Positions 1 through 64,000 of a DNA stretch of 64,000 bases are shown in pieces. A model generated the notes under the pieces. It saw only the letters and a program-made list of their open reading frames with translations. It had not been told where the DNA came from and made no database searches. Every line of letters starts with the position of its first letter. Position 1 is the first letter of the stretch. This DNA comes from Verrucosispora sp. NA02020 (GTDB lineage: Bacteria; Actinomycetota; Actinomycetes; Mycobacteriales; Micromonosporaceae). The stretch spans positions 868,001 through 932,000 of the forward strand of contig NZ_CP054923.1 of assembly GCF_013364215.1 (NCBI RefSeq). Reading direction: 5' to 3'. A program made the position numbers and the translations under genes.

Positions 1-54
1 ACCGCGCACCGGCGCAGCGGCGCGAGCCACGCGGAGGGCCCCGGAGCCTGGGCG

Positions 55-612
55 GTGCTGCTGCCGCCCGGCAGGTACGACGCCGAGCGCCTCGTGCACC
101 ACGACACGCTGGAGCTGACCGGCCTGGACGACCGCCTCCTGCCCGGCCCGGGCGACCAGGTCGCGGTGCTGGCCGACGAGCCGCCCCGACTGGTGGCGCT
201 GGGTCGGGTCGCGGTGCCGACCGGTCCCGTTCCCGACGACCCGGAGGACCCGCAGTCCGACCGGGGGCCCGACGCGCTGGTGGTCACGTACACCCGGCGG
301 GCCTTCGACGAGCCGGTGCCGGCGGAGACGCTGGCCCTCGACGGGCCGGTCACCGCGCTCGACCCGGTCACGTTCCGCGAGTTGGCCGACCGGCTCGGCC
401 CGGCGCCGCAGCGGCAGACCTGGCTGGTCAGCCTGGACCTGCCGATCGAGGCGGACTCGCCGGCCGAGGCGGTCCGGCTGTTCTGGGCGTACGTGCAGGA
501 GCTGGGCCCCCGGGAGCTGCCCGCCTTCGTCTCGCCCTCCGGTGACGAGTTGGCCATGCAGGCCTTCGTGCTCGGTGCCGAGGCGAACCAGGACCCGGAG
601 GAGGACGACTGA
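55..612 (+). CDS. hypothetical protein, 5' end uncertain
   Basis: Not recognised with confidence. The reading frame is open from the first base of the window, so the true start may lie upstream; the GTG at 55 is the only reasonable internal start and has no clear ribosome binding site. The product (185 residues from 55) is acidic. Its N-terminal part contains GDQVAVLADEPPRLVALGRV, a pattern reminiscent of PUA/EVE-type beta barrels, but this is weak. It ends 10 bases before the convergent enoyl-CoA hydratase gene. Predicted cytosolic, with no signal peptide or membrane segment. Confidence 0.6.
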   Translation: MLLPPGRYDAERLVHHDTLELTGLDDRLLPGPGDQVAVLADEPPRLVALGRVAVPTGPVPDDPEDPQSDRGPDALVVTYTRRAFDEPVPAETLALDGPVTALDPVTFRELADRLGPAPQRQTWLVSLDLPIEADSPAEAVRLFWAYVQELGPRELPAFVSPSGDELAMQAFVLGAEANQDPEEDD

Positions 613-622
613 CCCGCTCGGG

Positions 623-1414
623 TCAGCGTCCCTCGAAGATCGGCTTCTGCTTGTTGACGAAGGCCACGGTGGCCGCCCGGTGGTCGGCGGTGCCGCCGCA
701 GATCGCCTGCGCCTTCGCCTCGGCGGCCAGCGCGTCGGTCAGGGTGCCGGCGTCGGCGACGGAGAGTTGGCGCTTGATCGCCGCGTAGGCCACGGTCGGG
801 CCGGCGGCGAGCCGGGTGGCGAGTTCCTGGGCGGTGGGGAGCACCTGCTCGTCGTCGTCCAGCAGCCGGGTGAGCAGGCCCAGCCGGGCTGCCTCGTCGG
901 CGCGTACCGGCTCGGCCAGCATCAGCAGCTCGACGGCCTTGGCGTGGCCGACCAGCCGGGGCAGCGTCCAGGACGCGCCGGTGTCGGCGGCGAGCCCGAC
1001 CTTGGCGAACGCCATCAGGAAGCTGGTCGACGGCCCGCCGACACGGAAGTCGGCGAGGAACGTCAGCGAGGCGCCCGCGCCGGCAGCCATGCCGCGTACC
1101 GCCGCCACGACCGGCTTGGTCAGGTTGGCGAGCCGGGCGGCGATCGGGTTGTAGTGCACCGCCACGGTGTCCAACGGCCGCCCCGCGCCCTCTTCGAGGG
1201 TGGTCACGTGCTCGCGCAGGTCCTGGCCGGCACAGAAGTTCCCGCCGGCCCCGGCGAGCACCACCGCCCGGATGCTGCGGTCGGCCTCCAACTCGGCGAG
1301 CGTGTCCCGGAGCGCCTCCTTGAGCGCCACGTCGAGCGCGTTCATCGCCGTCGGGCGGTTCAGGGTGAGCGTGGCGACGGCGTCGGTGCGGTCGACGAGT
1401 AGCGGCTCTGTCAC
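623..1414 (-). CDS. enoyl-CoA hydratase/isomerase family protein (PaaG-like)
   Basis: Crotonase-fold enzyme of 263 residues, expected to hydrate or isomerise enoyl-CoA thioesters. The N-terminus VTEPLLVDRTDAVATLTLNR, the oxyanion-hole segment GAGGNFCAGQDL and the later GMAAGAGASLTF are classic crotonase signatures. The long in-frame extension upstream was rejected because the GTG at 1414 overlaps the PaaX stop by four bases (GTGA), giving translational coupling. Together with PaaX this suggests a phenylacetate or related aryl-CoA degradation step, but no other paa genes are present, so the substrate is unknown. Confidence 0.88.
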   Translation of the reverse strand: MTEPLLVDRTDAVATLTLNRPTAMNALDVALKEALRDTLAELEADRSIRAVVLAGAGGNFCAGQDLREHVTTLEEGAGRPLDTVAVHYNPIAARLANLTKPVVAAVRGMAAGAGASLTFLADFRVGGPSTSFLMAFAKVGLAADTGASWTLPRLVGHAKAVELLMLAEPVRADEAARLGLLTRLLDDDEQVLPTAQELATRLAAGPTVAYAAIKRQLSVADAGTLTDALAAEAKAQAICGGTADHRAATVAFVNKQKPIFEGR

Positions 1415-2235
1415 GTGTGGCGACCCTTCTGTCGGGCGATCCGGTGTCCTCCGTCGAGGCACTGTTCGACGTACCGGTCGGCGGCCGGCCGGAGCCGGGC
1501 CGCGTGCCGGTCGAAGAAGCCGGCCGCGGCGGTGCCGGGCCAGCGTTCGGGGAGCAGCGCCGGTGGCAGCTGCGGGTCCCGGAACAGGAAGGTACGCCAC
1601 GCGTGCACCAGCCGGAACCGGGCCGCGTACGCCTCCTCGTCGCCGCTACGTGCGGAGACTCCGCTCAGCAGGGCGCGCTGCTCGGTGACGAACTGCTCGT
1701 ACGCCCGGCCGATCTCGGCGAGGTCCCAGGCCCGACGGACCAGGCCCATCGCGCCCGGCGTCCCGGCGGCGTGCGCCGCGCTGAACCGCTCGAACCGGAC
1801 GCCCGCCTCGCTGAGCAGCAGGTCGACGTCCTCGGCCGGACGGGTGGCCACCCAGGTCTGCTCGTCGAGCGTGCCGTAGCCGAGGTACCGCAGGTTGGCG
1901 GCGAGGCGTTGGCGGTCGCGTCGGGCCGTCGGCGCGTCGAGCACGAGCAGGTCGAACCGCCCGTCCCAGGTGACCCGACCGGTGCGGTAGATCCGGGAGG
2001 CCGCCTCGTCCAGTCGTCGGGCCGCCTTGGGTGTGATCGAATAGCCCGGACCGGAGGTCAGTTTGACCGGTTCGAGCCAGCCTTGACGGACCATGCGGGA
2101 GACCGCCGTCCGTACGGCGGGTGGGGCGATCCCGAGCGGCGCCAGCAGCTTTACCAGGGCGGCAACGGGTGCGCGGCCGCCCCGAGGCCGGAGGTGGTCG
2201 CCGTACAGGTCGAAGAGTGCCGACCGTGCCTGCAT
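1411..2235 (-). CDS. paaX: PaaX family transcriptional regulator
   Basis: Winged-helix repressor of 274 residues with the PaaX layout: an N-terminal helix-turn-helix (APPAVRTAVSRMVRQGWLEP, about residues 36-55), a central ferredoxin-like region and a C-terminal PaaX domain with WRTFLFRDPQLPPALLPERW. PaaX proteins bind phenylacetyl-CoA or similar thioesters and repress catabolic genes. It is the first gene of a two-gene unit with the enoyl-CoA hydratase, which it overlaps by four bases. The 191-base gap to the divergent DUF3117 gene contains an AT-richer stretch (GCGATAAGCTAGATGCTG near 2262-2279) that may hold the promoter and operator. Confidence 0.88.
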   Translation of the reverse strand: MQARSALFDLYGDHLRPRGGRAPVAALVKLLAPLGIAPPAVRTAVSRMVRQGWLEPVKLTSGPGYSITPKAARRLDEAASRIYRTGRVTWDGRFDLLVLDAPTARRDRQRLAANLRYLGYGTLDEQTWVATRPAEDVDLLLSEAGVRFERFSAAHAAGTPGAMGLVRRAWDLAEIGRAYEQFVTEQRALLSGVSARSGDEEAYAARFRLVHAWRTFLFRDPQLPPALLPERWPGTAAAGFFDRHAARLRPAADRYVEQCLDGGHRIARQKGRHT

Positions 2236-2426
2236 GACCGCACATTGTGACAGGCCATCTCGCGATAAGCTAGATGCTGTTACATCAATGCTGCTTCGGT
2301 TTGGGTCCGGCGGTGTTCATCAGGGAAAATCGTTGGTCGACACCTCCCGTGCACATCGCGGGTGGTCATGGCGAAGTGGCTGTGGGGCAACCCACCGACC
2401 CTGGTGTAGGTCTGAGGGGAGACAAC

Positions 2427-2594
2427 ATGGCGGCGATGAAGCCGCGGACGGGCGACGGTCCGCTGGAAGTCACCAAGGAGGGCCGGGGCATCGTCATGCG
2501 GGTCCCGCTGGAGGGCGGTGGCCGGCTCGTCGTCGAGATGACTCCCGACGAGGCGACGGCGCTCGGTGACGCGTTGAAGGCGGCCGCCGGCTGA
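2427..2594 (+). CDS. DUF3117 domain-containing protein (55 aa)
   Basis: Small protein starting MAAMKPRTGDGPLEVTKEGR and ending in an ALGDALKAAAG helix, the complete DUF3117 family length. The family is very widely conserved in actinobacteria (Rv1211 in M. tuberculosis) and its function is unknown. The ATG at 2427 has a good site GAGGGGA seven bases upstream; longer in-frame starts were rejected because they lack conserved sequence. It is followed by a strong hairpin terminator, so it is probably transcribed alone. Confidence 0.9.
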   Translation: MAAMKPRTGDGPLEVTKEGRGIVMRVPLEGGGRLVVEMTPDEATALGDALKAAAG

Positions 2595-2643
2595 AAGAGG
2601 CCGGTGCGTCGGCGACGCTCGCCGCCGCGGACGGTTCGTCACA

Positions 2644-2676
2644 CCCTGAGCCACCGGCTGAGCCGGTGGCTCAGGG
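2644..2676 (+). terminator. perfect 16-bp hairpin after DUF3117 gene
   Basis: CCCTGAGCCACCGGCT at 2644-2659 is followed by one base and its exact reverse complement at 2661-2676. No U-tract follows, as is usual in actinobacteria. It lies 50 bases after the DUF3117 stop and 60 bases before pepA. Confidence 0.75.
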
Positions 2677-2736
2677 CCTTCACACCATCTCGCCGGGCAG
2701 CCGCCCCGCGATCGTCCTCAGGAGGTACGGCTCCGC

Positions 2737-4203
2737 GTGCTCGCCATCCGTCTGACCGCCGAGCCGGACCGGCTCGACGTCCTGGTCCTGCCCGTCCGAC
2801 CCGCTCCCGGCGACGCCACGTCGGCCGAGCCGGTGCCCGCCGGGGCGACGCTGCCCACGGGGATCGCCGACGAGGCCGCCGCGCTGGTCGGGCCGGCCCG
2901 GGTCACCGGCCGCGCCGGTCAGGTGCACGCCCAGGTGCGACCGGGTGGCACCCCCGCCCGGCTGCTGCTGCTCGGTGTGGGCGAGGCGGACGAGGCGGCG
3001 TGGCGGGCGGCGGGTGCCGGACTGGTCCGGGCAACGCGAGATGAGACTCATGTCACAGTGGCGTTGCCGGCGGAGTTGGCACCCGAGTCGGTGCGTGGGC
3101 TGGTCGAGGGCCTGCTGCTCGGTTCGTACCGGTTCCGCCTCGGCGACGACCCGGACGCCCCGACGCTGACCGGGGTCGACCTGGCGGTCGCCGAACCCGA
3201 CGCGTACGCACAGGCCGTCGCCACGGCCCGGACGACCGCCGAGATGACCCGGCTGGCCCGCGACCTCACCAACACCCCCTCCTCGGTCAAGAACCCGGAG
3301 TGGTTCGCCGCCCAGGTCACCGACGCCGCCGCCGACCTGCCCGGACTCCGGGTGCGGGTACGCGAGCCGGAGCAGTTGGCCGCCGAGGGATTCGGCGGGA
3401 TCGTCGCGGTGGGCGGCGGCTCGGCCAGCGGTCCCCGCCTGGTCGAGATGGACTGGCACCCGGCCGACGCCCGGACCCACGTGGTGCTGGTCGGCAAGGG
3501 CATCACCTTCGACACCGGCGGCATCTCGATCAAGCCCGTGCCGGCGATGAAGCTGATGCGCAAGGACATGGCCGGGGCGGCGGCCGTCGTCGCGGCGACC
3601 CTGGGCGCGGCAGCCCTGAAGCTGCCGGTCCGGATCACCACGCTCGCCCCGCTGGCCGAGAACATGGTCAGCGGCTCGGCGTTCCGTCCCGGCGACGTCA
3701 TCCGGCACTACGGCGGCCTGACCAGCGAGACCACCAACTCCGACGCCGAGGGGCGGCTGGTCCTCGCCGACGCGCTGGCGTACGCCGTGCAGGAGCTCAA
3801 GCCCGACCTGCTGATCGACCTGGCCACGCTGACCGGGGCGAACGCGGTCGCGCTCGGCACCCGCATCGGCGCGCTCTACAGCGACAACGACCGGTTGGCC
3901 GGGGACCTGCTGGCGGCCATCGACGCGGCCGGCGAGTCCGCCTGGCGGATGCCGCTGGGCACCGACTACGTCGAGCACCTCGGCAGCGACGTGGCCGACC
4001 TGCACAGCGCACCGACGCAGGGGCCCGGATCCGTGCTGGCCGCGCTCTACCTGCGCGAGTTCACTGGCGAACTGCGCCAGCAGTGGCTGCACATCGACAT
4101 GTCGGCGCCGTCCTGGTGCGACCGGGACGACGCGGAGCTGACCCGGGGCGCCACCGGCTGGGGCGTACGCGGCCTGCTGCGCTGGCTGGCGACCCTCTCC
4201 TGA
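2737..4203 (+). CDS. pepA: leucyl aminopeptidase (M17 family)
   Basis: Cytosolic dizinc aminopeptidase, 488 residues, removing N-terminal leucine and other residues from peptides. The M17 catalytic half is complete: VLVGKGITFDTGGISIKP (first metal lysine and aspartate), KDMAGAAAV, the signature NSDAEGRLVLADAL, and LIDLATLTGA near residue 365. The GTG at 2737 has AGGAGG about 11 bases upstream. In M. tuberculosis the homologue is PepB. It is monocistronic as far as can be seen, and convergent with the O-methyltransferase 28 bases away. Confidence 0.95.
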   Translation: MLAIRLTAEPDRLDVLVLPVRPAPGDATSAEPVPAGATLPTGIADEAAALVGPARVTGRAGQVHAQVRPGGTPARLLLLGVGEADEAAWRAAGAGLVRATRDETHVTVALPAELAPESVRGLVEGLLLGSYRFRLGDDPDAPTLTGVDLAVAEPDAYAQAVATARTTAEMTRLARDLTNTPSSVKNPEWFAAQVTDAAADLPGLRVRVREPEQLAAEGFGGIVAVGGGSASGPRLVEMDWHPADARTHVVLVGKGITFDTGGISIKPVPAMKLMRKDMAGAAAVVAATLGAAALKLPVRITTLAPLAENMVSGSAFRPGDVIRHYGGLTSETTNSDAEGRLVLADALAYAVQELKPDLLIDLATLTGANAVALGTRIGALYSDNDRLAGDLLAAIDAAGESAWRMPLGTDYVEHLGSDVADLHSAPTQGPGSVLAALYLREFTGELRQQWLHIDMSAPSWCDRDDAELTRGATGWGVRGLLRWLATLS

Positions 4204-4231
4204 CCGGCGGCCCGGCCGTGGTGCGCCCAGT

Positions 4232-4906
4232 TCAGCAGCGCACCGCGGCCAGTAGCCCGTGGCCCACCGGCAGCATCGCCGGGATCCAGTTCTCCGACTC
4301 GCGGATGGCCTTGATCGTCTCGCGCACGGTCACCGTCTCCGCGTCCCGGGCCGCCGGGTCACCGATCCGGCCCCCGGCCAGCGTGCCGTTGAGGACCAGC
4401 ACGCCACCGGGCCGGAGCAGCCGCAGCGCGGCCTCCACGCAGGCGGTGAAGCCGGTCGCCTCGGCGTCGACGAAGACCAGGTCGTACGCCCCGTCGGCGA
4501 GCCTCGGCAGCACGTCCAGCGCGCGTCCGGTGATGATGCGGGTCCGGCCGGCGACGAAGCCCGCCTCGGTGAAGATCCGGCGGGCGATGCGCTGGTGCTC
4601 CACCTCGACGTCGATCGTGGTGAGCACCCCGTCGACCCGCATGCCCCGCAGCAGCCAGACCCCGCTGACCCCGGTGCCGGTGCCGATCTCGACCACCGCC
4701 CGCGCATTCCCGGCGGCGGCGAGCAGGCGCAACGCGGCGCCCGCTCCGGGGGTGACCGCGTCGAGTCCGACCTCCCGGGCGAGGCTGCGGGCGGTACGCA
4801 GCACGAGGTCCTCGGTGACGTACGACTCGGCGAACTGGAGAGCCGGGTTCGTCGGACTACCGGAACCGGCGACGGTGGCGATGGGACACCTCCGGGCGGC
4901 GAGCAT
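4232..4906 (-). CDS. O-methyltransferase family 3 (Rv1220c-like)
   Basis: SAM-dependent methyltransferase of 224 residues. The SAM-binding loop is VVEIGTGTGVSGVWLLRG and the acidic post-I motif is VLTTIDVEVEHQ; YDLVFVDAEATGF carries the metal-binding aspartate typical of catechol/caffeoyl-CoA-type enzymes. The ATG at 4906 was chosen because sequence upstream has no family similarity. In mycobacteria the homologue Rv1220c sits divergently beside sigE-rseA-htrA; here the next divergent gene is htrA itself. The natural substrate is not known. Confidence 0.85.
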   Translation of the reverse strand: MLAARRCPIATVAGSGSPTNPALQFAESYVTEDLVLRTARSLAREVGLDAVTPGAGAALRLLAAAGNARAVVEIGTGTGVSGVWLLRGMRVDGVLTTIDVEVEHQRIARRIFTEAGFVAGRTRIITGRALDVLPRLADGAYDLVFVDAEATGFTACVEAALRLLRPGGVLVLNGTLAGGRIGDPAARDAETVTVRETIKAIRESENWIPAMLPVGHGLLAAVRC

Positions 4907-5103
4907 GATGCGCAGGGCGGGTGGGCACTGTGACTCTAGAGGCGGCCCGCCACCGGCGCAGCCGGGCGTCCACCCGCAGTGACAACCGCTGACCCCACGC
5001 GGCACATCCGTGCAATCCTGGAAGCGGTATCCCGTCGACGGCATCGGAGCGGCGTCCGATCGCCGGATCGCGGGACACCGGGGGACGGACTGGGAGGCAC
5101 CGA

Positions 5104-6420
5104 GTGACCGACGGCTGGGACTGGCGCCAGCCCGGCGCGAGCGGCGTACCGGCGGGACAGCCGGTGCCCGGAACTCCGCCGGCAGGCTCGTCGGCGCGCG
5201 AGGGAGGCCCACCGGGTGCCTCGCCGTGGTGGTCCGACGCGCTGAGCGACCCGTGGCGGGACCCGTACGCTCCGACGGCGGTGGTGGTGCCGGCGGCACC
5301 GGTCGTCGGCGCCGAGCCGGAACGGGTCACCGACCCGGACGCGCCCGGACGCTCGAAACTGCACCAGATGCTGCTGGTTCCCCTGCTCGCCGCGTTGCTC
5401 GCCGGCACGCTCGGCGGTGCCCTCGGGTACGCCTTCGCGGTCCGTGGCGGCGCGGCCGGGCCGGTGCTCGGCGCCGCCCCCGGGACCGCCCCCACGCTCG
5501 CCCAACGCCCGCCGGAGTCGCTGGCCGGGGTGGCCGAGCGGGTCCTGCCCAGCGTGGTCACCGTCCGGGTGGCCGGGGTGGGCGGCACCAGCGAGGGCTC
5601 CGGGTTCATCGTCAGCACCGACGGCCACGTGATCACCAACGATCACGTCGTGGCCGGCGGCAGCGGCAAGGCGTCGGTGGTCTTCAACGACGGCAGCACC
5701 GACTCGGCGACCGTGGTGGGTCAGGACCCGGAGTCCGACATCGCCGTGATCAAGGTCTCACGTACCGGACTGCGCCCGGTCGAGTTCGGCGACTCCGACG
5801 CCCTGGCGGTCGGCGACCCGGTGCTGGCCTTCGGGTCGCCCCTGTCGCTGGCGAACACGGTCACCTCGGGCATCGTCAGCGCGCTGGACCGGACCATGCA
5901 GGCCGGCGAGCCGGGCGGCCCGACGCGCTACTACGCCGCGATCCAGACCGACGCCGCGGTCAACCACGGCAACTCGGGTGGCCCGCTGGTCGACGCGGCG
6001 GGGCGGGTGATCGGCGTCAACTCGACCATCAAGTCCCTGGTCGCGGATGGCCAGGAGGCCGGCAACATCGGTCTCGCCTTCGCCATCCCGATCAACCAGG
6101 CCAAGCGGATCACCCAGGAGATCATCGGCACCGGCAAGGCCCGGCGTACGGTGATCGGCGCCCAGGTGGGCGGACCGGGTGCCAACGCCGGCGGATCGGG
6201 TGTCCGCCTCGCCGCGGTGGAACCGGCGGGGCCGGCGGCCGGCGCCGGGCTCCGGGCCGGTGACGTGATCCTGCGGCTCGACGGCCGACCGATGACCGAG
6301 CCGACCGACCTGATCGCCCTGGTCCGCAAGTACGCCCCCGGCTCGGTGGTGACCGTCGAGTACCGGCGGGGCAGCGACCGGCAGAACGCCTCCGTCACGC
6401 TGGCGGCGGATGCGAAGTGA
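5104..6420 (+). CDS. htrA: membrane-anchored HtrA/DegP-type serine protease with PDZ domain
   Basis: Envelope quality-control protease, 438 residues. A Pro/Gly-rich cytoplasmic tail (1-85) precedes one membrane segment (about 89-112), a trypsin-like domain and one C-terminal PDZ domain (about 345-430). The catalytic triad is visible: His181 in TNDHVV, Asp212 in DPESDIAVIKV, Ser291 in NHGNSGGPLV. The GTG at 5104 follows GGGAGG. tatB follows 73 bases later on the same strand. In mycobacteria htrA is co-located with sigE and rseA; neither is present here, so the regulator must be elsewhere. Confidence 0.93.
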   Translation: MTDGWDWRQPGASGVPAGQPVPGTPPAGSSAREGGPPGASPWWSDALSDPWRDPYAPTAVVVPAAPVVGAEPERVTDPDAPGRSKLHQMLLVPLLAALLAGTLGGALGYAFAVRGGAAGPVLGAAPGTAPTLAQRPPESLAGVAERVLPSVVTVRVAGVGGTSEGSGFIVSTDGHVITNDHVVAGGSGKASVVFNDGSTDSATVVGQDPESDIAVIKVSRTGLRPVEFGDSDALAVGDPVLAFGSPLSLANTVTSGIVSALDRTMQAGEPGGPTRYYAAIQTDAAVNHGNSGGPLVDAAGRVIGVNSTIKSLVADGQEAGNIGLAFAIPINQAKRITQEIIGTGKARRTVIGAQVGGPGANAGGSGVRLAAVEPAGPAAGAGLRAGDVILRLDGRPMTEPTDLIALVRKYAPGSVVTVEYRRGSDRQNASVTLAADAK

Positions 6421-6493
6421 CCTCGCAGAACCCCTTCTGGCCGGGCCCCCGACGTGCGTACTCTGGCTGCGGTAGCCGGGGGAGGAGGACGGG

Positions 6494-6928
6494 GTGTTCG
6501 AGAACCTGAACGTGTGGGAGGTCGGCGCGCTGCTGCTGCTGGCGCTGCTGATCTTCGGCGATCGGCTGCCGCAGGTGATCAGCGACGGCCTGCGGATGGT
6601 GCGCAACCTGCGGAACATGGCGCGTAACGCCACCACCGACCTCAGCAAGGAACTGGGCACCGACATCCAGCTCGAGGATCTGCACCCCAAGGCGTTCATC
6701 CGCAAGCATCTGCTCAGCGAAGAGGACGAGCAGGCGATCCGCAAACCGTTGCAGGGCGTCTACGACAACCTCCGGGCGGACGTCACCGGCGTGCACAACG
6801 ACCTCAAGGACGTCGCCACCTCCGCCGACCCGCGAACCCCCGCCGCCACGTCGTCGGCCGCCCGCGCCACCGCCCCGGCGGCGTCCCCGCCGGCCCCGCG
6901 CGCCGCCAGCTACGACGAGATCACCTGA
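6494..6928 (+). CDS. tatB: Sec-independent protein translocase TatB
   Basis: Twin-arginine translocase subunit, 144 residues. The extreme N-terminus MFENLNVWEVGALLLLALLI has the short Tat membrane helix, followed by the hinge FGDRLP and a long amphipathic helix (residues 23-60), then an Ala/Pro-rich tail. The length and the charged linker KELGTDIQLEDLHPKAF favour TatB over TatA. It starts with GTG behind GGAGGAGG. It lies between htrA and the convergent mrp gene, a conserved actinobacterial order. Confidence 0.92.
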   Translation: MFENLNVWEVGALLLLALLIFGDRLPQVISDGLRMVRNLRNMARNATTDLSKELGTDIQLEDLHPKAFIRKHLLSEEDEQAIRKPLQGVYDNLRADVTGVHNDLKDVATSADPRTPAATSSAARATAPAASPPAPRAASYDEIT

Positions 6929-6943
6929 CGGCGCGCCTTCCGG

Positions 6944-8092
6944 TCAGCGACCGGCCGGAGTGAGACCGAGCGGCTTGCCCAGCAGCGACTCCCGGCGCAG
7001 CGCGAGCCGGTCGGCGACCTGGCCCATCGCCTTCGCCGCCGGAGAGTCCGGCGCGGACAGCACGATCGGGTTCCCCTCGTCGCCGGCCTCGCGGACCCGG
7101 GTGTCGAGCGGCACCTGACCCAGCAGCGGCACCTGCGCGCCGATGGTCTGGGTCAGCGAGTCGGCGACGGTCTGGCCGCCACCGGCGCCGAAGACCTCCA
7201 TCCGGGAACCGTCCGGCAGCTCCAGCCACGACATGTTCTCGATCACACCGACCACCCGCTGGTGGGTCTGCAACGCGATCGCACCGGCCCGCTCGGCCAC
7301 CTCGGCGGCAGCGGCCTGCGGCGTGGTGACCACCAGGATCTCGGCGTTGGGCAGCAACTGGGCCAGCGAGATGGCGACATCGCCGGTGCCCGGGGGCAGG
7401 TCGAGCAGGAGCACGTCCAGGTCGCCCCAGTACACGTCGGCGAGGAACTGCTGCAACGCGCGGTGCAGCATCGGCCCGCGCCACACGACCGCGGCGTTGC
7501 CGGCGGTGAACATGCCGATCGAGATCACCTTCACGCCGTGCGACTCCGGCGGCATGATCATGTCCTCGACCCGGGTGGGACGGCCGTCCGCGCCGAGCAT
7601 CCGGGGCACCGAGTGTCCGTAGATGTCCGCGTCCACCACGCCGACGGAGAGACCCCGGGCGGCCAGTGCCGCCGCCAGGTTCACCGTCACGCTGGACTTG
7701 CCCACGCCGCCCTTGCCGCTGGCCACCGCGTACACCCGGGTGCGGGAGCCGGGCTGCGCGAACGGGATGACCGGCTCCTCGGAGGCGCCGCCGCCGCGCA
7801 GCGTGGCCTGGAGCTCCTTGCGCTGCTCGGCGCTCATCACACCGAAGTCGATCTCGACGCCGGTGACTCCGCTCACCGCGCTGACCGCGGCGGTGATGTC
7901 CGCCCGCAGCTTGTCCTTCAACGGGCACCCGGCCACCGTGAGCAGCAGCGCGACCCGGACCACACCGTCGTCGCCGATGTCGGCGGACTTGACCATGCCG
8001 AGTTCGGTGATCGGCCGGCGGATCTCCGGGTCGTTGACGGTGGCCAGGGCGGCCTGGACGGCGTCGTGGACGGTGCTGACGGGAGCTGACAT
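6944..8092 (-). CDS. mrp: Mrp/NBP35-type iron-sulfur cluster carrier ATPase
   Basis: P-loop NTPase of 382 residues that is expected to hold and pass on Fe-S clusters (ApbC/Mrp family). An N-terminal MIP18/DUF59 domain (about 1-85, with VAGCPLKDKL) precedes the deviant Walker A VASGKGGVGKSSVTVNLA, with the two lysines of the Mrp/MinD class, and LLDLPPGTGDVAISLAQLLP. The ATG at 8092 was preferred over upstream in-frame codons because it opens the DUF59 domain directly. It is convergent with tatB (15-base gap). Confidence 0.93.
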   Translation of the reverse strand: MSAPVSTVHDAVQAALATVNDPEIRRPITELGMVKSADIGDDGVVRVALLLTVAGCPLKDKLRADITAAVSAVSGVTGVEIDFGVMSAEQRKELQATLRGGGASEEPVIPFAQPGSRTRVYAVASGKGGVGKSSVTVNLAAALAARGLSVGVVDADIYGHSVPRMLGADGRPTRVEDMIMPPESHGVKVISIGMFTAGNAAVVWRGPMLHRALQQFLADVYWGDLDVLLLDLPPGTGDVAISLAQLLPNAEILVVTTPQAAAAEVAERAGAIALQTHQRVVGVIENMSWLELPDGSRMEVFGAGGGQTVADSLTQTIGAQVPLLGQVPLDTRVREAGDEGNPIVLSAPDSPAAKAMGQVADRLALRRESLLGKPLGLTPAGR

Positions 8093-8166
8093 GCCCGCAA
8101 TGCTACGTCGGTCGTGATCCGCCACCGGCGCCAGCGGCGACGGTGTGAGCCAGTCGATGACCAGGG

Positions 8167-8793
8167 TCAGGAGTGTCGGGGGCTGCCGCTGCCGCGCCGG
8201 CCGTCCCCGGGGAGGTCCCCGTCCATCTCGTCACGGGGCTCGTCCAGCGGGTCGGCGTCGTCCCCCCGCGCCGCCGCACCCTCCCGGAGCCGCCGCTCCA
8301 ACCGCAGGCGCCGCTGCGCCGCCTCGTCCAGTTCCTCGGCCATCCGGGCCAGCTCGGAACGGAGGAAGTCCCGGGTCGCCACCTCACCCATCGCGATCCG
8401 CAACGCCGCGATCTCCCGGGCCAGGTACTCCGTGTCGGCCTTCTGCATGCCCGCCCGGCGCCGATCCTCGTCCAACGCCACCCGGTCCCGGTCGGCCTGG
8501 CGGTTCTGGGCCAGCAGGATCAGCGGCGCCGCGTACGACGCCTGGATGGAGAGGACCAGGGTGAGGAACGTGAAGGTGTACGGGTCGAAGCGCAGGGTCG
8601 TCGGGGCGAGCGTGTTCCAGACGAACCACAGGGTGATGAAGAGCGTCATGTAGACGATGAAGTTCGCCGTACCCATGCCCCGGGCGATCGCCTCCGACCA
8701 GCGACCGAAGGTCTCCTGGTCGACCCGGGGCAACCTCAGGCCGCGCGGTTCCCGGGGCAGGTCCAGCCGCTCGGTCCGCCGCTGCTCAGTCAT
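8167..8793 (-). CDS. DUF1003 family membrane protein
   Basis: Integral membrane protein of 208 residues with two membrane segments (about 44-62 and 77-95) and the DUF1003 core NFIVYMTLFITLWFVWN ... SIQASYAAPLILLAQNRQ, followed by a long charged helix (DRDRVALDEDRRRAGMQKAD) that is probably coiled coil, and a disordered acidic tail. Function unknown. Its start overlaps the end of the upstream MgtE-CBS gene by eight bases, so the two are probably co-translated and may act together in cation homeostasis. Confidence 0.88.
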   Translation of the reverse strand: MTEQRRTERLDLPREPRGLRLPRVDQETFGRWSEAIARGMGTANFIVYMTLFITLWFVWNTLAPTTLRFDPYTFTFLTLVLSIQASYAAPLILLAQNRQADRDRVALDEDRRRAGMQKADTEYLAREIAALRIAMGEVATRDFLRSELARMAEELDEAAQRRLRLERRLREGAAARGDDADPLDEPRDEMDGDLPGDGRRGSGSPRHS

Positions 8794-10096
8794 CGACTCG
8801 CTCCGTGCTCACGTCGGTGGACGCCGCACCGTTCGCGGCATCCGGTGCAGGGCTCGGCACGGCGTCCCGGTCCCGCCAGTCCGCAGGCAGCAGGTGGTCC
8901 AGCACGTCGTCGACCGTGACGGCACCCACCAGCCGGTTGTTCAGGTCGATCACCGGCATCGCGACCAGGTCGTAGGTGGCCATCCGGCGGGTGATCTCCG
9001 GCAGCGGCGTGGCCGGGCGCAACGGGTCGATGTCGTTGACCACCACCCCGCCGAGCAGGTCGGCCGGCGGCTCGCGGAGCAACCGCTGGAAGTGCACCAT
9101 GCCCAGGTAGCGGCCGGTCGGTGTGGCCATCGGCGCGCGGGACACGAACACCTGCGCGGCGACCGCCGGGGAGAGCTGCGGCTCCCGGATCCGGGCCAAA
9201 GCCTCCGCCACCGTCGCATCCGGCGGCAGGATGACCGGCTCCGAGGTCATCACGCTGCCGGCCGTGCCCGGGGTGTACTTGAGCAGTTGCCGCACCGGAT
9301 CGGCCTCGTCCGGCTCCATCAGGTCGAGCAGCACGTCCTGCTCCGGCGGCGGCAGCTCACCCAGCAGGTCGGCGGCGTCGTCCGGATCCATCTCCTCCAG
9401 CACGTCGGCGGCGCGCTCCCGGCCCAGCGCGGTGAGGATCTCCACCTGGTCGCGCTCGGGCAGCTCGCTCAGCACGTCGGCCAGCCGGGGGTCGTCCAGC
9501 GCCGCCGCGACCTCGTTGCGGCGGGCGTCCGGCAGGTCCTGCAACGCGTTGGCCAGGTCCGCCGGGCGCATGTCCTCCAGCACCGCCAGCAGGTTGGCGG
9601 TCCCCCCGGGCTCGGCGAGGCCGCTGAGCCCGCGAACCTTCTCCCACTCGACCTGCTGGAGGTTGCCCCGGCGGGCCAGCCGGCCGGTCTGCTCCCGGGC
9701 CGCCACCCGGGTCAGCGACCATTCCCCGGCCCGGCTGCACTCCATCGCCACGTCCACCACCGTCGCCGCCCGGTTCTCCGGGCCGAGCTGCACCCGACGG
9801 TCGAGCAGCTCCTGGAGCACCAGCAACTCGTTCGGGCGCTTCTCGAAGCGGCGCAGGTTCAACGTGCCACTGCCCAGCACCACCGCGTCCGCGTCGATCG
9901 AGATGATCCGGTTGATGGAGAGGAAGATGCGCCGCCGCATCGGGATCTCGGCGACCAGGCCCACCACCTCGGGCGGTCGCTGACCGGCGCGGAGGCGGCC
10001 CACCGCGTCGCGTACCCGGCCCACCTGGTCACCGTTCGGATCGAAGACGGCGACTCCGGCGAGACGGGCGAGGTAGACCCGAGTCGGCGTGCTCAC
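8786..10096 (-). CDS. MgtE N-domain and CBS-pair regulatory protein
   Basis: Cytosolic protein of 436 residues. It combines an N-terminal PRC-barrel-like segment (LARLAGVAVFDPNGDQVGRV), an MgtE intracellular N domain of helical repeats (LANALQDLPDARRNEVAAAL ... ADVLEEMDPDDAADLLGELP) and two CBS domains at the C-terminus (TVAEALARI ... and VMPVIDLNNRLVGAVTVDDVL). The MgtE membrane channel is absent, so it is a soluble Mg-sensing type protein rather than a transporter. TAGGCT lies seven bases before the GTG at 10096, suggesting a leaderless start; GTG at 10102 is the alternative. It resembles mycobacterial Rv1232c. Confidence 0.88.
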   Translation of the reverse strand: MSTPTRVYLARLAGVAVFDPNGDQVGRVRDAVGRLRAGQRPPEVVGLVAEIPMRRRIFLSINRIISIDADAVVLGSGTLNLRRFEKRPNELLVLQELLDRRVQLGPENRAATVVDVAMECSRAGEWSLTRVAAREQTGRLARRGNLQQVEWEKVRGLSGLAEPGGTANLLAVLEDMRPADLANALQDLPDARRNEVAAALDDPRLADVLSELPERDQVEILTALGRERAADVLEEMDPDDAADLLGELPPPEQDVLLDLMEPDEADPVRQLLKYTPGTAGSVMTSEPVILPPDATVAEALARIREPQLSPAVAAQVFVSRAPMATPTGRYLGMVHFQRLLREPPADLLGGVVVNDIDPLRPATPLPEITRRMATYDLVAMPVIDLNNRLVGAVTVDDVLDHLLPADWRDRDAVPSPAPDAANGAASTDVSTERVDD

Positions 10097-10177
10097 GGGC
10101 ACCAGCCTAGGGCGTACGCGGAAGTCAGCGCCCGGCTGTCACTTCCGGACAGCCCGGAGGGCCTAGTCTTTACCAAC

Positions 10178-11047
10178 ATGTCGACCTTGGCTTACGAGAT
10201 CGTGGACGTCTTCACCGACCGTCCGTACGCGGGGAACCCGCTCGCGGTGGTCTTCGGGGCCGACGGGTTGGCCACCGAACAGATGCAGTCGCTGGCCCGG
10301 GAGTTCAACCTCTCCGAGACGGTCTTCGTGCTGCCCGCGACCCAGGTCGGGGCCACCTACCGGGCCCGGATCTTCACCCCGAACGAGGAGTTGCCGTTCG
10401 CCGGCCACCCCAGCGTGGGAGCGGCGGTGACCGCCAGCCGGCGGGGCCTGTTCGGAACGGGTCAGGTCAGCCAGGAGTGCGGTGCCGGGGTGCTCCCGAT
10501 CGAGGTGACCGACGGCGGCGCCACGCTGACCGGCGGCACCCCCACCCTCGGGCCCGAGTTCGACCCGGAGCCGCTGCTGGAGGTGGCCGGACTGGCGGCC
10601 GGCGACCACTTCGGCCCGGCACCCCGGGTGGCCGGCTGCGGGCTGGAGTTCCCGTTCCTGCCGGTACGCCCCGACGCGCTGGCGAGGGCCGAGGTCAATC
10701 CGGTGGCAGCCCGGCGGTACGGAATCGAACACGTGAGCGTCTTCTCCTGGAACGCCGACGCGCAAACCGCACAGGCCCGCGTCTTCGTCCCCGGCCTCGG
10801 CGTACCCGAGGACCCGGCGACCGGGTCGGCCGCTCTCGGCCTGGGCGTGTGGCTGGTCGCCAGTGGCCTGCTGCCCGGCGAGGGCCGTTCCACGTACACC
10901 GTCCGACAGGGCGTCGAGATGGGCCGCCCGTCGACGCTGAGCTGCACGGTGACCGCCGCCGGTGGCACGGCGCTGGGCGCCAGCGTGGCCGGTCACGTCA
11001 TGCCGGTGGCCCGGGGCGAGATCCTGGTGCCGCCGTTCGTCGGCTGA
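10178..11047 (+). CDS. PhzF family isomerase/epimerase
   Basis: Diaminopimelate-epimerase-fold protein of 289 residues with the PhzF hallmarks YEIVDVFTDRPYAGNPLAVV at the N-terminus (catalytic Glu region LSETVFVLP follows), FAGHPSVGAA and DPATGSAALGLGVWL in the second half. Substrate unknown; most genomic PhzF homologues are not tied to phenazines and no phenazine genes are near. TAGTCT sits eight bases before the ATG, so the mRNA is probably leaderless. It is divergent from the MgtE-CBS gene and followed by a hypothetical gene 32 bases on. Confidence 0.88.
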   Translation: MSTLAYEIVDVFTDRPYAGNPLAVVFGADGLATEQMQSLAREFNLSETVFVLPATQVGATYRARIFTPNEELPFAGHPSVGAAVTASRRGLFGTGQVSQECGAGVLPIEVTDGGATLTGGTPTLGPEFDPEPLLEVAGLAAGDHFGPAPRVAGCGLEFPFLPVRPDALARAEVNPVAARRYGIEHVSVFSWNADAQTAQARVFVPGLGVPEDPATGSAALGLGVWLVASGLLPGEGRSTYTVRQGVEMGRPSTLSCTVTAAGGTALGASVAGHVMPVARGEILVPPFVG

Positions 11048-11079
11048 CCGACCGGGCACGCGTACGGGAGGATGTGGTG

Positions 11080-11586
11080 GTGACCGACGAGCGTGAGAGC
11101 ACCCCCCTGGTCGACGAGGCGATGAAGAAGGCCTCGGTGGCCTGGGTCGCGGTGGCGGGTGGACCGTCGCTCGCCCTGTGGTGCGTACCCCTGGAGAGCG
11201 CCCTGTTCGTGGTCAGCGGGCCGGGGGAGCAGTCCGCCCCCGGGTTGGCCGAGGTCGACGAGGCCCGGGTGACGCTCCGGGGCGACCACGGCGGCGCGAT
11301 CGTCACCTGGCCGGCCCGGGTGACCCGGGTGCGGCCCGGCACCGACGAGTGGGACACCCTGGCTCCGCTGGTCGGAGCGAAGCGGCTGAACGCCACGGGC
11401 ACCACCGCCGACCTGGTCGCCCGCTGGGCCGCCGACGACTGCGCCCTGGTCCGGCTCTCCCCCGGCGGTACGCCCGTCCACGGTGCCGACCTGCCCGCCG
11501 ACTCGCTCGCCGAGCCGCCCAGACCCACGCCGGCCGTCCGCGCCGTCCGCAAGCCGTTCCGGCTGCACCGCGTCCGGCGACGCTGA
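11080..11586 (+). CDS. hypothetical protein, possible FMN-binding split-barrel type
   Basis: Protein of 168 residues beginning VTDERESTPLVDEAMKKASV with GGAGGA seven bases upstream of the chosen GTG at 11080 (GTG codons at 11074 and 11077 are alternatives). The order of beta-rich segments SLALWCVPLESALFVVSGPGEQ ... ARVTLRG ... WPARVTRVRPGTDEW is like pyridoxamine-phosphate-oxidase-type proteins that act on or sense flavins, but no diagnostic residue could be read. It follows PhzF closely and may share its transcript. Confidence 0.72.
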   Translation: MTDERESTPLVDEAMKKASVAWVAVAGGPSLALWCVPLESALFVVSGPGEQSAPGLAEVDEARVTLRGDHGGAIVTWPARVTRVRPGTDEWDTLAPLVGAKRLNATGTTADLVARWAADDCALVRLSPGGTPVHGADLPADSLAEPPRPTPAVRAVRKPFRLHRVRRR

Positions 11587-11603
11587 CCGCAGCGCCGCCC
11601 CTG

Positions 11604-12347
11604 CTACGACACCGTCACCGCTGCGGCCCGCCCGGCTGGTAGCCGCTGCCGTCGGTCGACCTCCGTCGACTCGACCAACTCGACGACCTCACCGAGGGCG
11701 CCCAACGCCCGACCGGTCCACTCGGTGTCGACGTTGAAGACCAGATGATCGACCAGGTCCGGGGCGGCCAGCCGGGCCGCGCTCAGCCCGGCCCGCCGCG
11801 CGCCCGTCAGCTCCTGGCTGCCGCCGTCGCCCACGTACAGGCACTCCTCCGGACGCAGGCCCAGCCGCGCGCACGCCGCCAGGTACAACGCCGCGTCCGG
11901 CTTGCAGCGCCCCACCTGCACCGAGTAGATCCGCACGTCCAGCAGCGGCGCGACGGCCAACTCCGGCAGGAGCACCGGCAGTTCGTGCGTACAGTCGCTG
12001 ATCACACCGGTCCGGATGCCCCGGTCCCGCAGCGCCCGCAACGTCGGGACGGCCTCGTCCCGCAACCGGGTGTCGCCCCGTACGGCGTCCAACCGGGCCG
12101 TGGCCGCCGCCCGCAGCGCCTCCTCGGTCGGCCGTACGCCGGCCTGCTCGCACAGCCAGCGCAGGGTCGCCTCGGCACTGCCGAAGCGCCCGGCGGCGCG
12201 CTCGTAGAACGTGCGGTCGAGCAGCTCGACGAAGATGTCCGGCGGACAACCGAGCAACTGGGCGGTGACGCGGTGACCGGGACCGCGCTGGACCGGACGG
12301 GTCAGCGTGCCGAAGAAGTCGAACAGCACCGCCTGGAACCTGGGCAT
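11604..12347 (-). CDS. HAD family hydrolase
   Basis: Haloacid-dehalogenase superfamily protein, 247 residues. Motif I is VLFDFFGTL: Asp10 is the nucleophile, but the second acidic residue of DxD is Phe, a variant known in a subset of HAD proteins. Motif II is GVISDCTHE, motif III is the lysine in GRCKPDAALY, motif IV is CLYVGDGGSQELTGARRAG. The cap domain (about 20-90) is helical, type C1. The altered motif I makes a simple phosphatase role less certain. It is convergent with the gene ending at 11586 and divergent from the EamA transporter. Confidence 0.87.
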   Translation of the reverse strand: MPRFQAVLFDFFGTLTRPVQRGPGHRVTAQLLGCPPDIFVELLDRTFYERAAGRFGSAEATLRWLCEQAGVRPTEEALRAAATARLDAVRGDTRLRDEAVPTLRALRDRGIRTGVISDCTHELPVLLPELAVAPLLDVRIYSVQVGRCKPDAALYLAACARLGLRPEECLYVGDGGSQELTGARRAGLSAARLAAPDLVDHLVFNVDTEWTGRALGALGEVVELVESTEVDRRQRLPAGRAAAVTVS

Positions 12348-12454
12348 GGGGGAGCGCCTCCGGACGGGGTGAGGGGGGTCCCGACGGGCTGCGCATGATC
12401 GTAACGGACCGCTGACGGAAAGTGGTCATCGCGGTCGTGTGAGGATTGCGTCTC

Positions 12455-13375
12455 GTGCCACCCGAACCACACCGTCCCCCGGTCGACCTGCTGACCACCG
12501 GCGCACTCGCCGTCGCCGTGGTGGCGGTCTCCTCGTCCGCGCCGCTGATCGCGTTCGCCGCCGCGCCCGCACTCGCCATCGCCTTCTGGCGCAACGTGCT
12601 CTCGGTCGCCGTGCTGAGCCCGTACGCGCTCACCCGCCGGCGGGCCGAGTTCCGCTCCCTGCTGACCGGCGCGAACCGGCGTCAGGGCGTCTTCTGCGTA
12701 CTCTCCGGGGTCGCTCTGGCCGCGCACTTCGCCACCTGGATGCCGAGCGCGAAGCTCACCACGGTCGCCGCCGCGACCGCACTGGTCGCCACCCAACCGG
12801 TCTGGCAGGGGCTGATCGCCCGCCTCCAGGGCCGCCGACTGCCGCTGGGCGTCTGGGCCGGCATCGGAGTGGCGGTGCTCGGCGCGGTCCTCGCCACCGG
12901 CGCCGACTTCACCGTCTCCGGCACCGCCTTCGCCGGCGACCTGCTCGCCCTCGCCGGTGGCCTGTTCGGAGCGGTCTACACCGCGCTCGGCGAGCGTGCC
13001 CGGGTCACCGTCAGCACCGCCACCTACACCACCATCTGCTACGCGGTGTGCGGACTCGTCCTGTTGGTGATCTGCCTGGTCGGCCGCGTGCCGTTGGGCG
13101 GCTTCGACACCGGCACCTGGCTGGCCGTGATCGCGCTTGTCGCCGGGGCCCAACTGCTCGGCCACTCGATGTTCAGCTACGCGCTGCGGCGGATCCCGGC
13201 CACCACGGTCAGCGTGCTGATCCTGCTGGAGGCACCAGGCGCCGCCCTCATCGGCTGGGCCTGGCTGGGGCAGTTGCCCGCCGCGTCGAGCGTGCCCGGC
13301 CTGCTGCTGCTGTTGGTCGGTGTCGCCGTGGTGGTGCTGGCCAGCGCCCGGTCCGCCCGCCGGGTCACCCGCTAG
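12455..13375 (+). CDS. EamA/DMT superfamily transporter
   Basis: Ten-helix drug/metabolite transporter, 306 residues, with two EamA repeats (about 15-140 and 155-295). The first repeat shows ALAIAFWRNVLSVAVLSPYAL and TAALVATQPVWQGLI; the second shows ALAGGLFGAVYTALGERAR and ILLEAPGAALIGWAWLGQLP. The cargo cannot be read from sequence. GTG at 12455 has TGAGGA nine bases upstream; a TTG at 12446 is too close to that site. The last four bases overlap the convergent SDR gene. Confidence 0.88.
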   Translation: MPPEPHRPPVDLLTTGALAVAVVAVSSSAPLIAFAAAPALAIAFWRNVLSVAVLSPYALTRRRAEFRSLLTGANRRQGVFCVLSGVALAAHFATWMPSAKLTTVAAATALVATQPVWQGLIARLQGRRLPLGVWAGIGVAVLGAVLATGADFTVSGTAFAGDLLALAGGLFGAVYTALGERARVTVSTATYTTICYAVCGLVLLVICLVGRVPLGGFDTGTWLAVIALVAGAQLLGHSMFSYALRRIPATTVSVLILLEAPGAALIGWAWLGQLPAASSVPGLLLLLVGVAVVVLASARSARRVTR

Positions 13376-14217
13376 GAAGGGAGGCCGACCGCCGCCGCGC
13401 TGGCCGCCCAGAGCCGGGCCGCGAGCTGCGGATCGGACGCCTTGCGCAGCGGACGACGCGGTCGGCAGTCGAAGTAGTAACCGCCGCCGGTCAGGCGGGC
13501 CCGATCCTGGTTGGCCAGCCACACCAGCGTCTGCGCCCCCTTCACCGGGCCGCGCAGCGGCAACAACCGCATCCCCAGGGCCACCAACCGGCTGTCGCTG
13601 CCGAACCGGGTCCGCACCACGCCGGGATGGAAGCAGTACGAGTCGACGGCCGGCCACCGCCGGGCCGCCTCGGCCGTGAACAGGATGTTGGCCTGCTTGC
13701 TGGTCCCGTACGCGCCCATCGGGCGGTACCGCCGCAGTGGCCGGTTCAGGTCGTCCGGATCCAACGAACCACTACGGTGCGCGCCCGAGGCGGTCACCAC
13801 CATCCGCCCGACCCGGTCGGCCAACAGGTTGCTGAGCAGGAACGGCGCCAGATGGTTGGCCTGGATGGACAGCTCGAAACCGTCGACCGTGGTGATCGGC
13901 TGGAGCACGATCGCACCCGCGTTGTTGGCCAACACGTCGATCCGGTCGTACGCGGCCCGCACCTGCTCGGCCAACCGGCGTACGTCGTCCAGGGCCGCGA
14001 AGTCGGCGCGGAACGTCTCGGGACGCTCGCCGGACGCCTCGCGTACCTCGTCGGCGGCCGCCCGCAGCCGGGCCGGGTCCCGCCCGACGAGCACGAGCCG
14101 GTCACCCCGGCGCGCCAGGTCGATCGCCGCCGCCAGCCCGATGCCGGAACTCGCTCCGGTCACCAGCACGAGTCGACGGCCGGTGACGTCATCCGCAGGT
14201 CCATCCACCCCGGTCAC
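13372..14217 (-). CDS. SDR family NAD(P)-dependent oxidoreductase (retinol dehydrogenase-like)
   Basis: Short-chain dehydrogenase of 281 residues. The Rossmann motif LVTGASSGIGLAAA, the NNAG motif LANNAGA, and the catalytic Tyr-x-x-x-Lys YGTSKQAN are all present, with an Arg-rich segment after beta2 (GRDPARLRAA) that favours NADP. The C-terminal region resembles WW-oxidoreductase/retinol dehydrogenase-like proteins, which are common in actinomycetes with unknown lipid-like substrates. Start ATG at 14217 lies just upstream of the Rossmann fold. Confidence 0.88.
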   Translation of the reverse strand: MTGVDGPADDVTGRRLVLVTGASSGIGLAAAIDLARRGDRLVLVGRDPARLRAAADEVREASGERPETFRADFAALDDVRRLAEQVRAAYDRIDVLANNAGAIVLQPITTVDGFELSIQANHLAPFLLSNLLADRVGRMVVTASGAHRSGSLDPDDLNRPLRRYRPMGAYGTSKQANILFTAEAARRWPAVDSYCFHPGVVRTRFGSDSRLVALGMRLLPLRGPVKGAQTLVWLANQDRARLTGGGYYFDCRPRRPLRKASDPQLAARLWAASAAAVGLPS

Positions 14218-14292
14218 GGCACGAGATTACCGTGATCGCCGGTCCCGCCGAACCTCGACTTTCCCGTCGCCGTGACGACCGCCGGACCGGCC

Positions 14293-14321
14293 GCCCGCCC
14301 CGAATCCCGGCCGGGGCGGGC
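14293..14321 (-). terminator. GC hairpin downstream of the DUF4190 gene
   Basis: GCCCGCCCCG at 14293-14302 pairs exactly with CGGGGCGGGC at 14312-14321, loop of nine bases. It sits nine bases past the stop codon of the minus-strand gene at 14330. Confidence 0.65.
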
Positions 14322-14329
14322 CCACCTGT

Positions 14330-14836
14330 TCAGACGGTGGTCACGGCGGTGGCCCAGATGACGAAGATCGCCACGTAGACGAGTACCACCAGCGCGAAGA
14401 AGGCGGTGATGATCCAACCGACGATGATGGCCGCCTTCGCCATCCCCTCGCCCTCCTCGCCGGTCTCCCGGATCTGGCGGATGGCGACATGCCCCATGAT
14501 CGCGCCGATCGGAGCGGTGATGCACGAGCCGATCCCGATCAACGAGAGGATCAGGCCCACCAGGGCCAGCGAGTTGGTGCTCCGCTGCGGGTAGCCGTAG
14601 CCGTATCCGGGTTGGACCGGCGGCGGGTAACCGGGCGGCGGGTACGGCGCGGGAGCCGGCGGAAAATCAGACTTCGCCGCGTACGAGTCGATCGGCGGGT
14701 AGGGATCGGTCGGCTGGTACGGGTCGTACCCGGCGGGCTGGGAGGGGACCGACAGGAGCGGATCGGCCGGCGGACTGGAAGGCTGACCGGCCGACGCGGG
14801 GTCGGGCCAGCCACCGGCCGGTGGGGGCTGTGTCAT
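14330..14836 (-). CDS. DUF4190 domain-containing membrane protein
   Basis: Membrane protein of 168 residues. A Pro/Tyr/Gly-rich cytoplasmic N-terminus (1-98) leads into two membrane segments in the DUF4190 arrangement: LALVGLILSLIGIGSCITAPIGAIMGHVAI, the short basic loop RQIRETGEEGEGMAKA, then AIIVGWIITAFFALVVLVYVAIF (quoted in part by position, about 100-128 and 142-165). Function unknown. A second protein of the same build lies at 15867-16406, with an SDR gene in between on the other strand. Confidence 0.85.
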   Translation of the reverse strand: MTQPPPAGGWPDPASAGQPSSPPADPLLSVPSQPAGYDPYQPTDPYPPIDSYAAKSDFPPAPAPYPPPGYPPPVQPGYGYGYPQRSTNSLALVGLILSLIGIGSCITAPIGAIMGHVAIRQIRETGEEGEGMAKAAIIVGWIITAFFALVVLVYVAIFVIWATAVTTV

Positions 14837-15104
14837 CGGGCTCACTTCCGTCGCGATGTGGTGGCAGCCAGGGTAGCCATCGCGGGGTAGGGCGCGACGC
14901 GCCCGGCAGCGGGTGCGCGTTGCCCGGCACGGCGGCAGCAGGCAGGATCGCGGCATGGGGATTGACGCGCGCGCGGCGGACCGTTCCGGCAGCAGACCGA
15001 GGCGGGACGTCAGCCGCCCGGGAGTGGCCCGCCGCCCCCGCCCGGTGACCACACCGAGCGCGGCGGAGGACGACGCCCCGGCATCGTTGCCCGAGCCGGT
15101 GACC

Positions 15105-15860
15105 ATGCGACTGGACGGCAAGGTCGCCCTGGTGACGGGGGCAGGTAGCGCGGACGGGATCGGGTACGCCACCGCCCGCCGACTGACCGACCTCGGCGCC
15201 CGGGTGGCGATCGTCTCGACCACCCGCCGCATCCACGAGCGGGCCGGTGAACTCGGGGTCACCGGGTTCGTCGCCGACCTCACCGACGAGTCGGAGGTCG
15301 GCGCGCTGGCCGACGCCGTCGCCGAGCAGCTCGGCGACGTGGAGGTCCTGGTCAACAACGCCGGGCTGGCCAGCCGGGCGAGCCCGGAGGTGCTCCGGCC
15401 GGTCGCCCAGCTCAGCTACGAGGAGTGGCGTGCCGAGATCGACCGGAACCTGACCACCGCGTTCCTGTGCAGTCGGGCCTTCATCGGCGGGATGGCCGAA
15501 CGCGGCTGGGGTCGCATCGTCAACCTGGCAGCCACCGCCGGGCCGGTCAACGCCCTGCCCACCGAGGCGGCGTACGCGGCGGCGAAGGCCGGGGTGGTGG
15601 GCCTGACCCGGGCTCTGGCCATGGAGATGATCGCCGACGGGGTGACCGTCAACGCGGTCGCGCCCGGCACCATCTACACCGCCGCCTCCACGATGGCCGA
15701 GATCAAGCAGGGCCTGGGGACTCCGGTGGGCCGCCCCGGCACCCCCGACGAGGTGGCCGCGGCGATCACCTTCCTCTGCTCACCGGCGGCGTCGTACATC
15801 ACCGGGCAGATGCTGGTGGTCGACGGTGGCAACAGCGTGCGGGAGTCGCAGTTCCGCTGA
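15105..15860 (+). CDS. SDR family oxidoreductase (FabG-like)
   Basis: Classical SDR of 251 residues. It has the glycine-rich cofactor motif [16 protein letters not shown] (two residues longer than usual between the glycines), VLVNNAG, and [12 protein letters not shown] with the catalytic Tyr/Lys pair, ending in [13 protein letters not shown], typical of FabG-type reductases. Substrate unknown. ATG at 15105 is used; GTG two codons upstream (15099) is possible. The 268 bases upstream hold no gene that I can support. Confidence 0.88.
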
Positions 15861-15866
15861 CCGTGG

Positions 15867-16406
15867 TCAGGTGTTCGTGCCGCTCGATCCGGCCCAGATG
15901 ACCAGCGCCAACCAGCCGCAGCAGGCCACCAGGTAGAGGCCGGTGAAGATGTAGCTGAGCGCCAGCCCCCAGGTGGCGAGCTGAGCGCCGTCCTCGCCGC
16001 TGGTGCGGAGCTGGCGCTTGGCCAGGTGACCGAGGGCGATGCCGGCCGGGGCGAAGACGAACGCGAAGACCAGCGACAGGATGGCGAGTACGTTCGTGCC
16101 GCCGCCTCCGCTGCCAGGCTGGGGTGACGGCGGCCCGTACGGGCCCTGCGGCGCGTACGGCGGCTGCTGCCCCCACTGCTGCCCGTGCGGCGGCTGCCCC
16201 GGATGCTCGTACGACGGCTGTCCGTACGCAGGCTGCCCGTACTGCTCTCCCGAGGGCCGACCGTACGGGTCACCCTCGGGCAGGCCGTACTGATCACCGG
16301 TCGGGCCGTACCGGTCGCCGTACGGCTGTGCGTGCGGTGGCTGGTGACCGCCCGGCGGCGGCTCGTAGGGCGACGGCGGCTGATCCGGCTCCGGTGGCTG
16401 GCTCAC
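15867..16406 (-). CDS. DUF4190 domain-containing membrane protein
   Basis: Protein of 179 residues. The first 105 residues are a disordered Pro/Gly/Gln/Tyr-rich tract with repeated GDxYG, GQPxY and PPYAPQGPYG units; the C-terminal 70 residues carry two membrane segments (VLAILSLVFAFVFAPAGIAL and LALSYIFTGLYLVACCGWLA) separated by GHLAKRQLRTSGEDGAQLA. This is the same design as the protein at 14330-14836. Such low-complexity tails are often cytoplasmic scaffolds. Function unknown. Convergent with the SDR gene (six-base gap). Confidence 0.85.
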   Translation of the reverse strand: MSQPPEPDQPPSPYEPPPGGHQPPHAQPYGDRYGPTGDQYGLPEGDPYGRPSGEQYGQPAYGQPSYEHPGQPPHGQQWGQQPPYAPQGPYGPPSPQPGSGGGGTNVLAILSLVFAFVFAPAGIALGHLAKRQLRTSGEDGAQLATWGLALSYIFTGLYLVACCGWLALVIWAGSSGTNT

Positions 16407-16804
16407 GTTCGTCGACGTTACCCGCAGTGATGGACCCTGTCCCCACGGTTGTCAGGAAGGCCCCGCCCAGCTGCCCGACCCTCCTCGGCGGCGGCTGTCG
16501 AGCTGAACCGTTCGTGCCGGTATGGTTTCTGGCTGGCCGTCTCGCTGGTGTCCTTCGGGGCGACTGTCGAGCTGAACCGTCTGTGCCGTCGTTGCTCTCG
16601 GCCGACACGATGCGGGCAGCGTGATCTGTCTTCGCTCTCAGCTCGATAGGGCCCGTGCAGGTATGACACGCCGGTCGCCGGATCGCCACCCGGCTCCGCC
16701 GAGGGGCGCCCTGCCCGCATCGGACCCCTCGGGCGCATCTGACCGGCCGCATCGGCTGAGCTGCACCGGCGGCAGCAAGACCGCGCCGGTTCAGTCGCGC
16801 CGGT
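16407..16804. other. 398-base intergenic region with direct repeats, no gene supported
   Basis: Both flanking genes read away on the minus strand. No reading frame here has actinobacterial codon bias or a ribosome site. The region contains a 17-base direct repeat (16495 and 16564) and runs into a tandem 14-mer at the 3' end of the CoA-binding gene. Part of it may be gene remnant. Confidence 0.6.
16495..16580. repeat. two 17-base direct repeats, 69-base period
   Basis: CTGTCGAGCTGAACCGT occurs exactly at 16495-16511 and again at 16564-16580, each followed by a few bases and TGTGCCG/CGTGCCG. The intervening 52 bases are not repeated. Confidence 0.8.
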
Positions 16805-16824
16805 TCAGTCGCGCCGGGTCAGGC
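16783..16824. repeat. tandem 14-mer spanning a stop codon
   Basis: GCGCCGGTTCAGTC is present at 16783-16796 and 16797-16810, with an imperfect third copy at 16811-16824. The middle copy contains the stop codon of the CoA-binding protein gene (TCA at 16805-16807 on the plus strand), so the duplication grew from the 3' end of that gene. Confidence 0.8.
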
Positions 16825-17212
16825 CGGCGGCGGCGCGCTCGACGATCAGGCAGCGGTCCTCGACGTAGTCGATGCCGGCCTGCTCCGCGATCTCCCGTGC
16901 CTGCGCGGAGACGATGCCGAGCTGCAACCAGACCGCCGGGGCACCGATCGCCACCGCCTGGCGGACCACCTCGACGGCGTCCTCCGCCGGGCGGAACACG
17001 TCGACCAGGTCGACCGGGTGCGGGATGTCGGCCAGGGAGCGGTAGACCGGTTCACCGAACAACTCGTCGGCGGTCGGATTGACCGGGACGATCCGCCACC
17101 CGTACCGCTGCATCTCGGCCGGTATGGCGTGCGCGGCCTTGCTCGGGTCGCGGGACGCGCCCACGACGGCGATCACGGCGGAGTCGGCGAGGATCTGCTG
17201 AGCGGTACGCAC
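16805..17212 (-). CDS. CoA-binding protein (YccU family)
   Basis: Single Rossmann-like CoA_binding_2 domain protein, 135 residues, the usual family length. Key motifs are AVIAVVGASRDPSKAAHAIP (nucleotide-binding loop), GWRIVPVNPTADELFGEPVY, VDLVDVFRPAEDAVEVV and AVWLQLGIVSAQAREIAEQA. The family binds CoA thioesters in structural work but its role is not established. It ends LTRRD at a stop codon that lies in a small tandem duplication. It sits 30 bases downstream of the radical SAM gene and is likely co-transcribed or independent. Confidence 0.9.
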   Translation of the reverse strand: MRTAQQILADSAVIAVVGASRDPSKAAHAIPAEMQRYGWRIVPVNPTADELFGEPVYRSLADIPHPVDLVDVFRPAEDAVEVVRQAVAIGAPAVWLQLGIVSAQAREIAEQAGIDYVEDRCLIVERAAAGLTRRD

Positions 17213-17242
17213 CAGCCGACTCTATCCGCGCCCGGAGGGCCC

Positions 17243-19306
17243 TCAGAGCAGGCTGAGCTGTTCGGGGGCGGCCGGGGCGGGCGTGGTCACCTGACGGTGC
17301 TCACCCGGATCCGGCCGGTACAGCCCGTGCCGCCGGGCGGCGATGCGCACCCGTGCGGTTAGCTCCCGTTGGTACGACTGCGGGGCGTACGCCCCGGCCC
17401 GGTACAGCTCCCGGTAGCGGGGCACCAGGGCGGGATACTCCCGGGCGAGCCAGTGCGCGTACCACTCGCGGGCGCCGGGACGCAGGTGCAGCGGGAGCGG
17501 CGTCACGCTGGCCGCACCGGCGGCGGCGATCGCGGCCACGGTGGCGTCGATCGACTCGTCGGAGTCGCTGAGGCCGGGCAGGATCGGCGCCATCAGCACG
17601 CCCACCGCGAAGCCTGCGTCGGCGAGCTGGCGTACGGCGTCGAGCCGCCGCCGAGGGCTCGGCGTGCCGGGCTCGGCCGACCGCCACAGCCGCTCGTCGA
17701 CGAAACCCACCGAGAACGACACGCCGACCCGGGTGACCTCGGCCGCCTGCCGCAACAAGGGCAGGTCCCGCAGGATCAGCGTGCCCTTGGTGAGGATCGA
17801 GAACGGGTTCGCGAAGTCGCGCAGCGCCTCGATGATCGGCGGCATGAGGCGGTAGCGGCCCTCGGCCCGCTGGTAGCAGTCGACGTTGGTGCCCATCGCC
17901 AGGTGCGCGCCCCGCCAGCGCGGCGCCGCCACCTCCCGCCGGACCAGCTCCCCGGCGTTGACCTTGACGACCACCTGCCGGTCGAAGTCCGCCCCGGCGT
18001 CGAAGTCGAGATAGGTGTGGGTCTTCCGCGCGAAACAGTTGTGGCTCACCACTCCGTTGGCGATGAAATCGCCGGTTCCCGTGGTGATGTCCCAAAGCGG
18101 CAGGTCGAGCCCAAGAGCTTCGATCGTTGCGACCTTGAGCCGCGCGCTGCATTTCACCGCAGTGCCATCCATCGACCGCTTGCGGGTGATTGCGGGATCG
18201 GTCAGGTGGAAGAAGCGTAGCCGTTTGGCCAGACCTCCTGTCAACCGCAGGTTGCGAACCCGGTTGGGTAGTCCGTGATCTTCGAGAACGAAGTGGAGAC
18301 CCAGATGACGTAGCGCCGCCGCCGTCCAGCTGAGGATGTCGTCATCCTTGTTGGAGATCCGCAACACACCCTGGCTGCAACTACCTTCGGCGTCGAAGAT
18401 GCCTGCGAGAAAACCGCGGTACCAGTCGTCGTCGGGCTGGTCCGGCCAGACGATTAGCGCTCTGACGGCGTCGACATCGGCCGCTCTGGAAGTGCGGATC
18501 GCCTTCATCGCTCTGCGGTTCGTCCGTGCCGGCGCGAAGGAGAACCAGGTGGTCTCCACTCCGAAGGCAGACAGGTATCGGTGCGTCCGGCGCAGCGCTT
18601 CCTCATCGACCAAAGCAAGCCGAAACCGGTGCACTGCCCCGTACGGGTATCGGTAGGTGCCCAGGTTGCCGTCGCCGCGGATCATCCCGCAGAGGTAGCC
18701 ACGCCGATATCCATCGTTTCCCTTCGGGCCGGTCGCGAAGTGGCCTGTGCCGATCAGGCGGTTGTTCGTCGTCAGGTAGGAACGTCGGCGGTGACCGTTC
18801 ATGGCGCCGATGACGTGTTTCCAACCCCGTTCGGTCAGAAAGCGGTGGTCACCGCTCGCGATCAGTGTTGTTCCGTCCTCGAGAGTGACTCTGTACGCGG
18901 GCTTGGTCGTCGACCACTTGGCCAGCACGGTGGTCACCACGTAGCGGCGGTAAGCGCCCCTTCGTTCTGTTCCGTAGATGTGATCGCCGACCTCCAGCTC
19001 GCGTAGCTCTCTGGTGCGTCCGTCAGCCATCAGGATCGGGGTGTCGCCCGAGAGGCAATAGACGCAGGCATGGCTGCATCCCCGGTATGGATTGATCGTC
19101 CACTCGAACGGGACGCGGGAGGTGCCCGGGACCTTGTTCAGGATGGACTTGGCGCGTACCTCGTAGAAGGTCATGCCGGCGAAGTCGGGGGTGTCGAAGG
19201 TGCGCACGATCGCGTCGGGCAGCGCCAGCGGCAGGGGTGGCGTCGCTGGCGCTGCCCTTCCAGGATCTCCCTCGTCCGGGGGAGCGGCGAGGTTCTCCCA
19301 GCGCAT
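17243..19306 (-). CDS. intein-containing Rv2578c-family radical SAM protein
   Basis: Radical SAM enzyme of the SPL-like Rv2578c family; the precursor is 687 residues, of which 84-423 are an intein, leaving about 347 residues of host protein. The cluster motif CxxxCxxC is Cys77, Cys81 and, after splicing, the residue now at 424 (NPYRGCSHACVY / CFARKTH). Downstream are AMGTNVDCYQRAEG, NPFSILTKGTLILRDL and VGVSFSVGFVD, normal for the family. The ATG at 19306 is chosen because MRWENLAAPP is the conserved opening. The reaction is unknown. Without splicing the protein cannot ligate its Fe-S cluster. Confidence 0.93.
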   Translation of the reverse strand: MRWENLAAPPDEGDPGRAAPATPPLPLALPDAIVRTFDTPDFAGMTFYEVRAKSILNKVPGTSRVPFEWTINPYRGCSHACVYCLSGDTPILMADGRTRELRELEVGDHIYGTERRGAYRRYVVTTVLAKWSTTKPAYRVTLEDGTTLIASGDHRFLTERGWKHVIGAMNGHRRRSYLTTNNRLIGTGHFATGPKGNDGYRRGYLCGMIRGDGNLGTYRYPYGAVHRFRLALVDEEALRRTHRYLSAFGVETTWFSFAPARTNRRAMKAIRTSRAADVDAVRALIVWPDQPDDDWYRGFLAGIFDAEGSCSQGVLRISNKDDDILSWTAAALRHLGLHFVLEDHGLPNRVRNLRLTGGLAKRLRFFHLTDPAITRKRSMDGTAVKCSARLKVATIEALGLDLPLWDITTGTGDFIANGVVSHNCFARKTHTYLDFDAGADFDRQVVVKVNAGELVRREVAAPRWRGAHLAMGTNVDCYQRAEGRYRLMPPIIEALRDFANPFSILTKGTLILRDLPLLRQAAEVTRVGVSFSVGFVDERLWRSAEPGTPSPRRRLDAVRQLADAGFAVGVLMAPILPGLSDSDESIDATVAAIAAAGAASVTPLPLHLRPGAREWYAHWLAREYPALVPRYRELYRAGAYAPQSYQRELTARVRIAARRHGLYRPDPGEHRQVTTPAPAAPEQLSLL
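18038..19057 (-). mobile_element. 340-residue intein with LAGLIDADG endonuclease
   Basis: Residues 84-423 of the radical SAM precursor. Block A starts CLSGDTPILMADGRTRELRE, block B is LIASGDHRFL, and the C-terminal block G is GDFIANGVVSHN followed by extein Cys424, so the splicing residues Cys1, penultimate His, terminal Asn and Cys+1 are all intact. Two DOD-type motifs, GYLCGMIRGDG (203-213) and GFLAGIFDAEG (298-308), keep their acidic residues, so the homing endonuclease looks intact. Three sampled 60-base lines have 60-68 % GC, below the flanking extein, consistent with horizontal arrival. Confidence 0.93.
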
Positions 19307-19398
19307 GACCGCTATTCGAACACACGTACGACACCGCTGCAAGTGGCACGCCGGACACCGTGGTGTGCACGGGCCGGTGGCGGGGGAGGATGGCAGGT

Positions 19399-19803
19399 AT
19401 GGAGAGGTCGACCTTCGTCTACGACGGGGACTGCGCGTTCTGCACCCGCTGCGCCGAGTTCATCGAGCGCCGGATTCCGACCGGCGCCACGGTGCTGCCC
19501 TGGCAGTTCGCCGACCTCGACCGGCTCGGGCTGACCGAGGCCGAGTGCGAGGAGGCGGTGCAGTGGGTCGGCGTCGACGGGCACCGGGCCGCCGGTCCGG
19601 ACGCCATCGCCGCGCTGCTGGCCGGCAGCGGCCGACTCTGGCGGATCGCCGGGGCAGGGCTGCGGTTCCCGCCGGTACGTGCCGTCGCCTGGCCGGCGTA
19701 CCGCTGGGTGGCCCGCAACCGGCACCGGATGCCGGGCGGTACGGCCGCCTGTTCGCTGCCGCAGGAGACGCGCGACCGCCTCTACGGTCCGTCGGCGGGC
19801 TGA
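19399..19803 (+). CDS. DCC family thiol-disulfide oxidoreductase-like protein (DUF393)
   Basis: Protein of 134 residues opening MERSTFVYDGDCAFCTRCAE, the DUF393/DCC signature YDGDCxFC with a C-x-x-C pair, followed by a thioredoxin-like fold. ATG at 19399 has GGGGGAGGA at nine bases; the ATG at 19390 abuts that site and was rejected. Its last 22 bases overlap the end of the convergent HTTM gene. DCC proteins are frequent neighbours of HTTM membrane proteins, so a joint role in envelope redox chemistry is a reasonable inference. Confidence 0.9.
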   Translation: MERSTFVYDGDCAFCTRCAEFIERRIPTGATVLPWQFADLDRLGLTEAECEEAVQWVGVDGHRAAGPDAIAALLAGSGRLWRIAGAGLRFPPVRAVAWPAYRWVARNRHRMPGGTAACSLPQETRDRLYGPSAG

Positions 19804-20669
19804 GCGCCGATCCCCACGTCCGGTGTGGCGCGGTCGCCCGAGGTCCGACGGGTCAGCAGTCGTCGGGCCAGGACCACCGGACGGACCTTCTCCAGCGGCA
19901 GGAAGCTGGTCATGGCGACCAGGTGCGGTGCGAACGAGATGGTGATGGTCGCGATGGTGACCAGGTGGAACGAGTAGAAGAAGCCGACTGTGGCGTGCCG
20001 CCACCGGGCCGGGATCACGAAGATCGCCGGGCTGAGCAGCTCGAAGGCGAGGATGCCGAACTGGGCGACGAGCAGCAGGTGGGGCACCTGGGCGAGCAGG
20101 TCGGCGAGGTCGGTGCCCCGGCGGATGATCGCCTTGGCCAGCACCGAGCCGGTCGCCCAGTCCAGGCCGCCGAAGCGGAACTTGGCCAGGGCGGCGAGGA
20201 AGTAGGTGCAGATCACGGCGATCTGGGTGACCCGCAGGGCCCAGCCGCCGGCCTCGGTGGGCGTGGCGTCCCCGTGTCGGGCGCGGCCTGCGGTCGGTAG
20301 CACCGCGAGCGCGACGAGCAGGGCGAACCGGTCGTGGTCCACCTTCCCGTAGCTCATCGCGACGATCATCCACTGGAAGTAGAGGGCGAAGACCGTCCAC
20401 CCGAGTAGCCGGGGCGCCCGTCCGCTGGCGGCGGCCAGGGCGAGCAGCAGCAGGGCCCAGAAGACGACGCCGACCAGCGCGGGCTCGGGTGTGGGCAGCG
20501 GCAGCAGGCGGCCGACGAACAGTGGTTGGTACATGTCGCCGGGCACGTCCACCTTGGCGCGTACCCACGGAGTGAAGACGACCAGGTCGGCGGCGACGAA
20601 GAGGTAGATCAGGGTGCGGAAGGCGGCGACCCGGCCGCGGGGCACCGCCTCGGTCAGCCAGCGGATCAC
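19782..20669 (-). CDS. HTTM domain membrane protein (gamma-carboxylase-like)
   Basis: Polytopic membrane protein of 295 residues with the horizontally transferred transmembrane (HTTM) domain related to vitamin K-dependent gamma-glutamyl carboxylase. Membrane segments include FRTLIYLFVAADLVVFTPWV, FWALLLLALAAASG, VTQIAVICTYFLAALAKF and LLLVAQFGILAFELLSPAIF. SYGKVDHDRFALL and AKFRFGGLDW carry the conserved charged residues between helices. GTG at 20669 overlaps the stop of the upstream secreted-protein gene by four bases. Enzymatic activity is unproven for bacterial members. Confidence 0.87.
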   Translation of the reverse strand: MIRWLTEAVPRGRVAAFRTLIYLFVAADLVVFTPWVRAKVDVPGDMYQPLFVGRLLPLPTPEPALVGVVFWALLLLALAAASGRAPRLLGWTVFALYFQWMIVAMSYGKVDHDRFALLVALAVLPTAGRARHGDATPTEAGGWALRVTQIAVICTYFLAALAKFRFGGLDWATGSVLAKAIIRRGTDLADLLAQVPHLLLVAQFGILAFELLSPAIFVIPARWRHATVGFFYSFHLVTIATITISFAPHLVAMTSFLPLEKVRPVVLARRLLTRRTSGDRATPDVGIGAQPADGP

Positions 20670-21106
20670 GGGTTCACCTGCCAGCGCACGACCGTCTCGT
20701 CGGACCACAGTCCGGTGGGCCGGCGGTCGGTGATGTCGTGCCAGCGGATCACGATCCGGACCTCGGTCAGCCGGGGCGCGTCGGGCTGACGCCGCGCGTA
20801 CGCCTCGGCGATCTCGCGCAGTCGGCTCGGGTCGGCGACGAACTGGGCCTGCTGGCCCTCGATCTCGGCGCGGCGGATGCCGGTCGCCCGTTCGCCGAGG
20901 TCGACCACGCTGCCGGTCTGGTCCACGCCCTCCACCCGGGTGTCCGGGGCGTCGGCGTCGGCCGGGTCCGAGGTGGAGTACATCCGGAAGGGCCCGAACG
21001 GGAAGTGGTCGTCGTCGCCCCAGGCCGTCCCGGCGAGCAGGAGGGTCAGGCCGAGTGCGGTGGCCGCCACCCGGATCGCGCGGCCGTGGTTCGTCAACAC
21101 ATCCAT
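20666..21106 (-). CDS. small exported/anchored hypothetical protein coupled to HTTM
   Basis: Protein of 146 residues. MDVLTNHGRAIRVAATALGL starts an uncleaved or cleaved signal (helix about 10-28, AGTAWG), followed by a soluble domain beginning DDDHFPFGPFRMYSTSDPAD and ending RWHDITDRRPTGLWSDETVV. No named family recognised. The 4-bp overlap with the HTTM gene indicates tight co-expression, and FPFGPFRMYS resembles a segment seen in proteins encoded beside HTTM genes in other actinomycetes (recollection, not checked). Outer-face partner of HTTM is a plausible role. Confidence 0.8.
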   Translation of the reverse strand: MDVLTNHGRAIRVAATALGLTLLLAGTAWGDDDHFPFGPFRMYSTSDPADADAPDTRVEGVDQTGSVVDLGERATGIRRAEIEGQQAQFVADPSRLREIAEAYARRQPDAPRLTEVRIVIRWHDITDRRPTGLWSDETVVRWQVNP

Positions 21107-21205
21107 CGGATGCCGAAGATACGGCACGGAAGCCCTGGTACGGCTCCCGTCGACCGGCCTGTGTCGCAAGTGTGACGGGCCGGGCCGGTGGTGGCGGGCA
21201 CACGC

Positions 21206-21246
21206 ACCGACGGCCGGGCCCCCGGTTGTCGGGCCCGGCCGTCGGT
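21206..21246 (-). terminator. perfect 16-bp hairpin after trx
   Basis: ACCGACGGCCGGGCCC (21206-21221) and GGGCCCGGCCGTCGGT (21231-21246) are exact complements with a nine-base loop. It starts nine bases beyond the stop of the minus-strand thioredoxin gene. Confidence 0.85.
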
Positions 21247-21254
21247 GGGGGAGG

Positions 21255-21617
21255 TCAGTGGTTGTGCTCGGCGAGCTTCTTGCGGACGTCGTCCATGTCG
21301 AGCGCCTGGACCTGCTCGATGAGGTTCTCCAGGGCCGACTCGGGCAGTGCGCCGGGCTGTGAGAAGACGATCACGCCGTCGCGGATGGCCATGATGGTCG
21401 GGATCGAACGGATGTCGAACTTGGCGGCGAGGCCCTGCTGCGCCTCGGTGTCCACCTTGCCGAAGGTGATCTCGGTGTGCTTGTCCGAGGAGCGCTCGTA
21501 GACCGGGGCGAACCGCTTACACGGACCGCACCATTCGGCCCAGAAGTCGACCAGCACGATGCCGTCGCTCTCGGTCACCTGGTCGAAGTTAGCCGTGGTC
21601 AGCTCGACGGTTGCCAT
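21255..21617 (-). CDS. thioredoxin
   Basis: Classic thioredoxin fold of 120 residues with the active site FWAEWCGPCKRFAPV and cis-proline segment IRSIPTIMAI. It reduces cytosolic disulfides, probably fed by thioredoxin reductase encoded elsewhere. The C-terminus is extended by a short charged helix (DMDDVRKKLAEHNH) seen in actinobacterial paralogues such as mycobacterial TrxB1-like proteins. ATG at 21617 opens MATVELTTANF with a purine-rich site upstream. It could supply electrons to the neighbouring DCC protein, but that is speculation. Confidence 0.95.
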   Translation of the reverse strand: MATVELTTANFDQVTESDGIVLVDFWAEWCGPCKRFAPVYERSSDKHTEITFGKVDTEAQQGLAAKFDIRSIPTIMAIRDGVIVFSQPGALPESALENLIEQVQALDMDDVRKKLAEHNH

Positions 21618-22158
21618 GTCTATCTCTCCGATCACGCGGAACGTCTACCCCTGGTGGAACCCGACCGTACCCCGACGCATTCCCGCCGGGGTGCCACCAA
21701 AACCCGGTCCAGGTCGCCTTGGGAGCCTTTGTCCACATCGATCGTCATCGGTCTTGTGGTGCGTCCGCAGATCGCAAATGCACGTCGCAATTGCGTGACC
21801 GGTTGTGATGGGAGCGGTTCCAAGGAGATCAGGCCCAGTAACTGCTACGACACGGTAACTTTGGCGTTGACGAGGACCGATTCGACCTGCGGAGATCGCT
21901 TCTGGGCGGATGTTTGGTCACGTTGGGTAATGTAACGAAAAGATAAATGTGACCTCGGTCTCTGTGCAGTCGAAGGGTCGTACGGCAGAATCTTGAAGCA
22001 TCAGAGCGTGGGCGGCGGGTGCCGGGGAGGGCCCCGCCGCTCATTGCGTCCGGCCCCGGTTGTGACCGCTGAGTCCGACCGGTGTGGCCACCGCAGAACG
22101 GCCCTTCTTTCCGCCTCCGGCCCGACCCGGCACATATGCTCGAGCCGGAGGTCCCGCC
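21618..22158. promoter_or_regulatory. 541-base intergenic region with an AT-rich block
   Basis: Lies between divergent genes (trx and the gene at 22159). Line 21901-21960 has only 28 of 60 G/C bases, far below the surroundings. It contains GTAACTGCTACGACACGGTAACT (two GGTAACT/AGTAACT copies near 21837 and 21854), and GTCAC ... GTGAC arms bracketing GGGTAATGTAACGAAAAG near 21917-21953. No frame here looks coding. Likely promoter and regulator-binding DNA for one or both genes. Confidence 0.45.
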
Positions 22159-22635
22159 ATGAGCGAGCGCAGTGCGCAGGTCACGATCGTCGCGGGCTAT
22201 TCCGCCACCGAGTGGGAACTGCTCACCGGGCTGCCCGGCCGCGTGATCGTGGTCGCCGCCCGGCCCGGCCCGGGACGCGCGTACTCGTCGGTGGCCGCCG
22301 GTCTCGCCGGACTGGACGCGGTCGCGGCCGGCCGGGTCTTCGACAGCGATCTCATCCGGGCGGTGGTGGCCACCGTCTACGCGCGCCACGACGGTGCGTC
22401 GGAGTCCGGCGCGGAGCCTGACGATCCGGCGGACCTGCTCGCGGCGTGCCGGACGGCGGTGCGGGTGCTGGAGCGGCGGGCCGACCCGGCCGACTCGGCG
22501 GCGTACCGGCAGTGGGTCCAGTCGGTGGGTGCCCGGGTGTGCCGTACCGCGTCGGCGGTGGTGCCGGGCGCGGAGCTGGCTCCGGCCGACCGTCGTTTCC
22601 TCGACCGGCTCGGTGGCGCACTCGCCCTGCGCTGA
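22159..22635 (+). CDS. hypothetical protein
   Basis: Alpha-rich soluble protein of 158 residues (MSERSAQVTIVAGYSATEWE). No family recognised. The N-terminal half alternates small hydrophobic and polar residues (LPGRVIVVAARPGPGRAYSS) like a Rossmann-like sheet; the C-terminal half is helical with many Arg/Ala. No signal or membrane segment. GGAG precedes the ATG at nine bases. The next gene (TrmH-type) follows after 70 bases. Confidence 0.7.
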   Translation: MSERSAQVTIVAGYSATEWELLTGLPGRVIVVAARPGPGRAYSSVAAGLAGLDAVAAGRVFDSDLIRAVVATVYARHDGASESGAEPDDPADLLAACRTAVRVLERRADPADSAAYRQWVQSVGARVCRTASAVVPGAELAPADRRFLDRLGGALALR

Positions 22636-22705
22636 ACCCCGCTCCTCGGCCGGGCGCCAGGGGCGCGCCGAAACTGGCGCGGCGGCGCGCGTACCCTGCG
22701 TGGTC

Positions 22706-23329
22706 GTGACCGGTGAGCAGCTCGACGTCGGCGTGGGCCCGTGGCCCGGCGACCCGCCGGACGACCCCCGCTACGACCCGGAACTGCTTGCCGAGGGCGA
22801 CCGGCGCAACGTGGTCGACCGGTACCGGTACTGGCGTCGCGAGGCGGTGGTCGCCGATCTGGACGAGCGGCGACACGACTTCCACGTGGCGATCGAGAAC
22901 TGGCAGCACGACTTCAACATCGGCACGGTGGTCCGCAACGCGAACGCCTTCCTCGCCGCCGAGGTGCACATCGTCGGCCGCCGCCGGTGGAACCGGCGCG
23001 GGGCGATGGTGACCGACCGCTACCAGCACGTACGGCACCACGAGACGATCGAGCAGTTCGCCGACTGGGCGGCCGGGCAGGACCTGTCGCTGGTCGGGAT
23101 CGACAACCTGCCGGGCTCGCGTCCGATGGAGACCACCACGCTGCCCCGGCGTTGCGTGCTGCTGTTCGGTCAGGAGGGCCCCGGCCTCTCCGACGCCGCG
23201 CGGGCCGCCTGCGACCAGCTCTTCTCCATCGCCCAGTACGGCTCGACCCGGTCGATCAACGCGGGCGTGGCCAGCGGGATCGCCATGCACGCCTGGATCC
23301 GCGCGCACGCCGGTCCGCCGCCGGGCTGA
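22706..23329 (+). CDS. TrmH/SpoU-family RNA methyltransferase
   Basis: SPOUT-class RNA 2'-O-methyltransferase of 207 residues. The three SpoU motifs are visible: NWQHDFNIGTVVRNANAFLA (motif 1 with catalytic Arg), RCVLLFGQEGPGLSDAA (motif 2) and ISIAQYGSTRSINAGVASGI in the form FSIAQYGSTRSINAGVA (motif 3). The trefoil knot is therefore intact. Target, probably tRNA or rRNA, is unknown. TACCCT lies eight bases before GTG 22706, so a leaderless start is likely; the upstream open frame has no similarity. Confidence 0.9.
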   Translation: MTGEQLDVGVGPWPGDPPDDPRYDPELLAEGDRRNVVDRYRYWRREAVVADLDERRHDFHVAIENWQHDFNIGTVVRNANAFLAAEVHIVGRRRWNRRGAMVTDRYQHVRHHETIEQFADWAAGQDLSLVGIDNLPGSRPMETTTLPRRCVLLFGQEGPGLSDAARAACDQLFSIAQYGSTRSINAGVASGIAMHAWIRAHAGPPPG

Positions 23330-23399
23330 ACTGCCGCCACGCCGGGGTAAAGGCGCCGCTCCGCTTGACGGCTCGCCCGGACGGGGCGACGGTGGAGTG

Positions 23400-24095
23400 G
23401 TGACTGTTGCGGTGAGTTGTCCCAGATGTGGGGGGTCCGTGCGGGCACCGGACCTGATGCACGCCGAGTCGCGCTGCCCGGACTGCGGGCCGGTGGCGCC
23501 GCTGCACGTACCCGAGAACATCGGTGCGGAGATTGTGGCCAGCGTGGTGGAGCGGATCCAGTCGGCGGCACGACCGGCGCAACCGCCGGTCCCGCTGTGG
23601 TGCCCGTGGCCGCTGCCTCCCGGCTGGACCACCACCGGCGTGGCGTGGGCCGGTGACGACCGGATCGGGGTACGTGCCACCGCCGTCGCCTGTGCCGGCC
23701 CGGCGCCGCTCGGCGGTGGACCGGCCGATCTGGTCTTCGTGGCCGAGGAGCCGGGCGTCGGCCTGGGCACGCGGTACGCGGGAGTCCCCGGCCCGGACGC
23801 CGGTCCGGAGTTGGCCGAGGCGTTGACCGAGCCCGGTCCCGGGCATCCCGGTCATGTCGGGCGCGCGGGGATCCGGGTGGCCGGTCATCCCACTCCACTG
23901 TGGCTCGTGAGTTCCCTGACAGATCGAAGCGCGTACGCCGGCGAAGCTCGGGGAATGTGGCTGTATGCGATAGCCTGGCCGGCGAGTGCGGGGCATCTGC
24001 TCGCCGAGGACGTGCTCCTGCACGATCTGGTCGAGTGGACGCCGCCCGAACTCGTGTACGGCGCACCATCTCCGTACCTGCACGGGAAGGCCTGA
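23400..24095 (+). CDS. zinc-ribbon DUF6758-like protein
   Basis: Protein of 231 residues. The N-terminus MTVAVSCPRCGGSVRAPDLM ... CPDCGPVAPLH forms a four-cysteine zinc ribbon (Cys7, Cys10, Cys27, Cys30 approximately), followed by a compact domain with LWCPWPLPPGWTTTGVAWAGDD and a C-terminal LLAEDVLLHDLVEWTPPELV. I recall this architecture from a family conserved in Streptomyces and named DUF6758; function unknown. It precedes the small membrane peptide and PH-domain gene, an order that recurs in actinomycetes. Confidence 0.82.
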   Translation: MTVAVSCPRCGGSVRAPDLMHAESRCPDCGPVAPLHVPENIGAEIVASVVERIQSAARPAQPPVPLWCPWPLPPGWTTTGVAWAGDDRIGVRATAVACAGPAPLGGGPADLVFVAEEPGVGLGTRYAGVPGPDAGPELAEALTEPGPGHPGHVGRAGIRVAGHPTPLWLVSSLTDRSAYAGEARGMWLYAIAWPASAGHLLAEDVLLHDLVEWTPPELVYGAPSPYLHGKA

Positions 24096-24210
24096 CGGCC
24101 CCCCGGAATGTCGGAGAACGGACGCAGATATTCACGGTACGACACCACGCTGATACTCTGGGTGCCGCTGAGGTAATCGGAACCCGGCGCCGTGCGAGAG
24201 GATGGCCCCC

Positions 24211-24369
24211 ATGGTCAAGAAGGTCCTCACCTGGGCCGGTATCGCTTTCTTGATCTTCTTCGTAGCCTACCGGCCAAATTCTGCCGCAGACGTGTTCAAG
24301 TCTCTGGGCGGCGGGATCATGGACATCGCCCAGGGCTTCGGCGACTTCTTCACCAGCCTGGTCGCCTAG
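24211..24369 (+). CDS. 52-residue membrane peptide
   Basis: Short gene reading MVKKVLTWAGIAFLIFFVAY, then a soluble tail ending DFFTSLVA. Residues 5-21 form one membrane helix after a KK basic start (N-in). GAGAGGA lies nine bases upstream of ATG 24211. It is seven bases upstream of the PH-domain protein start and probably co-transcribed with it. Short proteins of this kind are easily missed; the tight spacing, good site and codon bias support it. Function unknown. Confidence 0.8.
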   Translation: MVKKVLTWAGIAFLIFFVAYRPNSAADVFKSLGGGIMDIAQGFGDFFTSLVA

Positions 24370-24375
24370 CCTCCG

Positions 24376-25251
24376 ATGGGAAGCCCCTCCGGCCCACCCT
24401 TCGACCCCGACGACCCGGACCGGGCGCGCCGGGAACGCGACACCGAGCCGATACCCCGGATCGATCCTGACGACGGTCCGGGCTTCGGGTCCGGTGCGCG
24501 GCTCTCCGACGGGCCCGCCTTCTCCGACGACGCCGGCTACGGCGACGGCCCGGCCTACTCCGGGGAGACGCGCTCCGAGCGGGCCTGGGTACGCGATCCC
24601 GAGGGCGGCTACCAGCCCCCGCAGATCTCCGAGGAGGAACTGGCGGGGCTGCGCTCCGACGCCAGCGGCATGACACCCCGACGGGTGCTGCCGCTGGAGG
24701 ACGAACCCAGCTCGCTGGTCGCCCGCTATCTCTTCCCGACCGAGCGTTACCGGGGCGAGTGGAAGCGGCACTGGATCCATCTCGTCACCCCGATCCTGAT
24801 CGGGATCGCCGCCACCTTCGTGCTCGGCTACCTCTCCGGCTTCCTGGCCGGGCAGAACGTCGGCGCGCTCACCACGATCGCCGTACTCCTCTGGTTCGGT
24901 GTGATGGGCTGGGTGGCCTGGAAGGTCGCCGACTGGTGGTACGACAGGTTCATCCTGACCAACAAACGGGTGATGGTCGTCAACGGCATCATCACCCGGC
25001 GGGTCGCAATGATGCCGCTGGTCCGGGTCACCGACATGAAGTACGAGCAGACGCCGGCCGGGCGGGCGCTCAACTACGGCACCTTCGTGCTGGAGTCGGC
25101 CGGTCAGGAGCAGGCGCTGCGCGAGGTCAAGAACCTGCCCAACCCCAACGAGCTCTACCTGCGTGTGGTCGAGGAGATGTACGAGCCGCAGGCAGTCGAG
25201 GCGCGGTTGGGCAAGGAGCAGGACGAGGCCAAGGCCGACGACGGCGCCTGA
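24376..25251 (+). CDS. PH domain-containing membrane protein (bacterial PH 2 / DUF304)
   Basis: Protein of 291 residues. A 120-residue acidic Pro/Asp-rich cytoplasmic N-terminus is followed by two membrane segments (HLVTPILIGIAATFVLGYLS and TTIAVLLWFGVMGWVAWKVA, about 137-190) and a bPH2 domain (WYDRFILTNKRVMVVNGIIT ... MMPLVRVTDMKYEQTPAGRA), ending in an acidic tail. Role unknown; bPH2 proteins are envelope-associated. It follows the 52-residue membrane peptide by seven bases. Confidence 0.88.
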   Translation: MGSPSGPPFDPDDPDRARRERDTEPIPRIDPDDGPGFGSGARLSDGPAFSDDAGYGDGPAYSGETRSERAWVRDPEGGYQPPQISEEELAGLRSDASGMTPRRVLPLEDEPSSLVARYLFPTERYRGEWKRHWIHLVTPILIGIAATFVLGYLSGFLAGQNVGALTTIAVLLWFGVMGWVAWKVADWWYDRFILTNKRVMVVNGIITRRVAMMPLVRVTDMKYEQTPAGRALNYGTFVLESAGQEQALREVKNLPNPNELYLRVVEEMYEPQAVEARLGKEQDEAKADDGA

Positions 25252-25353
25252 AACTTTCCGACCGAACATCGGAGCCACTGCGCACCTTTCGCCCTCGACC
25301 CGCTACCCCGGGCCGTGGCAGGCTGCCGAGCAGGATCAGTTCGGGGGTGGCGT

Positions 25354-26136
25354 GTGGGCGGTAGCAATCCGTTGGAGGACGAGTTCCGCGACTTCGTCAC
25401 GGCCCGTTCCGCCGCGCTGCTGCGCACCGCGTACCTGCTCACCGGTGACTGGGGCACCGCCGAGGACCTGCTCCAGACCGCGCTGACCAAGACGTACCTG
25501 GCCTGGAAGCGCCTCGGTGGTATCGAGGCCATCGAGCCGTACGCCCGGCGCGTCATGGTCAACACGTCGACGAGTTGGTGGCGGCGTCGCTGGCACGGCG
25601 AGCGACCGACCGAGGTGCTGCCGGAGCGCGCCGCCGCCGACGCGATCGAGCAGCAACTCGACCGTGACGTGCTCTGGCGGCACCTGCGCGCACTGCCCGC
25701 CCGGCAGCGCGCGGTGCTGGTGCTGCGCTACTACGAGGACATGTCCGAGGCGCAGACCGCCGCCCTGCTGGAGATCTCGCCGGGCACCGTCAAGAGCCAG
25801 TCCTCCCGCGCCCTGGCCACCCTGCGACGGCGACTCGGCGCGGAGGAGGCGATCACCCTCCCCGGCGCACCGACGACCCCGGCCTCATCAGCGGCCACAC
25901 CCACGCCGGCGGCCCGCCGGGCCGGTCGCCCGACCACCCGGTCCACGCCCACCACCCGGTCCACGCCCACCGCCAGGCTCCGCCCGGCCGCCGGGTCCGA
26001 CGTACCACCTCCGGCCGACGCGCCGCCTTCTACCGGCCGAGGAGACCCACAGGTTCCGGCCCTACGACCCGGGTCACCGCCCGAGGCGGCGGCGCCGCGG
26101 CAGCCGGACGACGCCCTGGTCGGAGAGCACCGGTGA
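25354..26136 (+). CDS. SigE-family ECF RNA polymerase sigma factor with Pro/Thr tail
   Basis: Group 4 sigma factor, 260 residues. Region 2 is EFRDFVTARSAALLRTAYLL ... DLLQTALTKTYLAWKRL, region 4 is LPARQRAVLVLRYYEDMSEA ... ISPGTVKSQSSRALATLRRR. After region 4 comes an unusual disordered extension of about 90 residues with repeats RSTPTTRSTPTAR and Pro/Ala-rich sequence. The stop overlaps the GTG of the next gene by four bases, so the two form a sigma/partner pair. The start GTG 25354 sits in a purine-rich stretch GGGGGTGG. The factor belongs to the SigE family, not the mycobacterial SigE missing at region 1. Confidence 0.9.
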   Translation: MGGSNPLEDEFRDFVTARSAALLRTAYLLTGDWGTAEDLLQTALTKTYLAWKRLGGIEAIEPYARRVMVNTSTSWWRRRWHGERPTEVLPERAAADAIEQQLDRDVLWRHLRALPARQRAVLVLRYYEDMSEAQTAALLEISPGTVKSQSSRALATLRRRLGAEEAITLPGAPTTPASSAATPTPAARRAGRPTTRSTPTTRSTPTARLRPAAGSDVPPPADAPPSTGRGDPQVPALRPGSPPEAAAPRQPDDALVGEHR

Positions 26137-27410
26137 ACACCGTTTCCGGAGGTCGTGACAACCAGAGCGGGGCGCCGGAACGTCTCGTCAACATGTCGCA
26201 GGACGAGTTGGAGCGCGCCGTCCGGGAGACGTTCTCCCGGCAGGTGGCGACCCCGCGCGCCCCGCACGACCCGGCGGGTGCCGTGCTCCGCCGGGCCCAC
26301 CGCATCCAACGTCGCCGCACGGTGGCCGGAATGAGCCTGGCCGCGTCCGCGATCGTGCTGGTCAGCGTCAGTGCGATGCACCTACGCGACGACCACCCGC
26401 CGCCCGGCGGCACGGTCGTGATCGCGGATCCGTACCCGGCACCGGACACGTACCGCACCGTCCTCCCGTCGCCCGGCCCGCGCACCGAGACTCCGCTGGC
26501 CGAGGTCGATCTGCTGGTGAACCGGACGATCGCCACCGCGCAGGGCCGCCGGGTGACCCTGATCGGGATCGGTGCGGTGGAGCGCGCACACCGTCTCACC
26601 GACGGGCGGGGCTGGCTGGCGGTCGGCGAACCGTCGCTGGCCGGGCGATCGCTCTGGGCGGTGGCGGCCGACGGGACCGCCCGGGTGCTGCTGGCGGGCG
26701 CCGACGAGATCGTCCTCGACCGGGACGGCCGGCAGGTCGCCTGGAAGCAGGACCGGGTGCTGGCCGCCGCCCGCATCGTGGACGGCGAACTGGCCGGCAC
26801 CGTACGCGCCGACGCGCCGACCACGGCCGTACCGCTGCGGTTCGTCGACGGCGCGGTGCTGGTGCGACTCGACCCCGACCTTCCCGGGCACGTGCTCTGG
26901 CCGCTGCGGCCGGGCCCACTCGACGAGGGCACGGACCGGACCAGCCAGCGGATCTTCGGCGCACTGCCGGACGGACGCCTGGTCGGCGAGGTGTCCGCCG
27001 AGACGCCCGAGGACGCCTGCCTGACCCTGCTCGATCCGGTGGCCCTTCGCCCACCCGAGCCGCCGGCCTGCGGCCCCACGATCGAGGGAGCCGGCCTCGG
27101 TGCGGTCTCCCCGGACGGGCGGTGGCTGCTGGTCAACGGGCGCGTCGGCGAGCAGGACCGGGCGCTGCTGGTCGACCTGACCCGACTCGATTCGACCCGA
27201 CTCGATCCGACCGTCCCGGTCCGGCCGGCCGGACCGGCGATGACCGGCGCGGTGTCCTGGAACCTGCCGGACGTGGCGCACTACGCCGACGCGACCGGTG
27301 CCCTGGTCCGGGTGGACGCCGAGCGGGTCCGCGCCGGTCGGTCCGCCGTCCGGGTCACCGTCCCCGGTCTGCGCGACGACGAGCCGCTGGTGGTGGTGAC
27401 CGGTGGCTGA
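26133..27410 (+). CDS. membrane-anchored partner protein of the ECF sigma factor
   Basis: Protein of 425 residues. The cytoplasmic N-terminus (1-65; QDELERAVRETFSRQVATP, then RRAHRIQRRR) precedes one membrane helix (about 66-84, TVAGMSLAASAIVLVSVSAM) and a large extracytoplasmic domain with repeated beta-propeller-like units (GRSLWAVAADGTARVLLAGA, AVSPDGRWLLVNGRVG, PLVVVTGG). The layout and coupling to the sigma gene indicate a transmembrane sensor or anti-sigma factor, though no zinc HxxxCxxC motif is present. A duplicated LTRLDSTRLDPT run occurs near residue 355. Confidence 0.82.
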   Translation: MNTVSGGRDNQSGAPERLVNMSQDELERAVRETFSRQVATPRAPHDPAGAVLRRAHRIQRRRTVAGMSLAASAIVLVSVSAMHLRDDHPPPGGTVVIADPYPAPDTYRTVLPSPGPRTETPLAEVDLLVNRTIATAQGRRVTLIGIGAVERAHRLTDGRGWLAVGEPSLAGRSLWAVAADGTARVLLAGADEIVLDRDGRQVAWKQDRVLAAARIVDGELAGTVRADAPTTAVPLRFVDGAVLVRLDPDLPGHVLWPLRPGPLDEGTDRTSQRIFGALPDGRLVGEVSAETPEDACLTLLDPVALRPPEPPACGPTIEGAGLGAVSPDGRWLLVNGRVGEQDRALLVDLTRLDSTRLDPTVPVRPAGPAMTGAVSWNLPDVAHYADATGALVRVDAERVRAGRSAVRVTVPGLRDDEPLVVVTGG

Positions 27411-27434
27411 CCGCCGGCCCGGTAGCGTCGGGCG

Positions 27435-28295
27435 ATGACCCACCGGATCGACCTGCACACGCACTCCACGGCCAGCGACGGCACGCTCGCTCCCGCCGAG
27501 CTGGTCCGGGCCGCTGCCGAGGCCGGGCTGGACGTGGTGGCGATCACCGACCACGACACCACCGCCGGCTGGGCGCCGGCCCTGCGGGCGCTGCCGCCCG
27601 GACTGCGCCTGATCCGCGGTGCGGAGCTGTCCTGCCGGTGGTACGGCGAGCAGCCACCGATGTCGCTGCATCTGCTGGCGTACCTGTTCGACCCGGACCA
27701 TCCGGAGCTGGTCGCCGAGCTGACCCGGATGCGGGCCGCCCGGCTGGCCCGTGGCGAACGGACCGTGGAACTGCTGCGTGCCGACGGTGTCGACGTGCGA
27801 TGGCCGGAGATCCTCGCCACGGCGGGCGGTGGGACCGTCGGGCGACCACACATCGCCCAGGCGCTGATCCGGGCCGGGCTGGTCGCCACCACCAGTGCGG
27901 CGTTCGGACCGGAGTGGCTGGGCGAGCGGTACCGCCTGCCGAAGGAGGACATCGACGTCTTCCACGCGGTCCGGCTGGTCCGGGCGGCCGGCGGGGTGCC
28001 GGTCTTCGCCCACCCCCGCGCCAGTCGACGTGGCCCGGTCGTGCCGGACACGCTGATCGCCGAACTGGCGGCGATCGGCCTGGCCGGTCTGGAGGCCGAC
28101 CACGAGGACCACTCGCCCGCCGAGCGGGCCCACGTCCGTGGACTCGCCGCCGACCTGGGCCTGCTGGTGACCGGGTCGTCGGACTTCCACGGCACGCACA
28201 AGACCGTCCGGCTCGGCGCCTTCACCACCGCGCCCGAGGCGTACGAGCGTCTCGTCGCCGCCGCGTCCGGGGTGACCGAGGTCGCTTCGGGCTGA
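27435..28295 (+). CDS. PHP domain metallophosphoesterase
   Basis: PHP-fold phosphoesterase of 286 residues. Metal-ligand motifs are RIDLHTHSTASDGTLAPAEL (His-x-His), ITDHDTTAGW, RGAELSCRW, PVFAHPRAS and VTGSSDFHGTHK. The nearest characterised relatives are nucleoside 3',5'-bisphosphate phosphatase/RNase AM (YciV) and histidinol phosphatase-like proteins; the actual substrate is not known. TAGCGT lies six bases before the ATG at 27435, consistent with a leaderless mRNA. It lies 24 bases after the sigma partner gene. Confidence 0.9.
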   Translation: MTHRIDLHTHSTASDGTLAPAELVRAAAEAGLDVVAITDHDTTAGWAPALRALPPGLRLIRGAELSCRWYGEQPPMSLHLLAYLFDPDHPELVAELTRMRAARLARGERTVELLRADGVDVRWPEILATAGGGTVGRPHIAQALIRAGLVATTSAAFGPEWLGERYRLPKEDIDVFHAVRLVRAAGGVPVFAHPRASRRGPVVPDTLIAELAAIGLAGLEADHEDHSPAERAHVRGLAADLGLLVTGSSDFHGTHKTVRLGAFTTAPEAYERLVAAASGVTEVASG

Positions 28296-28335
28296 CCTCG
28301 CGTTCCGCCCCGCCGACCGCCGCTACGGTGACCGG

Positions 28336-28950
28336 GTGGATCTCAAGCTCTTCGGCGAGGTCTTCGTGACCCTGCTGGTGATCGTCGACCCGCCCGGCAT
28401 GATGCCGATCTTCCTGGCGTTGACCGGTCCGCTGTCGGCCCGCGAGCGCAACCGGGCTGCCTGGCAGGCGGTCGCGCTGGCGCTCGGCGTGATCGTGGTC
28501 TTCGCGGTCGCCGGCCAGACCCTGCTCGCCTACCTGCACGTCGACCTGCCGGCGTTGCAGGCGGCCGGTGGGCTGCTGCTGATCCTGGTGGCGTTGGAGC
28601 TGCTCACCGGCAAGACCGACGACCCGACCAAGCAGGCCACCTCCAACATCGCCCTGGTGCCCCTGGGTACGCCGCTGCTGGCCGGTCCCGGCGCGATCGT
28701 GGCGACCATGCTCTTCGTCCAGCGGGCGGACCGGACGGCCGACTACACCGCCATCGCCGCCGCGATCGTCGCGGTGATGCTCGCGGTCTGGGTGGTGCTG
28801 CGCTTCTCCGGCGGGATCGTCAAGGTGCTACGCCCGGGCGGCATCGAGGTGCTCACCCGGATCGCCGGCCTGCTGCTGGCCGCGATCGCCGTGCAGCTCA
28901 TCGCGGACGCGATCGCCGCGTTCGTGGCCCAGTACAGCGGCGCCGGTTGA
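28336..28950 (+). CDS. MarC family integral membrane protein
   Basis: Six-helix membrane protein of 204 residues. VTLLVIVDPPGMMPIFLALT, AGQTLLAYLHVDLPALQAAG, GGLLLILVALELLTG and VPLGTPLLAGPGAIVATMLF are canonical MarC segments. The family was once linked to multiple antibiotic resistance but that role is not supported; transport function unknown. GTG at 28336 is six bases downstream of TACGGT, a probable leaderless promoter, 40 bases after the PHP gene. Confidence 0.92.
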   Translation: MDLKLFGEVFVTLLVIVDPPGMMPIFLALTGPLSARERNRAAWQAVALALGVIVVFAVAGQTLLAYLHVDLPALQAAGGLLLILVALELLTGKTDDPTKQATSNIALVPLGTPLLAGPGAIVATMLFVQRADRTADYTAIAAAIVAVMLAVWVVLRFSGGIVKVLRPGGIEVLTRIAGLLLAAIAVQLIADAIAAFVAQYSGAG

Positions 28951-29026
28951 GATCGGCCGGCCCTGTCGCCGGTCGCGCTGAGCGCCGCCGCTGCGACTGT
29001 CGGAGGTGGATGGCAGGATCGGGAAC

Positions 29027-29962
29027 GTGCGACGAGCCTCCCCCGCAGGACGACCCGCCGCCGGTGGCCGTGCCCCCCGGCCCCGCGACGCGCAGCCCGA
29101 GCAGCTCGGATTCGAGGGCATGCCGGAGCGGCTGTTCGTCTGCACCCCGAGCAAACTCGGTGCGTACGCGGACTGTCCCCGGCGCTACCGCTACTCCTAC
29201 GTCGACCGTCCCGCCCCGCCCAAGGGGCCGCCGTGGGCGCACAACTCCCTCGGCGCCAGCGTGCACACCGCCCTGAAGAACTGGTATGCGCTGCCCGTCG
29301 ACCGGCGCCGCCCGGAGGTGCTGCCCACCCTGCTCAAGGGCACCTGGGTGCGGGACGGCTACCGCGACGACGCGCAGGAACGGGACGTCTACCGGCGGGC
29401 ACTGGGTTGGCTGGAGACGTACGTCGGCGGGCTCGACCCGGCTGACGAGCCGCTCGGCGTGGAGCGGGTGGTGGCCACCAAGACCGGGGTGCTGGCGTTC
29501 AACGGGCGCACCGACCGGATCGACTCCCGACCCGGCCCGGACGGCCCCGAGCTGGTCATCGTCGACTACAAGACCGGCCGCACCGGGCTGGACGCCGACG
29601 ATGCCCGGGGCTCGCAGGCGTTGGCGCTCTACGCGTACGCGGCCGAGCGGGTGTTCCGTCGCCCGTGCCGTCGGGTCGAACTGCACCACCTGCCCAGTGG
29701 CACGGTCGCCGCGCACGAGCACACCGTCGACTCGCTGGCCCGGCAGGTGACCCGGGCCGAGCAGACCGCCCAGGACATCATGGCCGCCGAGCGGTCGGTC
29801 ACCGACGGCGGCGACCGGGACACCGCCTTCCCGACCACGCCCGGCCCGCGCTGCTCCTGGTGCGACTTCCGGCGTACCTGCCCGGCCGGTGCCGAGCAGC
29901 CGGGCAAGGAGCCCTGGGCGGCCGTCGACCGTCCCACCGCGCCGCCGGCCGAGCCGGGCTGA
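29027..29962 (+). CDS. RecB-family PD-(D/E)XK nuclease with Fe-S cysteines (Cas4/AddB-like)
   Basis: Single-domain nuclease of 311 residues. It has YADCPRRYRYSYVD (first cluster cysteine), the QxxxY motif as RGSQALALYAYAA, the catalytic PD-ExK as FNGRTDRIDSRPGPDGPELV ... IVDYKTGRTG and three clustered cysteines CSWCDFRRTC, matching the 4Fe-4S nuclease type of Cas4/AddB. No CRISPR or RecC genes are nearby, so a DNA-repair role is more likely. GTG at 29006 is a possible earlier start; 29027 was chosen because 29006 directly abuts the GGAGG site. Confidence 0.85.
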   Translation: MRRASPAGRPAAGGRAPRPRDAQPEQLGFEGMPERLFVCTPSKLGAYADCPRRYRYSYVDRPAPPKGPPWAHNSLGASVHTALKNWYALPVDRRRPEVLPTLLKGTWVRDGYRDDAQERDVYRRALGWLETYVGGLDPADEPLGVERVVATKTGVLAFNGRTDRIDSRPGPDGPELVIVDYKTGRTGLDADDARGSQALALYAYAAERVFRRPCRRVELHHLPSGTVAAHEHTVDSLARQVTRAEQTAQDIMAAERSVTDGGDRDTAFPTTPGPRCSWCDFRRTCPAGAEQPGKEPWAAVDRPTAPPAEPG

Positions 29963-29990
29963 GCCTGACTGAGCCGGGCTGAGCCGGAGC
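29951..29990 (+). repeat. 10-bp tandem repeat at the nuclease 3' end
   Basis: GAGCCGGGCT occurs at 29951 and 29971, with variants GAGCCTGACT at 29961 and GAGCCGGAGC at 29981: four units in register across the stop codon. Further GAGCC units continue to about 30015. Confidence 0.75.
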
Positions 29991-30062
29991 CGCGCCGGGC
30001 TGAGCCGCGCCGAGCCGTCCCGCCAGGATCTCGCCGAGCGAGCCAGGGGAGCAGCCGTCCGG

Positions 30063-30920
30063 TCAGCCGGACAGGGCTGCCACCCGGGCCGCCCGTTCCT
30101 CGGCGGCGCGCCGCATCGGTCCTTCCCGCCAGTCGCGTGGCAGGGCGGTGAGGGCGAGCCGGAGCGCGCGTACCGTCACGTCCGCCGACAGGGCGGTGGT
30201 CGGCAGGCCCAGCCCGCCGTACAGTCGCCGGGCCCAGCCGGGCAGCAGCGCCAGCGCGGTGCCGGCCACGCCGAAGTACGCCCACCTCAGCGGCCCGAGG
30301 TTGAGCCCGAAACGGGCGGGCAGGCTGAGTTTCCACGGCAGCGGCGGCGCGGTCAGGAACAGGGCCGTCTCGGCGGCCTCCTTGGTCATGCGCAACTCCG
30401 GGCGAACCCGGCGGTAGTACTCGGCCACCTCGGCGGCGGTGCCCGGCACCGTCTCCGGATCCAGCCCGACCAGTGCGGCGGACCGGCGCTGCTCGGTGTA
30501 GTAGCCGTCCACCTCGGCGTCGTCCAGTGGTACGCCGGCCCGGCGCGCGGTGTCGAGGAACGACTCCACCTCGGTGACGTGCACCCAGCGCAGCAGGTCC
30601 GGCTCGTCGACCCGGAACCGCTCCCCGGTGGCCGGGTCGACGGCCGTCATCCGGGCGTGCAGCCGACGCAGCCGTAGCCCGGCCTCCTCCGCCTCGGCCG
30701 TGGTGCCGTAGACGGTGGTGCCGACGTAGTTGGCGGTGCGGATCAGCCGGCCCCAGGCGTCCCGGCGGTAGTTGCTGTTCTGGGCGACCCCGGCCATCGC
30801 CCGGGGGTGCAGTGCCTGGAGGTAGAGCGAGCGCAGCCCGGCGAGGAGCAGGATCGGCTCCGCGTGCAGTTTCCAGGTGACCGAGTCGGGACCGAACAGG
30901 CCGGTGTCAGTGGAATCCAC
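30063..30920 (-). CDS. MpaB-type oxygenase (DUF2236)
   Basis: Protein of 285 residues of the ER-bound oxygenase MpaB/latex-clearing-like family. Early sequence is DSTDTGLFGPDSVTWKLHAE, then RSLYLQALHPRAMAGVAQNS and LRRLHARMTAVDPATGERFR and the haem-pocket histidine in LLRWVHVTEVESFL; hydrophobic C-terminal part includes WAYFGVAGTALALLPGWARR. Expected to bind haem b and oxidise lipophilic substrates. GTG 30920 was chosen because it opens the family. It is 31 bases downstream of the Fur gene and likely part of its transcript, an unusual pairing. Confidence 0.85.
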   Translation of the reverse strand: MDSTDTGLFGPDSVTWKLHAEPILLLAGLRSLYLQALHPRAMAGVAQNSNYRRDAWGRLIRTANYVGTTVYGTTAEAEEAGLRLRRLHARMTAVDPATGERFRVDEPDLLRWVHVTEVESFLDTARRAGVPLDDAEVDGYYTEQRRSAALVGLDPETVPGTAAEVAEYYRRVRPELRMTKEAAETALFLTAPPLPWKLSLPARFGLNLGPLRWAYFGVAGTALALLPGWARRLYGGLGLPTTALSADVTVRALRLALTALPRDWREGPMRRAAEERAARVAALSG

Positions 30921-30951
30921 CCACCAAGGGTGCCACGGCCTGCCGAAACGT

Positions 30952-31380
30952 TCAGGAGTCGGCGGAGCGGCGGGCCTGGCAACCGGGACAGAGCCCCCAG
31001 AAGGTGACTTCGGCCTCGTCGACGTGGAAGCCGACCGCGACCCGCGGATCCAGGCAGGGGGCCTCGCCGACGGCGCAGTCCACGTCGGCGATCTCGCCGC
31101 AGCCACGGCACACCATGTGGTGGTGGTTGTCACCGACCCGGGCCTCGTAACGGGCGGGACTGCCGGCCGGTGCGATCCGGCGGGACAGCCCGGCGCGGGA
31201 GAGCGCCCCCAGCACGTCGTAGACCGCCTGTGTGGAGACCGAGTCGATCCGCTCGCGTACCCGTCGGGTGATCTCGTCGACGTCAAGGTGACCGCCGTCC
31301 GCCAAGACGTCGAGTACGGCGAGGCGTGGCCGGGTGACCCGCAGGCCGTGCGACCGCAGCAGATCCTCACCCCTGGACAT
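30952..31380 (-). CDS. Fur family transcriptional regulator
   Basis: Metal- or peroxide-sensing repressor of 142 residues. The winged helix (LLRSHGLRVTRPRLAVLDVL ... STQAVYDVLGALSRAGL) is followed by the dimerisation domain with DNHHHMVCRGCGEIADVDC and CPGC, giving two C-x-x-C zinc pairs. The sequence is closest to the FurA/CatR kind that usually sits before katG; here MpaB takes that place. A palindrome TGTCAATGACA (31382-31392) lies directly upstream of the ATG and may be its own operator. Confidence 0.93.
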   Translation of the reverse strand: MSRGEDLLRSHGLRVTRPRLAVLDVLADGGHLDVDEITRRVRERIDSVSTQAVYDVLGALSRAGLSRRIAPAGSPARYEARVGDNHHHMVCRGCGEIADVDCAVGEAPCLDPRVAVGFHVDEAEVTFWGLCPGCQARRSADS

Positions 31381-31577
31381 GTGTCAATGACAGCACGCTC
31401 GCACCGACCGGACAACAGACCGGCGGGTTCGGTGGCTCGGGCCACAGCCAGCCCTTCCGGGTGACGTGTCGGTGAACCCTGGGCGCCGATGGGCCGTGTC
31501 AAGCAGAAGCGCACTGGGCGGGGCCCACCCCGGCCCGTACGCTGACAGGTCACGATCACCTACCGCCGGAGGTGCGG

Positions 31578-32063
31578 ATGTTCGAGAAGGCGCTGGGCCT
31601 GCCCATGCACGTGCTCGTCGTGCATGCGGTCGTGGTCTTCGTACCACTGCTGGTGTTGCTCGCCGCCGCGTACATCGCGCTGCCGAGATTCCGTTCCCGC
31701 CTGGACTGGGCGGTGGCGGTCCTCGCGATCGCCGCGCCGATCACGGCGTTCGTCGGCAAGCAGTCCGGCGAGGCCCTGCAGGAACGGCAGATCGCCAGAG
31801 GCTTCTCCGGCGAGATCATCGACCAGATGAACGCGCACGCCGCCTACGGTGACGTGCTGTTCCTGATCACGCTGGGTCTCGCCGTGGTGACGATCCTGCT
31901 GCTGGTCGCGACCAGCAGCCACCCCCGGGCGCCGAAGCTGCCGACCTGGTCGACGCCGGTGCTGTCGGTGCTGGTGATCGGGGCGGGTGTGGCCGCGCTC
32001 GTCTACGTCTGGCTCACCGGTCACTCGGGTTCCGAGATGGTCTGGGGCAACACCTTCGACTGA
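31578..32063 (+). CDS. DUF2231 membrane protein
   Basis: Four-helix membrane protein of 161 residues: MFEKALGLPMHVLVVHAVVV then VFVPLLVLLAAAYIALPRFR, an interhelical QSGEALQERQIARGFSGEII, VLFLITLGLAVVTILLLVAT and VLSVLVIGAGVAALVYVWLT. HVLVVHAVVV carries the two family histidines. The family (DUF2231) is of unknown function, perhaps haem- or metal-related. ATG 31578 has GGAGGT five bases upstream. Confidence 0.88.
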   Translation: MFEKALGLPMHVLVVHAVVVFVPLLVLLAAAYIALPRFRSRLDWAVAVLAIAAPITAFVGKQSGEALQERQIARGFSGEIIDQMNAHAAYGDVLFLITLGLAVVTILLLVATSSHPRAPKLPTWSTPVLSVLVIGAGVAALVYVWLTGHSGSEMVWGNTFD

Positions 32064-32076
32064 CGGCCCGCCTCGT

Positions 32077-32583
32077 TCAGAGGAACGCCCGCGAGCAGAG
32101 CAGGCAGACCACCACCACGAGGACGGCGCCCGCGATCCCGCCGATCACCCAGGTCACCCGCTGCGCCCGCTGCTCCTGCGTGTCCAGCGCCGTCATGTCC
32201 TGTGCCGGTAGCCGCCGTGGCGGTGCCGCCTGGAGATGCACCGGCGGACGCCATCCGGGCGGCGGCGCGGTGGTGGGCGGTGGCCCGCCGTACCCGGCCG
32301 GTCGGTGACCACCCGAGGAGCCGGCGCCCGGACCGGTCGCGACGTCGTCGGCGGGGGCCGTCGGCGGACGCCAGGGATCGTCGGACGCGGGTCGGCGTGG
32401 CACGGGGGCGCCCGGTGCGGGCAACCCGCCGGCACCGGGTGGGGACTCCGGCCGGGGGTCGGGCGGGGACTCCGGCCGGGCACGGGTGGCGGACTCCGCA
32501 CCGGTGTCGGGCGTGGGCCCGTCCCCGGTGACGGGCCGGCGCCAGGGATCGTCGGAGGCCGGGCCGGGGTGGGGCGTCGTCAC
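32077..32583 (-). CDS. proline-rich membrane-anchored hypothetical protein
   Basis: Protein of 168 residues: about 140 residues rich in Pro, Gly, Ala and Arg (DDPWRR and DDPWRPP repeats) followed by one C-terminal membrane helix (VTWVIGGIAGAVLVVVVCLL, about 144-163) and CSRAFL at the end, a tail-anchored layout. Function unknown. GTG 32583 opens MTTPHPGPASDDPW. Convergent with the DUF2231 gene (13-base gap). Confidence 0.72.
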   Translation of the reverse strand: MTTPHPGPASDDPWRRPVTGDGPTPDTGAESATRARPESPPDPRPESPPGAGGLPAPGAPVPRRPASDDPWRPPTAPADDVATGPGAGSSGGHRPAGYGGPPPTTAPPPGWRPPVHLQAAPPRRLPAQDMTALDTQEQRAQRVTWVIGGIAGAVLVVVVCLLCSRAFL

Positions 32584-32720
32584 GCCGTCCGACGCTACCA
32601 ACGACCGGTGTGCCACGCCGTCGGCCGCGCCGTGACCCCGTACGCCGTGCTCGGTCAGCCCGCACAGTCCGTGGTCGGCGGTTCGGGAGCGGTCCGGTGG
32701 TTGCGTTAGCCTTGGCGCTC

Positions 32721-32897
32721 GTGACGAGTGGGAATCCCGGTGGGCGGCGCGACGACGATCGCGCGGTCGACCTGAGCGACGACGACTTCGTGGTGCTGCC
32801 GGAACAGAGCGCCGACGACACCGATCGCGGGTGGGGCGAGCGGACCGGCGGCAACGACGACCGGCTGCTCGCCGAACGCCCGCCGCACTGGCACTGA
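32721..32897 (+). CDS. 58-residue acidic protein
   Basis: Short soluble protein MTSGNPGGRRDDDRAVDLSD ... NDDRLLAERPPHWH, rich in Asp and Arg. TAGCCT lies eight bases before the GTG at 32721, consistent with a leaderless mRNA. The C-terminal RLLAERPPHW motif recurs, to my recollection, in small actinobacterial proteins of unknown function. It is flanked by divergent/convergent minus-strand genes and appears monocistronic. Confidence 0.7.
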   Translation: MTSGNPGGRRDDDRAVDLSDDDFVVLPEQSADDTDRGWGERTGGNDDRLLAERPPHWH

Positions 32898-32989
32898 AAC
32901 GCCCTGCCGAGCCGGGACCGCGCCGGGCCGTCGCCCGGCGACCGTCGCGATCGACGAGGCGGGGCGACGCGTACCCGGTCGGGGCCCGG

Positions 32990-33349
32990 TCAGGGGGTGC
33001 TGGCCGCCGCCGGAGCCTTGCTCGTGCCGCCGCCGGAGGAGTTGCCCGACGAGCCGGTGCTGCCACCCGACGTGCTGCTCGACGAGGAGGTCGAGCCGGT
33101 CGAGGAGGACGACGACTCGGACGTACCCGACTTGCTCGGGCTCGACGTGGTGTCGGTGCTCGCCGAGCCGTTCGAGCGGGAGTCGGTGCGGTAGAAACCG
33201 GAGCCCTTGAAGACGATGCCGACGGAGTTGAAGACCTTCCGCAGCCGCCCCTCGCACGCCGGGCAGTCGGTCAGCGGCTCGTCGGAGAAGGACTGCACCG
33301 CCTCGAGCTGGTGACCGCACGTGGTGCAGGCGTACTGGTACGTGGGCAC
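32990..33349 (-). CDS. FmdB family zinc ribbon protein (Ruc/Rv0991c-like)
   Basis: Protein of 119 residues. The N-terminus MPTYQYACTTCGHQLEAVQS ... CPACEGRLRKVFNSVGIVFK holds two C-x-x-C pairs of the FmdB zinc ribbon. The rest (about 55-119) is a Ser/Gly/Thr-rich disordered tail. In mycobacteria the same gene (Rv0991c, Ruc) in the same position encodes a redox-regulated chaperone that acts when zinc cysteines oxidise; assignment here rests on architecture and gene order. It lies 61 bases downstream of the 5-formyl-THF cyclo-ligase. Confidence 0.88.
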   Translation of the reverse strand: MPTYQYACTTCGHQLEAVQSFSDEPLTDCPACEGRLRKVFNSVGIVFKGSGFYRTDSRSNGSASTDTTSSPSKSGTSESSSSSTGSTSSSSSTSGGSTGSSGNSSGGGTSKAPAAASTP

Positions 33350-33410
33350 GTTCTCCTCCGGGTCTGACACGGCCGGTTGGCACTCGACGTATTCGAGTGC
33401 CAATGGTGCG

Positions 33411-34040
33411 TCATCGGGGGCCGGTTCGTCCAGCGGAAGTGTGTGGCGCGACACCCGAGAGCGGGAGCAGGCCGCCGCTCGGGGTGAGCGCCGCGCGTAC
33501 CGGACGGTCGTGGGGCTCGGCCGGGACCTCGTCGAGCAGCTCGCCGTCGTACAGCGGCGTCACCGTGAGGGCGGTCGCCGGCACCCGGGCCAGCGCCCGG
33601 TCGTACGAGCCGCCACCCCGACCCAGGCGTACGCCCCGGCGGTCGGCGGCCAGGGCGGGCACCACGACCACTTCGGCCGTGGCGATCGCGTCGAGACCCA
33701 GCCGAGGGGTGTCCGGCTCGCGGATGCCCCGACCGGCGGCGACCATCGCGTCGGCTCCCGCCCAGCGGGCCCAGTCCAGGTCCAGGTCGTCGCGGAGCAC
33801 CGGCAGCAGCAGGTCGGCGCCGGGCGGCAACGCGTCGGCGAGCACCGCCGGCAGGTCCGGGCCGCCCGGCTCACCGCCCACCGGCGCGTACGCGGCCACC
33901 CGGGTCGGCCGTAGTCGGCGTACCAGGTCGACGAGTGCGGCCTGGACGGCTCCGGCGGCGCTCTCCCGCTCGGCGGCGGTGTACGCCCGACGGCGGGCCA
34001 GCAGCGTCACCCGTGCCGCCCGCTTCGCGTCATGCGTCAC
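33411..34040 (-). CDS. 5-formyltetrahydrofolate cyclo-ligase
   Basis: Cytosolic enzyme of 209 residues that converts 5-formyl-THF to 5,10-methenyl-THF using ATP. Motifs: ARRRAYTAAERESAAGAVQA, AYAPVGGEPGGPDLPAVLAD, the phosphate loop VRLGRGGGSYDRALARVP and VPAEPHDRPVRAALTPSG with the conserved ending. GTG 34040 follows GGAGCGGA. The gene order FmdB - cyclo-ligase - galU - glp - rimJ - glpR is the mycobacterial Rv0991c-Rv0996 order, though the cyclase gene is inserted before galU here. Confidence 0.92.
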   Translation of the reverse strand: MTHDAKRAARVTLLARRRAYTAAERESAAGAVQAALVDLVRRLRPTRVAAYAPVGGEPGGPDLPAVLADALPPGADLLLPVLRDDLDLDWARWAGADAMVAAGRGIREPDTPRLGLDAIATAEVVVVPALAADRRGVRLGRGGGSYDRALARVPATALTVTPLYDGELLDEVPAEPHDRPVRAALTPSGGLLPLSGVAPHTSAGRTGPR

Positions 34041-34158
34041 TTCCGCTCCTTCCGCAAATTCAGGCACGCAACACCCCTCACGCAACGCCTTTCCCGCCGT
34101 TGCTCTGTGTCAGCATCGCAGGCGACGGTCGCGCAACTTCCGGGGGGAAGGTGAGGCG

Positions 34159-36408
34159 TTGACGCTACGGGGGCGGTTGACCGCGTCGTTCCTGGCCGTG
34201 GCGTTCGGCCCGGTCCTGCTCGGTGCCGTCTTCGTCGCCTCCACCGTGGCGACCATGGACCGCAGCCGCGCCACCGAGCGGCTCGCGGTGGCCGCCACCG
34301 CCGTGCGCACCTCGATCGACGCGCTCTGCCAGCAACTCCGTGCCGCCGCGGACGCGGTCGCCCTCACCGCCGACCGGCCGGGTGCCGCCAGCCAGGTGGT
34401 CAGCCGGGGCCTGGCCTCGGCGGTGCTGGTCACCGACGTGACCGGCCGGGTCAGCTTCGCCACCCCGGACGCCCCACCGGCGCCCTGGCGGGACTGCGGC
34501 CCAGCGGAGCCGCCCGTGATCGGTCTCGGCGCGGTCTCCGCCGGGCCGGTCGGTGCGCTCGCCGTCCGGGTGGAACTGCGCGACCCGACCGGAACGGCGC
34601 TCGGCACCGTCTCCGCCGCCCAGCCGGTCGACCCCCGGTTCGTGGCGCGTCTCGCGGCGGTGACCGGCGTCGCGGTAACCCTGCTCGACGGCGGCGGCGT
34701 GCCGCACGTCGCGCACACCACGGAGTCGGCGAACGGCCGGGACGAGGTGGTCGCCGCAGCCGCGTCGCTGCGCGGTGAGCGGGTGACCGGCACGCCGGAC
34801 GGCCGGTACCTGCGCCGGGCCGGCCCGACCACCGGCCAGCCGCTGCACCTGGTGCTCTCGGTGCCCAGCGACCAGCCTCCCGGGCTGCACGCCGTGCTGG
34901 TCGGCGTGGTGCTGCTCGCCGCCCTGCTGGGGGTGGCCGCCGCCTGGCGACTGGCGCGGGTGACCACCCGCCCGCTGGTGGAACTGGCCGGCGCGGTGGA
35001 CCGGGTGGCAGCCGGTGACCTGACCGCCCGGGTGCCGGTACGCAGTGACGACGAGGTCGGCCGCCTCGCCGCCGCGTTCAACCGGATGGCCCAGGAGACC
35101 GGTGGCTACCTGGCGGCGTTGGCCAGCAGCCGCGACCAGCTACGCGGGCACCTCGCGGTGCTGGGCGACACCCTGGCCAGTACGCACGACCTGCAACGGA
35201 TCCTGCGGGTGATCCTGCGCAGCGCGCTCGCCGCGACCGGCGCCCGGGCCGGTGCGGTGCTGCTCACCGAGCCCGGCGGCGTGCTGGTCGCCCAGTGCTC
35301 CGAGGGGCTCGACGGGTACTGGCCCGGCACCGGGTCGGTGCCGGTGGGCAGCGGTCTGCTGGGCGAGGTCGCGGCGACCGGCCGACCCTGCCGGGGACGG
35401 GTGGACCCGGCCGACACCGACGGCGAACCGCCCTGCCGGACGTACGTCGCGGTGCCGTTCACCACGCCCGAGGCGACCGTGCGCGCCGAACCCGGCCCGG
35501 GGTGCGACGCCGCGACCGCCGGGACCCGGCCGGACGCGCCGGAGACAGTGCTCGGCGTGCTCGCCCTCTACGACCGACCGGGCGGAGCCGAGTTCGACGA
35601 CGACGACCTGGCGACGCTGCGCACCTTCGCCGGGCACGCGGCGGTGGCGGTGGAGAACGTCCGCGTCCACGAGGAGGCGCAGCGGCTCTCGCTCACCGAC
35701 CCGCTGACCGGGCTGTGGAACTACCGCTACCTGCGCGAGTCGGTGCGTCGCGAGGTGGAACGGGCCAGCCGGTTCGGTCGGACGGTCAGCGTCCTCGTGC
35801 TGGACCTGGACCGGTTCAAGCGGATCAACGACACGTACGGGCACCCGGCCGGGGACACCGTGCTGGCCGAGTTCGCCCGACGCGTACGGGGCGAGATCCG
35901 CGAGGTGGACCTCGCCTTCCGGCAGGGCGGGGAGGAGTTCGTGGTGCTGCTGCCGGAGACCGACGCCCGGGGCGCGACCATCGTCGCCGAGCGGCTCGCC
36001 ACGGCCGTCCGGGACAGCCCGGTCTCCGTGGCGGGGCACGCCGGGGTGCCGGACCACGTCCCGGTGACGGTATCGATCGGGATCGCCGTCTTTCCGGACC
36101 ACGCCGACACCGGACCGCAGGTGCTCCAGGCGGCCGACGAGGCGCTGTACGCCGCCAAGTCGGGTGGCCGGGACACCTGGCGGCTGGCTCCCGCCCGCGA
36201 GGCGTCCGCCACCCGGGAGCTACCGGTGCTGGTGGCGACCCGTAGCCCGCGGGACGGTCTGCCCCGGGCCGGACCCGAGGGCGATCCGGGCGAACCGACC
36301 ACCGGCGACGAACCGGCCGGGGCCGGTTCCGCCGGGACCGGCAGAACTGCCCCGGCGGGCGGCGCGTCTTCCGGTCCTCACCCGCCGCGTCACGGCCCCG
36401 GCCGATAG
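34159..36408 (+). CDS. membrane diguanylate cyclase (HAMP-GAF-GGDEF)
   Basis: Sensor-type cyclase of 749 residues making cyclic di-GMP. TM1 (about 8-32) and TM2 (243-263) flank an extracytoplasmic sensor; HAMP (265-318) follows, then a GAF domain (about 340-505) with Cys-rich segment GRPCRGRV ... GEPPCRT, and a GGDEF domain (about 515-680) with NYRYLRESVRREV, DLDRFKRINDTYGHPAGD and intact active site RQGGEEFVVLL. A Pro/Gly tail ends the protein. The TTG at 34159 follows GGGGGAAGG; no ATG/GTG is better placed. It is inserted in the conserved cyclo-ligase/galU junction. Confidence 0.9.
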   Translation: MTLRGRLTASFLAVAFGPVLLGAVFVASTVATMDRSRATERLAVAATAVRTSIDALCQQLRAAADAVALTADRPGAASQVVSRGLASAVLVTDVTGRVSFATPDAPPAPWRDCGPAEPPVIGLGAVSAGPVGALAVRVELRDPTGTALGTVSAAQPVDPRFVARLAAVTGVAVTLLDGGGVPHVAHTTESANGRDEVVAAAASLRGERVTGTPDGRYLRRAGPTTGQPLHLVLSVPSDQPPGLHAVLVGVVLLAALLGVAAAWRLARVTTRPLVELAGAVDRVAAGDLTARVPVRSDDEVGRLAAAFNRMAQETGGYLAALASSRDQLRGHLAVLGDTLASTHDLQRILRVILRSALAATGARAGAVLLTEPGGVLVAQCSEGLDGYWPGTGSVPVGSGLLGEVAATGRPCRGRVDPADTDGEPPCRTYVAVPFTTPEATVRAEPGPGCDAATAGTRPDAPETVLGVLALYDRPGGAEFDDDDLATLRTFAGHAAVAVENVRVHEEAQRLSLTDPLTGLWNYRYLRESVRREVERASRFGRTVSVLVLDLDRFKRINDTYGHPAGDTVLAEFARRVRGEIREVDLAFRQGGEEFVVLLPETDARGATIVAERLATAVRDSPVSVAGHAGVPDHVPVTVSIGIAVFPDHADTGPQVLQAADEALYAAKSGGRDTWRLAPAREASATRELPVLVATRSPRDGLPRAGPEGDPGEPTTGDEPAGAGSAGTGRTAPAGGASSGPHPPRHGPGR

Positions 36409-36417
36409 TCTCGCGAC

Positions 36418-37371
36418 ATGTCGGAGCACTCAGCGAACCCCTCAGCGACCGCCGCCACCGGTCGTCCCCGTGCCGTCAAGGCCGTCATCCCGGCCGCCGG
36501 CCTGGCCACCCGGTTCCTGCCGGCGACCAAGGCGGTACCCAAGGAGCTGCTACCGGTCGTCGACCGCCCCGTGTTGCAGTACATCGTCGAGGAGGCCGCC
36601 CAGGCCGGTATCGGCGACGTGCTCCTGATCACCGGGCGCGGCAAGACATCGATGGTCGATCACTTCGATCGCCGCCCCGACCTGGAGGAGCGGCTCGCGG
36701 AGAAGCCCGAGCTGCTGGCCGCCGTCAAGCGCACCGAGGAACTGGCCGCCATCTACACCTGCCGGCAGCCCGAGCAGCTCGGCCTCGGCCACGCCGTCGG
36801 GTACGCCGAGTCGCACGTCGGCGACGAGCCCTTCGCGGTGATGCTCGGCGACGAGTTCGTCAACCTCTCCGAGCCGCTGCTGCCGGCCATGTTGGAGCTG
36901 CAGTCCCGTACCGGTGGCGTGGTGCTCGCCTTCTTCGAGGTCGACCCGGCGGAGACCACGCGCTACGGCATCGCCTCGGTCGAGCCCGCCGAGTCCGAGC
37001 TGACCGACATCGGCGAGGTCGTCCGGGTCACCGGCATGGTGGAGAAGCCCAAGCCGGAGGACGCCCCGAGCAACCTGGCCGTGCTCGGCAGGTACGTCCT
37101 GCCGGGCAGGATCTTCGACGCGATCCGGCGTACCGAGCCCGGCAGCGGCGGCGAGATCCAACTCACCGACGCCATGGAGCTGCTGCGGACCGAGGGCACT
37201 CCGGTGCACGCGATCGTCTACCGCGGCACCCGCTACGACACCGGTATGCCGCTGGGCTACCTGCAGACCGTCGTCCAGATCGCCGCCGAACGCGAGGACC
37301 TGGGCAGCGAGTTCCGCAAGTGGCTGACCGAGTTCGTCAACTCCGACGCGTCGGGCGGTCCGAATACATGA
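36418..37371 (+). CDS. galU: UTP--glucose-1-phosphate uridylyltransferase
   Basis: Nucleotidyltransferase of 317 residues forming UDP-glucose for cell-envelope glycans and trehalose. The N-terminus AVKAVIPAAGLATRFLPATK has the pyrophosphorylase loop, followed by KAVPKELLPVVDRPVLQYIV, the metal site FAVMLGDEFVN and VEKPKPEDAPSNLAVLGRYV. TAGTCT overlapping the previous gene's stop is six bases before the ATG, suggesting a leaderless promoter of its own. The last four bases overlap glp. Confidence 0.95.
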   Translation: MSEHSANPSATAATGRPRAVKAVIPAAGLATRFLPATKAVPKELLPVVDRPVLQYIVEEAAQAGIGDVLLITGRGKTSMVDHFDRRPDLEERLAEKPELLAAVKRTEELAAIYTCRQPEQLGLGHAVGYAESHVGDEPFAVMLGDEFVNLSEPLLPAMLELQSRTGGVVLAFFEVDPAETTRYGIASVEPAESELTDIGEVVRVTGMVEKPKPEDAPSNLAVLGRYVLPGRIFDAIRRTEPGSGGEIQLTDAMELLRTEGTPVHAIVYRGTRYDTGMPLGYLQTVVQIAAEREDLGSEFRKWLTEFVNSDASGGPNT

Positions 37372-38681
37372 CCGCGACGGCCGACGCCGAGGCGGCCGAA
37401 AACGGGTTGACGCCGCTCGCCGACTACCTGGGCAGTGTGCTGCGCAGGTTACGTGCGCTGCCTCCGCTCGACCTCGACCTCACCCAGGCGCACGGCAACG
37501 TCCTCGCCGAGGACGTCGTCGCTCCGCACTCGTTCCCGGCCTTCGACCAGGCGGCCGTGGACGGGTACGCCGCGCGCTGGGAGGACATCGCCGGCGGGAC
37601 CCGGGGCGTGGGATACGTCCCGGCCCAGTCCGGCCGTCCGGGTGGTCGCACGATACGCCTCAACGTGGTCGGTGACCTCGGCGCGGCCAGTTGGCGGCCG
37701 GTCCGGCTCACCCCCGGCTCGTGCTTCTCGGTGGCCGCCGGAGCGCCACTCCCGGTCGCCGCCGACGTGGTCGTCCCGGTCGAGTGGACCGACCAGGGCA
37801 TGGCCGCGGTGGAGATCTTCCGCGCCCCGAAGCGGGGCTACGGCGTACGCCGGGCCGGTGAGGAGGTGGCCGCCGGCACGATGCTCGCCCGCGCCGGCAC
37901 GTACGTCTCACCGGCGCTGGTCGCGGTCCTCGCCGCCACCGGCATCGGGCACGTGGTGGTCCGCCCCAGCCCCCGGGTGGTGATCGTGGCCACCGGCGAC
38001 GAACTGGTGGACGTCGGCCGGGGCAGCCAGCCCGGCCAGGTGGTGGACGCCAACTCGCACGCGTTGACCGCGGCGGCGGCGGAGGCGGGTGCCCTGGCGT
38101 ACCGGGTGGGCATCTGCGACGACGACCCGGAGGGGCTGCGCGGCCTGCTGGAGGACCAGACCCTGCGGGCCGACCTGATCATCACCACCGGCGGCACCGG
38201 CACCGGCCCCGGCGACATGGTCCGCCGCATCCTGTCCCGGCGGGAGGGCAGCCGCGCCGGACCGGTCACCTTCACCGACGTGGCGCTCTATCCGGGCACC
38301 GCGCTCGGCTTCGGCACCGTCGGCGCCGAGGAGGTGCCGGTGGTGTGTCTGCCCGGCGACCCCGGTGCGGCGATGATCGGTTTCGAGGTGCTGGCCCGTC
38401 CCGCGATCAACCTGCTGGCCGGCGCCGAACCGGTGTTCCGCCCCAGCGTGCGGGCGCACCTGCTGGAGACGGTCTCCTCGCCGGTGGGTCTGCGCGAGTT
38501 CCGGCCCGCGCACGTCGCCGAGCGACGGGGTGGGGGTTACACTGTCCAACCGCTCAACGGCGGTCCGTTCACCCTCTCCGGTCTGGCGGAGGCGAACGGA
38601 CTTCTCGTTCTCGGTGAGCGGGTCACCGCCGCCGCTGCCGGCTCCACCGTGGACGTGCTGCTGCTCGACCGTCGACGGTGA
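37368..38681 (+). CDS. glp: gephyrin-like molybdotransferase (Glp/MoeA)
   Basis: MoeA-fold protein of 437 residues: MoeA_N (about 1-185, with PAFDQAAVDGYAARW), the MoCF binding domain (190-325, VVIVATGDELVDVG and TTGGTGTGPGDMV) and MoeA_C (330-437). In Corynebacterium and mycobacteria this paralogue (Glp; Rv0994) works with the membrane receptor GlpR and FtsZ in cell division rather than mainly in cofactor synthesis; the GlpR gene two genes downstream supports that assignment. ATG 37368 overlaps the galU stop (ATGA). Confidence 0.9.
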   Translation: MTATADAEAAENGLTPLADYLGSVLRRLRALPPLDLDLTQAHGNVLAEDVVAPHSFPAFDQAAVDGYAARWEDIAGGTRGVGYVPAQSGRPGGRTIRLNVVGDLGAASWRPVRLTPGSCFSVAAGAPLPVAADVVVPVEWTDQGMAAVEIFRAPKRGYGVRRAGEEVAAGTMLARAGTYVSPALVAVLAATGIGHVVVRPSPRVVIVATGDELVDVGRGSQPGQVVDANSHALTAAAAEAGALAYRVGICDDDPEGLRGLLEDQTLRADLIITTGGTGTGPGDMVRRILSRREGSRAGPVTFTDVALYPGTALGFGTVGAEEVPVVCLPGDPGAAMIGFEVLARPAINLLAGAEPVFRPSVRAHLLETVSSPVGLREFRPAHVAERRGGGYTVQPLNGGPFTLSGLAEANGLLVLGERVTAAAAGSTVDVLLLDRRR

Positions 38682-38687
38682 ATCCGG

Positions 38688-39353
38688 GTGACGCTCGGGA
38701 GTGGAGGAGTGGTGCGGTTCCGACGGGCTCCCGGCTGGCCGGTGGTGCTCTCCGACGGTCCGGTGCTGCTGCGACCGTACCGACGCTCCGACGCGGCGGC
38801 CTGGTCCGAGGTGCGCTGCGCCAACCGGGAGTGGCTGGCCCCGTGGGAGTCCACGCCGGCCGGTGGCTGGACCGAACTGAACTCGCCGGCCACCTTCCGC
38901 TGGGTGTACCGCGACCAGCGGCGGTCGGCGCGTACCGGCGAGGGCATGCCGTTCGCGGTCTGCCTCTATGCCGACGGCCTGGAACGTCTGGTCGGGCACA
39001 TCAACATCGGCAGCATCGTGCGTCGGGCGTTCTGCTCCGGCTACGTCGGGTACTGGGTGGACCGTCGGGTCGCCGGTCAGGGCGTGATCCCGACCGCGAT
39101 GGCGCTCGCCGTCGACCACGCCTTCGGCCCGGGTGGACTGCACCGGGTGGAGGTCAACATCCGGCCGGAGAACGGGCCGTCGCGTCGCGTGGTGGAGAAG
39201 CTCGGCTTCCGCGAGGAGGCGTACCACGCGCGCTACATGCACATCGACGGTGCGTGGCGGGACCACATCGGGTACGCGATGACGAGCGAGGAGATCGCCG
39301 CCGAGGGCGGGCTGCTGGCCCGTTGGCACCGGCTGCGCGCCCGTACGCCGTGA
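38688..39353 (+). CDS. GNAT family N-acetyltransferase (RimJ-type)
   Basis: Acetyltransferase of 221 residues, close to ribosomal-protein alanine acetyltransferases. It has VLLRPYRRSDAAAWSEVRCA, HINIGSIVRRAFCSGYVGYW, the acetyl-CoA loop RRVAGQGVIPTAMALAVDHA (RxxGxG type) and LHRVEVNIRPENGPSRRVVE. The mycobacterial homologue is Rv0995 in the same place. GTG 38688 is used; GTG pairs at 38709/38712 with GGAGG close by are alternatives, which would remove the unconserved first residues. Confidence 0.9.
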   Translation: MTLGSGGVVRFRRAPGWPVVLSDGPVLLRPYRRSDAAAWSEVRCANREWLAPWESTPAGGWTELNSPATFRWVYRDQRRSARTGEGMPFAVCLYADGLERLVGHINIGSIVRRAFCSGYVGYWVDRRVAGQGVIPTAMALAVDHAFGPGGLHRVEVNIRPENGPSRRVVEKLGFREEAYHARYMHIDGAWRDHIGYAMTSEEIAAEGGLLARWHRLRARTP

Positions 39354-39538
39354 GCCGTCCCACGTGCGGAATCGGCGCGGCGCGGTGGTTCCGGCCAGCC
39401 TGACCCGTAACCTCAGGTAACTGCAAGCTGCGGCAGGCGCTGCCCGCTCCGCATGATTCACGTCGCCGACGCCGATCGGTGAAAGATCCTGCGGCCGGTC
39501 GGCGGTTGCTCCGAATCTTGGTGACGGGAGGGGTGAGG

Positions 39539-40441
39539 GTGCCGACCTCGGTGCTCCTCGCCGTCCTCGCCGCCGCCGGTCTGCTCGCTCTCGCTCCGGC
39601 GCTGGTTCGCCGGTACGACGCCGCCGAGCGGTTGGTGGCGGAGCGGGCGCAGTCGACGGCGCGGGTGCTCCAGCGCCGCCGACGACGCCGCACTGTCCCC
39701 GGCCGCCGACCGGTCAACCCGTCGCGCGCCCTCGTCGTCACCCTCAGCGAGAACCCCAGCTCGGGCCAGCTCGCCGCCCCGGTCTCCGGCCCACCCGCAC
39801 CTCGCACCGGTGACTCCCCGCGCGGCTCCGCATCGGCCCGTTCCGGCAGTGCGGCTGCGGGCGATCCGGCGTCGACCGGTTCCGGCGCCGCCGACAGCGC
39901 TCCCGCGTCGCGTCGGTCCGGCCGTCCGAGTCGGCTGCGCTCCGTCACGCCGGCCGGGAGCCGTCCACGCCGCCGCGCCGACCGCCGACGCCCGCACACC
40001 CCCGCCGTCTACCGCCGCCGTCGGGTCCTCGCCGCCCTGGTGCTGCTCAACGCCGTCGAACTGGTCGGCGTCCTGGTGGTCGGCCCCGGCTTCTGGATCA
40101 GCTTCGCGGTCACCGGCACCCTGCTCATCGTGTACGTCGTCCACCTGCGCGCCCGCGCCCTCGCCGACCGCCGTCGACGGCGTGCCCGGGCCCGCGAGGC
40201 CGCCTGGCTGGCCGCCCGGCAGGCCGAGGTGCGCCGCGAACAGGCACGCCGCGCCGCCGCTCGCCGGGAGGCCCAGCGTCGCCTGGCCGCCCAGCGGGAG
40301 TCCGTCCGGCGTTCCGCCATGGGCCTGGATCGCCCCGCCGACCTGCCGCAGGTCGCCAGCGGCGGCTCGGTCTCCTACCGCCGCGCCGGTGGCCTGCGTG
40401 GTCGCCCCTACGAGGCCGGCCGCGGCTCGCACAGCGCCTGA
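39539..40441 (+). CDS. glpR: GlpR-type membrane receptor for gephyrin-like Glp
   Basis: Membrane protein of 300 residues. An N-terminal helix (MPTSVLLAVLAAAGLLALAP) is followed by a long Ser/Pro/Arg-rich cytoplasmic linker (about 28-150), two further membrane helices (about 158-200, ALVLLNAVELVGVLVVGPGF and FAVTGTLLIVYVVHLRA) and a basic Ala/Arg/Glu coiled coil (202-260). The position after glp-rimJ and the architecture match GlpR (Rv0996), which recruits Glp to the divisome. GTG 39539 has GGGAGGGG upstream. The linker is longer than I expect but not unusual in Micromonosporaceae. Confidence 0.85.
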   Translation: MPTSVLLAVLAAAGLLALAPALVRRYDAAERLVAERAQSTARVLQRRRRRRTVPGRRPVNPSRALVVTLSENPSSGQLAAPVSGPPAPRTGDSPRGSASARSGSAAAGDPASTGSGAADSAPASRRSGRPSRLRSVTPAGSRPRRRADRRRPHTPAVYRRRRVLAALVLLNAVELVGVLVVGPGFWISFAVTGTLLIVYVVHLRARALADRRRRRARAREAAWLAARQAEVRREQARRAAARREAQRRLAAQRESVRRSAMGLDRPADLPQVASGGSVSYRRAGGLRGRPYEAGRGSHSA

Positions 40442-40713
40442 CCTCCTGTCCGAGGGCTCGCCACCCCGTGCAGGGTGGAGGCCGGTCGCCAGGCAGCAGT
40501 TTCACGGTTGTTGCTGCCTCGGCGGTGGGTGAAGGCGGCAATATCGGGGATTCTGCTGCCTCGTGGGGGCCGAGGAGCCAGGTGTCCGGGGTGTGGGGAT
40601 CTTGGGGCGTCGAGCGGGCGGGGCGGTTCGCGGCGAAGGCGGTCGACCTGTTAGCCTTGTCGCCGGCCCGCCTGGTGAAAGCCGGGTGGGACCGAAGCCG
40701 GTAAAACGGCGGA
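40442..40713. promoter_or_regulatory. upstream region of tRNA-Ala
   Basis: No gene. AGGCAGCA (40491) and TGCTGCCT (40512) form an inverted repeat, and TGCTGCCTCG recurs at 40554. GTTAGCCTTG near 40650 is a -10-like box about 60 bases before the tRNA. Confidence 0.4.
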
Positions 40714-40790
40714 GGGGCTGTGGCGCAGACTGGTAGCGCACCTCGTTCGCATCGAGGGGGTCAGGGGTTCAAATCCCCTCAGCTCCACCA
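40714..40790 (+). tRNA. tRNA-Ala (CGC anticodon)
   Basis: A 77-base gene folds fully: acceptor GGGGCTG with CAGCTCC, D stem/loop, anticodon stem CCTCG/CGAGG with loop TTCGCAT (anticodon CGC, reading GCG), T stem with GGTTCAAAT, discriminator A and an encoded CCA at 40788-40790. Confidence 0.97.
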
Positions 40791-40795
40791 GCAAC

Positions 40796-40827
40796 ATCAA
40801 TGGCCAGCGGAAACGCTGGCCATTGAT
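40796..40827 (+). terminator. perfect 14-bp GNRA hairpin downstream of tRNA
   Basis: ATCAATGGCCAGCG (40796-40809), loop GAAA, then CGCTGGCCATTGAT (40814-40827). Five bases past the tRNA CCA; likely its terminator. Confidence 0.9.
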
Positions 40828-41190
40828 CATTTGGCACAGATCCGGCACAACTCAGCCCGGAAGCGCCGACCCCGAGCGGTTCCCCGCACCCTTCCGAAGC
40901 GCCGTGCTGACCATGTTGCGGCGCCCTGCGGCCCGCCGCCGTACCACGCCGGGACGCGCGTGCGGCCGGGCGGCCGGTCACGCCCCGGCACGCACGGCGC
41001 AGCCATGGAGCAGGAACGGAGACAGCCGGGGCGTCAGCCGCAGGCTCATGGCCCCGGACGAGTCCTCAGGGGCCACGGACGGGTCACCCACGAGCCGCTG
41101 TGGCGGTGTCCGCGGGGTGCCGGTCCGTGACCCGGAAGCCGAGTCCGATCCCGGGCACCCTCAGGGAGACCGGGAGGTGCGGGTGGGGTG
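40828..41190. other. 363-base region with no gene
   Basis: Between the tRNA hairpin and arsC. TGGCACAGATCCGGCACAA near 40833 is a short near-repeat. The stop-codon pattern and base composition do not favour any frame; this is the start of the accessory segment. No integrase remnant recognised. Confidence 0.6.
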
Positions 41191-41598
41191 TCAGTTCTCC
41201 GGCTGGATGCTGGCGAGCAGTTCGGTGACGTGGGTCTTGATGTCGTCGCGGACGTGGCGGACGACGTCGAGGGGTTGGCCGGCGGGGTCGGTGAGTTTCC
41301 AGTCTTCGTAGCGTTTGCCGGGGAAGACGGGGCAGGCGTCGCCGCAGCCCATGGTGACGATGACGTCGCTGGTTTCGGCGGTGTCCCAGGTGAGTCGGGT
41401 CGGGGTCTGGTCGGTGATGTCGATGCCGACTTCCCGCATTGCTTCGACGGCGGTGGGATTGATCTGGTCGGTGGGCGCGCTGCCGGCGGAGCGGACCTCG
41501 ACGGTGTCCCCGGCGAGGTGGCGGAGCCAGGCGGCGGCCATCTGGGAGCGGCCGGCGTTGTGGACGCAGACGAACAGGACGCTGGGCTTGTCGGTCAT
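41191..41598 (-). CDS. arsC: arsenate reductase, low-molecular-weight phosphatase type
   Basis: Reduces arsenate to arsenite, 135 residues. Active site is Cys11 in FVCVHNAGRSQMAA (CX5R loop), with the catalytic Asp in DQTPTRL-type region (DITDQ) and two more cysteines, Cys85 and Cys89 (MGCGDACPVFP), that may relay electrons from thioredoxin or mycothiol. It is the last gene of an arsR-aquaporin-arsC transcript; start and aquaporin stop overlap by four bases (ATGA). Confidence 0.94.
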   Translation of the reverse strand: MTDKPSVLFVCVHNAGRSQMAAAWLRHLAGDTVEVRSAGSAPTDQINPTAVEAMREVGIDITDQTPTRLTWDTAETSDVIVTMGCGDACPVFPGKRYEDWKLTDPAGQPLDVVRHVRDDIKTHVTELLASIQPEN

Positions 41599-42332
41599 CG
41601 AGCTGCGCTTTCTCGGGTGGGGTGGGGCACGACCACCGCGTCGGCGGCGTGCCCGGCGTGGGGGTACCAGGCGGCGAGGGCGGCGACGGCCACCAGGCCG
41701 CCGACGAGCTGGGCGGCGACGAAGCCGGGCACGGAGGCGGGGGCGATGCCCGCGAAGGTGTCGGTGAAGGCCCGGCCGATGGTGACCGCAGGGTTGGCGA
41801 AGGAGGTCGAGGAGGTGAACCAGTAGGCCGATCCGATGTAGGCGCCGACGGCGGCCGGGGCCACGGTGGTGCGGCCGGAACGGGCGAGGGCGAAGACCAG
41901 GAGGACCAACCCGGCGGTGGCGACCACCTCGGCCAGCCACAGATTTCCGCCGGTGCGGTCGGTGTGGGACCAGGTGACCGGCGGGAGCCCGAACATGAGG
42001 GCGGCCAGAACCGCCCCGGCGACGGCCCCGGTGACCTGCGCGCAGACGTAGGCGGCCAGGCCCCGGAGAGTCAGACCGGTCCCGGACCGGCGGCCGAGCC
42101 ACCAGTCGACGGCCGAGACGACCGGATTGAAGTGCGCGCCCGACACGGGGCCGAACATCAGGATCAACGCGCCCAGAGCGAGGGCGGTGGCGACCGCGTT
42201 CTCCAGGAGCTGGAGGCCCACATCCGTCGGGGAGAGCCGGGTGGCGGCGATCCCGGAGCCGACGACGGCGGTGACCAGCAGGGCCGTGCCGGTGAACTCT
42301 GCGCTTGCCCGCCGGGTCAGCGCGAGGCTCAC
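41595..42332 (-). CDS. MIP-family aquaglyceroporin, arsenite-channel type (AqpS-like)
   Basis: Six-helix channel of 245 residues with both half-helix motifs: GAHFNPVVS (Val in place of Ala in the first NPA box) and SFANPAVTIGR. Encoded between arsR and arsC, it most likely lets arsenite leave the cell down its gradient after ArsC action, as shown for AqpS of Sinorhizobium meliloti. No ArsB or ACR3 pump is nearby. Salinispora is known to carry aquaporin/ArsC fusions, so the pairing fits this family. It overlaps arsR by four bases. Confidence 0.92.
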   Translation of the reverse strand: MSLALTRRASAEFTGTALLVTAVVGSGIAATRLSPTDVGLQLLENAVATALALGALILMFGPVSGAHFNPVVSAVDWWLGRRSGTGLTLRGLAAYVCAQVTGAVAGAVLAALMFGLPPVTWSHTDRTGGNLWLAEVVATAGLVLLVFALARSGRTTVAPAAVGAYIGSAYWFTSSTSFANPAVTIGRAFTDTFAGIAPASVPGFVAAQLVGGLVAVAALAAWYPHAGHAADAVVVPHPTRESAAR

Positions 42333-42697
42333 CCGGTGACCCGGGGGGCCGTGGGGATGTCCAGCAGTGCGCCGAGCTGGCGGAAGGCTTCCGGGCGGAC
42401 CCGGTACCAGACCCAGGTGCCCCGCCGCTCGGAGTCCACCAGGCCAGCGTCCCGCAGCACCCGCAGATGGTGGGAGATGGTGGGTCCGGACAGGTCGAAC
42501 GCCGGGGTCAGGTCACAGACGCAGATCTCCGGCACCGAGGCGATCATCGACATCAGCCGGAGTCGGACCGGGTCGCCCAGGGCCTTGAACATCGGGGCGA
42601 CCACCGCCGCCTGGTCGTCGTCCATCGGACGGGCCGCGATCGGGGCGCAGCAGGCCACCGCGTTCAGGTCGACCACCGGCACGGCTTGTTTCGACAT
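42329..42697 (-). CDS. arsR: ArsR family arsenic-responsive repressor
   Basis: Winged-helix metalloid repressor of 122 residues. DNA-recognition region DLSGPTISHHLRVLRDAGLV is clear. Cysteines at 16 and 17 (VACCAPIA) plus Cys59 and Cys61 (EICVCDL) resemble the Corynebacterium glutamicum ArsR site, where two N-terminal cysteines and one from the alpha3 region of the partner bind As(III). It is the first gene of arsR-aqpS-arsC and divergent from arsI; the intergenic region holds likely operators. Confidence 0.93.
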   Translation of the reverse strand: MSKQAVPVVDLNAVACCAPIAARPMDDDQAAVVAPMFKALGDPVRLRLMSMIASVPEICVCDLTPAFDLSGPTISHHLRVLRDAGLVDSERRGTWVWYRVRPEAFRQLGALLDIPTAPRVTG

Positions 42698-42706
42698 GCG
42701 TCTAGG

Positions 42707-42755
42707 TTGACAGATTTCAAAACAAGAGGCAACGTGGGGGCTGATTCGAAAATCA
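42707..42755. promoter_or_regulatory. probable ArsR operators between arsR and arsI
   Basis: TTGACAGATTTCAA (42707-42720; TTGA-N6-TCAA) and the perfect palindrome TGATTCGAAAATCA in the form TGATT-CGAA-AATCA (42742-42755) lie 10 and 45 bases upstream of the arsR ATG. TTGACA doubles as a -35 box for the plus-strand arsI. This is where a divergent repressor would bind. Confidence 0.55.
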
Positions 42756-42807
42756 TCTAGGCAGGACGGGTCGCGGTGATCGTGGCCCTGCCGAGAGGAG
42801 ACAGCCC

Positions 42808-43257
42808 ATGTCCCGCGTTCAACTTGCCCTGCGCGTGTCCGACCTCGAAGGCTCCGTGGCCTTCTACGCGAAGCTGTTCGGTGTCGAACCGGCCAAGCGC
42901 CGCCCCGGCTACGCCAACTTCGCCGTCCAGAACCCGCCGTTGAAGCTCGTGCTCCTGGCGGGCGAGCCCGGCCAGCCGACCGTGCTGGACCACCTGGGCG
43001 TCGAGGTCTCCACCACCGAAGAGGTCAACGCCGCCACCCGGCGCCTCACCGAATCCGGCCTGATCACCCTGGAGGAGAACAGCACCGAATGCTGCTACGC
43101 CCTCCAGGACAAGGTCTGGGTGCGTGGCCCCGGCGACGAACCCTGGGAGGTCTACACCGTCAAGGCCGACTCCGACCACCTGGAGAAGACCACCGCGAGC
43201 GCCTGCGACACCCCCGCCACCGACAAGCAGCCCGCCACCACCGGCACCTGCTGCTGA
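42808..43257 (+). CDS. arsI: ArsI/CadI-family VOC lyase (C-As bond cleavage)
   Basis: Vicinal-oxygen-chelate dioxygenase of 149 residues. Metal-ligand candidates Gln5 (RVQLALRVS), His62 (DHLGVEVST) and Glu114 (PWEVYTV) and the vicinal cysteine pair Cys95-Cys96 (STECCYAL) match the ArsI type that demethylates trivalent methylarsenite and cleaves aromatic arsenicals; the close relative CadI is less well defined. Cys-rich C-terminus TGTCC. Divergently transcribed from arsR, so the same repressor likely controls it. Confidence 0.88.
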   Translation: MSRVQLALRVSDLEGSVAFYAKLFGVEPAKRRPGYANFAVQNPPLKLVLLAGEPGQPTVLDHLGVEVSTTEEVNAATRRLTESGLITLEENSTECCYALQDKVWVRGPGDEPWEVYTVKADSDHLEKTTASACDTPATDKQPATTGTCC

Positions 43258-43281
43258 CCGCACCCGACCACAGCGGCAGAC

Positions 43282-43340
43282 GTCCCGCCCGCAACGCCCG
43301 GACTCTCGCGAGACAGTACGAGCCGGGCGGCGGGCGGGAC
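43282..43340 (+). terminator. long GC hairpin after arsI
   Basis: GTCCCGCCCGC (43282-43292) pairs with GCGGGCGGGAC (43330-43340); inner CCCGG/CCGGG arms continue the stem with small bulges. Confidence 0.65.
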
Positions 43341-43514
43341 GGTGGCAAACACGGTGACCGGATGGTCGGCGGTCGGCGGGGTGGCAGCGGTGGGTGATAT
43401 CGGATGGTCTTGTGATCCTCCGGCAGATGGTCTCCGCCGGAGCGCTGCTGCCACACCTGGTCGGCCACTGTGGGCGAGACCGCCTGATCAGGCCGACCAC
43501 GCCCGCCCGCTGCG

Positions 43515-44213
43515 TCACGTCACGCACCGGAAATCCGGGGCGGTCGAGGTCAGCAGGGCCGTCCTCGCGGGCACTTTCCACGCCCGGTCCAGTTCGGCGG
43601 CGAGTGTGCCCAGCAGACGCGGTACGTCCGTGGCGGCCGAGTCGTGCATCGCCTCGACGACGACCAGCACGGTGGAGGTCTCCTCGCGCACCGCCGACCA
43701 GCCGCTCTGTCTGTTGGTCCAGCGTCGGGCGTGGGCCCGTCCGTGCGGGTCGGCGAAGATCACCTCACCGGGGTCGGGCCGCTCCTCGGCCCCGCTCAAG
43801 GTCAGGTAGCGCTCGTCGCCCCGGGCGTGCCGAACCTCGATGCCACCGCCGACGCGATCGACGTCGAGGATTCCGACCGGGATCGCGTACGCGGCCGAGA
43901 CGGCGTTGCCGAGGTCGACGAGCGGGTGCACCCGGGGCAGGTCACCGGTGGTACGCAGCCGCCGCAGCAGGGACTCCGACGCGCAGCGGTACCTGGTCGG
44001 CGCCAGCCCCATCCGGGCGAATGCCCGACGCCACGCCTGGATCTCCGCAAGACCCGCTTCGCTGCCGGCGGCGAGCCGCTGCCGGGCCTGCGCCAGCAGG
44101 TCGGCCAGCGGCAGTTCGGCTCGCGGCTCACCGGCGACGCCCTCGGCGTACAGCACGCCGGCGACCAGTGGCGGATGCTCGGCCCGGACCTCGGGAGAGT
44201 GCTGAAAGTACAC
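43515..44213 (-). CDS. free-standing B3/4 (PheRS-beta-like) domain protein
   Basis: Protein of 232 residues made of the B3/4 domain known from the editing site of phenylalanyl-tRNA synthetase beta. Readable elements are ELPLADLLAQARQRLAAGSE, WRRAFARMGLAPTRYRCASE, VDLGNAVSAAYAIPVGILDV, RWTNRQSGWSAVREETSTVL and VVVEAMHDSAATDVPRLLGT. Stand-alone copies are thought to act on aminoacyl-tRNA or related amino acid derivatives but are uncharacterised. It follows lysE-like by 11 bases, with GAGGAG before GTG 44213. A role in removing toxic amino acids is inference. Confidence 0.85.
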   Translation of the reverse strand: MYFQHSPEVRAEHPPLVAGVLYAEGVAGEPRAELPLADLLAQARQRLAAGSEAGLAEIQAWRRAFARMGLAPTRYRCASESLLRRLRTTGDLPRVHPLVDLGNAVSAAYAIPVGILDVDRVGGGIEVRHARGDERYLTLSGAEERPDPGEVIFADPHGRAHARRWTNRQSGWSAVREETSTVLVVVEAMHDSAATDVPRLLGTLAAELDRAWKVPARTALLTSTAPDFRCVT

Positions 44214-44224
44214 GCCTCGACTCC

Positions 44225-44836
44225 TCACGCCTCGGCGCGGGCCAGCAGCAGGCCCAGCGCCAGGAACGACCCGGCGAAGCACCGGCGCAACCAGTCGGCC
44301 ACCCGGGGGCGGTCGAGCACGCGTCGGCGTACGGCGGCGGCTCCCAGGCCATAGCCGACGAAGACCACCAGCGTGGTGGCGGTGAACACCGCGCCGAGCC
44401 CGAGCATCCGGCCGAGGGCTCCCGGCGTCTCCGGGTGGACGAACTGCGGCAGGAACGCCACAAAGAAGATCGTCAACTTCGGATTGAGCAGGTTCATCAG
44501 CACCGCCGAGACGATGACCTTGCCCGCCGGACGGGTGGGGGAGGTGTCGTCCACGGTGATCGCACCCCGGTCCCGCAGCGTGGCGAAGGCGAGCCAGAGC
44601 AGGTAGCCCACGCCCAGGTACTTGACCAGGTCGAAGGCGAGCGCGCTGGAGTGCAGCAGCGCGGCGAGCCCGGTCACGGCCGCCACCAGGTGCGGGACGG
44701 TGCCCAGGGTGCCGCCCAGCGCGGCGACCAGGGCGGCCCGGCGCCCACCGGTCAACCCGGCGGAGAGTGTGAACAGCACCCCGGCGCCCGGGGTGACGAC
44801 CACGACGAGCGTGGTCAACAGGAACGCGATGGTCAC
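44225..44836 (-). CDS. LysE family amino acid exporter
   Basis: Six-helix LysE/RhtB exporter, 203 residues: MTIAFLLTTLVVVVTPGAGV with the family's TPGP-like TPGAG, GGRRAALVAALGGTLGTVPH, LAFDLVKYLGVGYLLWLAFA and VLMNLLNPKLTIFFVAFLPQ (NPK motif). Substrate likely an amino acid or homoserine lactone type molecule. GTG 44836 faces the divergent mocR gene 58 bases away; the B3/4 gene is downstream in the same transcript. Confidence 0.9.
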   Translation of the reverse strand: MTIAFLLTTLVVVVTPGAGVLFTLSAGLTGGRRAALVAALGGTLGTVPHLVAAVTGLAALLHSSALAFDLVKYLGVGYLLWLAFATLRDRGAITVDDTSPTRPAGKVIVSAVLMNLLNPKLTIFFVAFLPQFVHPETPGALGRMLGLGAVFTATTLVVFVGYGLGAAAVRRRVLDRPRVADWLRRCFAGSFLALGLLLARAEA

Positions 44837-44894
44837 GAGGTTGCTCCCTGGTCCGGTGATGGCACACCGGCAACCCTGTCGCCAGAATGGTCCG

Positions 44895-46445
44895 ATGGAC
44901 AGTGCCAAAACCGCCCCGCCTGACCGGTCCATAACCGAAAGGACGGTCACGCCTCCGGTGGTGGCGGGGCCCCCGGTCAACGCCGGGTCGGACTTCCTGC
45001 ATCTCGACATCGGGCAGGCTCCGGCGGGTGGGCGGGCGGCCTGGCTTGCCCACCGGCTACGCCGGGCGATCGGCGACGGGGTGGTACCGGTCGGCGCCAG
45101 GCTGCCCGCCACCCGGGTACTCGCCGCCGATCTCGGGGTGTCGCGGGGGGTGGTGGTCGAGGCGTACCAGCGCCTGGTGGAGGACGGGCACCTCGCCGGC
45201 CGGGGCCGTGCCGGGACCGTGGTGGTCGCCACCGGAGTCGCGGCGCCGCCGGGCGCCGGGACGGGGTGCGGGGCGCGGACCTCGGGGACACCCGGTGTCC
45301 GATCGTCGGACGACACCGTCCTGTTCCCGCAGGTGCCCGGCCCGGACGCCTTCGACGCGGTACGCGCCGCCCCGGCGCGGATCGACCTGACACCCGGCGT
45401 ACCCGATCTGGCGGCGTTTCCCCGCGCGGCCTGGCTGCGGGCCGAGAAGGTGGTGCTGGGGCGGCTGGCCGCATCGGACCTCGGCTACGGCGACCCGTGC
45501 GGGACGCCGACGCTGCGCCGCGCCGTCGCCGGGTGGCTGGCCCTCAACCGGGGGATCAGCGTCGACCCGGCCGAGGTGATCGTCACCACCGGGGTGTCGC
45601 AGGCGCTCGGCCTGCTCGCCCAGGTGCTGCCGGACGACGGCATCACCACCGTCGGCGTGGAAGACCCCGGTTCCCTCGGCGTCCGGCAACATCTCGACAA
45701 CTGGCGGCTCGACACGGTGCCGATCCCGGTCGACGCCGCCGGACTGCGGGTGGACGAACTGGCCGCCAGCGGGGCACCTGCGGTGATGCTCACCCCCGCG
45801 CACCAGTTCCCGACCGGCGTGGTGCTCGACGGCGAGCGGCGCCGCCGGCTCGCCGACTGGGCCCGCAGCGGCGGTCTGGTCATCGAGGACGACTACGACG
45901 CCGAGCACCGCTACGACCGCCCGCCGGTGCCCGCGCTGCGGGCCACCCTGCCGGAGCGGGTCTGCTACGCCGGCAGCGTGTCGAAGCTGCTCGCCCCGGC
46001 GCTGCGGATCGGTTGGCTGCTGGTGCCCCACCGGTACCGGGACCCCGTGGTGGCCGCCAAACGCAACGCCGACCTGGGCAACGCGATTCTGCCGCAACTG
46101 GTCCTCGCCGAGCTGATCACCTCAGGGGCGCTGGAACGGCAACTGCGGCTGCTGCGCCGCCGGCACGTACGCCGCCGGGACGCGATGATCGCCGCCCTGG
46201 CACGTCACCTGCCCAGGGCGACCGTGCACGGAGCAGCGGCCGGGCTGCACCTGACCGTCACCCTGGACGGCAACGTGGTGGACACCGAGTTGGCGGCGGC
46301 GACTCTCGCCCGTGGGGTGAAGGTGCAGCCGTTGTCCTGGCACTGCCGCCGGCCGTACCCGCCCGGCCTGGTCCTCGGCTACGCGGCCAACTCCGCCTCG
46401 GCCATCGAGGAGGGCATCGCCACCGTGGCCGCCGCGCTGCGCTGA
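44895..46445 (+). CDS. MocR/PdxR-type regulator (GntR HTH fused to aminotransferase)
   Basis: Regulator of 516 residues. A GntR winged helix (about 45-115; LAHRLRRAIGDGVVPVGARL, VSRGVVVEAYQRLVEDGHLA) is linked to a fold-type I aminotransferase domain (145-516) with TTGVSQALGLLAQVLPDDGI and the PLP-lysine motif AGSVSKLLAPALRIGWLLVP. MocR proteins sense PLP or amino compounds bound to PLP. It is divergent from lysE and probably controls it. CAGAAT lies six bases before ATG 44895, suggesting a leaderless mRNA. Confidence 0.92.
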   Translation: MDSAKTAPPDRSITERTVTPPVVAGPPVNAGSDFLHLDIGQAPAGGRAAWLAHRLRRAIGDGVVPVGARLPATRVLAADLGVSRGVVVEAYQRLVEDGHLAGRGRAGTVVVATGVAAPPGAGTGCGARTSGTPGVRSSDDTVLFPQVPGPDAFDAVRAAPARIDLTPGVPDLAAFPRAAWLRAEKVVLGRLAASDLGYGDPCGTPTLRRAVAGWLALNRGISVDPAEVIVTTGVSQALGLLAQVLPDDGITTVGVEDPGSLGVRQHLDNWRLDTVPIPVDAAGLRVDELAASGAPAVMLTPAHQFPTGVVLDGERRRRLADWARSGGLVIEDDYDAEHRYDRPPVPALRATLPERVCYAGSVSKLLAPALRIGWLLVPHRYRDPVVAAKRNADLGNAILPQLVLAELITSGALERQLRLLRRRHVRRRDAMIAALARHLPRATVHGAAAGLHLTVTLDGNVVDTELAAATLARGVKVQPLSWHCRRPYPPGLVLGYAANSASAIEEGIATVAAALR

Positions 46446-46469
46446 GTCATCACGAACGAGGTCCCGGTG

Positions 46470-47165
46470 TCAGTCGAACAGCCCGTCGAGCGCCTTCTGT
46501 TCGAGTTCGCGCCAGCGCTGGGCGTCCTTCAGCGCCTTGGCGATCTCCTTCTCGTCGAGGTGGTGCGCGCCCTCCTCACGGATGCACGCGACGCTGAACG
46601 GCCCGCCGACCGACGGCGAGGTCCGCTCCAGCGCCTCCAGCACCCGTATCACGCCCACCACGCCGTACTCGACGGTGCGCGTGGTCATCCGGAAGTGGGA
46701 CAGTAGCGCGCCGGCCTGCTGGGCCATGGGGGCGCCGGAGCCGATGGCGTGGAAGCCCACGTCCTCGTAGCGGCCGATGAGCCCGTTTGGGTTGATTTCC
46801 ACGATCCACGGCCCGCCCTGGCTGAAGCCGACCGCGAGCAGGTACGCCGACACCCCGCCGCCGTTGGGCTCGCCGGGCACGTCCGGGATGTAGTTCTTGT
46901 AGTGCTTCTTGAAGATGGGCAGGACGCGCTCCTGCAACTCGTCGCCGATGTCGGGGGCTTCGAGGATGGCGGTGGCCGATTCCTCCAGGAGGGGACGCAG
47001 GTCGTTGAGTACGCCCCGCGCGCCACTGCCGCCCCAGGCGGCGGAGGAGCCCAGCGGATGAAGCTTCTGGGCGGGGAAGCTCAGACCACGGTCGCTCTCG
47101 GTGATCTGGGAGTCCGCGCCGATCACCACCCCGTCGCTGCAGACAACGGCGAGTACGACGGTCAT
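46470..47165 (-). CDS. stand-alone proteasome-like Ntn hydrolase
   Basis: Protein of 231 residues with a proteasome beta-type fold. Met is followed directly by Thr (MTVVLAVVCSDGVVIGADSQ). With that Thr as residue 1 of the mature protein, Asp falls at 17 and Lys at 33 (FPAQKLHPLG), the exact beta-subunit triad spacing; GSGAPMA matches the GSG loop. Actinobacterial prcB has a long propeptide and operates with prcA; this gene has neither, so it resembles HslV/Anbu-like single-gene members. AGGAGGAC stands before the ATG. Protease activity and assembly are inferred, not shown. Confidence 0.82.
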   Translation of the reverse strand: MTVVLAVVCSDGVVIGADSQITESDRGLSFPAQKLHPLGSSAAWGGSGARGVLNDLRPLLEESATAILEAPDIGDELQERVLPIFKKHYKNYIPDVPGEPNGGGVSAYLLAVGFSQGGPWIVEINPNGLIGRYEDVGFHAIGSGAPMAQQAGALLSHFRMTTRTVEYGVVGVIRVLEALERTSPSVGGPFSVACIREEGAHHLDEKEIAKALKDAQRWRELEQKALDGLFD

Positions 47166-47300
47166 GGAGTCCTCCTGCGCAGGGGTAAGGGGTATCAGGC
47201 GCGAGGTACCCGACATGCCGTCTGCCTACACACCGACAGGTGTCGACCCGTTCGCTCGAACGACCTGCGGCCGGCGTCGAAGCAGCGGGCGCGGAGCAGG

Positions 47301-47885
47301 TCAGGACGGTTTGCGGAGTTCGGCCGCGCCGAAGGACACCGAGAACCGCTTGCACCAGATCGAGACGCTGCGGAAGTCGTCGAGATTCGCGTCGGCGGGG
47401 ATGTCGTACACCTGGTCGCCCCGGTTTCCCTTGAGCCGGTCGAGTTCGAGCCATCGCCCGTCGTCGAAGACGTGCCAGCCGTCCCGGCCGGCGATCACCG
47501 GCTGGTCGGTGAGCCAGACTCGCAGGTCGGGGCCGTTGGAGGTGGACAGGTCCTGGAGTGCCAGCCGGTGACTGCCGTCCGCGAGCCGGATCAGTCGGGC
47601 GGTGCCGGTGGTCTCGTGTTCGTGGGTGACGAACTCTCCGCTGGCCAGCAGCCTGTTCCTCGGACTCGGCGCGACGGAGACGTCGGCGGCGGAAGGTGAC
47701 GCCTGGGCGGAGGGGGACCCGGCCGCTGCCGGCGAACCCTCGGGCGCGGGTGCGCCGACCTCCGGCAGTGTCTCGGCGACCACCTGGTTGGTGAACAGCT
47801 TCCACGGTTGGAACCAGTAGAGACCGAATGCCGCGCCTGCGCCCAGCAGGACGGCGAGGAGCCAGGTCAGGGGTTTGCGCGTCAT
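47301..47885 (-). CDS. membrane-anchored DM13 domain protein
   Basis: Protein of 194 residues. N-terminal anchor (LTWLLAVLLGAGAAFGLYWF, about 5-24), a disordered Ala/Pro/Ser linker, then a DM13 electron-transfer-like domain: GEFVTHEHETTGTARLIRLA, LQDLSTSNGPDLRVWLTDQP, GNRGDQVYDIPADANLDDFR and VSIWCKRFSVSFGAAEL with the single conserved Cys. DM13 domains probably bind cytochrome or redox partners; role unknown. Transcribed toward the Ntn hydrolase gene (135-base gap) and divergent from the SDR gene. Confidence 0.9.
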   Translation of the reverse strand: MTRKPLTWLLAVLLGAGAAFGLYWFQPWKLFTNQVVAETLPEVGAPAPEGSPAAAGSPSAQASPSAADVSVAPSPRNRLLASGEFVTHEHETTGTARLIRLADGSHRLALQDLSTSNGPDLRVWLTDQPVIAGRDGWHVFDDGRWLELDRLKGNRGDQVYDIPADANLDDFRSVSIWCKRFSVSFGAAELRKPS

Positions 47886-48018
47886 CGCCGGAGCCTATGT
47901 CGGCGGAAACTCCACCGGCGCTGTCAGTCTATTTCGGATTTCTTACGGTGCGGGGTGCCCGGCGGCTCGCCGGACGAGGAGCCCGGGAAGGCCAGTCGTC
48001 ACAGGCGACCCGGATGAT

Positions 48019-48048
48019 CGCAATCCTGAGTGAACTGTCAGGATTGCG
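48019..48048. promoter_or_regulatory. perfect 11-bp palindromic operator before SDR gene
   Basis: CGCAATCCTGA (48019-48029) and TCAGGATTGCG (48038-48048) are exact inverted arms separated by eight bases, ending three bases before the ATG at 48051. Spacing and symmetry suit a TetR-type dimer. Confidence 0.75.
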
Positions 48049-48050
48049 GG

Positions 48051-48794
48051 ATGACGGTCAGAACTGCCGGCAGGGTCGCCCTGGTCACGGGCGGGAGCCG
48101 GGGCATCGGCGCCGCCGTCGCGCGCCGCCTCGCCGAGGACGGGATCGACGTCGCGTTCACCTACCGCACGGCGGGGGACAACGCGAAGTCCGTCCTGGCC
48201 GACATCGAGGCGTACGGGCGGACCGGCTTGTCGCTCAGCGCGGACAGCGCCGATCCGACGGCGGTGATCGACGCGGTGGACCGGACGGTGGCCGAGTTGG
48301 GGCGGCTGGACATCCTGGTCAACAACGCGGGGGTGTTCGCGGGTGGGCCGATCGAGTCGGTCAGCTTCGACGCGCTGGACCGGGCGGTCGCGGTGAACGT
48401 GCGCGGGGTGTACCTGGCCACCCAGGCGGCGGTGCGGCACATGGGCGATGGTGGGCGGATCGTCAACATCGGCAGCAGCTTCGCCAGTCGTGTCCCCGCG
48501 CCCGGAGTCAGCGCGTACGCGATGACCAAGAGCGCGGTGAACGGGCTGACCCGGGCCCTGGCCCGCGAACTCGGCCCGCGTGGCATCACCGTCAACCTGA
48601 TCCTGCCCGGCTCGACCGACACCGACATGAATCCGGCCGACAGCGACGGTGCGGACGCGCAGCGGACGCAGATCGCCCTCGGGCGGTACGCGTCGCCGGC
48701 CGACGTGGCCGCGACCGTCAGTCACCTGGTGGGTGACGGCGGCCGGCACATCACCGGTGCGTCGATCGCGATCGACGGCGGTGCGACCGCCTGA
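48051..48794 (+). CDS. SDR family oxidoreductase (3-oxoacyl-reductase-like)
   Basis: Classical SDR of 247 residues with VALVTGGSRGIGAAVARRLA, ILVNNAGVFAGGPIESV, the catalytic YAMTKSAVNGLTRAL and GSTDTDMNPADSDGADAQRT, ending ITGASIAIDGGATA. Its ATG at 48051 lies just beyond a perfect 11-bp-arm palindrome, so expression is probably switched by a specific repressor. An upstream in-frame GTG at 48030 lies inside that palindrome and was not used. Substrate unknown; oxidoreductases under such operators are often drug- or flavonoid-responsive. Confidence 0.9.
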   Translation: MTVRTAGRVALVTGGSRGIGAAVARRLAEDGIDVAFTYRTAGDNAKSVLADIEAYGRTGLSLSADSADPTAVIDAVDRTVAELGRLDILVNNAGVFAGGPIESVSFDALDRAVAVNVRGVYLATQAAVRHMGDGGRIVNIGSSFASRVPAPGVSAYAMTKSAVNGLTRALARELGPRGITVNLILPGSTDTDMNPADSDGADAQRTQIALGRYASPADVAATVSHLVGDGGRHITGASIAIDGGATA

Positions 48795-48858
48795 GGGGTG
48801 GCGTCCCGGCACCGTGGTGACCTAGACTCCAAACCCCGTTCGATCGAAGATCGTCGTT

Positions 48859-49683
48859 ATGGCTTCGACGGTGTCGGCCGACGTGTCCCGGCTACCGGCT
48901 GGAGCAGTTGTGGACGAAGGTCACCTGATCGATCGCCGGCGCCTGCTGGGCCTGATCACCGCCACCCTCGCCGTCGGCGTGATCCCGGAGGCGTGGCTCG
49001 CCGAGGCGGCGTACGGGGCGACGCCCCGCTGGAACCGACCGTTCGACAAGTGGGTCCCGATCACCTCGTCGTTCGGCGTACGGGTCGACCCGATCACCGG
49101 CGAGCGGCGGCAGCACAACGGCACCGACTACAGCTACGGCGGCATCCTCGGCTATCCGGTCCGGTCGATCGCGGCCGGCACCGTCACCGGCGTCACCTAC
49201 AGCGCCGCCGGGCTCGGTCACCACGCCACGGTCACCCACGCCGACGGGTGGCGCAGCGTCTACGGTCACCTGCGGGACGTACCCGTGGTGCGGGTCGGCG
49301 CCCAGCTCGCGGCCGGGCAGCACCTCGGCAACGTCGGGTCGACGGGCCGCTCCACCGGGCCGCACCTGCACCTGGAGATCTTCCATCCGAACGGGCACCG
49401 CGTGGACCCCGAGTCGATCCTCACCGGCGCTCCCTACGCCGGGGCACCCGGCCAGCCACCCGCGATTCTCACCAAGGACGGACTCATGTACCTCATCTGG
49501 AGCACCGGCGGCACCGGCTACCTGGTCACCCCCAACCGCGTGATCGGGCTGCGGTCGATGGCCCACTACAACCTGTTCAAGCGGATCATCAACTCGAACC
49601 AGGCCGCCGACCAACCCGAGATCTTCAACCAGTTGGAGATCGACCAGATCAACGCGTACCTGAACGGGCACGTCCCGGCCTGA
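48859..49683 (+). CDS. secreted M23 metallopeptidase, Tat-type signal
   Basis: Cell-wall hydrolase-type protein of 274 residues. DRRRLLGLITATLAVGVIPE (about 26-45) looks like a twin-arginine signal. The M23 catalytic domain has PFDKWVPITSSFGVRVDPIT, the zinc motif HNGTDYSYGG (HxxxD), YGHLRDVPVVRVGAQLAAGQ and TGPHLHLEIFHPN (HxH). The last 70 residues (LIWSTGGTGYLVTPNRVIGL ... IDQINAYL) are not M23 and may bind wall or act as an inhibitor. TAGACT lies about 30 bases upstream. A shorter start at GTG 48910 is possible. Confidence 0.88.
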   Translation: MASTVSADVSRLPAGAVVDEGHLIDRRRLLGLITATLAVGVIPEAWLAEAAYGATPRWNRPFDKWVPITSSFGVRVDPITGERRQHNGTDYSYGGILGYPVRSIAAGTVTGVTYSAAGLGHHATVTHADGWRSVYGHLRDVPVVRVGAQLAAGQHLGNVGSTGRSTGPHLHLEIFHPNGHRVDPESILTGAPYAGAPGQPPAILTKDGLMYLIWSTGGTGYLVTPNRVIGLRSMAHYNLFKRIINSNQAADQPEIFNQLEIDQINAYLNGHVPA

Positions 49684-49690
49684 CCCGGCG

Positions 49691-50716
49691 TCAGGTCGCG
49701 GCGCTCCGGGCGTCGCCGTCGCGCCCGTCGAGGACGGCGAGCAGGGCCGAGGCGACGAGCGCCACCGGCCGGTCGTCGTCGCGGGTCAAACAGCGCAGCG
49801 TGTCCGCCGCGAGGGTCCCCGGCATCTCCGCGAGGGCCTGGGTCAGCCGCATCCGCGCCGCCGAGTCCGCGCCCGGATCGGCGAGTTCGTCGGCCAGCGC
49901 AGTCATGATCCGTTCCGCCCACGTCGCGTCCTCGGCGAGGGCGCCCAGCAGTTCGGCCGCCTCGACGTCGTTGGGACCCTCGACCACGAGACCGACAAGC
50001 GTCGGCACCGCCCGGGTGTCGCCCCGGGCGCCGAGCGCGAGCGCGGCCGGTCCGCGCACCGCCGGCTCGGCGTCGGCGAGCGCGTCGACGAGGGCGGCAC
50101 TCGCCTCGTCGCCCGGCAACTCGGCGAGCGCCCGGACCGCGCGCCGCCGCACCTCGGCGTCACCCGAGGTCAGGCCGGACGCCACCCGGGCCACACCGGC
50201 ACCGGCCGCCCGCGCGAGAGCCCACCGCAGCGCCCCGGCGACGTGCGGATCGGACTCGCCGAGCACCGCCTCGGCCAGCAACTCGGTGGGGGCCGACTCG
50301 TGTTCGACCAGGACCGCCTGCTGGCGGCGCGCGGCACTGCCCGATCCGAGACCGTGCAGCAGTTCGATCAGACGCGCCACCTCCGGCCAGTCGGCGGGCC
50401 CGGCGGCATCGACCGTGCGGAGCCGGTCGAGCAGCTCACGCTCCCGGTGCAGCCGCTCCTCGGTCCGCCGGATGAGGTCGCCGACCAGCGCCGCCGGGGT
50501 GAAGGCGGGGTCGTCGAGGGTGCGACCGATCTCCCGCAGCGACAGCCCCAGCGAGCGCAGCCCCTCCACGTGGAAGATCCGCCGGACGTTCTCCGGGGTG
50601 TACTCCCGGAAGCCGCCCACGGTGCGACCGGTGGGACGGACCAGCCCGAGCGCGTCATAGTGCCGGAGCATCCGGGCGCTCACCCCCGACCGTCGTGCCA
50701 CCTCACCGATCAGCAC
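49691..50716 (-). CDS. MerR regulator fused to HEAT repeats
   Basis: Protein of 341 residues. The N-terminus is a MerR winged helix (MLIGEVARRSGVSARMLRHY DALGLVRP..., about 1-70) with coiled-coil (RRTEERLHRERELLDRLRTV), followed by five to six HEAT-type repeats (VARVASGLTSGDAEVRRRAV RALAELPGDE, PAVRGPAALALGARGDTRAV and later). The HEAT part replaces the usual effector domain and implies a protein or peptide partner. It overlaps the upstream HEAT gene by 14 bases and shares its promoter with a palindromic operator. Confidence 0.88.
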   Translation of the reverse strand: MLIGEVARRSGVSARMLRHYDALGLVRPTGRTVGGFREYTPENVRRIFHVEGLRSLGLSLREIGRTLDDPAFTPAALVGDLIRRTEERLHRERELLDRLRTVDAAGPADWPEVARLIELLHGLGSGSAARRQQAVLVEHESAPTELLAEAVLGESDPHVAGALRWALARAAGAGVARVASGLTSGDAEVRRRAVRALAELPGDEASAALVDALADAEPAVRGPAALALGARGDTRAVPTLVGLVVEGPNDVEAAELLGALAEDATWAERIMTALADELADPGADSAARMRLTQALAEMPGTLAADTLRCLTRDDDRPVALVASALLAVLDGRDGDARSAAT

Positions 50717-51395
50717 CGGGTGTCTCCTCCCGGTCCGGGCCGAGCACCGCGACCCTTCTCGCCTCGTGCACGGCGAGGTCGAATCCGGCCTCCGGGGCGA
50801 GCAGCAGGCGTTCGGTTGCGCGCGCGTGCGCCCGTACCGCCGGGTCCCGGTGGGTGGCCCCCGCCGCCAGGACCGGCTCGACCACGTCGGCCAGCTCGAC
50901 GAGGGCCTGGCTCAGACTGAGCTGGACCTCCCGGTCCCCGCGACCGAACTGCGTGGCCAGCTCCGTGGCCAGTGCCGACCGCTCCGCGTCGGGTACGAGC
51001 ACGACGGCCGTTCGCCAGGCGGTCCGCGCCACCGTGTCGTCGGCGTCGCGCAGCAACGCGGTCGTGATCGCCGGCCAGACGCTCCGGTCCCTGATCTTGG
51101 ACAGGCTGTGCAGCGCCTGACTGCGGGCCTGGGCATGGGTGGAGTCGAGCTCCGCCAGCAGCCTCGGCACCGTGACCTCCGACGGCAGCCGGGTCAGCGC
51201 CCAGGTGAGCATGTCGCGCACGAAGAAGTCCGGTTCGACCCCGCCGCGCGCCACGAGTACGTCCACGGCACCGGGATGCGGGTGCGTACCGAGGGCCAGG
51301 GCCGCGTTGAGCCGCCTCGACGGGTCGTCGGCGGACAACGCGCCGACCACTCGTGCGTCGGGCGTGGGCTGGTCGGTCGAGTCGATGGGAACCAC
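50703..51395 (-). CDS. HEAT repeat protein, first gene of MerR-HEAT operon
   Basis: Soluble alpha-solenoid of 230 residues. PSRRLNAALALGTHPHPGAV, RDMLTWALTRLPSEVTVPRL, HAQARSQALHSLSKIRDRSV and DPAVRAHARATERLLLAPEA are the repeat signatures. Its last 14 bases overlap the MerR-HEAT gene, so they are co-translated and may form a complex. GTG 51395 is preferred because the longer frame from 51437 would place a TTG start inside a promoter palindrome. Function unknown. Confidence 0.85.
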   Translation of the reverse strand: MVPIDSTDQPTPDARVVGALSADDPSRRLNAALALGTHPHPGAVDVLVARGGVEPDFFVRDMLTWALTRLPSEVTVPRLLAELDSTHAQARSQALHSLSKIRDRSVWPAITTALLRDADDTVARTAWRTAVVLVPDAERSALATELATQFGRGDREVQLSLSQALVELADVVEPVLAAGATHRDPAVRAHARATERLLLAPEAGFDLAVHEARRVAVLGPDREETPGADR

Positions 51396-51415
51396 CTCCG
51401 ACCACCAGTGAAGAC

Positions 51416-51438
51416 CTTGACACCGTGACAGGGTCAAG
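51416..51438. promoter_or_regulatory. MerR-type palindromic operator/promoter
   Basis: CTTGAC (51416-51421), eleven bases, then GTCAAG (51433-51438); the minus-strand reading TTGACC ... 19 bases ... TTCACT fits the long spacer of MerR-controlled promoters. It lies between the HEAT gene start (51395) and the divergent gene at 51465. Confidence 0.7.
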
Positions 51439-51464
51439 TCTCACCTGTTCCCTAGACTGCCGTG

Positions 51465-51944
51465 GTGCGATACGACCAGCTCGAAACAGCGATCCGTCGG
51501 CTCGTGGACACGGCCGGGGAGGACGAACTCCGGGTGTTCGGCGTCGAGACGGTGGCCCGCCTCGTACGCGACGAGGGACTGGTCGACGTCGCCGCCGACG
51601 GGGAACTGGACGAGGACGCCGCGGCGGCGTTCGCGCTCGCCCGGAAGACCGTCGGGACGGCCGACGCCGCCACGTCACGTGCGCTGATCACGCGGATCGA
51701 GGAGGGCGCCCTCACCGACGGCGACATGGACCCGGACCTGCTCATCGCCCTGATCGCGCTCGAACACTGGACGACGTACCTGGAGACCGGGCAGCGCGAC
51801 GAGCTCTACGAGCTGGCGCTCCGCTCCGTCGAGGAGGTCGACCACCAGGTCTCCGCCGACCTCGACGACTTCCTGGCCACCCCTGAGATGGCCGCCGAGT
51901 ACGAGCGGATCGCGCGCCTGCTGCAGGGCGGGCCCCCGGCCTGA
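51465..51944 (+). CDS. hypothetical acidic protein, divergent from MerR-HEAT operon
   Basis: Protein of 159 residues, helical and acidic: VRYDQLETAIRRLVDTAGED, VARLVRDEGLVDVAADGELD, WTTYLETGQRDELYELALRS. No family recognised. TAGACT (51453-51458) sits six bases before GTG 51465, so the start is probably leaderless; GTG 51462 is possible. Shares the intergenic region with the MerR-HEAT operator, so it may be a regulon member. Confidence 0.7.
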   Translation: MRYDQLETAIRRLVDTAGEDELRVFGVETVARLVRDEGLVDVAADGELDEDAAAAFALARKTVGTADAATSRALITRIEEGALTDGDMDPDLLIALIALEHWTTYLETGQRDELYELALRSVEEVDHQVSADLDDFLATPEMAAEYERIARLLQGGPPA

Positions 51945-51967
51945 GGAACTACCCCTATGGTGGGTCG

Positions 51968-52402
51968 ATGGCATCCGTGAAGCAGGTCCAGGTGACCTTC
52001 GACTGTGCAGAACCCGAGCGTGTCGCCCGTTTCTGGTGCGAGGTGCTGGGATACGTGGTGCCGCCGCCACCGGAGGGCTTCGCCGACTGGGCGGAGTTCA
52101 CTCGCGCGTTGCCGCCCGAGCGGCAGGGCGCGGCATTCGCCTGCGTCGACCCGACCGGCGCGGGTCCGAGGCTGTTCTTCCAGCGCGTACCCGAGGGCAA
52201 GGTGGTCAAGAACCGGCTGCACCTCGACGTGCGGGCCGCCACCGGGCTCGTCGGCGCGGAACGCGTGGCCGCGCTCGAAGCCGAGGGCGCGCGGCTGGTC
52301 GCGCTCGGCGGCGCCCGGGTCCGGCTGCTGGAATCCGACGGCTTCAACGAGTCCTGCCTCGTGATGCAGGACGTCGAGGGCAACGAGTTCTGCCTCGACT
52401 GA
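51968..52402 (+). CDS. VOC family protein (glyoxalase-like)
   Basis: Protein of 144 residues in the glyoxalase/bleomycin-resistance fold. It has MASVKQVQVTFDCAEPERVA, FWCEVLGYVVPPPPEGFADW, PRLFFQRVPEGKVVKNRLHL and LVMQDVEGNEFCLD, the family ending. Likely a lyase, isomerase or binding protein; substrate unknown. ATG 51968 is 23 bases after the preceding gene. Confidence 0.88.
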   Translation: MASVKQVQVTFDCAEPERVARFWCEVLGYVVPPPPEGFADWAEFTRALPPERQGAAFACVDPTGAGPRLFFQRVPEGKVVKNRLHLDVRAATGLVGAERVAALEAEGARLVALGGARVRLLESDGFNESCLVMQDVEGNEFCLD

Positions 52403-52485
52403 CCGGTTCAGGCCGTTTCAGGTACTCCGGGTGCGCGCGGCGAGCGAAGACCAGCGCTTCCGCGTTGACCTCAAGTTCCCGCCGC

Positions 52486-52552
52486 CGCGTTGATCAAGAG
52501 GTTTTGGTCGCTCCGGGGTGCCGTCGTCGGCGCAAACTTCTTGATCAACGCG
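52486..52552. repeat. GTTGATCAAGA inverted repeat (Micromonospora-type REP)
   Basis: CGCGTTGATCAAGA at 52486-52499 is mirrored exactly by TCTTGATCAACGCG at 52539-52552; arms extend imperfectly (GAGGTTTTGG and CGCAAACT). A degraded third half CGCGTTGACCTCAAG lies at 52471. I recall similar palindromes repeated across Micromonospora genomes. Confidence 0.8.
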
Positions 52553-52622
52553 TGGGGGGGCGTGAGGTGGGGCGTGTGGGGGGCGGTGTGCTGCGGTGGG
52601 GTTTCGTATAGATGACGTTCTC

Positions 52623-52652
52623 TTGACGGTGGTGATTGTTAGCGCTATCAAT
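52623..52652 (+). promoter_or_regulatory. sigma-70 promoter overlapping a LacI-type operator
   Basis: TTGACG (52623-52628), 17 bases, TATCAA (52646-52651). The palindrome ATTGTTAGC|GCTATCAAT (52635-52652), one mismatch per arm pair, is the LacI-family CRE type. It covers the -10 box 40 bases before the GH43 start, so a repressor here would block transcription. Confidence 0.75.
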
Positions 52653-52691
52653 GCGGTGGCGGTGTTCCTGTCGTGGTGGAAGGGCGGGGCT

Positions 52692-54134
52692 ATGGTGCGG
52701 CGCAGTGTCCGCAGGGTCGTGGCGATGGCGGCGGTCCTGGTGTTGGCGGGAGGCGCCGTGGTGGCGGTGGGGGCGGTGCCGGCGCAGGCCGCCCCGGTCA
52801 CCTTCACCAATCCACTGGCCGAGCAGCGTGCCGACCCGCACGTCTACCGGCACACCGACGGGTACTACTACTTCACCGCCACCGTCCCGGAGTACGACCG
52901 GATCGTGCTGCGCCGTGCCACCACGCTCCAGGGACTGGCCACCGCCGCCGAGCGGGTGATCTGGCGCAAGCACGCCAGCGGCGAGATGGGCGCGCACATC
53001 TGGGCTCCCGAGATCCACTTCATCGGCGGCAAGTGGTACGTCTACTTCGCCGCCGGCCGCACCGACGACATCTGGGCCATCCGGCCGTACGTGCTGGAGA
53101 GCAGTGCGGCGAACCCGTTGGACGGGCCGTGGGTGGAACGTGGACAGCTCCAACCGGCCCGCAGCGGCTTCTCGCTCGACGCCACCACGTTCGTCCACAA
53201 CGGAGTCCGCTATCTGGCCTGGGCCGAGTACGCCGGTAGCAACTCGAACATCTACCTGGCCCGTGCCACCAACCCGTGGACGTACGCGGGCACCCCGGCC
53301 CTGATCGCCACCCCCACGCACGCCTGGGAGACCCGGGGGTACCGGGTCAACGAGGGGCCGGCGGTGCTGATCCGCAACGGGCGGGTGTTCATGACGTACT
53401 CGGCCAGCGCCACCGACGCCAGTTACGCGGTCGGGTTGCTCACCGCCTCGGCCACCAGCGACCTGCTCAATCCGGCGTCGTGGAGCAAGCGGTCCACGCC
53501 GGTGCTGGCCAGCGACGCCCGGACGGGTCAGTGGGGTCCGGGGCACAATTCGTTCACCGTGGCCGAGGACGGCAGCGACGTGATCGTCTACCACTCCCGC
53601 AACTACGAGCGGTACCTCGGCAACGGCTACGATCCGCTGACCGACCCGAACCGGCGTACCCGGCTCCAGCGGGTCTACTGGAACGCCGACGGTACGCCGA
53701 ACTTCGGCGTACCGGTGCCGGACGGCCTCAGCCCGGTGCGGTTGCGCGCGCACGACCTGCCGGACCGCTACATCCGGCACTGGGAGTTCCGGGTGCGGTT
53801 GGAGCCGAACGTCGCCGTCCTGGCCGACTCGCAGTTCCGGATCGTCGCCGGTCTGTCCGACCCGTCGGCGATCTCGTTGGAGTCGACCAACTATCCCGGC
53901 TACTACCTGCGGCACCGTAACCACCAGCTCTGGGCGGAGCGCAGCGACGGCTCCACCCTGTTCCGGCAGGACGCCACGTTCACCCGCCGGGCCGGGCTCG
54001 CCGACGCGGCGAAGGTGTCGCTGGAGGCGGTGAACTTCCCCGGCCAGTACGTCCGGCACCGCGACGGGCTGCTGCACCTGGAAGCCGTGTCGGACGCCCC
54101 CGGGCGTGCGTCGGCCACCTTCGCCCTGGACTAG
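52692..54134 (+). CDS. secreted GH43 arabinanase/arabinofuranosidase-type enzyme with AbfB-like domain
   Basis: Secreted glycoside hydrolase of 480 residues. Signal peptide MVRRSVRRVVAMAAVLVLAG ends at PAQA-APVTF. The GH43 five-bladed propeller (about 35-340) has the catalytic base region EQRADPHVYRHTDGYYYFTA, EIHFIGGKWYVYFAAGRT and the acid RVNEGPAVLIRNGRVFMTYS; the C-terminal domain (about 345-480) has two AbfB-type units ISLESTNYPGYYLRHRNHQL and VSLEAVNFPGQYVRHRDGLL, arabinofuranose-binding CBM42. Controlled by the LacI-type operator just upstream. Substrate: plant arabinan or arabinoxylan side chains. Confidence 0.9.
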   Translation: MVRRSVRRVVAMAAVLVLAGGAVVAVGAVPAQAAPVTFTNPLAEQRADPHVYRHTDGYYYFTATVPEYDRIVLRRATTLQGLATAAERVIWRKHASGEMGAHIWAPEIHFIGGKWYVYFAAGRTDDIWAIRPYVLESSAANPLDGPWVERGQLQPARSGFSLDATTFVHNGVRYLAWAEYAGSNSNIYLARATNPWTYAGTPALIATPTHAWETRGYRVNEGPAVLIRNGRVFMTYSASATDASYAVGLLTASATSDLLNPASWSKRSTPVLASDARTGQWGPGHNSFTVAEDGSDVIVYHSRNYERYLGNGYDPLTDPNRRTRLQRVYWNADGTPNFGVPVPDGLSPVRLRAHDLPDRYIRHWEFRVRLEPNVAVLADSQFRIVAGLSDPSAISLESTNYPGYYLRHRNHQLWAERSDGSTLFRQDATFTRRAGLADAAKVSLEAVNFPGQYVRHRDGLLHLEAVSDAPGRASATFALD

Positions 54135-54287
54135 GGCCTCTTCCTGGCACGGGCCTTCGACGGCGACCGTGGCCCACCCGACGACACTGATCTATATTGA
54201 TCGCTTCCGTTGTGGACGTCGACGCGCCACGAGTGCGTCGGTGCGGCGGCAGTCGGGCGAACCCGGCTGCCCGGATCAGGAGGCCCA

Positions 54288-54965
54288 GTGAAGATCAGCA
54301 GCGTGGTCCGTCAGGCCGTCGTCGGTCTGCTCGTCGTCGGCGCGGCACTCGTCCCGGCCGGTGCCGGCCAGGCGCACGCCGTGGCCGACGCGGTCAGCGT
54401 CTATCCGCCTATCCAGGGTGCGTCCACCTGGGACCGCTTCGGGCTCTCCGGGCCGGCGAGCCACCACCGGGTCTTCTCGAACTGGGGATATCTCAACGAC
54501 TGGTCGGTCGACATCTACCGCAACCCCGGCGCGACCGTGGTCTCGCCGTTCGGCACGAAGAGCGCCGCCGGTCATCCGATCTCGGTCCGCGTGGTCACCG
54601 TGCGGGCCGGTTGCGCTACCGGGAACCTGGCCGACGGCGGGTACCGCATCGGGCTGGAGGCCCGGGACGACCGGCTCGGTGCGGTCATCGCCCGCGCCGA
54701 CGTCATGCACGTCGCCAACAAGCCGGCCGGCATCGTGGTCGGCGCGACTGTCGGGCCGTGGACCAAGCTGGGCGAGACCGGCCGGTTCCGCTACTCCAGC
54801 TGCTACCAGGTCAACGGCGACTCCGGCGCACACATCCACCTCGAAGTGATCAATCAGCACCGGTACTCCTGCTACATTCGGCGGTCGGCGAACACCGCGT
54901 TGACCGACCTGACGGTGATCGGCCGCGCCGGTGTCCACTACTCCGGTGCGCCCCAGGCCTGCTGA
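54288..54965 (+). CDS. secreted M23-like protein with altered zinc site
   Basis: Secreted protein of 225 residues. Signal MKISSVVRQAVVGLLVVGAA ending AGQAHA. Core resembles lysostaphin/M23: LNDWSVDIYRNPGATVVSPF lies where HxxxD should be, but the His is replaced (Asp-x-x-x-Asp), while the HIHLEVINQHRYSCY segment keeps HxHLE. Cysteines in RAGCATGNLA, SSCYQVN, SCYIRR and AC at the end may pair as disulfides. AGGAGG precedes GTG 54288. Probably an inactive M23 or a binding protein. Neighbours are GH43 and VWA genes. Confidence 0.8.
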   Translation: MKISSVVRQAVVGLLVVGAALVPAGAGQAHAVADAVSVYPPIQGASTWDRFGLSGPASHHRVFSNWGYLNDWSVDIYRNPGATVVSPFGTKSAAGHPISVRVVTVRAGCATGNLADGGYRIGLEARDDRLGAVIARADVMHVANKPAGIVVGATVGPWTKLGETGRFRYSSCYQVNGDSGAHIHLEVINQHRYSCYIRRSANTALTDLTVIGRAGVHYSGAPQAC

Positions 54966-55028
54966 TCGGAACCGCCGGCAGGTCACGCCCGGGCGCGACC
55001 TGCCGGCGGGGTCACCGGACGGGTGGGG

Positions 55029-55832
55029 TCACGCGCGGACCCGCCGGGCGGACGGGCGGCGGGTCAGGGCGAAACCGACCACGCCGGCCACCGCGGCGAG
55101 GACGCCACCGGCGGTGGTCCAGATCCAGCGGGAACCGGCCTCGGGGAGCCACCCGGTGAGGTCGATGTTCCAGCCGTCGTCGTCCTCGTCGACCGGTGCG
55201 ACCGTCGGCTCCGTGCTCAGCACGGCACCGGCGTTGGTCGGCGCCACCAGCGGGGCTTCCAGCCGACCGTCCTCCGGGGCGCTGCCGGCGTCCCCGCTGG
55301 CGGAGATCAGCAGGTCCACGTCGATCGGACGACCCAGGTCGGGCTCGGGCACGTCGACCACGGACAGGCGCACGTAGTACGTGCCGGGCAGCGGATCGGC
55401 GGACCACGGCTCCGCCCAGGGCCGGACACGCCGCAGGGTGCAACCGAGGGCCACGGTACCCACCGAGGAGTCGGCGGTCGGGGTCTGCGCGCCGGCCGTA
55501 CACGCCTGGCGGCGGCGCAGGCCGTCGAAGACCTCCACGGTCCACGTCGACGTGCCGGTGCGCTGCTCGGCGAGGGAGACCGTCGCGGTGATCCCGTGGG
55601 TCTCGCCCGCCGCCGCCGGGAACGACCAGTAGAGGTACTCGCCGGTGGAGGCGCCCACCCGCACCGGTTGACCCGCCGCGATCGGGGTGGCGCTGAGGAA
55701 CGTGGTGCCGGCCTTGGTCACGGTGGCGGCACCGGGTGAGGGAGTGGGGGTGGGTGCGGCCAGCGCCGCGCCCGGGGCCAGGACGATGCCGGCGGCCAGC
55801 AGCGCGGCCACGGTTGCCGATCGGGTACGCAT
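55029..55832 (-). CDS. exported, membrane-anchored hypothetical protein coupled to VWA
   Basis: Protein of 267 residues. Signal MRTRSATVAALLAAGIVLAP ending ALAAP, an extracellular domain with GEYLYWSFPAAAGETHGITA, GTSTWTVEVFDGLRRRQACT and PLPGTYYVRLSVVDVPEPDL (carbohydrate-binding/PKD-like beta pattern), then a C-terminal helix (IWTTAGGVLAAVAGVVGFAL) and basic TRRPSARRVRA. Its ATG overlaps the VWA gene stop by one base. Function unknown; likely acts with the VWA protein on the cell surface. Confidence 0.82.
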   Translation of the reverse strand: MRTRSATVAALLAAGIVLAPGAALAAPTPTPSPGAATVTKAGTTFLSATPIAAGQPVRVGASTGEYLYWSFPAAAGETHGITATVSLAEQRTGTSTWTVEVFDGLRRRQACTAGAQTPTADSSVGTVALGCTLRRVRPWAEPWSADPLPGTYYVRLSVVDVPEPDLGRPIDVDLLISASGDAGSAPEDGRLEAPLVAPTNAGAVLSTEPTVAPVDEDDDGWNIDLTGWLPEAGSRWIWTTAGGVLAAVAGVVGFALTRRPSARRVRA

Positions 55833-57139
55833 CAGTTCTCCCTCCAGGTGGCGACCCACCAGCGGGTGAGCAGGCCGGTGACGAGCCCGGTGAGCAGACC
55901 GGCCAGGGTCAGCAGGAGCAGCAGCACCCAGCCGCGTCCCAGGTCCGGCCCGTCCGGAGCGGGGGAGGCGGCGACCACGTCGACGGTCAGTTCGACCGGA
56001 ATGCCGGGGTCCTTCGCGGTGCCCGACCGGGGCGAGAACATGTTGCTGACCACCAGACAGACGGTGGTCACCGCCGGGGTGGCGCTGGCCGTCGGCGCGG
56101 GGGTGGCGTCCTCGTCGCGCTTGGCGTCGTCGCCGTCCTCCGTGGCCGACCAGCGCAGACCGGCCGAGACGACGTCGGTACGTCCGCTGCCGGCGTCCAC
56201 GCCCCGGACCAGTTCCCGGCCGTCCGCCGCGGTGGCCCGCAGCAGTACGCCGTGGTCGGGATTGATCGGCCGGTCGAGCGCGATGCTGACCGAGGCGCGC
56301 AGTTCCTGTCCCGTCCGGACCGGCACCCGGTACCAGCGGTGCTCGGAGAAGGTCTCCCGGTCGGTGTAGACGCCGGGGGAGAGCAGCGGCGCACCCTCGC
56401 AGACGTCGGTTCCGTCGACCTTGGCCGGCGTGGTGGCGTACGTGTCTCGGGCCCGGTCGACGAGTTGCTTGAGCCGGTCCGTGAGGTCGTCGGCGCTTGT
56501 CGCGGCCGTGTACGTGCCACCCGTGGCGGCGGCGATGCAGAGCAGTTGCTTGCGGACCTTCTCGTCGGGTGCCAGGCCGAGGGTGTCCACCACCAGCGTG
56601 GTGCCCTGGGCGGCGAGTTCCCGGGCCACCTGGCAGGGGTCCGGCGGTGCGCAGGTGTCCTCGCCGTCGGTGATCAGCACGATCCGCCGGGCGGTGGTGC
56701 CGGTGCCGAGGTCCTTCGCGGCCTCCCGCAGGGCGAGCCCGACCGGGGTGAATCCGGTCGGACGCAGTGTCGCCACGGCGGCCTTGGCCTTCGTCCGGTC
56801 CACCGGACCGACCGGCACGATCTGCTGGGTGTCCCGGCAGCCCTGCTGCTTGTCCTGGCCCTTGTAGGTGGCCCCGAGCACCCGGATGCCGAGCTGGGTC
56901 TCGTCGGGCAGGGCGTCCACCACCTCGCCGAACGCCTGTTGCGCCACCGAGATGCGGCTGCGTCCGTCGATGTCGGTGGCCCGCATCGAGCCGCTCACGT
57001 CCAGCACCAACTGGACGCGAGGCGGCTCGGCGACGGGTTCTGCCTGGTCGTCGTCGGCTCGGGCCGGCGCGGGGCCGGCCAGCGTGGTCGCCGCCAGCAG
57101 CCCCAACAGGGCGGCTGACGACCATCTCTTGTTGATCAC
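55832..57139 (-). CDS. exported von Willebrand A domain protein
   Basis: Surface protein of 435 residues. Signal VINKRWSSAALLGLLAATTL ending ARA, VWA domain (about 45-230) with intact MIDAS: VQLVLDVSGSMRATDIDGRS (DxSxS), GFTPVGLALREAAKDLG (Thr) and VLITDGEDTC (Asp). After it comes a beta-rich region (VDGTDVCEGAPLLSPGVYTD ...) and a C-terminal helix LGRGWVLLLLLTLAGLLTGL before a short basic tail. TACACT is seven bases before GTG 57139; the frame could extend to 57163. Translation is coupled to the downstream exported protein. Confidence 0.88.
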   Translation of the reverse strand: MINKRWSSAALLGLLAATTLAGPAPARADDDQAEPVAEPPRVQLVLDVSGSMRATDIDGRSRISVAQQAFGEVVDALPDETQLGIRVLGATYKGQDKQQGCRDTQQIVPVGPVDRTKAKAAVATLRPTGFTPVGLALREAAKDLGTGTTARRIVLITDGEDTCAPPDPCQVARELAAQGTTLVVDTLGLAPDEKVRKQLLCIAAATGGTYTAATSADDLTDRLKQLVDRARDTYATTPAKVDGTDVCEGAPLLSPGVYTDRETFSEHRWYRVPVRTGQELRASVSIALDRPINPDHGVLLRATAADGRELVRGVDAGSGRTDVVSAGLRWSATEDGDDAKRDEDATPAPTASATPAVTTVCLVVSNMFSPRSGTAKDPGIPVELTVDVVAASPAPDGPDLGRGWVLLLLLTLAGLLTGLVTGLLTRWWVATWREN

Positions 57140-57248
57140 CGGGCGGAGTGTAGCGAGGTCCACTCAGGACGATCACTCCGGTCGTCGGGCGAGCCGGCTG
57201 TCCCGCACGGCCCGCCCGACGTACCGCCGGCAGACGACCTCGCGTGCG

Positions 57249-58448
57249 CTACGGCCGCCAGGAACCGGCGGAGCGGAACAACGGCTTGTACTCCACCACG
57301 CCGTTGGTGTCGGCGACGTCGAAGACGACCGTGCCGACCCGCTTGGTGCCGGCCGGCAGGTTGTTGCCGGAGCCGATGGTCTCACCGCAGCCGGCCAGGA
57401 TCCCGGCCAGGCCGTTGACCGTGGTCCCGTCGGCCGCCACCCACTCGAAGTAGATCGGGTTGATGGAGGCCGTGCCCTTGGTCACCGTCGCCGTCACGTC
57501 GGCGATCAGGTAGCGGCCCTTCCGTGGCTCGGGGGCGAACGACCGGCAGCCCTCGTTCACGGTCCGCACCCGGGTCACGGTGATCTCGACGGTGCCGTCG
57601 TTGTCGTTCACCACCAGGGTGGTGCCGATGCTCAGGTTGTACGTCTCGCCGCTGGGCGGCGAGTTGGTGGGCGGAGGCGGCGGCGGGGGCGCGGCCTCGG
57701 TCGGCGCGGCGCTCGGCGACGGTTCCGGTGCCGGCGAGGCGGCCGACGGTATGGGCCGCGCGCCGGTCTCCCGGTCGTCATCCGTGCCGTTCAGCAGCGC
57801 GATGACGCCGCCGCCACAGCAGAGCAGCGCCAACGCGGCGACCACGGCCACCACGATCAGCGCGGTCTTGCTGCCGGAACCACCGCTGGGCTGTGGCGCG
57901 CCCAGCGGGTACCCGGGCGCAGCCGGCGGATAGCCGGTGCCGCCAGGCGGATAGCCGCCCTGCTGGTAGCCACCCGACGCGTACGGTCCGGGCTGCTGGT
58001 AGGCGCCGGGCGCCTGGTAGGGGTCGTGCGACGGGTACGCGGCACCGGCCTGCGGATACCCGGCACCGGCCTGGTACGGGTCGTGCTGCGGGTACCCGCC
58101 AGCGGCTGCCTGGTGCGGCGCGTACGGCGATCCCGAGCTGGGCGGCTGGGGGGCACCCGAGGCCGGGTAGTGCGGCGACCCGGAGACCGGCTGCTGGGGC
58201 GAGCCGGCGGACGGGTACTGGGGAGAACCGGAGACCGGAGGCTGGGGTGCGCCGGAGACCGGCGGTGCGGGCGGCGGCTGCGGGGTGGCCCAGGCACTGT
58301 CGGGCTCGTCGGGTGGGGCGGCCCACGTGCCGTCGGGCTGCGCGTCGGCCGGCTGCCCGACCGGCGGCAGGGGTGCCCACGGATCACTGGGCGGCTGCGG
58401 CGGCTGGTAGGGGTCCTGCGGCCCGGATGGGGGCTGGGGGTCGCTCAC
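57249..58448 (-). CDS. Pro/Gly-rich DUF4352 membrane protein
   Basis: Protein of 399 residues. The N-terminal 190 residues are Pro/Gly/Gln/Tyr-rich repeats (GAPQPPVSGSPQYPSAGSPQ and GGYPPGGTGYPP types); one membrane helix (KTALIVVAVVAALALLCCGG, about 205-224) crosses to a Pro/Ala linker and a DUF4352 immunoglobulin-like domain (ETYNLSIGTTLVVNDNDGTV ... NGVVEYKPLFRSAG). DUF4352 proteins sit outside the membrane with unknown role. GTG 58448 follows GAGGAG. Convergent terminator not obvious. Confidence 0.83.
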   Translation of the reverse strand: MSDPQPPSGPQDPYQPPQPPSDPWAPLPPVGQPADAQPDGTWAAPPDEPDSAWATPQPPPAPPVSGAPQPPVSGSPQYPSAGSPQQPVSGSPHYPASGAPQPPSSGSPYAPHQAAAGGYPQHDPYQAGAGYPQAGAAYPSHDPYQAPGAYQQPGPYASGGYQQGGYPPGGTGYPPAAPGYPLGAPQPSGGSGSKTALIVVAVVAALALLCCGGGVIALLNGTDDDRETGARPIPSAASPAPEPSPSAAPTEAAPPPPPPPTNSPPSGETYNLSIGTTLVVNDNDGTVEITVTRVRTVNEGCRSFAPEPRKGRYLIADVTATVTKGTASINPIYFEWVAADGTTVNGLAGILAGCGETIGSGNNLPAGTKRVGTVVFDVADTNGVVEYKPLFRSAGSWRP

Positions 58449-58618
58449 CGTACTCCTCGGGCACCTGACGTCTAACGCGAACCGCCTGACGCTACCTCGG
58501 GCGGGCAACACCGAGCGGCCACCGGTAGGGGTCCGAGCGGAGGAGGGCCAGGGGCCGTACGGCCCGGTCAGGGGCGGTGACGCTCAGGCGCGTACGGGCG
58601 ACGGCGGGCGTGGACGCC

Positions 58619-59275
58619 TCACTCCGGCAGGAGTACGGCGGCGGTGCGGACCAGGTTCGCGTCGACCGCGTACCGGCCGGTCACCAGGGTGGGCGGACGG
58701 TCGACCGGGGCGGCGTCGATCCGGGCCGGTGCGATCCGTGCGGTGAAGGTCCCCGCGTCGGGGTCGAGCTCCACCACCGCGTCGTGGAAGTCCAGCCAGG
58801 TGCCGACGATCGGGTGCCACACCTTGTAGACCGTCTCCTTGGCGCTGAACGCCACCGTCGGCCAGGAGACGCCGGAGGGCAGCCGAGCGTACCGGTCCTC
58901 CTCCTCGGGCAGGCAGATCAACCGGCGTACGCCCGGGCTCAGTTCCTTGTGCTGCTCGGCGTCCATGCCGACCCCGCGCACCTCGCTGCGGCGCGCGACC
59001 GCCGCCGCGCAGTAGCCCCGGGTGTGGGTGATGCTGCCGACCGTGCCCGTCGGCCAGACCGGCGCGCGGTTCTCGGCGGCGAGCACCGCGACCTGCGGCA
59101 GGCCCAGCTCCGCCATGGCCCGGCGGGCGCAGACCCGGCCCGCGGTGAAGTCACGGCGCCGGCTGTCCACCACGCGTTCCCCGAGACCGGCCGCCTCCTC
59201 GGCGTGGAGTTGCCCGGACCAGTCCTGCTCCCGGGCCACCGCCACCGCCACCTCGGGAGGCAACAGGTCACGCAC
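58619..59275 (-). CDS. 4'-phosphopantetheinyl transferase (Sfp/EntD type)
   Basis: Enzyme of 218 residues that loads the pantetheine arm onto carrier proteins of polyketide, peptide or fatty acid synthases. Signature motifs are GSITHTRGYCAAAVARRSEV, GVGMDAEQHKEL (the GxDxE position reads GMDAE) and WPTVAFSAKETVYKVWHP (KEAxYK). No synthase genes are in the window, so it must serve clusters elsewhere. Start GTG 59275 opens VRDLLPPEVA. Confidence 0.93.
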   Translation of the reverse strand: MRDLLPPEVAVAVAREQDWSGQLHAEEAAGLGERVVDSRRRDFTAGRVCARRAMAELGLPQVAVLAAENRAPVWPTGTVGSITHTRGYCAAAVARRSEVRGVGMDAEQHKELSPGVRRLICLPEEEDRYARLPSGVSWPTVAFSAKETVYKVWHPIVGTWLDFHDAVVELDPDAGTFTARIAPARIDAAPVDRPPTLVTGRYAVDANLVRTAAVLLPE

Positions 59276-59503
59276 GCGCGATCACCGGGCGGTGCGTTCG
59301 GCGGCCCGTCCCGGTACCGTCGACCGGCGGCGAGTGCTCTGCGTCATTGCGACGCGTACGGTGGGTCGCGGTGGTCATGGTTGGTCAACGTACCTCAATG
59401 ACGTAACACCGTGTCGATCCCGGGCGCTGTACGAAGCGCACGGCGCTCGTGGCGCGGCGGCGGGTGCCCACCCGTGGTCCTGTGTGGAGGCGGAAGGAGC
59501 GCG

Positions 59504-59818
59504 ATGACAGGTGTGGCGGATCGCTCGGGGAGTGCGGTGGCCGGGACCGGTGGTGTGGAGCGGCTGGCCGAACATGCTCCGGCGACTCCCGACTGGACCT
59601 GCGGCACCTGCGGCGCGGACTGGCCCTGTGCGCCGAAACGTGCCCGGTTGCTGACCGAGTACGGGACGGATCGGCCGATGCTCAGTGTCTATCTGGGCGC
59701 GTGCCTGGCCGCCGCGGTCGAGGACCTGCACGCGCCCGGACCGACCTCGTTGCAGGACCGGTTCCTCGGCTGGCTGCCCCGCCGCCCGAGAGACCCGGCG
59801 AGCCCGCCGCCGACGTGA
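59504..59818 (+). CDS. small zinc-binding hypothetical protein
   Basis: Protein of 104 residues with WTCGTCGADWPCAPKRARLL, a Cys-x-x-Cys-x5-Cys pattern that can bind zinc, followed by GTDRPMLSVYLGACLAAAVE. Proteins with PxWxCxxCGxxWPC are widespread in actinobacteria and are sometimes labelled flavin reductase without evidence. AAGGAG is at seven bases before ATG 59504. Function unknown. Confidence 0.82.
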   Translation: MTGVADRSGSAVAGTGGVERLAEHAPATPDWTCGTCGADWPCAPKRARLLTEYGTDRPMLSVYLGACLAAAVEDLHAPGPTSLQDRFLGWLPRRPRDPASPPPT

Positions 59819-60017
59819 TCGTGGCCACCCTGTCGACGGGACGGGTACGCCGCTGGCCAGGCAAAATGTGAGCTGGTTTCCGGTTGGGCGTGGCGGTTCT
59901 CCGCCTCCAGCCGAGGGCGCGGTTCGGTGGAGATCCTTGTCGGGACAGGCCTCGGTCGGAAATCTGACCCGAGCTGCCCCGTTGTGCCGCTGGTCATGGG
60001 TGGTTAAGCTGCAGAGG

Positions 60018-60063
60018 CGCGCCCCAATCGCCCGCTTCCCCCGTGGCAGGCGATCGGGGCGCG
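60018..60063. terminator. 15-bp stem hairpin
   Basis: CGCGCCCC-AATCGCC (60018-60032) pairs with GGCGATCGGGGCGCG (60049-60063) with one A-C mismatch; loop of 16. Confidence 0.65.
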
Positions 60064-60100
60064 TCCTATTGTCCGGACTGAGTGCCCGGACCGACGTGAC

Positions 60101-60130
60101 AGGGCCCGCACGCCACAGCGTGCGGGCCCT
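60101..60130 (-). terminator. perfect 13-bp hairpin after the Pmt gene
   Basis: AGGGCCCGCACGC (60101-60113), loop CACA, GCGTGCGGGCCCT (60118-60130). It ends 13 bases before the Pmt stop codon region, in the correct place to end its transcript. Confidence 0.85.
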
Positions 60131-60142
60131 TCGCCGTCGGTG

Positions 60143-61846
60143 TCAGATCCAGCGACCGTCCAGCCACATCCGTGCGGACCACTCCGCGTACGGCAGCGAC
60201 TGACCGACGAAGATCGGATAGAAGTACGCGAAACAGAGGACGACGAGCACCATGTACGCCCCCACGATCACCCCACCCACCAGGCGGCGGTCCCGGGTGG
60301 CCTCGTCGTCGAGGACCGGTCGGGTGCCGCTCGGCCCGGCCGGCGACGCTATCGCCCCGAGTACGTAGACCACCGCCAGCACGAGGAACGGCAGCGCGGG
60401 CGCGGCGTAGAACGAGAACATCGTCCGCCCGTCCAGAGCGAACCAGAACCACGGCAACAGGCCGGCGGCCGCGCTGAGCAGGATCGTGCCGGCGCGCCAG
60501 TCCCGGCGGGCCAGGCCGAGCCAGACCAGCGCCACCAGCGCGGGCAGGAACGACCACCAGAGCAGCGGGGTGCCGAGCAGGAGGATCTCCTCGGCACAGC
60601 TCGCCGCGCCACAGGGGCTGTCGTTGGTCCAGTGGAAGGCGACCGGTCGGCCCAGCAGCAGCCACTGCCAGGGCCACGACTGGTATTTGTGCGGGTCGTC
60701 TAGTTGGCCGTGGAAGCCGAGCGCGGCCTGGTGGTACTGGATCAGGTTCCACAGCGCCCCGACCACGGGCAGGTCGCTGAGCCCGGCGTCCGGGTAGCGC
60801 TCGGCGAGCCGGTAGTAGCCCTCCTGGCTGCGCAGCCAACCCGACCAGGACGCCACGTAGGTGACCGCCATCAGCAGGCCGGCGAGCGCCATCCACGGCA
60901 CCCCGTCGAGCATGGTGGCCCGCCACGGCCGGGGCACCCCCGCCGCGCGGCGGACACCGACGTCCCAGAGGAGCATCAGCAGTGCGAACGCGGGCACGAA
61001 GAACAACGCGCTCCACTTGACCGCGAAGGCGCAGCCGAGCAGGACCCCGGCGGCGAGCCGCCACCAGGGCCAGTTCCGCCAGCCGCCGGGCGGGCGGCCC
61101 GCCCGGCCCCGGGCCGTCGGATCCAGCCCCGCCTCCAGCGCCCGGGCCCAGCGCCGACGCTGCGCGTCCCGGTCCAGCACCAGTGCGCCGAAGGCGGCCA
61201 GCACGAAGAAGAGCAGGAAGAGGTCGAGCAGGGCGGTGCGGGACAGCACCAGGTGGAAGCCGTCGAACGCGAGCAGCAGGCCGGCGGCGCAACCGAGCAC
61301 GGTGGAGTGGAACATCCGGCGGCCGCTGCGGATCAGCATCAGCACCGACAGGGTGCCGAACAGCGCCGCCGAGAAGCGCCAGCCGAACTCCGGCGAGGTG
61401 GTCATCAGCGCGCCGGGCACCGAGATGCCGTGTTCGGCGTCGGCGTAGCCGAAGGCCCACTCGCCGAGACCGATCAACCACTTGCCCAGCGGCGGATGGA
61501 CCACGTACGACGGTCCACCGTCCTTGTAGTTCCACTCGACGCCTTTGTCGATCAGCCCCCAGGCGTCCCGGGCGTAGTAGACCTCGTCGAAGATCTTGCC
61601 GGTCGGGTGGCTGAGGTTGGCGAAGCGCAGCACCGCCGCGATCGCCACCACCACGGCGGTGGCCCACCACGATCTCCGGTCCACGCGGGCCTCGACGGTG
61701 GCCAGCCGACGGCGGATCGTCGCCGGTACGCCACCCCCGCCCGCGTCGCCGGTCGTGCCACCGCCCGTGTCACCGGTCGAGGTGGCCGCCTGCTCCGGTC
61801 CCGGCTGGTCCGCGTTCGCGCTCTGTGCTGTCGACGCACTCGTCAC
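60143..61846 (-). CDS. protein O-mannosyltransferase (PMT family)
   Basis: Polytopic glycosyltransferase of 567 residues that transfers mannose from polyprenyl-phosphate-mannose to secreted proteins. Catalytic segment FDEVYYARDAWGLIDKGVEW with the family DE is near residue 85, YVVHPPLGKWLIGLGEWAFG follows, and many membrane helices plus IRSGRRMFHSTVLGCAAGLL and DWRAGTILLSAAAGLLPWFW complete the fold. The mycobacterial homologue is Rv1002c, in the same position before rsmI and metG. GTG 61846 starts after an Ala/Thr/Gly-rich tail typical of actinomycetes. Confidence 0.93.
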   Translation of the reverse strand: MTSASTAQSANADQPGPEQAATSTGDTGGGTTGDAGGGGVPATIRRRLATVEARVDRRSWWATAVVVAIAAVLRFANLSHPTGKIFDEVYYARDAWGLIDKGVEWNYKDGGPSYVVHPPLGKWLIGLGEWAFGYADAEHGISVPGALMTTSPEFGWRFSAALFGTLSVLMLIRSGRRMFHSTVLGCAAGLLLAFDGFHLVLSRTALLDLFLLFFVLAAFGALVLDRDAQRRRWARALEAGLDPTARGRAGRPPGGWRNWPWWRLAAGVLLGCAFAVKWSALFFVPAFALLMLLWDVGVRRAAGVPRPWRATMLDGVPWMALAGLLMAVTYVASWSGWLRSQEGYYRLAERYPDAGLSDLPVVGALWNLIQYHQAALGFHGQLDDPHKYQSWPWQWLLLGRPVAFHWTNDSPCGAASCAEEILLLGTPLLWWSFLPALVALVWLGLARRDWRAGTILLSAAAGLLPWFWFALDGRTMFSFYAAPALPFLVLAVVYVLGAIASPAGPSGTRPVLDDEATRDRRLVGGVIVGAYMVLVVLCFAYFYPIFVGQSLPYAEWSARMWLDGRWI

Positions 61847-61930
61847 CCGGCGATCGTAGGCTGCGGAGGGGGTCGCTGGCGTACATCGTCTCCGAATCCG
61901 GTACGACCGTCGATGAAGGAGTGCCTACTC

Positions 61931-62785
61931 GTGGGTGAAATGTCCGAAACTGGTCGCCTGGTCCTCCTCGGCGCGCCGCTCGGCAACCCCGCCGACGCCT
62001 CCACCCGACTGCGAGACGTGCTCGGCACCGCCGACGTGGTCGCCGCCGAGGACACCCGGCGACTGATCCGACTCGCCCGCGACCTGGACGTGACGATCCC
62101 TGGCCGGATCGTCTCCTACTTCGAGGGCAACGAGGAGCGGCGTACCCCCGAACTGGTCGACGTGCTCACCGCCGGACACCTCGTCGCACTGGTCACCGAC
62201 GGCGGCATGCCCAGCGTGTCCGACCCCGGCTACCGGCTGGTCCGCGCCGCCCTGGACGCCGGGGCCCCGGTCACCTGCGCCCCCGGACCGAGCGCCGTCA
62301 CCACCGCCCTGGCGCTGTCCGGGCTGCCCTGCGACCGGTTCTGCTTCGAGGGCTTCCTGCCGCGTACCCCCGGTGCCCGCCGGGCCCGACTGCGGGCGCT
62401 GGCGGCGGAGGAGCGCACCCTGGTTTTGTTCGAATCCCCGCACCGGATCACCGCCGCGCTGACCGACCTCGCCGACGCGTTCGGCGCCGACCGGCCCGCC
62501 GCGCTCTGCCGGGAGCTGACCAAGACGTACGAGGAGGTGCTCCGCCGCCCACTGGGTGACCTGGCCCGGTGGGCCGCCGACGGCGATCCGCGCGGTGAGA
62601 TCACCCTCGTGGTGGCCGGGGCGCCGGCCACGCCACCCACCCGACCCGACGACGACGCCCTGCGCACCGCGGTCGCCGAGCGGGAGGCCGCCGGCCAGAG
62701 TCGCCGGGACGCCGTCACCGAGGTGGCGACGGCCTTCGGGCTGCGTCGCCGTGACGTGTACGCCGTCGTGCACCAGGTGGTGTAA
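61931..62785 (+). CDS. rsmI: 16S rRNA (cytidine1402-2'-O)-methyltransferase
   Basis: Tetrapyrrole-methylase-fold RNA methyltransferase of 284 residues acting on C1402 of 16S rRNA. GRLVLLGAPLGNPADASTRL, VVAAEDTRRLIRLARDLDVT, LVTDGGMPSVSDPGYRLVRA, CAPGPSAVTTALALSGLPCD and KTYEEVLRRPLGDLARWAAD are canonical. GTG 61931 has AAGGAG nine bases upstream; the long open frame upstream is antisense to Pmt and not coding. Its stop codon lies inside a Micromonospora-type repeat. Confidence 0.95.
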   Translation: MGEMSETGRLVLLGAPLGNPADASTRLRDVLGTADVVAAEDTRRLIRLARDLDVTIPGRIVSYFEGNEERRTPELVDVLTAGHLVALVTDGGMPSVSDPGYRLVRAALDAGAPVTCAPGPSAVTTALALSGLPCDRFCFEGFLPRTPGARRARLRALAAEERTLVLFESPHRITAALTDLADAFGADRPAALCRELTKTYEEVLRRPLGDLARWAADGDPRGEITLVVAGAPATPPTRPDDDALRTAVAEREAAGQSRRDAVTEVATAFGLRRRDVYAVVHQVV

Positions 62786-62835
62786 GGAAGGGCCCCCTAC
62801 TAACGCCTCGTGTATAGGAAGGGTCCCTTCCTTAC
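62782..62835. repeat. AAGGAAGGGCCC-type palindromic repeat
   Basis: GTAAGGAAGGG (62782-62792) is the exact inverse of CCCTTCCTTAC (62825-62835), and AGGAAGGG-T-CCCTTCCT forms a nested palindrome at 62816-62832. It overlaps the rsmI stop codon. I recall the same kind of sequence as a common intergenic repeat in Micromonospora and Salinispora. Confidence 0.8.
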
Positions 62836-62838
62836 ATC

Positions 62839-63762
62839 TCACCAGGCGGCGGCGAGGAAGCCGAGCGTGATCGCCAGCGGGCCGGCGAAGGCGACGGTGA
62901 CCGCCCAACGACGGCCCCGTGGATCGGGCAGTCGCGTCGCGCCGGTCCAGCGGGCGATCCCGGCACCGCAGCCGAGCACCCCCAGCAGGCCGAGCAGCCA
63001 GCGCAGGTGCGCACCGACACCGTGATCGGCGTACGCGACGGCGGCGTCCGGACCGGTCACCCGGGCGGGTAGCGCCGTCCCGGCGATCGTCCGCTGCTCC
63101 GGGACCCCGCTGACCCGTACGCCGTGGGTGCGGAACCCGCCGTCGGCGGCGGTGAAGATCCCCCGGCAGCGCTGGGTCAACCCGTCACCGGTGCACCCGG
63201 TCACCACTGCGGTGCCCGAGGTGCCCTGCCCGGCAGCGAGCAGGATCGGGCCCGCGCTGACCCAGGCGAAGAACGCCGCCACGAGGCTCAGGCCGACCAA
63301 CGCGGCCAGTCCCGGCAGCGGGTCGGGCGGATGACTGCTCCGCTCCCGGTGGCGTACCTGCCGGAGCCGACGAAACAGCCCGCGCTCGCCGGGCGGATCC
63401 TGCCGCACCGGCGTGCCGTCCCAGTGCACCTGTTCGATCGGCGCCCAGAACGTGTCCTCCTCGTCGACGTCGGCGGGGTCGACGAACGGATCCGCGCCGA
63501 GATGCCGCGCCGAACGCACCGGCACCCGGTGCGGCAGTGTGCCGACCGGGGCGCCGGTGGTCGGCTCCACCTCGACACCCTGCTCCGGCGCCGTCGGTTC
63601 ACCGAGGGCGCCACCGGCCGGGTTCGCCCCGTCGGGCGTCACCGTCCGGGGGTGTGGCGCCACGGCATGGGTACGCGCCGACGCGGCCGGATCCGGCCAG
63701 GTCTCGGTGGGAAGGCCGTCCTCGTGGTCGCGGGCGGCGCGGCTGCCAGTCACGCGCTTCAT
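62839..63762 (-). CDS. membrane protein of unknown function, DUF3592-like
   Basis: Protein of 307 residues. A disordered charged N-terminus (1-155, [20 protein letters not shown]) is followed by a membrane helix ([20 protein letters not shown]), an external loop with [20 protein letters not shown] and [20 protein letters not shown] (DUF3592-like beta pattern), then two more helices ([40 protein letters not shown]). Function unknown. Convergent with rsmI, with the palindromic repeat between them. Confidence 0.75.
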
Positions 63763-63911
63763 TGGACACCGGTGGGGATGCTCGGACACGCAGCTCAGGC
63801 AGCGTGTCGGCGACAAATCGGACCAGCCGAGGGTCCGGAATCGCCGGATTGTCGAGCGGGCGGGCCTATTGGTTCGCAGCCGCCCCAGGTGGGTCACTAC
63901 GCTTGCTGGGC

Positions 63912-64000
63912 ATGAGTCACGTTCTCGCGGCGGTCGCCTGGCCGTACGCCAACGGCCCGCGCCACATCGGCCACGTCTCCGGTTTCGGCGTTCCCTCCGA
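63912..64000 (+). CDS. metG: methionine--tRNA ligase, 5' part only
   Basis: The first 29 residues [29 protein letters not shown] carry the class I HIGH motif (HIGH at 18-21 as [11 protein letters not shown]) with the PYANG approach typical of MetRS. The gene runs off the window. TACGCT is eight bases before the ATG, so a leaderless start is likely. The gene order Pmt - rsmI - metG matches mycobacterial Rv1002c-Rv1003-Rv1007c. Confidence 0.95.

What the first reader, a model, noticed from the sequence alone, without database searches (positions are those of the whole stretch)
17243..19306. Intein replaces the third Fe-S cysteine of a radical SAM enzyme
Seen directly: the intein starts at Cys84 and ends at Asn423, and the next residue Cys424 completes the CxxxCxxC cluster motif (Cys77, Cys81, then Cys424). 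Splicing and cluster binding therefore depend on the same cysteine, so unspliced enzyme is necessarily inactive. Both the splicing residues and the two LAGLIDADG motifs look intact. This is an obvious place for a redox or metal switch on splicing; that is inference.
Basis: partly seen in the sequence, partly recalled or inferred. Interest (0 to 1): 0.72.

Follow-up and report, generated by a model that had tools for sequence, protein, structure and literature searches.

The report
Homing intein inside radical SAM enzyme
A self-removing, gene-hopping protein insert sits exactly at an iron-sulfur cysteine of a bacterial enzyme; it is a known kind of insert, present in some related species and absent in others, and nothing here shows that it acts as a redox switch.

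Summary
Observation confirmed. On the minus strand, 19306-17243 encodes a 687-aa Micromonospora radical SAM protein; residues 84-423 are a class 1 intein with a LAGLIDADG endonuclease, and Cys424 becomes the third cluster cysteine. It is not new: NCBIfam models this (NF038136; 908 bits, cut-off 700).

So 'unspliced is necessarily inactive' does not follow from a missing cysteine; an oxidised Cys81-Cys84 pair would resemble the reported Cys-3/Cys1 trap of the P. abyssi MoaA intein.

A selected switch is unsupported: of 142 genus genes over the family cut-off, 56 carry the intein and 86 do not; the extra intein cysteines vary. The window's intein is more divergent and less GC-rich than its host gene.

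New lead: in this genus silent change is about doubled around the insertion point; 31 of 86 empty alleles carry GCG-AGA-AAY-ACT against 1 of 56 intein-bearing. The gyrA intein site also peaks in codon diversity, though there the intein-bearing alleles have the odd flank. Streptomyces-like controls show neither. Cause: homing conversion or silent escape.

The parts
17243..19306 (-). Rv2578c-family radical SAM protein precursor, 687 aa, ATG start at 19306
   Evidence: translation; NF038136 908 bits, profile matched from residue 1
19058..19306 (-). N-extein, residues 1-83; C77 codon 19078-19076, C81 (Cys-3) codon 19066-19064
   Evidence: translation; C77 and C81 are Cys in 168 of 169 rows, one gap
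18038..19057 (-). Intein, residues 84-423 (340 aa), Cys1 = C84, ends His-Asn
   Evidence: TIGR01445 7.6e-08 and LAGLIDADG_3 1.5e-07 on the precursor; GC 62.7% against 73.9% in the C-extein
18845..18847 (-). Block B histidine, H154 (intein H71, SGDH)
   Evidence: His in 56 of 56 genus inteins; the block name is recalled
18659..18700 (-). First LAGLIDADG motif GYLCGMIRGDGNLG, D212
   Evidence: Asp in that alignment column in 35 of 56 genus inteins; an Asp somewhere in the motif stretch in 45 of 56
18374..18415 (-). Second LAGLIDADG motif GFLAGIFDAEGSCS, D305
   Evidence: Asp in 56 of 56 genus inteins
18035..18037 (-). C424, the +1 residue; third Fe-S cysteine after splicing
   Evidence: Cys in 169 of 169 rows
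17243..18037 (-). C-extein, 264 residues plus stop, rest of the radical SAM domain
   Evidence: NF038135 4.7e-123 on this piece alone

Best explanation
It is a class 1, endonuclease-bearing (homing) intein at the established NF038136 site of the Rv2578c-family radical SAM enzyme. Likely steps: Cys84 makes the thioester with Tyr83, Cys424 takes over the N-extein, Asn423 cyclises, and the ligated enzyme has CxxxCxxC with Cys424 as third ligand (inferred from intact residues and from known class 1 chemistry). The endonuclease cuts empty alleles and repair copies the intein in (inferred from intact motifs, patchy distribution and divergence). Before splicing, Cys84 stands in the third ligand's place beside Cys81, so oxidation (Cys81-Cys84 disulfide) or metal binding at Cys84 should block the first step. 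Splicing may thus be redox- or metal-sensitive as a consequence of the site, without having been selected as a switch.
For: NF038136 908 bits against a cut-off of 700. Splicing residues invariant in 169 rows apart from one gap at the N-side residues. dN/dS 0.15-0.38 between the window's intein and 19 genus inteins. Patchy at one site: 56 intein-bearing and 86 empty of 142 genus genes over the family cut-off; 9 status changes on a 54-genome tree, at least 7 forced by supported branches. The window's intein is more diverged than its host gene: intein dS 0.83-1.42 against C-extein 0.40-0.59 in the same 19 pairs, GC3 0.76 against 0.94. Foldseek of the predicted precursor ranks PI-SceI first and lists I-DmoI at a target-normalised TM of up to 0.77. 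Cys-3/Cys1 redox trap precedent in reviews.
Against: No splicing, cleavage or redox data exist here. The model is unreliable exactly at the junctions (pLDDT under 50 at residues 76-87 and 420-441), so Cys distances cannot be read. Intein and C-extein distances correlate (Spearman 0.76 over 20 genus inteins, 0 of 2000 permutations as high), so much descent is vertical or between near relatives.
Confidence: 0.82

Rival explanations
1. A selected redox or metal switch: the host keeps the intein because it holds the enzyme inactive in oxidising conditions through Cys81-Cys84 or Cys84-Cys424 and releases it when reduced.
For: Cys-3 and Cys1 in CxxC spacing here; reviews report such a disulfide control for the P. 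abyssi MoaA intein; M. smegmatis DnaB and M. tuberculosis SufB inteins are reported oxidation-sensitive (passages). A DCC1-like thiol-disulfide oxidoreductase gene lies divergently next to it.
Against: 86 of 142 genus genes over the cut-off do without it. 18 of 160 genus genomes gave no match over the family cut-off (10 none, 8 partial or weak, some perhaps split by assembly). Cys-3 is kept for the cluster anyway. Other intein cysteines vary (C206 124, C310 136, C386 98 of 169). The DCC1-like neighbour is also beside empty alleles (19 of 20 intein-bearing, 27 of 34 empty loci, within the flanks fetched). Redox sensitivity is not universal among class 1 inteins. A Streptomyces gene of this family is inactivated by the Samy prophage in its native host, which the authors take to mean little fitness cost (PMC12924846, passages).
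Confidence: 0.12
2. Cluster lock: a [4Fe-4S] cluster (or zinc) binds C77, C81 and intein Cys1 in the precursor, ties up the nucleophile and stops splicing until the metal leaves.
For: The precursor has the whole CxxxCxxC motif with Cys1 as third ligand; reversible zinc inhibition of a DnaB intein is published (title and start of abstract in a listing).
Against: No data on this intein; splicing may be faster than cluster loading; the junction is not resolved in the model.
Confidence: 0.15
3. A decayed intein that no longer splices, leaving a dead enzyme.
For: Some relatives look broken (L088 in pieces in different frames, L090 lacking its N-terminal part); 11 of 56 genus inteins have no Asp in the first LAGLIDADG stretch, though that concerns the endonuclease, not splicing.
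Against: Open frame, splice residues intact, dN/dS 0.15-0.38.
Confidence: 0.03

Closest known systems
NCBIfam NF038136, intein-containing Rv2578c family radical SAM protein
   Same: Same host family, same site, near whole-length match (residues 1-662, 908 bits)
   Different: Only in detail: 340-aa intein, where the model's intein part is 259 positions; no experimental work on this family was seen in two paper searches
Pyrococcus abyssi MoaA intein
   Same: Radical SAM host (recalled); Cys-3 and intein Cys1 in the same spacing as C81 and C84, reported to form a disulfide that controls splicing (review passages)
   Different: Different radical SAM family and domain of life. That it sits at MoaA's third cluster cysteine is my inference from the Cys-3 spacing; its sequence was not fetched, and Callahan 2011 is not held
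Mycobacterial SufB intein
   Same: Intein in an Fe-S protein, reported oxidation-sensitive (passages)
   Different: Host is an Fe-S scaffold, not a radical SAM enzyme
PI-SceI / I-DmoI LAGLIDADG endonucleases
   Same: Top structure matches of the model
   Different: Cleavage by this intein is untested

Membership tests
NF038136 | Curated whole-protein cut-off of 700 bits | tested here: met
   908.3 bits
Class 1 intein | Cys/Ser at position 1, block B His, C-terminal His-Asn, Cys/Ser/Thr at +1 (features recalled, partly in passages) | tested here: met
   C84, H154, H422-N423, C424; block B reads SGDH, not TxxH
Class 1 intein | Precursor splices itself | not testable with these tools
   needs expression
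LAGLIDADG homing intein | Two LAGLIDADG motifs with acidic residues | tested here: met
   D212 and D305; PF14528 32.0 bits against a cut-off of 22.5, for the second motif region
LAGLIDADG homing intein | Cuts the empty allele and homes | not testable with these tools
   patchiness is only circumstantial
Radical SAM enzyme | CxxxCxxC with a radical SAM domain | tested here: met
   PF04055 45.5 bits against 29.5; in the ligated enzyme the third Cys is C424
Redox-switched intein (MoaA type) | Cys at -3 and at 1 | tested here: met
   C81 and C84
Redox-switched intein (MoaA type) | Disulfide forms and blocks splicing | not testable with these tools
   needs biochemistry; junction pLDDT under 50

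The most novel reading that the evidence does not exclude
In Micromonospora, intein-free copies of this gene have evolved silent immunity to homing: the protein motif cannot change, so the DNA around the cut site is recoded synonymously (often into the rare block GCG-AGA-AAY-ACT), while inteins persist in, or bring along by co-conversion, the ordinary coding. Related pressure marks the gyrA intein site. This would be a codon-level arms race readable from genomes alone.
Probability: 0.33. Interest if true: 0.66.

Novelty: new member of a known kind. Interest (0 to 1): 0.4.

Why it matters
The intein itself is ordinary, but its position makes an open question testable: whether inteins in redox enzymes are regulators or parasites. 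The genus offers 56 intein-bearing and 86 empty natural alleles in the genomes searched. The missed point, that intein Cys1 completes the cluster motif, gives a sharp experiment on competition between Fe-S loading and splicing. The silent-codon signal, if caused by homing, would qualify the published idea that conserved protein sites make immunity to the endonuclease hard to evolve (PMC2814812, passages).

Tried and rejected
Rejected: chance or mis-framing. Rejected: a conserved extra cysteine pair inside the intein (in the 56 genus inteins one extra Cys, intein position 227, is kept in 54 and another, 123, in 35).

Tried: structure of the precursor (mean pLDDT 75.6, pTM 0.50; junctions under 50), so no Cys distances.

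Tried for the codon block: phage attachment core. 0 viral contigs hold GCGAGAAAYACTCACAC. Phage records gave 94 weak matches, of which 15 were listed, the best of those at E 1e-2. The wider pattern with up to one mismatch occurs once each in 42 of 160 genus genomes, so no second att copy was seen. Not excluded: an 8.2-kb element sits at the same codons in one Streptomyces-like genome (L189), and the Samy phage integrates in this gene family (PMC12924846, passages; exact codon not seen).

Results against the silent-immunity reading: intein-bearing alleles also show fast silent change, above all N-terminal of the site. At gyrA it is the intein-bearing alleles that carry the lowest-GC3 flank, opposite to this gene's C side, and only the -12..-1 window peaks there (of three looked at; -6 ranks 65 and 0 ranks 252 of 688 in empty alleles). 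40 empty alleles of family f22, where 11 of 133 genes over the cut-off carry the intein, show no GC3 dip (rank 67 of 264). The tree-corrected pair test is only suggestive (on average 5.1 of 13 pairs in the expected direction, 0 against, 7.9 ties; median p 0.0625); the broader AT-flank versions were weaker (median p 0.219 and 0.375). The tree comes from the C-extein, so recombination at the site would also raise the counts. Haloarchaeal LAGLIDADG endonucleases tolerate substitutions (PMC10643990, passages). Co-conversion alone could explain much.

Papers: no work on this intein was seen (20 papers, none holding both 'intein' and 'Rv2578c' by its counts; 4 papers, titles unrelated), and none on synonymous escape from an intein in the listings (2 listed; 9 listed; 10 of 19 listed), judged by title, start of abstract and, for four papers, passages. 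A yeast homing element with cleavage-resistant host alleles is known (PMC7282813, passages).

Full report
WHAT IS THERE. The frame runs on the minus strand from ATG 19306 to the stop at 17243-17245, 687 residues. NCBIfam NF038136, 'intein-containing Rv2578c family radical SAM protein', covers residues 1-662 with 908 bits against a cut-off of 700. The intein is residues 84-423 (19057..18038). It begins with Cys84, ends His422-Asn423, and is followed by Cys424. Both LAGLIDADG blocks have their aspartates, D212 and D305. The genus is Micromonospora by the names of the near homologues (the nearest named one is Verrucosispora sp. WMMA2044, then Micromonospora species). Two further inteins of this genome were read, in GyrA and in a PhoH-like protein (named by my reading of the sequence).

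CONSERVATION. In 169 aligned homologues (the identical copy dropped) C77, C81 and C84 are Cys in 168 with one gap, and H422, N423 and C424 are invariant. Cysteines elsewhere in the intein vary: C206 in 124, C310 in 136, C386 in 98 of 169. Against 19 other genus inteins the window's intein has dN/dS 0.15-0.38, so the element is under constraint. The first LAGLIDADG Asp is in its column in 35 of 56 genus inteins, and an Asp is somewhere in that stretch in 45 of 56; the second is kept in 56 of 56.

THE POINT MISSED. In the precursor the sequence is C77-SHA-C81-VY-C84. The third cysteine is present: it is intein Cys1. After splicing Cys424 takes the place. So the precursor lacks chain continuity, not a cysteine. 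C81 is Cys-3, and the P. abyssi MoaA intein, also in a radical SAM enzyme (general knowledge), is reported to form a Cys-3/Cys1 disulfide that blocks splicing (passages in PMC10663303 and PMC3922620; the original paper is not held). Redox sensitivity is therefore plausible, and so is metal or cluster binding at Cys1. Neither was testable here. The predicted precursor has pLDDT under 50 at 76-87 and 420-441.

MOBILE ELEMENT OR REGULATOR. Of 160 genus genomes, 142 have a match over the family cut-off; by length, and by the junction motif found in all 142, 56 carry the intein and 86 are empty. Ten have no match and eight only partial or weak ones, so the gene is sometimes missing, incomplete or split by assembly. 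On a careful tree of 54 genomes intein status changes 9 times, at least 7 forced by supported branches (shuffled mean 16.4, 0 of 500 as low, so status is also clustered). The window's intein differs from the 19 others at dS 0.83-1.42 while the C-exteins of the same pairs differ at 0.40-0.59, and its GC3 is 0.76 against 0.94. That fits arrival from a more distant donor. Against it, intein and C-extein distances correlate (Spearman 0.76). Elsewhere: 14 of 396 phylum genomes exceed the NF038136 cut-off and others with full-length matches fall below it; by length none of 61 Streptomyces-like genes over the NF038135 cut-off and none of 52 g8 genes carries it; 11 of 133 in family f22 do, three of them mini-inteins of 160-162 aa.

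SILENT-CODON SIGNAL. Around the insertion point the codons are unusual in this genus. For 86 empty alleles GC3 at codons -8..+9 is 0.664 against 0.935 in codons 20-199; the window -6..+5 has the lowest amino-acid-corrected GC3 of 264 windows. Arg at codon +3 is AGA in 37 of 86 empty alleles; elsewhere in the same genes AGA is 15 of 3158 Arg codons; in intein-bearing alleles it is 3 of 56 at +3. The exact block GCG-AGA-AAY-ACT is in 31 of 86 empty, 1 of 56 intein-bearing and 0 of 37 Streptomyces-like alleles. AGA or AGG at +3: 43 of 86 against 5 of 56, Fisher p 2e-07, not corrected for relatedness. Corrected by independent pairs on supported branches: on average 5.1 of 13 pairs in the expected direction, none against, 7.9 ties, median p 0.0625. 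On the 142-genome tree third positions at -9..+10 change 19.9 times per 100 rows against 10.4 overall; window -6..+5 ranks 1 of 283 for all rows, 2 of 281 for the empty ones and 1 of 283 for the intein-bearing ones. 0 of 20000 position shuffles reach the all-rows value, a test that ignores linkage. Intein-bearing alleles with inteins of 338 aa or more (30) show the GC3 dip (rank 1 of 264); those under 338 aa (26) do not (rank 34), a contrast that may reflect ancestry. Controls: Streptomyces-like 37 genes rank 77 of 264, f22 40 empty genes rank 67, g8 30 genes rank 166. Most control genes were the best-scoring matches, not random draws.

SECOND SITE, GYRA. After seeing this I looked at the gyrA intein site as a second test. 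In the first 30 empty alleles, and then in 70 (30 best-scoring plus 40 more of 94 full-length ones listed), the 12 codons before the site have the highest codon diversity of 688 windows; in 30 Streptomyces-like genes the same window ranks 223. Two other windows looked at, -6..+5 and 0..+11, do not peak (ranks 65 and 252). There, moreover, the 20 intein-bearing alleles examined carry the lowest-GC3 flank, which looks like co-conversion of donor DNA. So homing is the likely common cause, but co-conversion and silent escape cannot yet be told apart.

VERDICT. Observation confirmed; the system is a new member of a known kind; the redox switch remains an analogy; the silent-codon pattern is the part that would surprise a specialist if it holds.

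Noticed in passing
window 18035-19084 and loci L004-L023, L026-L033, L060, L063-L087, L096-L121 (18 of these), L153-L188, L191-L224: Codons around the intein insertion point change silently about twice as fast as the gene average in this genus, and 31 of 86 empty alleles carry a rare GCG-AGA-AAY-ACT block (1 of 56 intein-bearing).
   Followed up: yes
L313-L342, L373-L432 (gyrA): The 12 codons before the gyrA intein site are the most codon-diverse window of gyrA in 70 empty Micromonospora alleles, not in 30 Streptomyces-like ones; 20 intein-bearing alleles have the lowest-GC3 flank there.
   Followed up: partly
L189, about 1000-9210: In one Streptomyces-like genome an 8.2-kb element with a tyrosine-integrase-like frame (by my reading, no family search) interrupts the same gene exactly at the CVY|C codons, with the short repeat TGCGTGTACT at both ends.
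   Followed up: partly
L001 (GyrA) and L002 (PhoH-like): Two further LAGLIDADG-bearing inteins in the window's own genome (host names by my reading).
   Followed up: partly
L295, L296, L298: Mini-inteins of 160-162 aa, without room for the endonuclease, at the same site in another actinobacterial family.
   Followed up: no
window 19360-19803 (+): DCC1-like thiol-disulfide oxidoreductase gene divergent from the radical SAM gene, also found beside empty alleles (19 of 20 intein-bearing and 27 of 34 empty loci, within the flanks fetched).
   Followed up: partly
L088 and L090: Copies of the radical SAM gene in pieces or truncated in two genus relatives.
   Followed up: no
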